Shown here: positions 1 through 27,406 of the stretch, piece after piece | Layout: each line of letters starts with the position of its first letter | How positions within the stretch are numbered: the first letter of the stretch is position 1 | Virus record (IMG/VR): IMGVR_UViG_3300008113_001525 | Coordinates: 1 to 27,406 of that record | Reading direction: 5' to 3' (one strand) | Length of the DNA stretch: 27,406 bases | Source of the DNA: a virus | Program-made: the position numbers and the translations under genes | The notes under the pieces: generated by a model | Seen by the model: only the letters and a program-made list of their open reading frames with translations | What the model was told of the DNA's origin: nothing | Databases searched by the model: none

Positions 1-1
1 G

Positions 2-64
2 CCTGCTCAAGAAGCTTACCGGCATAACCCATCGTGGGTAGATCAAGCAAACCAACAGCTGCGG
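2..64 (+). other. Out-of-frame 5' coding fragment of the giant polyvalent protein
   Basis: The frame beginning at base 2 is open from the window edge and reads like real protein (EAYRHNPSWVDQANQ). The frame of the long downstream gene has a TAA at 25-27 and only becomes protein-like (AAALQNPSTIL) from about base 60. The coding signal therefore seems to jump frame between about 50 and 66. I infer that the giant gene continues upstream of the window and is interrupted by a single indel, either a real mutation or a sequencing/assembly error near an edge. Confidence 0.45.
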
Positions 65-3000
65 CTGCCCTTCAGAATCCAAGCACAATCCTTACGACTG
101 CTGGTGAGTCATTGCCGCAAATGCTTGGCGGTGCTGGTATTGCTCGAGGCTTATTGCAGGTAGCTCCTAAAATTGGCGCTGTAGCAGCTGGTGCCGCAGG
201 CGAAGGTTTGATTGGTGCTGGCGCGGCTGCAGAGCAAATGCGTCAGGAATCCAAAGACAAGTTGTTGTCTGGTAAGCAAGTTATATCTGCCGTTGGTTCT
301 GGCGTTGGTACAGCGGCGTTTGGTGCGGCTGGCGGTAAGCTGGCTAACAAGCTTGGCCTTGATGACATTGATACATTGTTGGCTGGTGGTGCAAGCCAAG
401 CCGCCGGACAAGCCAAGCAAGGCGTTGGCAAATCAGTAAGAGACTTTGCTCTAAAAGCTACGGGCTCTGGTATCTCTGAGGGTGTGTTTGAAGAGTTACC
501 ACAGTCAGCGCAAGAGCAGATGTGGATGAACTACGCCATGGACAGGCCACTCATGGATGGCGTTGCTGAAGCATCCGCCATGGGCATGTTGGCCGGTGTG
601 GGCATGGGTGCGTTTGGTGGTGGTATTGGTAGCCTTCGTAAGACTGGCCAAGCACCAAGCGGCCTTGAGAGCTTGCTTGCAGAGAACAAACAAATACTTG
701 GAGTTCCCCCAGATGAAGGAGCTCCCGCTGGTATAGCACCAGCACCAACAACTCCTCCGTCCACTAGCCCAGTTGTCGGCACCATGACAGTTGATGTTGA
801 TGGAAAGCCTGTTACTAAAGTCACTCGACAGGACGGCAGTGTAGACATTGATGGTGTGCAAGTTACACCGCCAACTGCAGTCGCAGAACCAGTAGTTACT
901 GAGCAGCCACCAAGCACTGAGTTAATTCAGCAAGTTTTGGATGAAAGCCAAGACACAGGTCAGATGATGGGTGAGCTTGAGGGTAAACCCGTAGAGCCAA
1001 CTGTACAAACTCCTGAAGCACCTGTAGTAACTGGTGGTCCAACCGCGCCTGTAGTAGTCAAGCCAAAGCAGCCTACGCCTCAAGTCTTTGAAAAATCTAA
1101 TCAGTTGATGAACGATGAGGTTGCAAAAATTGATTCTGCAGAAAGACTGGCTGTTGAGTATTCAAACATCAGGCAAAGAAAGAACCCTCTTTCAGTTAAT
1201 ACGCAAGCAGATCCTGTTGCCATGCAAGGAGCTTTCCTTGAAAGGCTTGCAGACAATCAACCAGAAAAAGCGGCTGAGTATGCAGCAGAGTTGCAGGCCA
1301 ATGCTGATAAGTACTCTGACTTGTCAGGCATTTCACCCGATTCCGTAAAAGCAATAGCCTCACGAATTACTCAACGCCTTGCATTTAATCAAGAGAAAAC
1401 TGGTAAAGCCCCTGAAGTTACAGGCGGTCCTGCAGCTCCAGAAGCGCCAGCCATCTATAACAATGTTACAGAGCCGTTCGTAACTAACAGGCGTGTTGTT
1501 GTTGTTAAAGAGGTTAACGGCGTTAAGGTTCCGTTCTATATCAGCACTGGTAGTGGCGGTAAAAAGAATGTGCCTACAGGCCAGTGGTATCCATACTTTG
1601 GTAACGGCCCAGATGGTTGGTTCAATAAGGGCAGTGAAGAAGACATCAACAACTTCTATAACTCGCCCGAACTAAAGGCGGCTGCGGATGAGCTGAACAC
1701 CACCATTGGAGACATTCGTTCTCAAATGGGTCAACTGCCCACTGCACAGGCGCTAGGTATAAACCCTAATGAAGGGTTATCTCCTGCAGCCAATGGTGAC
1801 GCAAAGGCCGTTGAGAACATTCGCAATACGATTGACAGGATTACCAAGGGTAGGACTGTAGAGAAGACTCCAGAGGCACCGGTCGAAGAGAAGCCACCAG
1901 AGGAAAAGCCCGTTGATGTTGTTGAACAGCCAGCCGAGGAAGCGCCAGCGGAAGAAAAACCCGCAGAAGAAAAGCCTGCTGAAGAGATACCTACAGAAGA
2001 ATTAGTAAAGCCTGCAGAGGAGAAGCCTGCTGAAGGTGAACCCAAGCCTACAGGCGGTCCATCTGCGCCCGCTGGAGGCCCGTCTGAGCCTACTGGTGAA
2101 GCCCCTACTGGTGGTGCTAAAGAGCCCAAGCCACCCAAGGTAAAGCTTACTGAAGAAGAGAAGACTAAAGCTGCTGAAGAAAAAGCCAAAGCTGAAGAAG
2201 AGAAGAAAGCCGCTGACGAGCAAAAGAAAAAGCTCGAGGAATTTAACAAGCAGCCCATGAAGGTTGCTATGGAAGATGGCAATGCTGATCAGGTTTCAAC
2301 TTTACTGTACGGCAACGCTGTAGCAGAAGACCTTTTCCCAATCATCTTCCCCGCAGAAGGTCTGTTGCGTATTCCTGTGGACTTGCCAAATGTTTCTAAG
2401 ATTGAAGAGGCATTAACTAAGTTTGGCTTCCGCATTACTGATCGTTCTATCCCTTCTGCTACGGATGATCCATCCTACACAGGCCCAGAGCGCGTCACTA
2501 TATCAGCGTTATACAAGCCTGAAAAAATAAGTATTCAAGGTGGTGGTGCTGAGTTTGTAAAGAACCGCAAAGGTAAAGTCACAGCACCCCCAGCTCCTAA
2601 AGACGCTACAGACAGCCAGATTTCTAAGATGTTGGCGGCTGTTGCCAAGGACACGCTACTTGACATTGACTCAAACAAAGACAATTCGTTTGGCGCAATG
2701 ATGTACAAAGAGGGCATCGTTAGTTACATCATGTCGCCGACTGACTACATGTTGAAAGCTTTGAAAGAAGCTAGAACTGTTCGTGTATCAGATAGAACTG
2801 GTGGCCGACAAGCCATTAAGATGGCTCTGGAAGAGGGTAAGCAAGAGGAAGTGCAAAAGCTCCTTCAGAGTTATGTTGATGCACTCCAAGGCTTACAGGC
2901 AATTTTTGACGCGCATGGCCGTATTGGTAATTTAGATCTTGCGTTAAAAGAAAAGTACATTAAAGATGCAGACGCCTCCGCTTCGTTTGCAAAGTACACC

Positions 3001-6000
3001 CAAGATGGATTAGATTTACGTAACAAGATAGAAGCCAATAACATAAGCGCACTCTTTAACAAGATGTTCCAATTGTTTGGTGCTAACGAAGATTCAACCG
3101 ATCAAACCAATCGCGTTGTTAAGAAAGAAACCGAAGTACCACCAGAGTTAGGCAACATTGTTCGCCGTGGTATGCGTGACCACCGACAAGGGCGTGACGT
3201 TGATACAAATGATTTTGTAACTACGTTTGGGTTCTTCCCGGGCGGTATTGACTTTGGTAACTGGGTTAACCAGACTGAGCGAGCTGCTCACCTTAACGCT
3301 ATCTATGACGCCATGTATGACTTGGCGGATGTCTCTGGTATCAATCCAAAGATGTTGGGCTTGGGCGAGAAGCTCAAGATGGCCATCGGAGCGCAAGGTC
3401 GTGGCGGCAAAACTGCAGCTCATTACTATCCCAAGCTTAACGAGATCAACCTAACCAAAACCAAAGGTGATGGATCACTTGGACATGAGTGGCAGCACGG
3501 TTTAGATTGGAACCTTCAACAAACGCCAAACGGCAAGTTGTTAATGTCGGGCACAGTCTCGCGTCTTAAGAAACAGATTGAGATTGAGACAGTAGAGAAC
3601 TACTTAAAGGGTGTTTTGCGTGATACAGCTGGTAGCACAGACAACCGCAATCTTCCTCCAAAGAAAGCATTCTTTGCGGCCATCTCAAATCAAGGCTACT
3701 GGGGTACAGCCCCTGTTATCAGAGATTCAGACAAGCAAACGCAATACTTTAAAGACGCACAGCAGTTAGACCAAGATGAAGGCAGAGAGCCACGTTACTG
3801 GGGCACAGACGTAGAGCTGTTGTCTCGCGCGTTTGAGGCTATGCTGTTTGACGCATCTAAAGGTGGTAGCCCATACCTTGTGGGTCCTTCGGTTGCTGAT
3901 GGATACATTACCAAAAAGAATGGTTATGGCGGCACCATTTACCCACTAGGTAAAGAGCGTCCAAAGCTCAATGAAGTTTATAAGCAGATGCTTACTCAGA
4001 TTGACCCAGAGACTCTGGCAGTCAAGACCTACAAGATGGACACCAAGATTGTCGAAATTGAAGATCTGGGTTATGCAGTCCTAGACCAATACAACTTGGA
4101 TTCAGGTACGTCTGGTGGTTTGGTTTGGTTTAAAACTGAAGACGAAGCCAAACGTACTAAAGCAGCGCGTGATGGCCAAGAGCGAGTCTTGACGCCAACT
4201 GACATGCAGATGAGCAAGGTCAACCAGCACATCATTGACATGGCCAAGCGTATTGACGTCATCATGGAAGAGATGGGTCTGTTCAAGTGGCCTGAGATTA
4301 AGAACGGCTCAATGGCTGAGTCCATGTTCTATCACATGCGTCAGGGCTGGTGGCCAAAGAACAACCGTGAACTGGCTGAGTACGGCATTAAAGCTTACTT
4401 ACAGAATCCAGAGTTGCTTGGCTTTAACCCAGCTAAAGACCAACGTGAGATTGAAAGATACAAGATTGCTGACTTTGAGGGTGATCGTGTTAAGCTTAAG
4501 CAAACTCAGGAAGACTTTGAGGCAGCAGCTACACGCTACATCAGCCAAGTCATTACTGACATGCGAGCGCAGGGCTCAGATACAAAAGCCATCTACGAAT
4601 ACATCGTTAACCTGTATCAGAACCAACCCACGCTGGACGTTCAGTCTGTACTGAGCAAGAGCAACAACGCCTACTCTACGCCGCTGCCTATTGGCTTCTT
4701 AGCAGGTATGCTGGCGCGTGTTAAGTCCACTACAACAGTGTTAGACCCAACAGGTGGTAACGGCATGTTGGTGGTGGCGGCTAACCCACAGAATGTCACA
4801 ACGATAGAGTTAGACCCACACCGTGCAGAGAACATGCGTTTGATGCAAATCGGTAACGTGATTGATGGTGATGCGTTTGAGAAATTAAAAGACCTAAGAG
4901 ATCAAGAGGTTGATGTTGTCTTGGCAAATCCTCCGTTTGGAGCTTTGTCTACGCCTGATAACGTCCCGTCTTGGAATGGCCAGAACTATAAGATTGGTAC
5001 GCTTGATCAAGCGATTGCTGCCAAGTCTTTGCGCGCCATGGCTAACGATGGCCGTGCTGTCTTGATCCTTGGAGCTCACCCCAAGCCCGGAACAATTACA
5101 TCCACAGATCGGGTGTTCTTGAACTGGTTATATGGCAACTATAACGTAGCGGATCACTATGAAATTGCTGGTGGCTTATATCGTAAACAAGGCGCGAATT
5201 GGCCGTTGCGCGTCTTAGTTATTGCCGGCAGAAACCAAACGGACAACGTTTATCCAATTGACTCAACAGTTGATCGGATAACTACATTTGATGAACTTTG
5301 GAGCAGATATGTTCAAACCAGTGATCGTAGCGAACAAGTCGTGGTGGGTACCGGAAAAAAACAGCCAGCGACTGGCGGTGCCGATCAACCAGCCGGAGGA
5401 GTACCAACAAGCGGTGAGGTGGAAGATGGAGGCACTGGCGCAGGAGTGGGGACTACAGAGGGCAGTGGAGTCGGCGAACAACTACCTAAAACAGGACGGG
5501 GCGCTGGAACTACCGCTGGCGGAGGACGAGGAACAGCTGGTGGAGCTGGTACTACTGAACAGCAGCCGGATAGCGGAAAAGGTAAACGAGGGGGACCCAG
5601 CGGTGTCGAAGCCGGCGGAGCCCAAACTGGCGGAGTTAGCGGCGAAGGATCAGGAGGTGAACTGGGAGGACTTTCTGACCTAGACCTAGACAACATCTTT
5701 GATGATTTAGGTAAGCCAGAGAAAGTTAAAGGCGGTCCACGCGCACCCAAAGGTCCAACCAAAGGCGCACCAAGAGCGCCCAAGGGTCCTGTAACCAAAG
5801 GTCCAACAGTCATTCCAAAAGAGTTGGAAGGATTGGGACTAGAGTCATTGTTGGATGAGTTGGACGCCGCGCTAAACGGTAGTGCTCCTGCAGTGCCTAA
5901 AGAAGTTACACCAGAAGACAGCCCAGAGCGCTTAGACAAGCAAGCCGCCGAAGCAATGGGTCGTATTGCCCAAGATACAAAGAACACCAGTGATGACAAC

Positions 6001-9000
6001 AACAGTGGTCAGTACTCACGCAAGGGTGATCAAGACTACGCCAACGTACAGCCAATCATTGAAAAAGTATGGAAAGCTGTCGGTGAAAAGATTACTGACG
6101 TAGCACAGCGCATTAAGCAGGTTTATGCGTTGCTAGTTGGCAAGTTTGGTGAACCCATCAAAGCACACTTACGCACGTTTGTGAATAGCTTACGCACCGT
6201 AATACAAAAGCGCCCAAAGAACCAGACCCCTGTTCAGTCTGAACCTATTGATACAGAGTCACGGGTTGTCTATCTTGGTAAGTCACGCTTTGCCAGCGAT
6301 GGTATTTACTTACCACGCGCACAGTCTCAGCATGCTTACTCTGCACTCGAGAACCTAGAAGCACAAGTTGGCAACATTGATGAGTTTGTTGCTAGTGAGC
6401 TGGGCTACCCATCGGTAGAGAAGATGGCCAAGGGACTGGCGGGCTATCAGATTGATGGCTTGGCTTTGGCCATTCAGGCTAACAAGCTTGGTAAAGGCTT
6501 CATCATTGGTGATGACACCGGCGTAGGTAAAGGCCGCGCAGCTGCTGCCATGATTGTCTGGGCTAAAAAGAACGGGAAGATCCCAATCTTTGTAACTGTT
6601 AATGATTCAATGTACACATCTATGTACGAAGATTTAATTAACATTGGACACGAAGAGTTCAAAATTGGCATGACCAATAACAACGCCATCATCCAGCGCA
6701 ATATGGGTGGTGGCAAGATTAAGACTGTATTTGAGAACAAAGGTAAGGCCGGTCCTGATTTGATGGCTTACATCAAGAAGAACGGTGAATTGCCAAAAGG
6801 CATGGACGTTTTGTTTACGGCCTACTCTCAATTGAACGGCGGAGCTGGCTCTCCTCAACGTCAAGACGCTATTGCATCTTTGGTTGCCCAAGGCAAAGCT
6901 GTTCTGATTATGGACGAAGCGCATAACGCAGCTGGCATCCCGTCTGATTCAGACTCTAGGGGTCAGAACGCATTCTTTATGTCATTGCTGACGGGCATAG
7001 ACTTGCTTGGCAAAGACGTTGAGACTCCAGAAGATTGGGTACCACCACCAGCGGTTTATTTGTCTGCTACGTTTGCAAAGCGCCCAGACAACATGCCTCT
7101 GTACATCCATACCAACTTGCGGTATGCGGCCAATACACCAGAAGAGTTGACCAACTTGTTTGGTAAAGGCGTTAAGACTGACGTCCTGCAACAGGTTTCC
7201 TCTGAGATGTTGGTAGAGTCTGGCTCCATGCTACGCCGCGAGAGATCGTATGAAGGCGTGAAGATGGACTTCGTCACAGACGATGCAAACGCACCACGCG
7301 ACATCCGTGAAGTTGACAAGGTTACAACCATTCTTAGAGCGTTGGTTAACGCTGACCGTGCTCTTAAAGAGTGGTCAAAGGATCCTTCTAATCAAGCTTT
7401 GATCATTAACACGCTTGGCCCACCCGGCTCCATGCTGGGTAAAGAAGGCCCGACTGCCTTTGCTGAAGCCAAAGGTAATCCATTCACCTCTGTAGTCCAC
7501 AACTACATTGGTACGCTACTGCTGTCTGCTAAGACTCAGACTGCCGTAGACATGGTGATCGACAAGATGAACAACGGCGAGAAGGTTGTTGTTGGTCTGC
7601 AGAATACCAATGGTAGTGCGCTAGATGACTTTGTTGCAAAGAACGGCATCAAGATAGGCGATGAGATCCCTAACTTTGGTTGGCAGACTTTGCTTCAGCG
7701 AGCGATTGATTCGACTAGAAAGATCACGCTGAAGTCTGCTACTGGGAATCCAAAAGACAACGTCAAGGTTGAGATCCCATACTCTTTGATGCCTCCATCA
7801 ATTAGGGCGGGCTACGACAATCTGGCAGACATGGTCAAGGACTTCCAGTCTGATTTGCCTGTGGCTCCTATTGACTACATGCGTACACAGCTTGAAGGCA
7901 AGTACGTGTGGACAGCTGACGGTAAGACTAACGTTGGTGATGCACCTCCGCCCGGAGTTAAAGCCAGACGTTTGGTGGTCAAAGAGATTACTGGCCGTAA
8001 CACAGCGGTAGATTACAGTGGCGATAAGCCCAAGTACATGGCTCTGAGCAATCCAGAGCGTACTGAGATGATCTCTTCATTCCAAAACGGTGAAGAGTCA
8101 GAGAACGGACCAATTGATGTATTGATCATTAACTCAGCTGGTGCGACTGGTATTTCGTTACACGCATCTACCGAAGCTTTTGATCAGCGTCCACGCCACA
8201 TGGTGGTGCTCCAGCCTCATGGAGACATTAGCGTATTCATTCAGTTGTTGGGTCGTATCCACCGCACTGGTCAGGTTGAGTGGCCTTCATTCACCATGTT
8301 GGCTACCGGCATTCCAGCCGAGCGCCGTATCTTGGCCATGCTTCGTAAAAAGTTGTCAAGCTTGAAGTCCAACACATCGGGTGGCTCTAGCAGTACCAAG
8401 GTGAACGGCGTTGATTTTATCAATAGGTATGGTGACGTTGCCACTGCCGAGTACCTGAACGAACATGCTGACATCCGTGCATTCTTAGCCCAGCAGTCAT
8501 TTGCAGATCCTGACGAAGCCGCCGGCTCTGACTTGGCTCACAAAGCCTCTGGTACAGCTGGCCTTTTGTCCTCCTCAGATCAGCAGGAGTTCTTTGACTC
8601 TATCGAAGCCAGTTACTTGGCCAATATTGAGCTGCGTAATGCTACAGGAACAAACGCTTTAGAGCGCCGTGTTCTGCCGCTTAACGCTGAGATGATCAAA
8701 GAGAACCTGATCGAGGAAGGCTTGGACAGCACCAACCCATTCTTGTCTGATGTGGTGATGGCTCAGTTCAATGTGGATGTGATTGGTTCAATCCCAACTC
8801 AGAAGAACATTGAAGACGATATTGCCCAAGCTTTGAATGGTCGTACAGCACAGCAAATTATTGAAGAGATTGATACCGATCTCAACACTATCTTTGTTGA
8901 AGTGCGTAACCAGATCATCTTAAAACAGCAAGCTTTGAGTGCGGCCATTGCTGCACCCGGTGCTACTGAAAAAGATATTGCAGAGTCAACAAAGCTAAAA

Positions 9001-9468
9001 GAAGCTTTAGACATGCAGTTTGCCACTCTTGGTGAGCGCAGAGAAAAGACTTTAGCCGCCTTGAGGAATCAGTTTGCCATCGGTACTGGCTTTGATTCAT
9101 TCATGATTAACAACGTGCCAGCAGCTGCTGTTGTGATCGGCGTTAAGGTGGACAAGTCAAGGATTGGTAAGTCAAAGACTGGCAACCCATACTCGCCTTC
9201 TAACTTCCAAGTCATCCTCAAGCGCAATATTCCAGAGGGTCGTGTTGCTCCTACGTTGGCTACCCTTGAAGGTCCAAGCATTGAACGTAGCATTCCAATG
9301 CGTAGACCTCCACTGGATGAGTGGTTTGCTCTGAAGTCAGTGACTGGCGGTCGCACTACTCGTTACATTGCGCTTGGTAACATCCTGAGAGCAGCTCAGT
9401 TGTTTGACAAAGATGGTGGAGAGATCGCCAAGTTCACCCTGCAGAATCAAACAGAGGAAGTTGCGTAA
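34..9468 (+). CDS. Giant polyvalent phage protein: membrane-type N-terminus, zincin-like module, N6-adenine methyltransferase and strawberry-notch helicase (DarB-like), 5'-incomplete
   Basis: 3144 codons are open. The GTG at 34 has no SD and is only the first start after an upstream stop, so the true N-terminus lies outside the window. Order of parts: residues about 10-210 are Gly/Ala-rich and hydrophobic, like phage ejection proteins; about 210-750 are Pro/Glu/Ala linkers with PAEEK-type repeats around a small domain (about 475-565); an FGNW...ERAAHLN segment (about 1064-1110) leads to HEWQH (1151-1155), like the LPD5/LPD1 modules of large polyvalent proteins. A methyltransferase follows with motif I LDPTGGNG (from 1570) and NPPF (1632-1635), then a Gly/Thr-rich linker (about 1755-1885). 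The helicase has GDDTGVGKGR (2159-2168), DEAH (2294-2297), SAT, GATGISLHA and QLLGRIHRTGQ (2737-2747), the strawberry-notch pattern. Methyltransferase plus this helicase is the DarB arrangement of phage P1, which protects injected DNA from type I restriction. The virion/anti-restriction role is inferred from that family. Confidence 0.85.
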   Translation: MGRSSKPTAAAALQNPSTILTTAGESLPQMLGGAGIARGLLQVAPKIGAVAAGAAGEGLIGAGAAAEQMRQESKDKLLSGKQVISAVGSGVGTAAFGAAGGKLANKLGLDDIDTLLAGGASQAAGQAKQGVGKSVRDFALKATGSGISEGVFEELPQSAQEQMWMNYAMDRPLMDGVAEASAMGMLAGVGMGAFGGGIGSLRKTGQAPSGLESLLAENKQILGVPPDEGAPAGIAPAPTTPPSTSPVVGTMTVDVDGKPVTKVTRQDGSVDIDGVQVTPPTAVAEPVVTEQPPSTELIQQVLDESQDTGQMMGELEGKPVEPTVQTPEAPVVTGGPTAPVVVKPKQPTPQVFEKSNQLMNDEVAKIDSAERLAVEYSNIRQRKNPLSVNTQADPVAMQGAFLERLADNQPEKAAEYAAELQANADKYSDLSGISPDSVKAIASRITQRLAFNQEKTGKAPEVTGGPAAPEAPAIYNNVTEPFVTNRRVVVVKEVNGVKVPFYISTGSGGKKNVPTGQWYPYFGNGPDGWFNKGSEEDINNFYNSPELKAAADELNTTIGDIRSQMGQLPTAQALGINPNEGLSPAANGDAKAVENIRNTIDRITKGRTVEKTPEAPVEEKPPEEKPVDVVEQPAEEAPAEEKPAEEKPAEEIPTEELVKPAEEKPAEGEPKPTGGPSAPAGGPSEPTGEAPTGGAKEPKPPKVKLTEEEKTKAAEEKAKAEEEKKAADEQKKKLEEFNKQPMKVAMEDGNADQVSTLLYGNAVAEDLFPIIFPAEGLLRIPVDLPNVSKIEEALTKFGFRITDRSIPSATDDPSYTGPERVTISALYKPEKISIQGGGAEFVKNRKGKVTAPPAPKDATDSQISKMLAAVAKDTLLDIDSNKDNSFGAMMYKEGIVSYIMSPTDYMLKALKEARTVRVSDRTGGRQAIKMALEEGKQEEVQKLLQSYVDALQGLQAIFDAHGRIGNLDLALKEKYIKDADASASFAKYTQDGLDLRNKIEANNISALFNKMFQLFGANEDSTDQTNRVVKKETEVPPELGNIVRRGMRDHRQGRDVDTNDFVTTFGFFPGGIDFGNWVNQTERAAHLNAIYDAMYDLADVSGINPKMLGLGEKLKMAIGAQGRGGKTAAHYYPKLNEINLTKTKGDGSLGHEWQHGLDWNLQQTPNGKLLMSGTVSRLKKQIEIETVENYLKGVLRDTAGSTDNRNLPPKKAFFAAISNQGYWGTAPVIRDSDKQTQYFKDAQQLDQDEGREPRYWGTDVELLSRAFEAMLFDASKGGSPYLVGPSVADGYITKKNGYGGTIYPLGKERPKLNEVYKQMLTQIDPETLAVKTYKMDTKIVEIEDLGYAVLDQYNLDSGTSGGLVWFKTEDEAKRTKAARDGQERVLTPTDMQMSKVNQHIIDMAKRIDVIMEEMGLFKWPEIKNGSMAESMFYHMRQGWWPKNNRELAEYGIKAYLQNPELLGFNPAKDQREIERYKIADFEGDRVKLKQTQEDFEAAATRYISQVITDMRAQGSDTKAIYEYIVNLYQNQPTLDVQSVLSKSNNAYSTPLPIGFLAGMLARVKSTTTVLDPTGGNGMLVVAANPQNVTTIELDPHRAENMRLMQIGNVIDGDAFEKLKDLRDQEVDVVLANPPFGALSTPDNVPSWNGQNYKIGTLDQAIAAKSLRAMANDGRAVLILGAHPKPGTITSTDRVFLNWLYGNYNVADHYEIAGGLYRKQGANWPLRVLVIAGRNQTDNVYPIDSTVDRITTFDELWSRYVQTSDRSEQVVVGTGKKQPATGGADQPAGGVPTSGEVEDGGTGAGVGTTEGSGVGEQLPKTGRGAGTTAGGGRGTAGGAGTTEQQPDSGKGKRGGPSGVEAGGAQTGGVSGEGSGGELGGLSDLDLDNIFDDLGKPEKVKGGPRAPKGPTKGAPRAPKGPVTKGPTVIPKELEGLGLESLLDELDAALNGSAPAVPKEVTPEDSPERLDKQAAEAMGRIAQDTKNTSDDNNSGQYSRKGDQDYANVQPIIEKVWKAVGEKITDVAQRIKQVYALLVGKFGEPIKAHLRTFVNSLRTVIQKRPKNQTPVQSEPIDTESRVVYLGKSRFASDGIYLPRAQSQHAYSALENLEAQVGNIDEFVASELGYPSVEKMAKGLAGYQIDGLALAIQANKLGKGFIIGDDTGVGKGRAAAAMIVWAKKNGKIPIFVTVNDSMYTSMYEDLINIGHEEFKIGMTNNNAIIQRNMGGGKIKTVFENKGKAGPDLMAYIKKNGELPKGMDVLFTAYSQLNGGAGSPQRQDAIASLVAQGKAVLIMDEAHNAAGIPSDSDSRGQNAFFMSLLTGIDLLGKDVETPEDWVPPPAVYLSATFAKRPDNMPLYIHTNLRYAANTPEELTNLFGKGVKTDVLQQVSSEMLVESGSMLRRERSYEGVKMDFVTDDANAPRDIREVDKVTTILRALVNADRALKEWSKDPSNQALIINTLGPPGSMLGKEGPTAFAEAKGNPFTSVVHNYIGTLLLSAKTQTAVDMVIDKMNNGEKVVVGLQNTNGSALDDFVAKNGIKIGDEIPNFGWQTLLQRAIDSTRKITLKSATGNPKDNVKVEIPYSLMPPSIRAGYDNLADMVKDFQSDLPVAPIDYMRTQLEGKYVWTADGKTNVGDAPPPGVKARRLVVKEITGRNTAVDYSGDKPKYMALSNPERTEMISSFQNGEESENGPIDVLIINSAGATGISLHASTEAFDQRPRHMVVLQPHGDISVFIQLLGRIHRTGQVEWPSFTMLATGIPAERRILAMLRKKLSSLKSNTSGGSSSTKVNGVDFINRYGDVATAEYLNEHADIRAFLAQQSFADPDEAAGSDLAHKASGTAGLLSSSDQQEFFDSIEASYLANIELRNATGTNALERRVLPLNAEMIKENLIEEGLDSTNPFLSDVVMAQFNVDVIGSIPTQKNIEDDIAQALNGRTAQQIIEEIDTDLNTIFVEVRNQIILKQQALSAAIAAPGATEKDIAESTKLKEALDMQFATLGERREKTLAALRNQFAIGTGFDSFMINNVPAAAVVIGVKVDKSRIGKSKTGNPYSPSNFQVILKRNIPEGRVAPTLATLEGPSIERSIPMRRPPLDEWFALKSVTGGRTTRYIALGNILRAAQLFDKDGGEIAKFTLQNQTEEVA

Positions 9469-12400
9469 CGCTAATGCTGCAGTGCAATATACGTTGGCTG
9501 CTTGGAATGAAATCCTGCGGAAAAAGTATGACTCCACTCAGATGGAAGATTACAAGGACATAGCAGATAGTTTGGGACAGTACCTGCTGCCAAACTTGCC
9601 AAGCTTTGTGCCGTATGCAGAAAACTCAAAAAACTCTTACACCACTAAAGTTGTTCGTGGTGCCAATAACATTTGGACATTGACGTTAGACAGCTACAGG
9701 CCGACTGGCTTTAGGTTGTCCATCTCTGGTGATGCGCCTAAGAAGTTTGTTACGTCTATCAAAGGCGTTTCATTGGCCAAGAAAAAGGGCGGCCCTTATG
9801 AGATGTCCCAACGGGATGTTATTGCAAACCCATCAAACCTTATTGCCCTGATTAAAAACCTGCACAAGCACTACCCTGCCACAGTGGAAGCTGACGCTGG
9901 CCCACTTGCCCGTGAGGTAATGAAGGTTGAGTTTGATGACTCTGAGTCCAAGAAGGGAATGTTCTCTCGCGCTATACCCGAGGGTGGTCAGAGTGTTGAG
10001 GATGTAGAAGCTCAGATCAAAGCAATCAAGGGTATCAATGTTAAAGTGGTTCAGTCTGCTGACAACTTGCCTGATGCAGCTGCTCCCGCTGATGTTGAAG
10101 GCGCTTGGTTCTCAGGTAACACTGTTTACTTGGTGGCTGATAACCTACCAAACGCCCAGCGTGTTCAGGAAGTGCTGGCGCATGAGGCCATTGGTCACGC
10201 TGCATTGGAAGGCATGCTTGGTAAAGACCTGATGAAGGTCATGGTCCAGAATGTTCAGGACTTGGAGAAGACTTCTAAGGTTGTCCAAGGGATTGCCGCC
10301 CAAGTAGACCGCACACAACCCGGCCTATCACCCGAGCGCCGTGCTAAAGAGATCGTGGCCATGATGGCAGAGCGCGGAATGCAAAACAGCATCATCCAGC
10401 GCGTCATCAAAGCAGTGCGTGGTTGGTTAAGAAGCTCTGGATTTACTCTGCAGTTCTCTGACAACGACATCTTGGCGTTGCTCCAGAATGCGGAAACGTT
10501 CTCTGGTGAGATGGCAGACGCCACAAGCGAAGCTTTGTACTCCAGAAACTTTAAAGGTGGACCCGGTGCATTGTCTACGTGGGAAGCTGCTGACGATCTG
10601 AAGTTAACAGACACACTTGTTTACAAGTTCATTGATAAGCACATCGACACCAAACGTGTGATTGAGGCTATCAACAATGAGTCTGGCCGTATTGAAGATA
10701 ATTGGAATCCCTACCTGAAAGAAGAGTTGTTCCATGGTAGAACGGCCAAGCAGACTACAGACTTCCTGAAGAATGACTTGCGTCCTTTGCTTCAGGATAT
10801 GGATAAGCGCGGGGTTACGCTTGATGAATTCAACAAGTACCTTCACGCCAGACATGCAAAAGCTCGTAATGACTTTATTGCTAAACGTGATCCGACCAAG
10901 CCTGATGGTGGTTCGGGATTGTTTAATGACGAAGTAGACATCTACATGAATGCTTTGGACGAAACTCCAGAGCTGAAGAAGAGTTACGAGCAGCTTGCTA
11001 AGAAGATTGATGAGATCGTTACTGGCACTCAAGAGCTGTTAGTGTCCTCCGGCTTGGAAAAGCAAAGCACGATTGATACTTGGCGCGAGAGCCTTCCATT
11101 CTATGTGCCTCTGAACCGTGAGCCTGACGAGCTTGACTTTATCAATGCAAGCAGTGGCATGGGTCAAGGCTTTGCTGTAAAGGGTTCATTTACTAAAGCC
11201 GCAGTAGGTTCGTTCAAGACTGTCAGCGACATCATCGGAAGTTTGGCACTTGCGCGTGAACGTGCCATCGTCCGTGCAGAGAAGGTTCGTGTTGGACGGG
11301 CGCTGTATGCGCTGGCCATTCAGAATCCTAACCCCAACTTCTGGAAGCCAATCAACCCTGACGCCATTAAGAACAAGGCTAAGTTGATTGATGAGATTGT
11401 TGCTTTGGGAATGAACCCCAATGACGCAAACAACATCTTCCAAGAGCCAAAGACCGGTGCGATTGATAAGAAGACTGGCTTGGTTAAGTACGAAATCAAT
11501 CCAAACATGCGTAACTCGCCTAACGTATTGGCGTTGCGTATCAATGGTGAAGACCGCTACGTGTTCTTTAACCCCGGCAACCCAAGCGCCAAGCGCATGG
11601 TGGAAACCTTAAAGAACATCGGCATCAATGACTTAGACGAAGTACTTGGTAGCGTTGCTGAGATCACCCGCTTCATGGCGGCTGTGAATACCCAGTACAA
11701 CCCTGTGTTCGGTGCGTGGAACTTTACACGCGACTTACAGGGTGCTGCCATCAACCTTTCTAGTACGCCTCTTGCGGATAAAAAGGGTCAGGTTATTGCT
11801 GACTCTATGACTGCTGTTAGAGCCATCTATCGCGTCCTGCGCGGTAAGCCAGCCACAAATCCAGAGATGCAGAAGTGGATGGACCTGTTTGAGCAGTTCC
11901 AAAAAGCTGGTGGCCAGACTGGATTCCGCGAGCAGTTCAGCCGTGGTCAGGGTAAGGACACAATTGTTGCCCGTGAGCTGGGACGTTTGAGCCGTAGCAA
12001 CGTCAAGCAAGCCGCCTATGCTGTCTTTGATTGGCTGTCTGACTATAACGATGCACTAGAGAATGCTGTCCGTTTGGCTTCGTTCAAAGCTGCGTTGGAC
12101 AAAGAGATGTCTGAGGATCAGGCAGCAAGTTTAGCTAAGAACATCACTGTTAACTTTAACCGTAAGGGTGCAAGCACTCAGACGATTGCCGCCTTGTATG
12201 CGTTCTTTAACGCCGCAGTCCAAGGTACAAAGCGTTTAGTTGAAACACTGTTTACAAAGGACAAAACTGGCAAGATTAAACTGAGCTCACTTGGTAAGAA
12301 GATCATTGCAGGCGGTATGTTCCTTGGCGTCATGCAGACCGCTATTCTGGCGATGGCTGGCTTTGGTGCAGATGAGCCTCCTGAGTGGGTAAAGTCTAAG

Positions 12401-13276
12401 AACTTGATCGTTCCATTGGGCGATGGCAAGTACTTGACCATCCCCATGCCGCTTGGATTCAACGTCTTCCCTAACGTTGGTAGACTGATTGCCGAGTACA
12501 TGATGGTTCAAGCTGGCGCGATGAATGGTAGACGCGACCTTCAGACAACCATCACAAACATCTTTAATGCAATACTTGGTTCTGTTAACCCGCTAGGAAC
12601 TAGCACGTTTGCTCAGACACTGGCGCCAACCATTGTTGATCCATTCGTTGCGATTGCCGAGAACAGGGATGCCTTCGGACGTCCTATCTCAAGAGAAGAC
12701 AAAGCTCTTGCTCCTTCGCCCGGATATGAGCGTAGCCGTGAGACTGCAAACTTTGTGTCCCAAGGCTTGGCTTACGCGCTGAACTTCATCACTGGTGGTG
12801 GCGACAAGGGCATAGGTTTGGTCAGTCCTACGGCAGATCAGATCAGTTATGTGGCTGGCCAGTATGCTGGTGGTGTTGGTAAGCTTGTCATTCAGACGGG
12901 CGAGTTCGTTAAGAGTCAATTCACTGGTGAAAAGGTAGAGACTTATCAAATACCAGTAGCAGGCAAGCTCTATGGCGACATCAAAACGCCGGCAGCTATC
13001 GCAGGCGTGTTCTACGAGAACATTAAGGTAATGTCCAACCACGAACGGATCATTAAAGACATGAAGGGTAAGGGCGTAGAGGCTTACTACAAAGAGTCAC
13101 CTGAAGCCAGACTGTGGCGGCGCGCTAACTACGTTGAGAATGAGATTGCTCGCCTCAAGAAAGAGAAAAAGGCCTTGAAGGAACGCAATGCCCCCGAGGC
13201 CCAGATTAAACGCAAAGATGAAGCCATCAAAGAGAAGATGGATGCGTTTAACAAACAAGTTAGCAAGGTCCAATAA
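9413..13276 (+). CDS. Second part of the giant polyvalent protein: zincin-like module and LPD38-like C-terminal region
   Basis: About 1287 codons, in the +1 frame relative to the preceding giant ORF and overlapping its last 56 bases. No start has an SD: ATG 9413 lies inside the previous gene, and GTG 9482 or ATG 9542 are alternatives. Protein-like sequence begins right at the upstream stop (9466-9468), so this may be the continuation of the same polypeptide after a frame break. Visible parts: HEAIGH at about 257-262 preceded by VQEVLA, a zincin-like metallopeptidase motif; a helical stretch; FSR (184-186) and YSR (376-378) at module borders; a long region with WNFTRDLQGA (from 769) typical of LPD38-like polyvalent C-termini; a hydrophobic segment near 963-985; and a Lys/Glu-rich coiled coil at about 1235-1285. 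It is likely a virion/ejected component. The peptidase activity is unproven. Confidence 0.8.
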   Translation: MVERSPSSPCRIKQRKLRNANAAVQYTLAAWNEILRKKYDSTQMEDYKDIADSLGQYLLPNLPSFVPYAENSKNSYTTKVVRGANNIWTLTLDSYRPTGFRLSISGDAPKKFVTSIKGVSLAKKKGGPYEMSQRDVIANPSNLIALIKNLHKHYPATVEADAGPLAREVMKVEFDDSESKKGMFSRAIPEGGQSVEDVEAQIKAIKGINVKVVQSADNLPDAAAPADVEGAWFSGNTVYLVADNLPNAQRVQEVLAHEAIGHAALEGMLGKDLMKVMVQNVQDLEKTSKVVQGIAAQVDRTQPGLSPERRAKEIVAMMAERGMQNSIIQRVIKAVRGWLRSSGFTLQFSDNDILALLQNAETFSGEMADATSEALYSRNFKGGPGALSTWEAADDLKLTDTLVYKFIDKHIDTKRVIEAINNESGRIEDNWNPYLKEELFHGRTAKQTTDFLKNDLRPLLQDMDKRGVTLDEFNKYLHARHAKARNDFIAKRDPTKPDGGSGLFNDEVDIYMNALDETPELKKSYEQLAKKIDEIVTGTQELLVSSGLEKQSTIDTWRESLPFYVPLNREPDELDFINASSGMGQGFAVKGSFTKAAVGSFKTVSDIIGSLALARERAIVRAEKVRVGRALYALAIQNPNPNFWKPINPDAIKNKAKLIDEIVALGMNPNDANNIFQEPKTGAIDKKTGLVKYEINPNMRNSPNVLALRINGEDRYVFFNPGNPSAKRMVETLKNIGINDLDEVLGSVAEITRFMAAVNTQYNPVFGAWNFTRDLQGAAINLSSTPLADKKGQVIADSMTAVRAIYRVLRGKPATNPEMQKWMDLFEQFQKAGGQTGFREQFSRGQGKDTIVARELGRLSRSNVKQAAYAVFDWLSDYNDALENAVRLASFKAALDKEMSEDQAASLAKNITVNFNRKGASTQTIAALYAFFNAAVQGTKRLVETLFTKDKTGKIKLSSLGKKIIAGGMFLGVMQTAILAMAGFGADEPPEWVKSKNLIVPLGDGKYLTIPMPLGFNVFPNVGRLIAEYMMVQAGAMNGRRDLQTTITNIFNAILGSVNPLGTSTFAQTLAPTIVDPFVAIAENRDAFGRPISREDKALAPSPGYERSRETANFVSQGLAYALNFITGGGDKGIGLVSPTADQISYVAGQYAGGVGKLVIQTGEFVKSQFTGEKVETYQIPVAGKLYGDIKTPAAIAGVFYENIKVMSNHERIIKDMKGKGVEAYYKESPEARLWRRANYVENEIARLKKEKKALKERNAPEAQIKRKDEAIKEKMDAFNKQVSKVQ

Positions 13277-13547
13277 TCCCTTGCTCAAAGAATAAACCCA
13301 GAGTTTTGCGATGTGCTTCTTCCCACATCTCAATCCTCTGGGCTTTATCCATCTTAGAGCCTTGGTCTAAGTCGCTGTGGCACCTAAAACATAATGACGC
13401 TATACGGTAGTCGTGAGCCTTGAGCCCACGGCCTTTGCCGTCCCGTAGTTGGTTACTGTGGGCGGCTACCACTGTTCCATCACTCACTCCGCAGTGTTGG
13501 CACGGTAGGAGCCTTGCGGCTTTTAGCATTTTTTCGTTGCGATACAT
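13260..13547 (-). CDS. YbcO/DUF1364-family HNH-like nuclease
   Basis: 95 aa from ATG 13547; an in-frame TTG at 13571 would add eight residues, but no strong SD decides between them. The pattern C16xxC19, H30 in VAAHSN, GLKAHD, then C53xxCH57 with SDLD is that of the phage YbcO-like DUF1364 family (KAAR...C...AH...C..CHD), a putative zinc-binding HNH-type nuclease found in recombination/NinG-type regions of lambdoid phages. It is the last gene of the leftward operon. Its 3' end overlaps the convergent giant gene by 17 bases, and its 5' part overlaps the upstream gene in another frame. No terminator is visible between the convergent genes. The family call is good; nuclease activity is inferred. 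Confidence 0.75.
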   Translation of the reverse strand: MYRNEKMLKAARLLPCQHCGVSDGTVVAAHSNQLRDGKGRGLKAHDYRIASLCFRCHSDLDQGSKMDKAQRIEMWEEAHRKTLGLFFEQGIIGPC

Positions 13548-13683
13548 TTTTCTTCTCTGGTTTGCAATCAAAGCAGACCCAGCGATTACTGTTGCGGTCT
13601 ACAACTTTGCCGTTGTCTAATGATTTAAGGTGCTCACACGTAGCGCAGTATCGCTTACCGTATATCCTCATGTTTTCTGACAT
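13480..13683 (-). CDS. Small putative zinc-binding protein
   Basis: 67 aa with CATC near the N-terminus and CFDC about 24 residues later, a paired-CxxC arrangement expected to bind one zinc ion. The C-terminal third is basic (KKNVSQRKNAKSRK), consistent with nucleic-acid binding. The start ATG at 13683 has an AAGGA about nine bases upstream. It overlaps the neighbours on both sides by tens of bases in different frames, typical of this compact operon. Similar small Cys-pair proteins are common next to phage HNH genes. Function unknown. Confidence 0.65.
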   Translation of the reverse strand: MSENMRIYGKRYCATCEHLKSLDNGKVVDRNSNRWVCFDCKPEKKNVSQRKNAKSRKAPTVPTLRSE

Positions 13684-13864
13684 TGCGCTTTTCCTTTTTG
13701 ATTGCAGCCAGTCCTTCTTCAGGTTCTTTATCGCGCGCTTTCATCCATTGATCGGCTATGTCATGAGCTGCTTCGGCTAGGTTCTCACCCTCCCTGTTAC
13801 GGATGATGAGCCCAGCCAAAGCAAACATAGACGCCAGATCACGCAGATTGGTGTCATGCTCCAT
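13655..13864 (-). CDS. Hypothetical small phage protein
   Basis: 69 aa, mostly helical by composition (RDLASMFALAGLIIR, EAAHDIADQWMKAR), with a charged Lys/Arg tail. The ATG at 13864 sits in a TGATG junction with the stop of the upstream gene and has GAGG just upstream, so it is probably translationally coupled. No catalytic motif is recognisable. Small proteins with this AxxxADxxMKAR type of helix recur in phage early operons, but I cannot assign a function. Confidence 0.6.
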   Translation of the reverse strand: MEHDTNLRDLASMFALAGLIIRNREGENLAEAAHDIADQWMKARDKEPEEGLAAIKKEKRNVRKHEDIR

Positions 13865-14097
13865 CAGTGAACCTCTTTATCTTGTTCCGCTTCTAAGACG
13901 GCGCGAAAAGAATGCGTCATGCAGTATGCAAACACTTGCTCTGGCATCTTTAGTTCAAGGGCGATCAAGCTTGCCACATGGGATAAAGCTGAGATAGCGG
14001 CTTCTGGCGGAACGTTTTCAGCGTTCATAACAACAGCAAGGATGTCATCGGCCAACTTGCTGGTGTATTTGATTTCGTCATCGTTAGTGTCCATCAC
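13864..14097 (-). CDS. Hypothetical small phage protein
   Basis: 77 aa, largely alpha-helical by composition, with an acidic N-terminus (DTNDDEIKY). A central stretch (AAISALSHVASLIALEL) could pack as an amphipathic helix and is too polar for a clear membrane segment. It overlaps the next upstream gene by four bases and the downstream gene by one, so it belongs to the leftward operon. No motif recognised. Confidence 0.6.
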   Translation of the reverse strand: MMDTNDDEIKYTSKLADDILAVVMNAENVPPEAAISALSHVASLIALELKMPEQVFAYCMTHSFRAVLEAEQDKEVH

Positions 14098-14366
14098 ATC
14101 TCCAGTTCTTTGATTTGATCAGCCAACACATCGGCCAAGTACTTACCGCGAACGGCAATGTGCTCAATCTCTTTGCAGGCATCTATCTCTTTGATACAGT
14201 CTTTGAGCGCCTTGTTATACCCAGACTTAAAGGTATCGTCACCATCAACGATCATGCAAATGGCGTCCCGCACCATACTAGATGCTTTACGTTGTTTGGC
14301 AAGCTCTTTGATCTTGTCGTGATACTCCACTGGTAAGTAGACGCTGTAAGGGATTAGTTTCTTCAT
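14094..14366 (-). CDS. Ribbon-helix-helix-like putative DNA-binding protein
   Basis: 90 aa from ATG 14366, which has a near-perfect GGAGG five bases upstream and forms an ATGA overlap with the preceding stop; a TTG twelve bases earlier is in frame but would bury the SD. The N-terminus (IPYSVYLPVEYHDKIKELAK, then SSMVRDAICMIV) fits the ribbon-helix-helix pattern: one alternating beta strand followed by two helices, the second ending in a hydrophobic run. The C-terminal half is helical and charged. RHH proteins usually dimerise and repress promoters. This is a candidate, though only a candidate, for the regulator of the shared ACATGA-type operator elements elsewhere in the window. Confidence 0.6.
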   Translation of the reverse strand: MKKLIPYSVYLPVEYHDKIKELAKQRKASSMVRDAICMIVDGDDTFKSGYNKALKDCIKEIDACKEIEHIAVRGKYLADVLADQIKELEM

Positions 14367-14785
14367 GCTTTCCTCCAAGCTTCGAAGCTGGTTCGCAATT
14401 GATTGAATAAATGGCGGGCTTCTTCGTTGGTCTTAAGCTCTTTGCGAGACTCTATGTCCAAGTAAGATGAAATCCACTGGGCACAAGCCTTCTCATTCTT
14501 TTCCATTAGCCACTCTTTTTGGTGCAGCCACTCCCAAAACTCTGGGTCACGGCACATGATGCCGGCCAGCTTCACCGCATGATCGCCCGGAAATTCGTTC
14601 TCTCGGTTCATCGGTTGTTCGTCATCACCCAGACGCACCATCACAACAACGTAGCGCGAGCCCACAAAGTCTCGCATAAGGTCGTTGTGAAGCTCGTCAG
14701 GGTGAACAGCCAAAGACAGCATGTAGCCGTCCTTGGATTGCTTTAGGCCTGTCTTGATTGCTTCAAATTGAATTGGATCGGCCAA
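14363..14785 (-). CDS. Hypothetical phage protein (140 aa, TTG start)
   Basis: 140 aa. The only upstream start that keeps the whole conserved-looking N-terminus (ADPIQFEAIKTGLKQSKDGY) is a TTG at 14785, supported by GGAG seven bases upstream; the first ATG would remove 20 residues. It begins with a mixed alpha/beta stretch (YMLSLAVHPDEL, SRYVVVMVRLGDDE) and continues as a helical, Trp-rich domain (DPEFWEWLHQKEWL). It lies between a coiled-coil gene and the RHH-like gene in the recombination operon. Similar proteins occur near phage ERF genes, but I know no function for them. Confidence 0.65.
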   Translation of the reverse strand: MADPIQFEAIKTGLKQSKDGYMLSLAVHPDELHNDLMRDFVGSRYVVVMVRLGDDEQPMNRENEFPGDHAVKLAGIMCRDPEFWEWLHQKEWLMEKNEKACAQWISSYLDIESRKELKTNEEARHLFNQLRTSFEAWRKA

Positions 14786-14972
14786 TTTTTAACTCCAAGT
14801 ACTTGATCACGCCAACAGACATGGTCAACTGTTCTTCAAGCTTGCCGATCTGCTCTTCAAGATTATCAATCTTTGCCTCAAGCTTGGCTTCGTCTTTAAT
14901 TGACGCCTGCAAGGCATCATCAAGAACATTGCAGACTTTCTCCCACTGCTTAATTGTTTTAGGCTTAGTCAT
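14763..14972 (-). CDS. Small coiled-coil protein
   Basis: 69 aa. Residues about 25-55 form clear heptads (EAKLEAKIDNLEEQIGKLEEQL), predicting a short coiled coil and probably oligomerisation. The ATG at 14972 has AAGGA eight bases upstream and overlaps the end of the upstream gene by eight bases. Lying within the ERF operon, it may be a structural or regulatory partner of a recombination protein. That role is inferred from location only. Confidence 0.6.
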   Translation of the reverse strand: MTKPKTIKQWEKVCNVLDDALQASIKDEAKLEAKIDNLEEQIGKLEEQLTMSVGVIKYLELKIGRSNSI

Positions 14973-15228
14973 CCCATGGGTCCTTTCCGGGTGCAGACTC
15001 TTCTGGCTTCTTGTAAGTGTTGACCTTCAAGCCAACCTTACGATTGCCGTCTTTGTCTTTGGAAAGCCATGCGTCAAGCTTAATCACAACGTGATCTGAC
15101 TCTGCACTGGCCATGAGTTCCTTCATCAAGGCCAACTCAATCTTGATGTCACCAACCATGTCCGGCTGCATGTCTTTCTTTTTGTACTTGTTGCTCCACA
15201 AAGTACCGCGATTTGGATAGTCCATCAT
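14965..15228 (-). CDS. Hypothetical protein of the ERF recombination operon
   Basis: 87 aa. Two adjacent ATGs are possible: 15228 is only two bases from AAGGAGTA while 15225 is better spaced, so the second Met is the likelier start. The sequence has a beta-rich core (DHVVIKLDAWLSKDKDGNRK followed by VGLKVN) and ends in an acidic tail PGKDPWDD. A small beta domain with an acidic C-terminal tail recalls single-stranded DNA-binding proteins, which often sit beside ERF/RecT genes. The length is short for a complete OB fold, so I treat SSB-like function as a hypothesis only. Confidence 0.6.
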   Translation of the reverse strand: MMDYPNRGTLWSNKYKKKDMQPDMVGDIKIELALMKELMASAESDHVVIKLDAWLSKDKDGNRKVGLKVNTYKKPEESAPGKDPWDD

Positions 15229-15234
15229 TACTCC

Positions 15235-15954
15235 TTAAAAAAATGATCGTTTTGCGTTTGTAAAGTTTTCTATGACGTCAGCATAGACAGAAGGGTTCAA
15301 GGCTTTGAGCTTGTCGTACAAAGCTTTGTTCACTTGGAACATCTGCTTGAGCTGATCGGCATCGGTGGCCATGCTGATCTTCAGATTGTTCACTTCAACC
15401 ATCATGTCAACCCATGATTCGTCATCGGGCGCATCAATGATCATGGTCCACTCAGGCTTTGTCTCTACATACTGTGGCGGAATAGGGTCTACTTTGCCTT
15501 TAACGGGCTTTGTAGGCGCTTTTAGCTCTTGGACGGGGCTTGGCTTAGGTGCAGGCTTTGGCGCTTCCTTAACGGCTTCTACGGGTGGTGCAGAATCTAT
15601 TGAGTCGTGCTCGGTCAGCTCCATGGCTGCCATCCAAAGGTAACGGCGCTGATAAGTCTGTATGCTACCCATGAGCTGGATAGGCTGGGCACCCTTGAGA
15701 GATGCCTCGGCCATTGGGCTGGTGATCACAATGACTGTGCCGTCTTCTGTATCAGTGATACAGAGCTGGGCATATTCAGTGTTAAAGGAGACTACCCCAC
15801 ACAAACCAACCTCATGAAAGATGGTCTGAATGTGTGGGATGAAGTCACCCAACTCAAAGTATGAATACCCTTGGTAGGCATTCTTGCCCGACTTCTTCAT
15901 CTCTACAGACTGAAGCTTGACTCGGGCGGACATGAGTTTCTTATGCACTGACAT
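15235..15954 (-). CDS. erf: ERF-family single-strand annealing protein
   Basis: 239 aa. Residues about 1-120 match the ERF superfamily pattern: SARVKLQSV..MKKSGKN.Y.GYSYFELGDFIPHI, a beta-rich core, and MGSIQTYQRRYLWMAAMEL, the conserved region before the helical end. A Pro/Lys/Ala linker (about 130-165) joins a helical C-terminal region (to 239) that may bind partner proteins. ERF proteins anneal complementary single strands during phage recombination and genome circularisation. The start has GAAGGA eight bases upstream and overlaps the upstream gene by 14 bases. A PD-(D/E)XK nuclease two genes upstream would supply the resected ends, the usual exonuclease/annealase pairing. Family call strong. 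Confidence 0.88.
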   Translation of the reverse strand: MSVHKKLMSARVKLQSVEMKKSGKNAYQGYSYFELGDFIPHIQTIFHEVGLCGVVSFNTEYAQLCITDTEDGTVIVITSPMAEASLKGAQPIQLMGSIQTYQRRYLWMAAMELTEHDSIDSAPPVEAVKEAPKPAPKPSPVQELKAPTKPVKGKVDPIPPQYVETKPEWTMIIDAPDDESWVDMMVEVNNLKISMATDADQLKQMFQVNKALYDKLKALNPSVYADVIENFTNAKRSFF

Positions 15955-16237
15955 TAGGTGTTCCTTCTGTTGCTAATTGTTGTACCAATTTCCAATCGTT
16001 TTCTTCTTGCTTCTTGCGCGCTTTGTACATTCTCTGGTACTCGCGTTGCTTGGCCTTCTGCGCTGGTGTCATAACCTTCTTAGGTTTGTTGACCTTGACT
16101 AGCTTGACGGCATCTCTTTCAAGCTGCTCCACTTTGGCCTTCAAGATTTTGATGTCGATCATGGCCGCTGACATTGCCTTGGCACAGTCATCCAATGTTT
16201 TTTGGATTAGATCTTTTTCTGCTTTTGATATAAACAT
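15941..16237 (-). CDS. Small basic coiled-coil protein
   Basis: 98 aa. A helical N-terminal half with heptads (IKILKAKVEQLERDAVKLVK) is followed by a strongly basic stretch (KPKKVMTPAQKAKQREYQRM, then YKARKK). That suggests nucleic-acid binding by a dimer. The start codon has AAGGAG six bases upstream and lies three bases after the original stop (16240) of the broken nuclease gene, showing that both were once a tight operon pair. Function unknown; an accessory to the nuclease or ERF is likely by position. Confidence 0.65.
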   Translation of the reverse strand: MFISKAEKDLIQKTLDDCAKAMSAAMIDIKILKAKVEQLERDAVKLVKVNKPKKVMTPAQKAKQREYQRMYKARKKQEENDWKLVQQLATEGTPNVSA

Positions 16238-16239
16238 GA

Positions 16240-16334
16240 TTACTCCTTTGTTGATAAATAGTCTTTGTACTGGTTACAGAAGCCACTGACAGAGCAGAAG
16301 TTCGCGCATCGCGTCCTTTCACCCTGACGGACCT
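16240..16334 (-). pseudogene. Frameshifted 3' end of the PD-(D/E)XK nuclease gene (CX3CX5C tail)
   Basis: Downstream of the premature TAG, a shifted frame runs VRQGERTRCANFCSVSGF and then CNQYKDYLSTKE, stopping at TAA 16242-16240, three bases before the next gene's ATG. The three cysteines (CX3CX5C) and the perfect operon spacing show this is the original C-terminus. It is joined in frame if one of the two 11-base copies at 16325-16346 is removed. Confidence 0.75.
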
Positions 16335-16346
16335 CTAACGGACCTC
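16325..16346. repeat. 11-bp tandem duplication causing a frameshift
   Basis: On the plus strand TGACGGACCTC (16325-16335) is followed directly by TAACGGACCTC (16336-16346), with one mismatch in eleven. Eleven bases is not a multiple of three, and the duplication creates the TAG that ends the nuclease ORF. Confidence 0.85.
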
Positions 16347-17129
16347 TATCTCGTACTCTTTCCCATACTCGGCCACCTTGGCCTGAGCTTCTTCATCGGT
16401 ATTGCAAACATTACGTGCTTTGACATTACCAATCTTTTTCACTGCGTATGTTGTAGGCTTCTCCCACATCTGGTCGGGCGTACAAAATGGCAGTTCATCT
16501 CCTGTCTCCAAGTCAAACAATGCGTTGGAGTGTTCTTTAATCTTTCCCATGATGAAGGCTTCGCGCCGTTCCATCGACCATAACGGCACTGAGATCACTT
16601 TGATGGGGGCTTCTGGGTAGCCGGGCTTGAGGGCTGCATCTCTGCGTGACCAATCACGAATGATGGCTACGATCTCGAGCTTGGAAACCTCAACCTTTTT
16701 GACGTACTCAACCAACCATGCGTAGATGTTGAGCTGGTACTCCCAGTCAACCTTCTCATTCATAACAGACCAAGCGCCTGTGGTTTTGTAGTCGTTGATT
16801 GTGACTGTGCCGTCTGCGTTGATGATCTGCAGGTCAATCGCACCAGAGATAGACCATCCATCAATCTTTGCGTGGAGGCGCTCTTCGATCAGGTGGTTCT
16901 CGTCTTTGCCATGCTCGAGGACGCCGTGGATGGCTGTACCAAAGATAGACCAGACCATTTCGGTAACGTCTGTCTCGATCTTGTCCTCATGCAGTTTGCG
17001 TAATTGCACAATGCGTGGTGAGTTAATCAGCTCTGTGGCAGAGATGTTGGCCTTACCCTTTGAGTAGGTAGGGCGCTTCATGATGTTCACGAAGGTCTGT
17101 GGTAGGTTGTATTTGTTTGTGATGATCAC
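16335..17129 (-). CDS. PD-(D/E)XK nuclease (RecB/Cas4-like), C-terminus truncated by frameshift
   Basis: 264 aa as it reads now. The catalytic core is present: GTAIHGVLEHG (H68), GAID (D99), INDYKTT (D113, K115) and the QLNIYAW motif (Q132, Y136), the order seen in RecB-family PD-(D/E)XK exonucleases. Phage relatives resect DNA ends for an annealing protein, here the ERF product two genes downstream. The reading frame ends at TAG inside an 11-bp tandem duplication. Removing one copy restores a 292-aa protein ending in RCANFCSVSGFCNQY, a CX3CX5C cluster expected to hold iron-sulfur or zinc. All catalytic residues survive, but the metal-binding end is lost, so stability or DNA binding is probably reduced, unless the duplication is a sequence error. 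It overlaps the alpha-CTD-like gene by four bases. Confidence 0.82.
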   Translation of the reverse strand: MIITNKYNLPQTFVNIMKRPTYSKGKANISATELINSPRIVQLRKLHEDKIETDVTEMVWSIFGTAIHGVLEHGKDENHLIEERLHAKIDGWSISGAIDLQIINADGTVTINDYKTTGAWSVMNEKVDWEYQLNIYAWLVEYVKKVEVSKLEIVAIIRDWSRRDAALKPGYPEAPIKVISVPLWSMERREAFIMGKIKEHSNALFDLETGDELPFCTPDQMWEKPTTYAVKKIGNVKARNVCNTDEEAQAKVAEYGKEYEIEVR

Positions 17130-17467
17130 AATTGACCCTTCAATTTAAAGCCGCGCTTGTTTGCCTCGGCAACAATGTCATTTGCTGACTTGCGTCCCAT
17201 GTTTACCAACTTTAAAAGATCAGTGTATGTGTACTGAATCAGTTCAGACGGTGTAAATATGCCCTCGGCCTTCAATACATTTACGCATCGCACGGGAAGA
17301 TCCCATCCCGACAATGAAACTGTTGGGTCTGGCGCTGGGTAAATTGAGCGTTCGTTTGCTTCGTTAGAGCAAGTTTTTATCAGGGTGGCGCACTCCATCA
17401 ACCTTTTAAGGTCGTATAAGCTATAGACGCCAGCCTCAAGAAAGATGCCCGGAATTGTTTTTAACAC
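17126..17467 (-). CDS. RNA polymerase alpha-subunit C-terminal-domain-like protein
   Basis: 113 aa from a GTG start with AAAGGAG about six bases upstream. Residues about 54-112 follow the bacterial RpoA C-terminal domain closely: LPVRCVNVLKAEGI, ELIQYTYTDLLKL, NMGRKSANDI, RGFKLKG. Residues equivalent to the UP-element and activator contacts of E. coli alpha-CTD are kept: R60 (R265), N63 (N268), G91 (G296), K93 (K298), S94 (S299), with D97 at E302. There is no assembly domain; the first 45 residues are unrelated and unrecognised. A free alpha-CTD could bind AT-rich DNA or sigma/activator surfaces and redirect host transcription, or act as a decoy; this is inference. It is the first gene of the leftward operon, immediately behind a strong promoter, consistent with early expression. 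Confidence 0.82.
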   Translation of the reverse strand: MLKTIPGIFLEAGVYSLYDLKRLMECATLIKTCSNEANERSIYPAPDPTVSLSGWDLPVRCVNVLKAEGIFTPSELIQYTYTDLLKLVNMGRKSANDIVAEANKRGFKLKGQL

Positions 17468-17490
17468 TGTTTTCTCCTTTGGGTTATAAT
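17461..17490 (+). promoter_or_regulatory. Predicted sigma70 promoter for the RuvC-like gene
   Basis: TTAACA (17461-17466), 18-base spacer, TATAAT (17485-17490), giving a predicted start near 17497 and a leader of about 50 bases before the resolvase ATG. The -35 overlaps the first codons of the divergent alpha-CTD-like gene. Its footprint overlaps the opposing minus-strand promoter. Confidence 0.5.
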
Positions 17491-17499
17491 CGGCAACAC

Positions 17500-17529
17500 A
17501 TTATACCCACAACAATTCATGTCTTGCAA
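17500..17529 (-). promoter_or_regulatory. Predicted sigma70 promoter for the leftward recombination operon
   Basis: On the minus strand TTGCAA (17529-17524), 18-base spacer, TATAAT (17505-17500), with transcription expected from about 17493 into the alpha-CTD-like gene. The spacer contains CATGAATTGTT (17521-17511), an 11-mer found again in the promoter at 18681-18710, so it is a likely operator. Confidence 0.6.
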
Positions 17530-17548
17530 TACCTTTTGAAAGAATTTT

Positions 17549-18007
17549 ATGATTAAGATTGGAATAGACCCCGGATTATCTGGCGCCATAGTCATCATGG
17601 ATGGGGATACGCCTGTTGCGTGGTATCGGATGCCGACAATGAAGACGGGCTCGGCTAATCGTGTGAATGCGCCAGCGTTGGCTGCGATTATTCGGCCATC
17701 AATTTATGGGGAAGAGATCAAAGCCTATGTCGAGCTGGTAGGTAGTATGCCCGGCCAAGGCGTGGCTTCGATGTTCTCGTTTGGACATTCTGCTGGTGTT
17801 ATCCAAGGTGTACTGGGCGCGTTTGAGATCCCTGTAACGATGGTAACACCCAGTCAATGGAAGAAGCGCGCGGGGTTAGTGGGTCAGGACAAGGATGCCT
17901 CGAGGACAAAGGCCATCCAGATGTGGCCAAGCTGGCGTGAGCTGGATAAAAAAGGCGTAGGTCAAGCGTATTCAGATGCGGCATTCATTGCACTTTACGG
18001 AGAATGA
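17549..18007 (+). CDS. RuvC-like Holliday junction resolvase
   Basis: 152 aa. The RNase H-fold resolvase pattern is clear: IGIDPGLSGAIVI with D7 at the N-terminus, YVELVGSMPGQG with E62, the VTPSQWKK strand, and YSDAAFIALYG with D143 at the C-terminus, matching the spacing of the RuvC acidic residues. Phage RuvC-like enzymes cut four-way junctions and branched DNA before packaging or during recombination. The start has only a weak GAAAGAA upstream. It is transcribed divergently from the recombination operon and followed by an intrinsic terminator, so it seems to be a single-gene unit. The family assignment is firm; substrate details are inferred. Confidence 0.88.
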   Translation: MIKIGIDPGLSGAIVIMDGDTPVAWYRMPTMKTGSANRVNAPALAAIIRPSIYGEEIKAYVELVGSMPGQGVASMFSFGHSAGVIQGVLGAFEIPVTMVTPSQWKKRAGLVGQDKDASRTKAIQMWPSWRELDKKGVGQAYSDAAFIALYGE

Positions 18008-18062
18008 TGTAGAATTAATTCCGGTAACATGCAGTTGCCTCTCCTTTGTTGGGTTGTCCTTT

Positions 18063-18092
18063 ACTCCCGGGCTAATCACTCGGGAGTTTTTT
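18063..18092 (+). terminator. Rho-independent terminator after the RuvC-like gene
   Basis: Perfect 7-bp stem ACTCCCG (18063-18069) / CGGGAGT (18081-18087) with an 11-base loop, followed by a run of six T (18087-18092). It lies about 55 bases after the resolvase stop. Confidence 0.85.
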
Positions 18093-18094
18093 CA

Positions 18095-18113
18095 TCTATA
18101 ACATTGTTATAGA
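18095..18113. repeat. Perfect 8-bp inverted repeat, operator-like
   Basis: TCTATAAC, a three-base ATT centre, then GTTATAGA, with no mismatch. It sits just after the terminator. The AT-rich composition and tight symmetry fit a protein-binding site better than an RNA hairpin. The binding protein is unknown. Confidence 0.6.
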
Positions 18114-18161
18114 GCTAACACGCATGGGGATTGTCGAATAAAGGTTGCAGAGTTTCAGCCT

Positions 18162-18221
18162 ATGCAATCTCCAGATGCCGCTGGCTTCAGTCCTCAGTCG
18201 TGTTGGTGGCAAGCGGGTTAG
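18162..18221 (+). other. Candidate 19-aa leader peptide ending inside a hairpin
   Basis: A short ORF starting at ATG 18162 ends with Cys-Trp-Trp-Gln-Ala-Gly and a TAG (18219-18221) that lies in the loop of the hairpin CAAGCGG (18210-18216) / CCGCTTG (18224-18230). A T-rich stretch follows. Tandem Trp codons directly before a stem recall amino-acid attenuators, but there is no SD and no downstream biosynthetic gene. Confidence 0.2.
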
Positions 18222-18258
18222 CGCCGCTTGTGGTTTTCTTGGTTTGGTTTTTACACAA

Positions 18259-18328
18259 ACACTGCTTTATGTGCCCACCAACTTTATTTTACGAAATGTT
18301 TTGAAAAACACTGCTACATGTGAGCAGT
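18259..18328. repeat. Direct repeats and hairpin (possible iterons)
   Basis: ACACTGCTTTATGTG (18259-18273) recurs as ACACTGCTACATGTG (18308-18322), 13 of 15 bases identical and 49 bases apart. The second copy is also part of a perfect 6-bp inverted repeat, ACTGCT (18310-18315) / AGCAGT (18323-18328). Confidence 0.5.
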
Positions 18329-18629
18329 CCCAGTCTCTTCTCTTGCAACGTAGCCGTCAGAGCGCGTTAGCTAATGGCCTGTATGGGCTGAACTCAAGAA
18401 ACACAGAACCTCGGTGTGACCCGCACCTCCAAGTAGAGCAATCGAACGGAATAAACAAGGATGTCGTAACAGACACATACCCTAGTACGCTGGGAGTTGA
18501 TCGTTAAGGATGGTGCAAACTGACCTTATCGGGATCTCAGGGGAGGGCGGCTTGGCTGGCCGGTAGCTCACTTAACAACTGGGCAAAGCTCCTTGATAAT
18601 GAGTCGTTGGTCCTTCTGTCCGCCTGTCT

Positions 18630-18658
18630 GGGGGAGGGAGGGTCAACGGGTAAGAGGG
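18630..18658 (+). other. G-quadruplex-type G-run tract
   Basis: Five G-runs (18630-18634, 18636-18638, 18640-18642, 18648-18650, 18656-18658) separated by 1, 1, 5 and 5 bases satisfy the usual G3-N1-7 pattern. The tract ends 22 bases before the -35 box at 18681. Whether it folds in vivo is unknown. Confidence 0.4.
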
Positions 18659-18680
18659 CTTTTCGGTTGTAACATAACAG

Positions 18681-18710
18681 TTGACACATGAACAATTCAT
18701 GAGTTATATT
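18681..18710 (+). promoter_or_regulatory. Strong sigma70 promoter with operator palindrome for the rightward replication operon
   Basis: Consensus TTGACA (18681-18686), 18-base spacer, TATATT (18705-18710). The spacer contains CATGAA-CAA-TTCATG (18687-18701), a perfect 6-bp inverted repeat placed where a repressor would block polymerase. AACAATTCATG (18691-18701) is identical to the 11-mer in the promoter at 17.5 kb. The first gene begins 19 bases after the -10 box. Confidence 0.75.
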
Positions 18711-18728
18711 CTTAACACAGGAGGTAAT

Positions 18729-18896
18729 ATGGAAAATGATACAACAAAGCGCTTCCCACGCACTATGGAAGAAGCGTTTAACTGCAACAGTGACCCCATC
18801 AGTGGGCCATATGGTAAAGAGCCAGTCTGGCCAACGTATGCGATCTTCTTCATTGTGATCGTAGCCGGAATCATTTTATTTTGGAGCAAATCATGA
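18729..18896 (+). CDS. Small single-pass membrane protein
   Basis: 55 aa. The ATG at 18729 has an ideal AGGAGGT directly upstream; an earlier in-frame ATG at 18681 lies in the promoter itself and is rejected. A polar N-terminal half is followed by one transmembrane helix (YAIFFIVIVAGIILFW, about residues 36-52) and a short WSKS tail, so the N-terminus probably faces one side of the inner membrane with almost nothing on the other. It is the first gene of the rightward operon, hence early. Possible roles such as superinfection exclusion or membrane anchoring are guesses. Confidence 0.75.
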   Translation: MENDTTKRFPRTMEEAFNCNSDPISGPYGKEPVWPTYAIFFIVIVAGIILFWSKS

Positions 18897-19120
18897 AAGC
18901 ATTTCCCACCCACTCTATCAGTGTTAGTGATGAAGCCAGAGTCACGGCCATAGGCGGTGAAGGCGGTATGGAGCTCAGAGATTACTTTGCTGCTCAAGTC
19001 ATGCAAACAATGGAATGGTATTTCTACGCCGAAGTAGAGCTCAATGAGTTGCAATTGAAGAGCGAGGCAAAACGTTGCTACAGGATTGCAGACGCCATGA
19101 TGGAAGCGAGGGAGGCATGA
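18893..19120 (+). CDS. Conserved small phage protein (MELRDYFAAQ type)
   Basis: 75 aa starting at ATG 18893, which overlaps the previous stop as ATGA and has GGAG six bases upstream. The middle reads GGMELRDYFAAQVMQ and the end reads RCYRIADAMMEAREA. I recognise this combination from many phage and prophage hypothetical proteins, where a short helical protein ends in A(D/E)AM..ARE. No biochemical function is known to me. Confidence 0.75.
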   Translation: MKAFPTHSISVSDEARVTAIGGEGGMELRDYFAAQVMQTMEWYFYAEVELNELQLKSEAKRCYRIADAMMEAREA

Positions 19121-19422
19121 TTGAGGGCTTTGACCACGTTGGGACTGACCATGTGTGCAATGTCTGCCAGTGTGACTTCACAGATGACGAAGGCGGAGTG
19201 CAGGGATACCTTGGCATCCTGCCAGTGGCCTTCTGTCCTACCTGCTTTGCCGGCCTGTGTGACATGGTAGAGCAGCTCAATGACCGCGAGTGGGAAGGTC
19301 TGACGGAAGAAGATAAGAACGAAATCTTGTTAAATGCGATTCGGCACGAATGGAATGACCGCGTAATAGTGGAGCAAATTGAAGCCAAGCTAAAGGAGAA
19401 AAACTTTGAAAATGAGGACTAA
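19117..19422 (+). CDS. Hypothetical zinc-finger-like phage protein
   Basis: 101 aa from ATG 19117 (ATGA overlap with the preceding gene, GGAGG just upstream). CNVC near residue 12 and CPTC about 30 residues later would form a zinc site. The remainder is helical and acidic (LTEEDKNEILLNAIRHEW, then VEQIEAKLKEK). Likely a small zinc-stabilised adaptor. No family recognised. Confidence 0.65.
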   Translation: MIEGFDHVGTDHVCNVCQCDFTDDEGGVQGYLGILPVAFCPTCFAGLCDMVEQLNDREWEGLTEEDKNEILLNAIRHEWNDRVIVEQIEAKLKEKNFENED

Positions 19423-19591
19423 CCGCAAGCGTGTGCTGGCCAAGCTGGCGCACAACAATCAATACCACTGGTACGTCACACCATTCAGAATCAAAGCTGA
19501 GATGGCGTCAAAGATAAATAAAAGAATCCGCGAGATTGTAGATGCGGCATTTCCAGAGTTAAAAGGATTTAGTGAAGGAGGTATGAGGTGA
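19406..19591 (+). CDS. Small basic hypothetical protein, probable TTG start
   Basis: 61 aa. GGAG at 19395-19398 is seven bases from TTG 19406 but thirteen from the next in-frame ATG (19412), favouring the TTG. The N-terminus is basic (KMRTNRKRVLAKLAHNN), followed by a helical segment (KINKRIREIVDAAFPELKGF). It overlaps the upstream gene by 17 bases. It could bind nucleic acid; no family recognised. Confidence 0.6.
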   Translation: MKMRTNRKRVLAKLAHNNQYHWYVTPFRIKAEMASKINKRIREIVDAAFPELKGFSEGGMR

Positions 19592-19704
19592 ATGGGTTTG
19601 CAAAACAACAGCTATCAATCGGAAGTAAGCAGCCGGTACATCAACACAAGGAGTGCAACAACTGCAATGAAATGAAACCACCTCAAGAAGATCAACAAAG
19701 GTAA
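19588..19704 (+). CDS. Very small CxxC protein, GTG start
   Basis: 38 aa from GTG 19588, which overlaps the previous stop as GTGA and has GAAGGAGGT upstream. An ATG in another frame at 19592 gives only 27 codons and lacks the motif. The protein contains ECNNCNEMKPP near the C-terminus, like the CxxCxxxKP half zinc finger common in tiny phage proteins. It links the small genes to the ParB-like gene four bases downstream. Confidence 0.55.
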   Translation: MNGFAKQQLSIGSKQPVHQHKECNNCNEMKPPQEDQQR

Positions 19705-19708
19705 AACA

Positions 19709-20536
19709 ATGACTGAAAGAATCAAACTAGAAAAGATCCGCCTTGATGGCGGTACACAACCACGCAAAGAGATTGACGAGCCCTTGGTTCAACACTACAC
19801 AGAGATACTGCTCGAAGGCAAAGACAAGTTCCCGCCTATTGATTTATGGTTTGATGGCAAAGCTTACTGGCCTAGTGATGGGTTCCACAGATACCACGCA
19901 CACAAGCGCGCAGGGTTCAAAGACATTGAGGCAAATGTTAATAAAGGCACAAAGCGCGATGCTTTCTTGGCTTGTCTCCTTGCAAATGGCAAGCACGGCA
20001 AACAACGCACCCCAGATGAGCGCCGTTGGGTTGTGCAGTTGGCGCTTGAAGATATTGAGTTGGGCGAGAAGAGCGATCATGAGATTGCCGCCCACTGTGA
20101 TGTGTCTGCGATGACAGTTGGTCGTGTTCGTAAGGCCTTGGGTCTTGAGAAAAACGTGCGAATCAGCAAGAAAGGCCAGAAGATAGACGTCACTAAGATT
20201 GGTACAAAGAAAAAAGAAGTGCCATTCTGGCCTGCTGCTCCTGAGTACACAGAGGCAGACAAGATGGAAGAGATGGCCAAAGAGCACACCATCATTGCTG
20301 AAGAGAACGCAAAGCTCAAAGACCAGTTGGCGATTAAGTCGTTGCCTGTATCACAAACAGCGAAGAAAGAGATCGAGGAAACGATTGAGTCGCTACGCAC
20401 ACAAGTCAAAGATCTTGAGTTCCAACTTAGGACGATGACCCAATCACGCAATGAGTTCCAGAGCAAGAACGCTGAGATGATCAAGCAGATGGCCTACTGG
20501 AAGAAGCGCGCTGAGAAGGCAGAGAAAACTAAATAA
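19709..20536 (+). CDS. ParB/Srx-like DNA-binding protein with C-terminal coiled coil
   Basis: 275 aa. The N-terminus has the ParB/sulfiredoxin-fold signature: IRLDGGTQPRK (about 10-20) and YWPSDGFHRYHAHKRAG (about 54-70). A helix-turn-helix follows (EKSDHEIAAHCDVSAMTVGR, about 121-140), and a long charged coiled coil fills about 190-273. Phage proteins of this build are annotated as ParB-like nuclease/partition proteins. Here the gene lies directly upstream of a helicase and primase, so a role in origin recognition or replication is more likely than partition. The fold recognition is good; nuclease or CTPase activity is not testable from sequence. AAAGG lies a few bases before the ATG. Confidence 0.75.
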   Translation: MTERIKLEKIRLDGGTQPRKEIDEPLVQHYTEILLEGKDKFPPIDLWFDGKAYWPSDGFHRYHAHKRAGFKDIEANVNKGTKRDAFLACLLANGKHGKQRTPDERRWVVQLALEDIELGEKSDHEIAAHCDVSAMTVGRVRKALGLEKNVRISKKGQKIDVTKIGTKKKEVPFWPAAPEYTEADKMEEMAKEHTIIAEENAKLKDQLAIKSLPVSQTAKKEIEETIESLRTQVKDLEFQLRTMTQSRNEFQSKNAEMIKQMAYWKKRAEKAEKTK

Positions 20537-20543
20537 ACCCGAA

Positions 20544-20560
20544 GCTGGGCGTATCCCAGC
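20544..20560 (+). promoter_or_regulatory. Hairpin immediately upstream of the helicase SD
   Basis: GCTGGG (20544-20549) and CCCAGC (20555-20560) form a perfect 6-bp stem with a 5-base loop. The SD AGGAG (20561-20565) begins at the next base. Such a hairpin can tune ribosome access or protect the message end after processing. There is no T-run, so it is not a terminator. Confidence 0.5.
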
Positions 20561-20571
20561 AGGAGAATTAC

Positions 20572-22044
20572 ATGCTCAAATTAAGACCGCATCAAGCGGA
20601 AGTCGTGGAGAAGCTCGCCCAAGGCTTTAAGGATGGCCACATGAGCCAGCTACTCTACGCCCCTACGGGGTTTGGTAAGACGGAGGTTGCAATGGCCGTC
20701 ATGCTTGAGGAGGCCAAGCAACTTAAGAATGTTGCCATGGTGTTAGACAGGATTGTGTTGGTCAACCAGACCAGTACGCGCCTTGGCAACTACGGCATCA
20801 ACCATGGCGTCATGCAGGCTGATCATTGGCGTTATCGGCCTTATGAAAAGATTCAGGTCTGCAGCGCACAGACTTTGGAGAGTCGGGATAACTTTCCCGA
20901 AGTCTCTATGCTGATCATTGACGAGTGCCATGTGCAACGCAGGCAAATCATTCAGTTCATTAAAGACCGCCCAGAGATGAAAGTAATTGGCCTTACGGCT
21001 ACTCCTTTCACCAATGGGTTGGGTGACACCTATACCAATGTGGTGGGTGCGAAGCCTACTGGTGAGTTGATTGAGAACAAATGGTTGACCCCGTTGAAGA
21101 TCTATATTGCCAAAGAGATCGACATGAGTGGTGCGAAGAAGGTGGCTGGTGAGTGGTCGCAAGATGAGACTACCAAGCGCGGTATGCAAATCACTGGCGA
21201 CATTGTCCAAGAGTGGATCGACAAAACGATGCAAGTGTTTGGTAAGCCGAGGAAGACAGTCGTGTTCTGCTCGGGAGTTGAGCATGGCAGGGACTTGGTT
21301 CGGCAGTTCAACGAGGCAGGCTATAACTTTGTTTCAATCAGTTATTTGGAGGATGACGAGTTCAAAGCTCAAACAATTGAGGATTTCTCGCGTCCAGATA
21401 CGCTAATCAATGGTCTGGTGGCCACAGACATATTGACCAGAGGTTTTGACGTCCCTGATGTGATGATTGGAGTGAGTGCAAGGCCGTTTTCCAAGTCGTT
21501 TAGCAGTCATGTACAGCAGATGGGGCGGATCATGCGTCCTTACGATGGTAAGGATTATGGCCTTTGGCTTGACCATTCAGGTAACTACTTGAGATTCCGC
21601 AAGGAGTGGGATACCTTGTTCGAGGAAGGTGTAACAGAGTTACACAACGGCACCGAAACTGCGAAGAAAGAGCCTGATGAGAAGGAAAAGAAGGAAGCCA
21701 AGTGTCCTGCTTGTGGCGCTTTGTGGGTCTGGTCGGGTCGTGAGTGTGGGGAGTGCGGTTACGAAAAGGAGATGAAACAGATCCTAAACGTGCCGGGTAC
21801 TCTAACAGAGTTAGAGTTCACCAAGCGCGAGGTTCTGTCGGAGAATCAGAAGTTCTACTCTGAGTTGATCTACTTTGCTCGCATGCGTGGATACAAGGAA
21901 GGTTGGGCAGCGCATAAGTACAAGGAAAAGTACGGAACATTCCCCCGTGGGCTGAGTGCAGAGCCAGAGCCTACATCCCAGAAGACCAGTTCGTGGATTC
22001 AATCGCGCAACATTGCGTGGGCTAAATCAAGGGCAAATAAATGA
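20572..22044 (+). CDS. Superfamily 2 DEAD/DEAH-type helicase with zinc ribbon
   Basis: 490 aa. SF2 motifs appear in order: APTGFGKTE (Walker A, K36), a DECH box (117-120), LTATP (141-145), VATDILTRGFDVP, and QMGRIMRP (316-323) with the arginine finger. A four-cysteine ribbon follows (C378xxC381, C392xxC395), then a helical tail. The layout resembles RecG/UvsW/RadD-like phage helicases that remodel forks or recombination intermediates. It follows the ParB-like gene and overlaps the primase by ATGA, so the three are co-translated. It is likely part of the replication machinery; whether it is replicative or a branch-migration enzyme cannot be settled here. Confidence 0.88.
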   Translation: MLKLRPHQAEVVEKLAQGFKDGHMSQLLYAPTGFGKTEVAMAVMLEEAKQLKNVAMVLDRIVLVNQTSTRLGNYGINHGVMQADHWRYRPYEKIQVCSAQTLESRDNFPEVSMLIIDECHVQRRQIIQFIKDRPEMKVIGLTATPFTNGLGDTYTNVVGAKPTGELIENKWLTPLKIYIAKEIDMSGAKKVAGEWSQDETTKRGMQITGDIVQEWIDKTMQVFGKPRKTVVFCSGVEHGRDLVRQFNEAGYNFVSISYLEDDEFKAQTIEDFSRPDTLINGLVATDILTRGFDVPDVMIGVSARPFSKSFSSHVQQMGRIMRPYDGKDYGLWLDHSGNYLRFRKEWDTLFEEGVTELHNGTETAKKEPDEKEKKEAKCPACGALWVWSGRECGECGYEKEMKQILNVPGTLTELEFTKREVLSENQKFYSELIYFARMRGYKEGWAAHKYKEKYGTFPRGLSAEPEPTSQKTSSWIQSRNIAWAKSRANK

Positions 22045-22940
22045 GGTTCGAAGAGTTTGCAAGAGATCATGGCCTCCTGATCAAGGAATTAATCTTAGAT
22101 CGGTGGGTCAGAGTTGGGACGGAAGACCATCCCCGAAAGCAGAATGGCGCGTACATCTTTGATGGCCGTGAAGGTGCAATCATTAACTTTGCAGTACATG
22201 ATAGGCACATACGCTACAAGTCAGAAGAGCCGTTCATCCCAGACCCAAATGCCCAAGCAAAGAGGTTGGCTGCTGAGAAAGAGCGCGAGCAACGCCAGAA
22301 AAAAGCGGCTGGCAAAGCTACGTTCATCCTCAATAACAGTGTTAAAGAGCAACATCCCTACCTGATTCGCAAGGGGTTCGTGGACAAGGGATTGGTGTGG
22401 AATGGCCTCCTGATCTTACCAATGCGAGTTGGGGATCATCTTGTCGGTTGCCAAATCATCCAAGAAGACGGCACAAAACGCTTCCTGTCAGGCCAAGTAA
22501 CGAAGGGCGCGAGCCTCGTCATTGACGCCAAAGGTCGCAACATTTTGTGTGAGGGGTTCGCAACTGGGATGTCGGTTCGCAGAGCGATGAAGCATCTCAG
22601 GGAGAGGTACACGATCCATGTGTGCTTTTCTGCGGGGAATATGCTTGAGATTGCAAAGACTGTACGTGACCCACTGGTGATTGCCGACAACGATGCTATG
22701 GGCGTGGCTACTGCCAAAAAAATAGCCTCACGCTACTGGGTAGGGGAGGCTAACGAGGACTTCAACGACAGTGAGCAGAGACTCGGCACTGTGAAGGTTG
22801 CCATTCCCTTGATCTCTAGTTGTAGGCCTTTGCGTAGAGTTAACATCCGTGCAACTTCGATCTGGGTTGGGTTATCTAAAACAATCATTTCATTCCTCGT
22901 TAATGGGCTCGTCAATATCAGCTTGGGTGTAGTGGCCTAG
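22041..22940 (+). CDS. TOPRIM-domain DNA primase, abnormal C-terminus
   Basis: 299 aa. The N-terminal part (DRWVRVGTEDHPRKQNGAYI, about 20-39) is that of phage TOPRIM primases, followed by a charged helix (70-95) and HPYLIRKG. The TOPRIM core has LCEGFATGMS with E171, FSAGN, and IADND with D216 and D218, then EANEDFND (236-243). From about residue 255 the sequence stops looking like the family and continues for some 45 residues antisense to two minus-strand genes, ending at TAG 22940. I infer that the natural 3' end was lost at a junction near 22800; all catalytic residues are upstream and intact. It makes RNA primers, with the helicase encoded just before. No zinc-finger domain is visible. 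Confidence 0.85.
   Translation: MRFEEFARDHGLLIKELILDRWVRVGTEDHPRKQNGAYIFDGREGAIINFAVHDRHIRYKSEEPFIPDPNAQAKRLAAEKEREQRQKKAAGKATFILNNSVKEQHPYLIRKGFVDKGLVWNGLLILPMRVGDHLVGCQIIQEDGTKRFLSGQVTKGASLVIDAKGRNILCEGFATGMSVRRAMKHLRERYTIHVCFSAGNMLEIAKTVRDPLVIADNDAMGVATAKKIASRYWVGEANEDFNDSEQRLGTVKVAIPLISSCRPLRRVNIRATSIWVGLSKTIISFLVNGLVNISLGVVA
22733..22888 (-). pseudogene. Truncated small phage gene (EIKGM family)
   Basis: The ATG at 22888 has GAGG about five bases upstream. The first 29 residues (MIVLDNPTQIEVARMLTLRK, then GLQLEIKGM) match a familiar small phage protein in which EIKG(L/M) is followed by a basic helical C-terminal half. Here everything after Met29 (about 22801) is antisense to the primase and unlike the family, ending after 51 aa. 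The gene seems clipped at the same point where the primase loses its family resemblance. Confidence 0.6.
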
Positions 22941-23060
22941 TACCACTGGGTCATACTTGGACAATACGTATTCAACGCATTTGTAGCAGACTCGGGCAAG
23001 TGGAATGCCCTGTCCATCGTATTCCCACCAAGAATCTTCGCGTGTGTGTTGGCAGTTCAT
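22890..23060 (-). CDS. Small conserved phage protein with CxxC
   Basis: 56 aa. Of two nearby ATGs, 23060 is eight bases from AGGAG while 23066 is only two away, so 23060 is chosen. It reads MNCQHTREDSWWEYDGQGIP, then LARVCYKCVEYVLSKY and ends in DEPINEE. CH near the start and CYKC give a plausible zinc site. Proteins with this CYKC..KLSKY pattern are common in phages of proteobacteria; function unknown. It ends one base before the clipped EIKGM gene begins. Confidence 0.75.
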   Translation of the reverse strand: MNCQHTREDSWWEYDGQGIPLARVCYKCVEYVLSKYDPVVLGHYTQADIDEPINEE

Positions 23061-23062
23061 TT

Positions 23063-23428
23063 TCATTTCTCCTTTGTAAAAAAACGTTTGGCGTCTTCCC
23101 AGACTCCTCGGGCATCGGCTAGTCCTGAGTAAGTGTCTGAATGGTCTTTGTAGAATTCGTCATGGTCATCTATCAGAACAAAAGCCTTAACTACGTCATC
23201 ATCAGCAACTGCAACATTGGTAGAGTAAGCTTTGATGAAGGCTAATTGCTCTTCTGTGAAATTGTTTTCAGACAACGTGATTTCTTGAATCTTCCAGTCG
23301 TCTTGCTTGGTCTGTGTGAATTCGCCTCCGTCCATGTCCTTGGCAATTCGGTAGGCTTCATCAGCGTTATTGGCGGTAACTTCTGCAACGCAGTTAGTTA
23401 TGTATGATGCGGTTACTTTGTATTTCAT
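23063..23428 (-). CDS. DpnD/PcfM-like small protein, extended
   Basis: 121 aa. The N-terminal 55 residues (MKYKVTASYITNCVAEVTAN, then DEAYRIAKDM...WKIQEI) have the strand-strand-helix-strand layout of DpnD/PcfM-like proteins: KFKV, VEV.A.....EA...A, a Gly turn and a final strand. The remaining 65 residues are helical and acidic. SD GGAGGAATGAA precedes the ATG. Two other genes in this cluster have the same layout. The function of the fold is not known to me. Confidence 0.65.
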   Translation of the reverse strand: MKYKVTASYITNCVAEVTANNADEAYRIAKDMDGGEFTQTKQDDWKIQEITLSENNFTEEQLAFIKAYSTNVAVADDDVVKAFVLIDDHDEFYKDHSDTYSGLADARGVWEDAKRFFTKEK

Positions 23429-23429
23429 T

Positions 23430-23630
23430 TCATTCCTCCATTAAAAATGTGCCGTTGTGAACGCATGATTCAAACAAGCTTTCGTCAGATACATTCTTGA
23501 ACCCTTCAAACCCATGCAGTTGGAGGTGTCGGAACACTATCTTCTGTTCATCAAGCGTCTGGTTAAAAAACCATTCCACTTCGTATTCAGCACAGGCGTT
23601 CACCATCTGTGTTTTAGTCATTGCAGTCAT
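23430..23630 (-). CDS. Small conserved phage protein
   Basis: 66 aa from ATG 23630 with GGAG eight bases upstream. Its opening, KTQMVNACAEYEVEWFFNQT, resembles many phage hypothetical proteins starting (K)..(L/M)I..CA.YEVEWL. It is followed by a helical region ending FLMEE. It overlaps the next upstream gene by four bases. No motif of known function. Confidence 0.65.
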   Translation of the reverse strand: MTAMTKTQMVNACAEYEVEWFFNQTLDEQKIVFRHLQLHGFEGFKNVSDESLFESCVHNGTFLMEE

Positions 23631-23818
23631 TTTGTGATCTCCTGAAAGCTTGGGGGTTTGAGGTCTTCATCAACAAAAGCAGGGTTTCCTGTTTGTTGTT
23701 TGTAAAACTTGGCTTCAGCGTTGGCTTCTTCGAGTGTGTCGAATGTGCCTAGTTCTGTGCCGTTGTGATTAGTCACGATATAGATTGAAGGCCATGAGAG
23801 GCCGATTAAATGCTTCAT
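23627..23818 (-). CDS. Hypothetical small protein
   Basis: 63 aa. A beta hairpin-like start (IYIVTNHNGTELGTF) leads to a helix (DTLEEANAEAKFYKQQTG), a compact alpha/beta arrangement often seen in tiny phage proteins. The SD is weak and the ATG lies two bases after the upstream stop, so translation is probably coupled. Function unknown. Confidence 0.6.
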   Translation of the reverse strand: MKHLIGLSWPSIYIVTNHNGTELGTFDTLEEANAEAKFYKQQTGNPAFVDEDLKPPSFQEITK

Positions 23819-23820
23819 GA

Positions 23821-23985
23821 TTAGTCGTCCGTGTCTGTGTTGAGTTCCACAAAAGGGTACTGCTCGTCATGAATGAATGCGTCATCTACCATGGCAATGT
23901 TCATGCGATTGCCTGCGTCCCAGATCAAAACATCGAGGTCTTGTGGCAACTGGCTTAGTTGTTGGATTAGTTCAAATACTTTCAT
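23821..23985 (-). CDS. MKVxELI-type small protein, paralogue 1
   Basis: 54 aa starting at ATG 23985, eight bases after GGAG; an earlier ATG at 24006 overlaps the SD and is rejected. It begins MKVFELIQQLSQLPQDLDVL and continues with a beta segment and an acidic tail. This N-terminal pattern (MKV.(E/D)LI..L...P.D..V) is a familiar small phage domain. The next upstream gene carries the same opening, so the two are probably tandem paralogues. Function unknown. Confidence 0.65.
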   Translation of the reverse strand: MKVFELIQQLSQLPQDLDVLIWDAGNRMNIAMVDDAFIHDEQYPFVELNTDTDD

Positions 23986-23998
23986 ATGCAGCTCTCCT

Positions 23999-24247
23999 TT
24001 ATTCAATGATTACAACTTTACGTACAGGGAATTCTTCTTCTTCGCCATCTTCCGATTCTTCTATGTCGTCTGCGTTGACTAGCTTGTCGGATTGGTGGTA
24101 GGTCGCATACTGGACTGTGCCGTTGAACACTGTTCTGATCTTTGGCGCGAGCGTTGACTTCCAGTAGTCTCCTGCTCCATAGGCCATGTGTACTTCAGCG
24201 TCTTCGTCAAAGCACTCGAGTTCTGCGATTAGGTCTTTTACTTTCAT
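23999..24247 (-). CDS. MKVxELI-type small protein, paralogue 2
   Basis: 82 aa. It starts MKVKDLIAELECFDEDAEVH, aligning with the downstream neighbour over about 20 residues, then diverges: a beta-rich centre (YATYHQ) and a very acidic stretch (DDIEESEDGEEEEFP) before VRKVVIIE. GGAG lies upstream in the previous gene, with which it overlaps by four bases. The acidic run could mimic DNA, which in phages can mean a decoy for a host DNA-binding protein; that is speculation. Confidence 0.65.
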   Translation of the reverse strand: MKVKDLIAELECFDEDAEVHMAYGAGDYWKSTLAPKIRTVFNGTVQYATYHQSDKLVNADDIEESEDGEEEEFPVRKVVIIE

Positions 24248-24393
24248 TCTTCATCTCCTTGGTTAAGTTCTAAATACTCTGGTCGTGCGTCTTTAAAGAA
24301 CGTCACAACTTGGTTGCCGTCTTGCCAATCAATCGACCAGTCGGTGTGTCCGTACATGTTCTGGCAATACTCGTCTAACAGGTCGCTATTCAT
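24244..24393 (-). CDS. Hypothetical small protein
   Basis: 49 aa from ATG 24393, ATGA overlap at both ends. It reads MNSDLLDEYCQNMYGHTDWS and then IDWQDGNQVVTFFKDARPEY, ending NQGDEE. It is acidic with a probable small alpha/beta fold. The SD for the next gene (AAGGAG) is embedded in its last codons. Too short for most gene callers, but the overlap spacing supports it. Function unknown. Confidence 0.6.
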   Translation of the reverse strand: MNSDLLDEYCQNMYGHTDWSIDWQDGNQVVTFFKDARPEYLELNQGDEE

Positions 24394-24842
24394 TTGGTTT
24401 CCTTTTCGATTAAATCGGTTGAGATAAAAAACATGTCGCCATAATCGTCAATGTCTTCCTCGTAGCTTGAGTTGGTAGAGAATCCATTGCAAACGCGGTC
24501 TACTGCGTCATCTGGGTCATATGCAACAACTGTCGTTTTGTAAATAACTTCGCGCTTCCAGTAAACGACATACTCTTTGTTTGGCGGTGGTGGTGCGTCT
24601 GCGTCATCAAAGTCGAGGTCAACACTCAGGAAATAAAAAGACCTTCCGTCCTTTAGCTTGATGTACCAAAATGCGTGGTCATCGGGCTCGGCAGGGTCAT
24701 CGCCTTGTGTCGCGCCCGCCAGCTCCTCTGCCGTGATGTATGTCACATCGATCATGGTGTCGTAGCTTTCGAATGTCCGCGAGGCAGGGACGGACAGGCC
24801 TTGTTCTGCCAAGTCATCGCGCATACGAATGATGTAGTTCAT
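24390..24842 (-). CDS. Acidic hypothetical protein with DpnD/PcfM-like C-terminal half
   Basis: 150 aa, the largest gene of this cluster. The N-terminal 90 residues are mixed (DVTYITAEELAG, HAFWYIKLKDGRSFYFLSVD) and end in a DDADAPPPPNK linker. The C-terminal 60 (EYVVYWKREVIYKTTVVAYD, then DPDDAVDRVCNGF and MFFISTDL) show the strand-strand-helix-strand layout of DpnD/PcfM-like proteins, as in two neighbours. It is strongly acidic overall. Function unknown. Confidence 0.65.
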   Translation of the reverse strand: MNYIIRMRDDLAEQGLSVPASRTFESYDTMIDVTYITAEELAGATQGDDPAEPDDHAFWYIKLKDGRSFYFLSVDLDFDDADAPPPPNKEYVVYWKREVIYKTTVVAYDPDDAVDRVCNGFSTNSSYEEDIDDYGDMFFISTDLIEKETK

Positions 24843-25015
24843 TCGATCTCCTCAACGTCTTGGATAAATTCTTCAGCGTAAACTACATCATAATTTTCAC
24901 TGCCGTTGTAAAGCTCTCGCGCCATGTTTTCGGCTTGCTCTTGGTCTTCAGCTTCCACTTCGAAAATATAGACTTGGTGTTCAATGCGAACGTATGGGAC
25001 TTTAAATTTTTTCAT
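24839..25015 (-). CDS. DpnD/PcfM-like small protein
   Basis: 58 aa starting at ATG 25015, overlapping both neighbours by four bases. It is essentially one DpnD/PcfM-like domain: KKFKVPYVRIEHQVYIFEVE, EAEDQEQAENMARELYNG, then a final acidic strand. It is missed if only ORFs above 60 codons are considered. No function known to me beyond the fold resemblance. Confidence 0.65.
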   Translation of the reverse strand: MKKFKVPYVRIEHQVYIFEVEAEDQEQAENMARELYNGSENYDVVYAEEFIQDVEEIE

Positions 25016-25374
25016 TGCGTGGTTTCCTTCTTGGGTTTGGTGGCTTTGAGAATGCCTTTTGCGAATTCAATGTCCAGTGATAAATGCTCAATCCATGATC
25101 CGTCTTCAACATAGCGGTCAGCAGACAAAACAAGGTTCTTGAGCGCGGATCGGAGGTAAACGTTCTGCTCTCGCGCGGATTGTTGGTTTGTGTCTTCGTG
25201 GCCTTGCTCGTAGATGCCTTCGAGGAAAAGCACTAAATCGTCAATACAGTCACCAATGGTGATGTCCGTGCCTTCGTTGTCCTTTGGTTGGCTTTTGATC
25301 TTCTTTGACAGGGCGCGTTTAATGTCGTAGATGTCGCACAGGGCGGAGGATGCGTCATTGAGGTTGAGGTTCAT
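25012..25374 (-). CDS. Helical hypothetical protein
   Basis: 120 aa, predicted almost entirely helical (DASSALCDIYDIKRALSKKI, DCIDDLVLFLEGIYEQ, NVYLRSALKNLVLSADRYV), with a basic C-terminal tail KATKPKKETTQ. The ATG at 25374 has AAGGA seven bases upstream and overlaps the previous stop. A helical-bundle adaptor or inhibitor is possible; there is no recognisable catalytic motif. Confidence 0.65.
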   Translation of the reverse strand: MNLNLNDASSALCDIYDIKRALSKKIKSQPKDNEGTDITIGDCIDDLVLFLEGIYEQGHEDTNQQSAREQNVYLRSALKNLVLSADRYVEDGSWIEHLSLDIEFAKGILKATKPKKETTQ

Positions 25375-25550
25375 CGTGTTGTCCTTGCTTCGTGTCTTCC
25401 TTGGTTGAATGAATAGATGTAGTGTTCGCGCACTTCAGGGGCTTTGGTCTGCCTGAGCGCGTTGTTAAAGCACTGGCGCAGGGCTTGCGCCCTTGCACCA
25501 GTTGCTCGCTCGTATTTGTAGCCGAGGGTGATCAACTGGGCTTGTGTCAT
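25371..25550 (-). CDS. Small basic hypothetical protein
   Basis: 59 aa from ATG 25550. It reads MTQAQLITLGYKYERATGAR and then AQALRQCFNNALRQTK, ending RHEARTTR, so it is basic and helical. Four-base overlaps with both neighbours place it in the operon. A basic helical protein of this size could bind nucleic acid; no family recognised. Confidence 0.6.
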   Translation of the reverse strand: MTQAQLITLGYKYERATGARAQALRQCFNNALRQTKAPEVREHYIYSFNQGRHEARTTR

Positions 25551-25696
25551 AGTGCGAACAGAAACACAGTGATTAAAAAGATCATCACAGGCACTAGCAC
25601 AATGACAACAAAGTCATAGCCTGCCTGAATGCGGTCACGCCTGCGTTGTGCGAGGAATTCTTCGCGCATGGTGGAAATGTGGCGGTAGTATTTCAT
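25547..25696 (-). CDS. Small single-pass membrane protein
   Basis: 49 aa starting at ATG 25696 with GGAG eight bases upstream; an upstream in-frame start would overlap the neighbour extensively. A basic N-terminus (MREEFLAQRRRDRIQAGYD) is followed by one C-terminal transmembrane helix (FVVIVLVPVMIFLITVFLFA). By the positive-inside rule the N-terminus is cytoplasmic. Function unknown. Confidence 0.65.
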   Translation of the reverse strand: MKYYRHISTMREEFLAQRRRDRIQAGYDFVVIVLVPVMIFLITVFLFAL

Positions 25697-25857
25697 TCTT
25701 CGGACTCCTCTTCTTCGTTGATAAATTCGTTGCACTCCATCATGTCGCGCACATCGTCTTCGCTCATGTACTTCACACAGGCCATGATCACGTTGTCGCG
25801 GTCGAGGATTCCCTCCTCTACCATCTCTAACAATTTGGTGGTGTATTCGCGTGTCAT
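25693..25857 (-). CDS. Small conserved acidic phage protein (KYMSEDDV type)
   Basis: 54 aa from ATG 25857. The sequence TKLLEMVEEGILDRDNVIMA followed by CVKYMSEDDVRDMMECNEF is one I recognise from many proteobacterial phages and some prophages, always as a short helical protein of unknown function. Its acidic tail (EEEESEE) contains the SD GAGGAG for the next gene, which overlaps by four bases. Confidence 0.75.
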   Translation of the reverse strand: MTREYTTKLLEMVEEGILDRDNVIMACVKYMSEDDVRDMMECNEFINEEEESEE

Positions 25858-25861
25858 TGGT

Positions 25862-26029
25862 TCACTCCTGAGTAATGTGGCAAACAGTGTTGCCGTTGGA
25901 ATCGCGGGCGGTGTCGGGAAGGATTTGGCAATCTCTGTAATAGTTCGCGAGGCGCTCTAACAGTTCAGCCATCTCGCGCGGGTTCTCTTCGAATGCAGAG
26001 TTATCAGTGTTAATGGTTATGGTGATCAT
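25862..26029 (-). CDS. Small conserved phage protein (NTDNSAF type)
   Basis: 55 aa starting at ATG 26029, with AGGGAG five bases upstream; an earlier ATG at 26053 is within the upstream gene and lacks an SD. It reads MITITINTDNSAFEENPREM, then AELLERLANYYRD, and ends DSNGNTVCHITQE. This beta-helix-beta pattern (I.I.T.N.AF...P..E...LL..LA) is widespread in phages as an uncharacterised family. Confidence 0.75.
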   Translation of the reverse strand: MITITINTDNSAFEENPREMAELLERLANYYRDCQILPDTARDSNGNTVCHITQE

Positions 26030-26217
26030 GTTGACTCCCTTTCCGCAATCCAATCAATGGCAAGGGGTCTTGCATCTTTTAGCTCGTCAACTGCACCGAT
26101 ATAGCACTCGCACTCGCGCTCGGTGAATAGTTCGTAGATCTCAGCGTCTGCGTCCCATTTAGCCCAGACTTCGTATCCGTTCTTCTGGGCAATGGCTAGG
26201 ATAAATTCTTTTCTCAT
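26026..26217 (-). CDS. Hypothetical small protein
   Basis: 63 aa with AAGGAG upstream in the previous gene. It has an alternating strand/helix layout (EVWAKWDADAEIYELFTERE, CECYIGAVDELKDARPLAID) and ends WIAEREST. It overlaps neighbours by four bases on each side. Function unknown. Confidence 0.65.
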   Translation of the reverse strand: MRKEFILAIAQKNGYEVWAKWDADAEIYELFTERECECYIGAVDELKDARPLAIDWIAEREST

Positions 26218-26393
26218 AGTGCAATCTCCTTAGTGGTTTGGTTAATCGTGTAGCCCATTGACTTGATGATGCGGAGGGCGTCTTGGGTCAGGGTCTTTGT
26301 GCCTGCAATTTGCGCGAATCTCTTACTGGTTTCGCACATTGGATAGAAGGCACAGTTGCCGTATTGCCACTTGAGTTCAATCGTGATTTGCAT
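26214..26393 (-). CDS. Small conserved hypothetical protein
   Basis: 59 aa from ATG 26393. It opens with a strand (MQITIELKWQYGNCAFYPMC), continues with a helix including RFAQIAGTKTLTQDALRIIK and ends near TKEIAL. Two cysteines (CAFYPMC) might bind metal or simply be structural. The end of the gene carries the AAGGAG for the next one. Too short for a 60-codon cut-off but well supported by spacing. Confidence 0.65.
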   Translation of the reverse strand: MQITIELKWQYGNCAFYPMCETSKRFAQIAGTKTLTQDALRIIKSMGYTINQTTKEIAL

Positions 26394-26401
26394 GGTGTTC
26401 C

Positions 26402-26527
26402 TTATTTGTTGCGGTTAAGGTGTGCCAAGGCTTGCGCCTTGGTTTCGAATCGGCCACTGATGGGCGTGTGATGTGCTCCACGGACGATGTACCATCCGTT
26501 TAGCAACTTGTTATAGACAATTTTCAT
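26402..26527 (-). CDS. Tiny conserved phage protein (first gene of the leftward small-gene operon)
   Basis: 41 aa from ATG 26527 with GGAG seven bases upstream. The sequence MKIVYNKLLNGWYIVRGAHH, then TPISGRFETKAQALAHL, has the W(Y/F)(V/I)VRG....PI.GRF.TKA.A...L pattern I recognise from other phages: two strands followed by a helix. It lies about 45 bases downstream of the predicted start of transcription. Function unknown. Confidence 0.75.
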   Translation of the reverse strand: MKIVYNKLLNGWYIVRGAHHTPISGRFETKAQALAHLNRNK

Positions 26528-26556
26528 AGGGACTCTCCTTAGTGGGTTACAGGGAT

Positions 26557-26585
26557 TAACACATGAATAACGCCTTAACTATATC
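26557..26585 (+). promoter_or_regulatory. Candidate rightward promoter overlapping the leftward one
   Basis: TTAACA (26557-26562), 17-base spacer, TATATC (26580-26585). Its -10 overlaps the -10 of the opposing promoter, the same design as at 17.46-17.53 kb. It would read toward the terminase gene. The -10 is weaker than consensus. Confidence 0.35.
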
Positions 26586-26592
26586 ATGTGTT
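26558..26592. repeat. 9-bp inverted repeat flanking the promoter core (operator candidate)
   Basis: AACACATGA (26558-26566) and TCATGTGTT (26584-26592) are perfect reverse complements 17 bases apart, bracketing both predicted -10 boxes. ACACATGA also occurs in the promoter at 18681-18710 (18684-18691), pointing to a common regulator. Confidence 0.6.
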
Positions 26593-26605
26593 GACTCCAT
26601 TGCAA
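26578..26605 (-). promoter_or_regulatory. Predicted promoter for the leftward small-gene operon
   Basis: On the minus strand TTGCAA (26605-26600), 16-base spacer, TATAGT (26583-26578). The -35 is the same TTGCAA used at 17.5 kb. It precedes the first of eighteen closely spaced leftward genes. Confidence 0.5.
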
Positions 26606-26692
26606 TACTTTTCATGTTTTATTTGAAAATATTTTTAGGGTGTTGTAATGACAAAACAAGCAGCGTATTTGCCCCAAAATCCTGGAGGCGGA

Positions 26693-26872
26693 TCAGCGGA
26701 AGGGCGGATAGATCAGGCCACAGTTTGTCTTGCGTTGAGGGGATGGGACACAGGGGCGTTTGAGGTATTCAGCGCGTTTTCGGGCGCGTTGCTTATGGTC
26801 GCGATACTCAGCCAGTAGGCAGATCAGGGTAAAGAACAGGAAAGCACCGAGGACGGAATAGAGGTAGTTCAT
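26693..26872 (-). CDS. Putative small membrane protein
   Basis: 59 aa. An N-terminal hydrophobic helix (YLYSVLGAFLFFTLICLLAE) is followed by a basic segment (YRDHKQRARKRAEYLKRP) and a Pro-rich tail, a sensible membrane-anchored topology with the basic part in the cytoplasm. Codon choice is natural. Against it, no SD precedes ATG 26872, and the opposite strand has a competing 56-codon ORF (26648-26818) with an AGGG upstream but rare-codon-rich content. I favour the minus-strand gene, with reservation. Confidence 0.45.
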   Translation of the reverse strand: MNYLYSVLGAFLFFTLICLLAEYRDHKQRARKRAEYLKRPCVPSPQRKTNCGLIYPPFR

Positions 26873-26930
26873 AGGATTGTTTGGTTGTTACATATGTATA
26901 GACGGACACAATCGGGAAAGGTCAGGGCGT

Positions 26931-26959
26931 TTGCATTAAATAGTTTGGTCTGGTATGTT
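26931..26959 (+). promoter_or_regulatory. Predicted extended -10 promoter for the terminase gene
   Basis: TTGCAT (26931-26936), 17-base spacer, TATGTT (26954-26959), with TGG directly before the -10 forming an extended -10 element. Transcription would begin about 28 bases before the terminase ATG. Confidence 0.5.
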
Positions 26960-26993
26960 CGGGACATTCTTATTTCATACCCATGAAAACACT

Positions 26994-27406
26994 ATGGTTC
27001 AGAAACTAACACGCGCGCAAATCAAAGAAGGGCTTAATCAGATCCCAGTAGAGACTCTATTGAGTAGCGGACAAGGCAAGAGGCCTAAACTTACAGGGAA
27101 GCAGAAGGCTTTTGCTCATGCCGTTGCACTGGGAGAGACAAAGGCACAGGCTTACAGACAGGCATATAAACCTAACGCCACCAAGAGAACACTGGCATGT
27201 AAGCCGTATGAGCTAATGAAGGACGAGAGAATACAGAGGGAGGTCGAGGCCTACCAACTGGCTTTAGAGGCAGAGAAACACAGAAACCCTATTCAACTGA
27301 AGGCACTGCTCGTACAACAACTTGTCCAGCACTCACTCGATGAGGACTTTCCACCTGCACAGAGGATGAAAGCTTTGCAGATGATTGGTAATCTATTCGA
27401 GGTCGG
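26994..27406 (+). CDS. terS: Terminase small subunit (3'-incomplete at window end)
   Basis: 137 codons are visible and the gene runs off the window. After a variable start, LTGKQKAFAHAVALGETKAQ followed by AYRQAYKPNATKRTLACKP is the helix-turn-helix region of phage small terminase subunits (LT.KQ..F......G...AYR.AY). It is followed by EL.KDERIQREV and a long helix. The small subunit binds the packaging site and delivers DNA to the large subunit, whose gene is expected just downstream. No SD is evident before ATG 26994. The nearby upstream ATG in another frame gives only eight codons. Confidence 0.82.
   Translation, partial: MVQKLTRAQIKEGLNQIPVETLLSSGQGKRPKLTGKQKAFAHAVALGETKAQAYRQAYKPNATKRTLACKPYELMKDERIQREVEAYQLALEAEKHRNPIQLKALLVQQLVQHSLDEDFPPAQRMKALQMIGNLFEV

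What the first reader, a model, noticed from the sequence alone, without database searches (positions are those of the whole stretch)
17126..17467. Phage-encoded free alpha-CTD of RNA polymerase
The C-terminal 60 residues keep the equivalents of E. coli alpha R265, N268, G296, K298 and S299, the residues that contact UP-element DNA. The subunit-assembly domain is absent. It is the first gene behind a strong promoter. A stand-alone alpha-CTD could recruit or divert host polymerase and activators to favour phage promoters, a takeover strategy distinct from classical phage sigma or anti-sigma factors.
Basis: partly seen in the sequence, partly recalled or inferred. Interest (0 to 1): 0.7.

Follow-up and report, generated by a model that had tools for sequence, protein, structure and literature searches.

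The report
Phage accessory gene resembling RNA-polymerase alpha-CTD
A freshwater phage carries a small swappable gene whose protein is the DNA-touching tail domain of bacterial RNA polymerase fused to a short phage-specific piece; many phages have such stand-alone domains annotated but I found no study of what they do, so the gene is real and testable but not a new kind of thing.

Summary
The 113-aa ORF at 17126-17467(-) passes Pfam's RNA-polymerase alpha-CTD cut-off (46.6 vs 23.8 bits; generic HHH_5 fails). It keeps the equivalents of alpha R265, N268, G296, K298 and S299, folds as an alpha-CTD (1z3e: rmsd 1.0, TM 0.89), has no alpha-NTD, and is under purifying selection.

The takeover reading is only partly supported. 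The gene is a cassette in a variable slot between a divergent RuvC gene and a PD-(D/E)XK exonuclease-ERF recombination operon. Relatives with a 99%-identical exonuclease lack it exactly; others carry a second alpha-CTD type with an unrelated N-terminus, a GIY-YIG nuclease, a methyltransferase, unknown genes or nothing. The 'strong promoter' belongs to the operon and is conserved with or without the cargo. Directly upstream lies a UP-element-like A/T stretch (11/14 matches), the sort of site a free alpha-CTD could bind.

Best explanation: an accessory, alpha-CTD-derived, DNA-binding modulator of host-polymerase transcription at UP-type promoters, with partner choice set by the N-terminus. Activation, repression or decoy cannot be told from sequence. 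Stand-alone phage alpha-CTD proteins are already named in UniProt, so it is a new member of a known, functionally unstudied kind.

The parts
17126..17467 (-). stand-alone alpha-CTD-like protein gene (113 aa, GTG start, own RBS at 17474-17479)
17138..17314 (-). alpha-CTD domain (residues 52-110): R60, N63, G91, K93, S94 = E. coli R265, N268, G296, K298, S299
   Evidence: Pfam; PDB sequence search; determinant table; AlphaFold2/Foldseek
17324..17467 (-). phage-specific N-terminal region (residues 1-48), predicted helical, low-to-medium confidence, more constrained than the domain (dN/dS 0.06-0.09)
17134..17484 (-). cassette: the stretch exactly missing in relatives L010 and L029
17500..17529 (-). 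operon promoter TTGCAA (17524-17529), 18 nt, TATAAT (17500-17505); TTGCAA-18-TAYAAT kept in 30 of 30 aligned copies with or without the alpha-CTD gene
17531..17550 (-). UP-element-like A/T stretch just upstream of the -35 hexamer, 11 of 14 matches to the E. coli full UP consensus
16335..17129 (-). PD-(D/E)XK exonuclease, start codon overlapping the stop codon of the alpha-CTD gene; truncated in this record by an 11-bp tandem duplication
15235..15954 (-). ERF-family single-strand annealing protein, same operon
17549..18007 (+). divergent RuvC-like Holliday-junction resolvase

Best explanation
An accessory phage protein made of a captured RNA-polymerase alpha-CTD joined to a phage-specific N-terminal piece. 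SHOWN (sequence or prediction): it is an alpha-CTD with the DNA-contact (265) determinant essentially intact; it is the first, optional gene of the recombination operon; the operon promoter has a UP-like A/T stretch; both parts of the protein are under purifying selection; phages carry alpha-CTDs on several unrelated partner regions. INFERRED: made by host polymerase, it binds the minor groove of A/T-rich UP-type promoter DNA, next to or in place of the host's own tethered alpha-CTD, while the N-terminus binds a phage or host partner. It thereby shifts host polymerase away from or onto particular promoters, most simply by competing at UP elements, including that of its own promoter (self-limiting expression). 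The direction of the effect is not determined.
For: Family and fold: (the PDB fold matches with E<=0.001 are RNA-polymerase alpha chains, alpha-CTDs or polymerase complexes). DNA-contact residues retained. UP-like element 11/14 in the window, at least 10/14 in 25 of 30 copies; in-window background for at least 11 is 0.0003, composition-shuffle P 0.012. Purifying selection. The same domain on different partner regions: type B in the same slot, Microbacterium phage 'DNA binding protein', Bacillus phage Goe8 gp5 annotated 'RNA polymerase subunit alpha', whose N-terminal homologue in phage SBSphiC lacks the domain, Ruegeria phage V16. Precedent: purified free B. subtilis alpha-CTD binds promoter DNA in gel shifts and prefers a UP-type promoter (PMC2801614). 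Phages do target this surface: T4 Alt and ModA modify alpha R265 (PMC2988021). No single-subunit phage RNA polymerase was seen in the record or nine long relatives, a weak negative because the search's control genomes gave no hit.
Against: No binding or transcription data exist. The sigma-facing 258/259 acidic residues and part of the activator-facing 285-288 patch are changed, and type B in the same slot has lost K298, so DNA binding may not be the conserved function across the slot. The UP-like element is also present in relatives without the gene, so it does not point to this protein specifically. Free alpha-CTD was used at 5 uM to see binding, so affinity may be weak.
Confidence: 0.45

Rival explanations
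1. Recombination accessory: the helix-hairpin-helix domain has been repurposed as a general DNA-binding subunit that assists the overlapping exonuclease and the ERF protein on DNA ends.
For: First gene of the operon, start/stop overlap with the exonuclease, always directly upstream of the exonuclease (or with one GIY-YIG gene between) in all carriers; partial match to generic HHH_5.
Against: Relatives with a 99%-identical exonuclease and 95%-identical ERF lack it; other slot tenants are unrelated (GIY-YIG, methyltransferase, unknowns), so position reflects a cargo site; alpha-CTD proteins in other phages are not next to an exonuclease (Goe8, V16); the match is specifically to alpha-CTD and HHH_5 is below its cut-off.
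Confidence: 0.2
2. Decoy: a free alpha-CTD soaks up host activators or an alpha-CTD-targeting enzyme (for example a rival phage's or host's R265-modifying enzyme), protecting or rewiring polymerase without acting on DNA.
For: R265 and N268 are kept in every phage copy examined, even where K298 is lost; R265 is a known phage target; variable-slot cargo is typical of conflict genes (general knowledge).
Against: The activator-facing 285-288 patch is altered; nothing in the sequence names a target; R265 and N268 are simply invariant in alpha-CTDs.
Confidence: 0.15
3. Autoregulator of the divergent ruvC/recombination promoter region only, with no effect on the host.
For: Gene lies next to a conserved divergent promoter region with a UP-like element and an imperfect dyad.
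Against: The same promoter is equally conserved in relatives that lack the gene, so a dedicated regulator is not needed.
Confidence: 0.12

Closest known systems
RNA polymerase alpha subunit C-terminal domain (PF03118), e.g. E. coli RpoA 250-329, B. subtilis 1z3e/3gfk
   Same: Fold, 265 DNA-contact determinant, sequence family
   Different: No alpha-NTD, so no tether to polymerase; sigma-facing and activator-facing patches altered; a phage-specific N-terminus is added
Phage proteins named 'RNA polymerase alpha subunit C-terminal' in UniProt/BFVD (uncultured Caudovirales phages; Rhodococcus phage Finch; Mycobacterium phage Mithril)
   Same: Small phage proteins carrying an alpha-CTD on another N-terminus
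   Different: Whether they share the N-terminus or the recombination-operon slot was not tested; named by domain only, and I found no functional study in the searched library
Microbacterium phages Mazun/Morrill/Atraxi/TrippleS 'DNA binding protein'; Bacillus phage Goe8 gp5; Ruegeria phage V16 gp23
   Same: alpha-CTD on a non-RpoA protein in isolated phages
   Different: Unrelated partner regions and genome positions; Mazun and Morrill lack K298, Goe8 has R298
T4 Alt/ModA
   Same: Phage manipulation of the alpha-CTD/UP-element contact
   Different: Enzymes that ADP-ribosylate host alpha R265; not alpha-CTD copies
NCBIfam PRK07758 (NF005841), a ~95-aa stand-alone hypothetical protein
   Same: Stand-alone protein with weak similarity to the alpha-CTD region
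   Different: 16.5 bits against a cut-off of 115: not a member

Membership tests
RNA polymerase alpha-CTD domain family (PF03118) | Score above the curated cut-off | tested here: met
   46.6 vs 23.8 bits; relatives 47-54 bits
RNA polymerase alpha-CTD domain family (PF03118) | alpha-CTD fold | tested here: met
   AlphaFold2 domain pLDDT about 80-89; Foldseek 1z3e_B rmsd 1.0, TM by target 0.89
RNA polymerase alpha-CTD domain family (PF03118) | 265 determinant (R265, N268, C269, G296, K298, S299, E302) | tested here: met
   all identical except C269V and E302D in the window copy
RNA polymerase alpha subunit (RpoA) | N-terminal assembly domain (alpha-NTD) | tested here: not met
   113-aa protein; NCBIfam rpoA models match only their C-terminal ~70 positions, far below cut-off
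Free UP-element-binding protein | Binds A/T-rich upstream DNA | not testable with these tools
   needs a gel shift or footprint
Generic helix-hairpin-helix protein (HHH_5) | Score above the curated cut-off | tested here: not met
   22.3 vs 27 bits
Phage host-takeover factor acting on RNA polymerase | Contacts polymerase or changes host transcription | not testable with these tools
   no binding or expression data

The most novel reading that the evidence does not exclude
Phages repeatedly capture the alpha-CTD and graft it onto interchangeable partner-binding pieces, making a family of plug-in transcription modulators that dock at UP elements without being polymerase subunits; here two versions with unrelated N-termini alternate in one cargo slot.
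Probability: 0.25. Interest if true: 0.75.

Novelty: new member of a known kind. Interest (0 to 1): 0.42.

Why it matters
Stand-alone alpha-CTDs recur in unrelated phages, are named only by domain, and are functionally unstudied as far as my searches show. This locus gives a clean test bed: closely related operons with and without the gene, a second version in the same slot, and a conserved promoter with a UP-like element. If it acts on host polymerase, it would be a way of hijacking transcription by copying a polymerase domain instead of modifying or blocking it.

Tried and rejected
Several 'phage' database hits are bacterial rpoA: MT835508 was read and is a complete rpoA; other 'Bacteriophage sp.', Salmonella, Listeria, Staphylococcus and Enterococcus hits look the same but were not each checked. 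The Klebsiella jumbo-phage hit (H7) is antisense and spurious. Scan with the near-identical alignment A1 found nothing new. No copy in bacterial genome contigs by pattern scan; the exonuclease hits three small MAG contigs in three different phyla, so the host stays unknown. Tree of the domain: A and B each form a group but are joined with support 67 only, and V16 joins A on a very long branch, so one capture or two cannot be told. A difference in UP-like score between carriers and non-carriers (11.1 vs 10.1) is confounded by relatedness. PHROGs has no family for it. Literature searches found no study of a phage-encoded free alpha-CTD; the library holds open-access papers only.

Full report
OBSERVATION. 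The ORF at 17126-17467 on the minus strand is real: 113 residues, GTG start behind an AAGGAG box, stop codon overlapping the start of the next gene. Residues 52-99 match Pfam RNA_pol_A_CTD at 46.6 bits (cut-off 23.8); the generic helix-hairpin-helix family HHH_5 stays below its cut-off. Searching the PDB by sequence returns RNA-polymerase alpha chains throughout. An AlphaFold2 model from nine phage sequences gives pLDDT of about 80-89 over the domain, and its best PDB fold matches are alpha-CTDs (1z3e_B rmsd 1.0, TM by target 0.89). The patch that faces sigma is weakened (258 S, 259 G, 261 D) and the activator patch is changed (286 Y, 287 T, 288 D).

RELATIVES. Three viral contigs encode the same protein (83-100%), all with RuvC - alpha-CTD - exonuclease in the same order. 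L002 is nearly the same phage as the window, so there are three independent copies. Pairwise dN/dS is 0.10-0.20 overall; the N-terminal 48 residues (0.06-0.09) are more constrained than the domain (0.10-0.27). This argues for a real protein whose N-terminus has a specific partner.

SURROUNDINGS. The gene heads an operon with a PD-(D/E)XK exonuclease, a small gene and an ERF annealing protein, and is divergent from a RuvC-like resolvase. The exonuclease brought in 80 related viral loci. In them the space between ruvC and the exonuclease is a cargo slot: empty (76-88 bp) in L010, L020, L029, L035, L037-L041 and L043; this alpha-CTD (type A) in L002-L004; another alpha-CTD protein (type B, about 110 aa, predicted beta N-terminus) in L017-L019, L024 and L027, and directly upstream of the exonuclease in L031 (which lacks a divergent ruvC); GIY-YIG nuclease in L014, L024, L025, L027 and L048; methyltransferase in L044-L047; and unknown genes elsewhere (families). 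A PF03118 search over 50 of the records found 8 with the domain, all at this place. In L010 and L029, whose exonuclease is 99% identical to the window's, the stretch 17134-17484 is missing exactly and the same promoter feeds the exonuclease directly. Their ruvC is only 79% identical, so the slot also marks a recombination junction. The gene is thus optional cargo; whether it was gained or lost on this branch is not resolved.

PROMOTER. TTGCAA-18-TAYAAT is present in the window and all 29 relatives compared, cargo or not. Hexamer scanning alone would not have been significant (3 found, 3.7 expected); conservation is what supports it. The 20 nt directly upstream match the E. coli full UP-element consensus (recalled from my own knowledge of Estrem and colleagues' work) at 11 of 14 positions; 25 of 30 copies reach at least 10. 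The in-window background for at least 11 is 0.0003 and the composition-shuffle P is 0.012. Because the element is also present without the alpha-CTD gene, it most simply serves the host polymerase's own alpha-CTD; a free copy could compete there.

OTHER PHAGES. Type B has lost K298, and some copies G296, but keeps R265, N268 and (mostly) S299. Genuine alpha-CTD proteins occur in Microbacterium phages ('DNA binding protein'), Bacillus phage Goe8 gp5 (annotated 'RNA polymerase subunit alpha'; its N-terminal homologue in SBSphiC ends before the domain) and Ruegeria phage V16. BFVD holds many phage proteins named 'RNA polymerase, alpha subunit, C-terminal'. So the kind is known by name. I found no functional paper in the open-access library.

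MECHANISM. Free B. subtilis alpha-CTD binds promoter DNA in gel shifts and favours a UP-type promoter (PMC2801614), and T4 attacks alpha R265 with ADP-ribosyltransferases (PMC2988021). With the DNA-contact residues kept, the most likely action is binding of A/T-rich promoter DNA plus an N-terminal partner, modulating host polymerase (0.45). Rivals are a recombination accessory (0.2), a decoy (0.15) and a local autoregulator (0.12). The optional nature of the gene argues against an essential takeover factor.

VERDICT. Observation confirmed; interpretation partly supported; new member of a known, unstudied kind. The added finding is the cargo slot with two alternative alpha-CTD proteins and clean with/without pairs for experiments. 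Limits: G000 is a 31-kb fragment, the host is unknown, and no binding data exist.

Noticed in passing
window 16335-16350 (-): The exonuclease gene ends 28 codons early because of an 11-bp tandem duplication relative to the nearly identical contig L002; the lost tail holds three cysteines that could belong to a metal cluster. Intact copies exist in relatives. Strain variant or assembly error.
   Followed up: partly
window 17500-17529 and the same place in relatives: The promoter region TTGCAAsACATGA..TGGGTAYAATGTGTTGCC is very highly conserved and contains an imperfect dyad (GCAAGACA ... TGTGTTGC) around the -10, possibly an operator.
   Followed up: partly
window 34-9468 (+) and 9404-13276 (+): Giant polyvalent proteins: 3144 aa with methyltransferase-like, LPD1 and Strawberry-notch-type helicase parts, and 1290 aa with LPD38.
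   Followed up: partly
L013 4890-6004, L021 and L028 equivalents: A two-gene cargo (phrog_4652 + phrog_5926, unknown function) fills the same slot in several relatives.
   Followed up: no
L008 5935-6801 (Ruegeria phage V16 gp23): alpha-CTD with a C-terminal part; the gene is annotated as pyrophosphatase in RefSeq. Related Ruegeria phages (DSS3-P1, V7, V11, V18) match only a short stretch outside the alpha-CTD.
   Followed up: partly
G087:C1:1345627-1345755: A 54-codon open frame with an alpha-CTD match in a bacterial genome, apart from its rpoA: possible stand-alone cellular copy.
   Followed up: no
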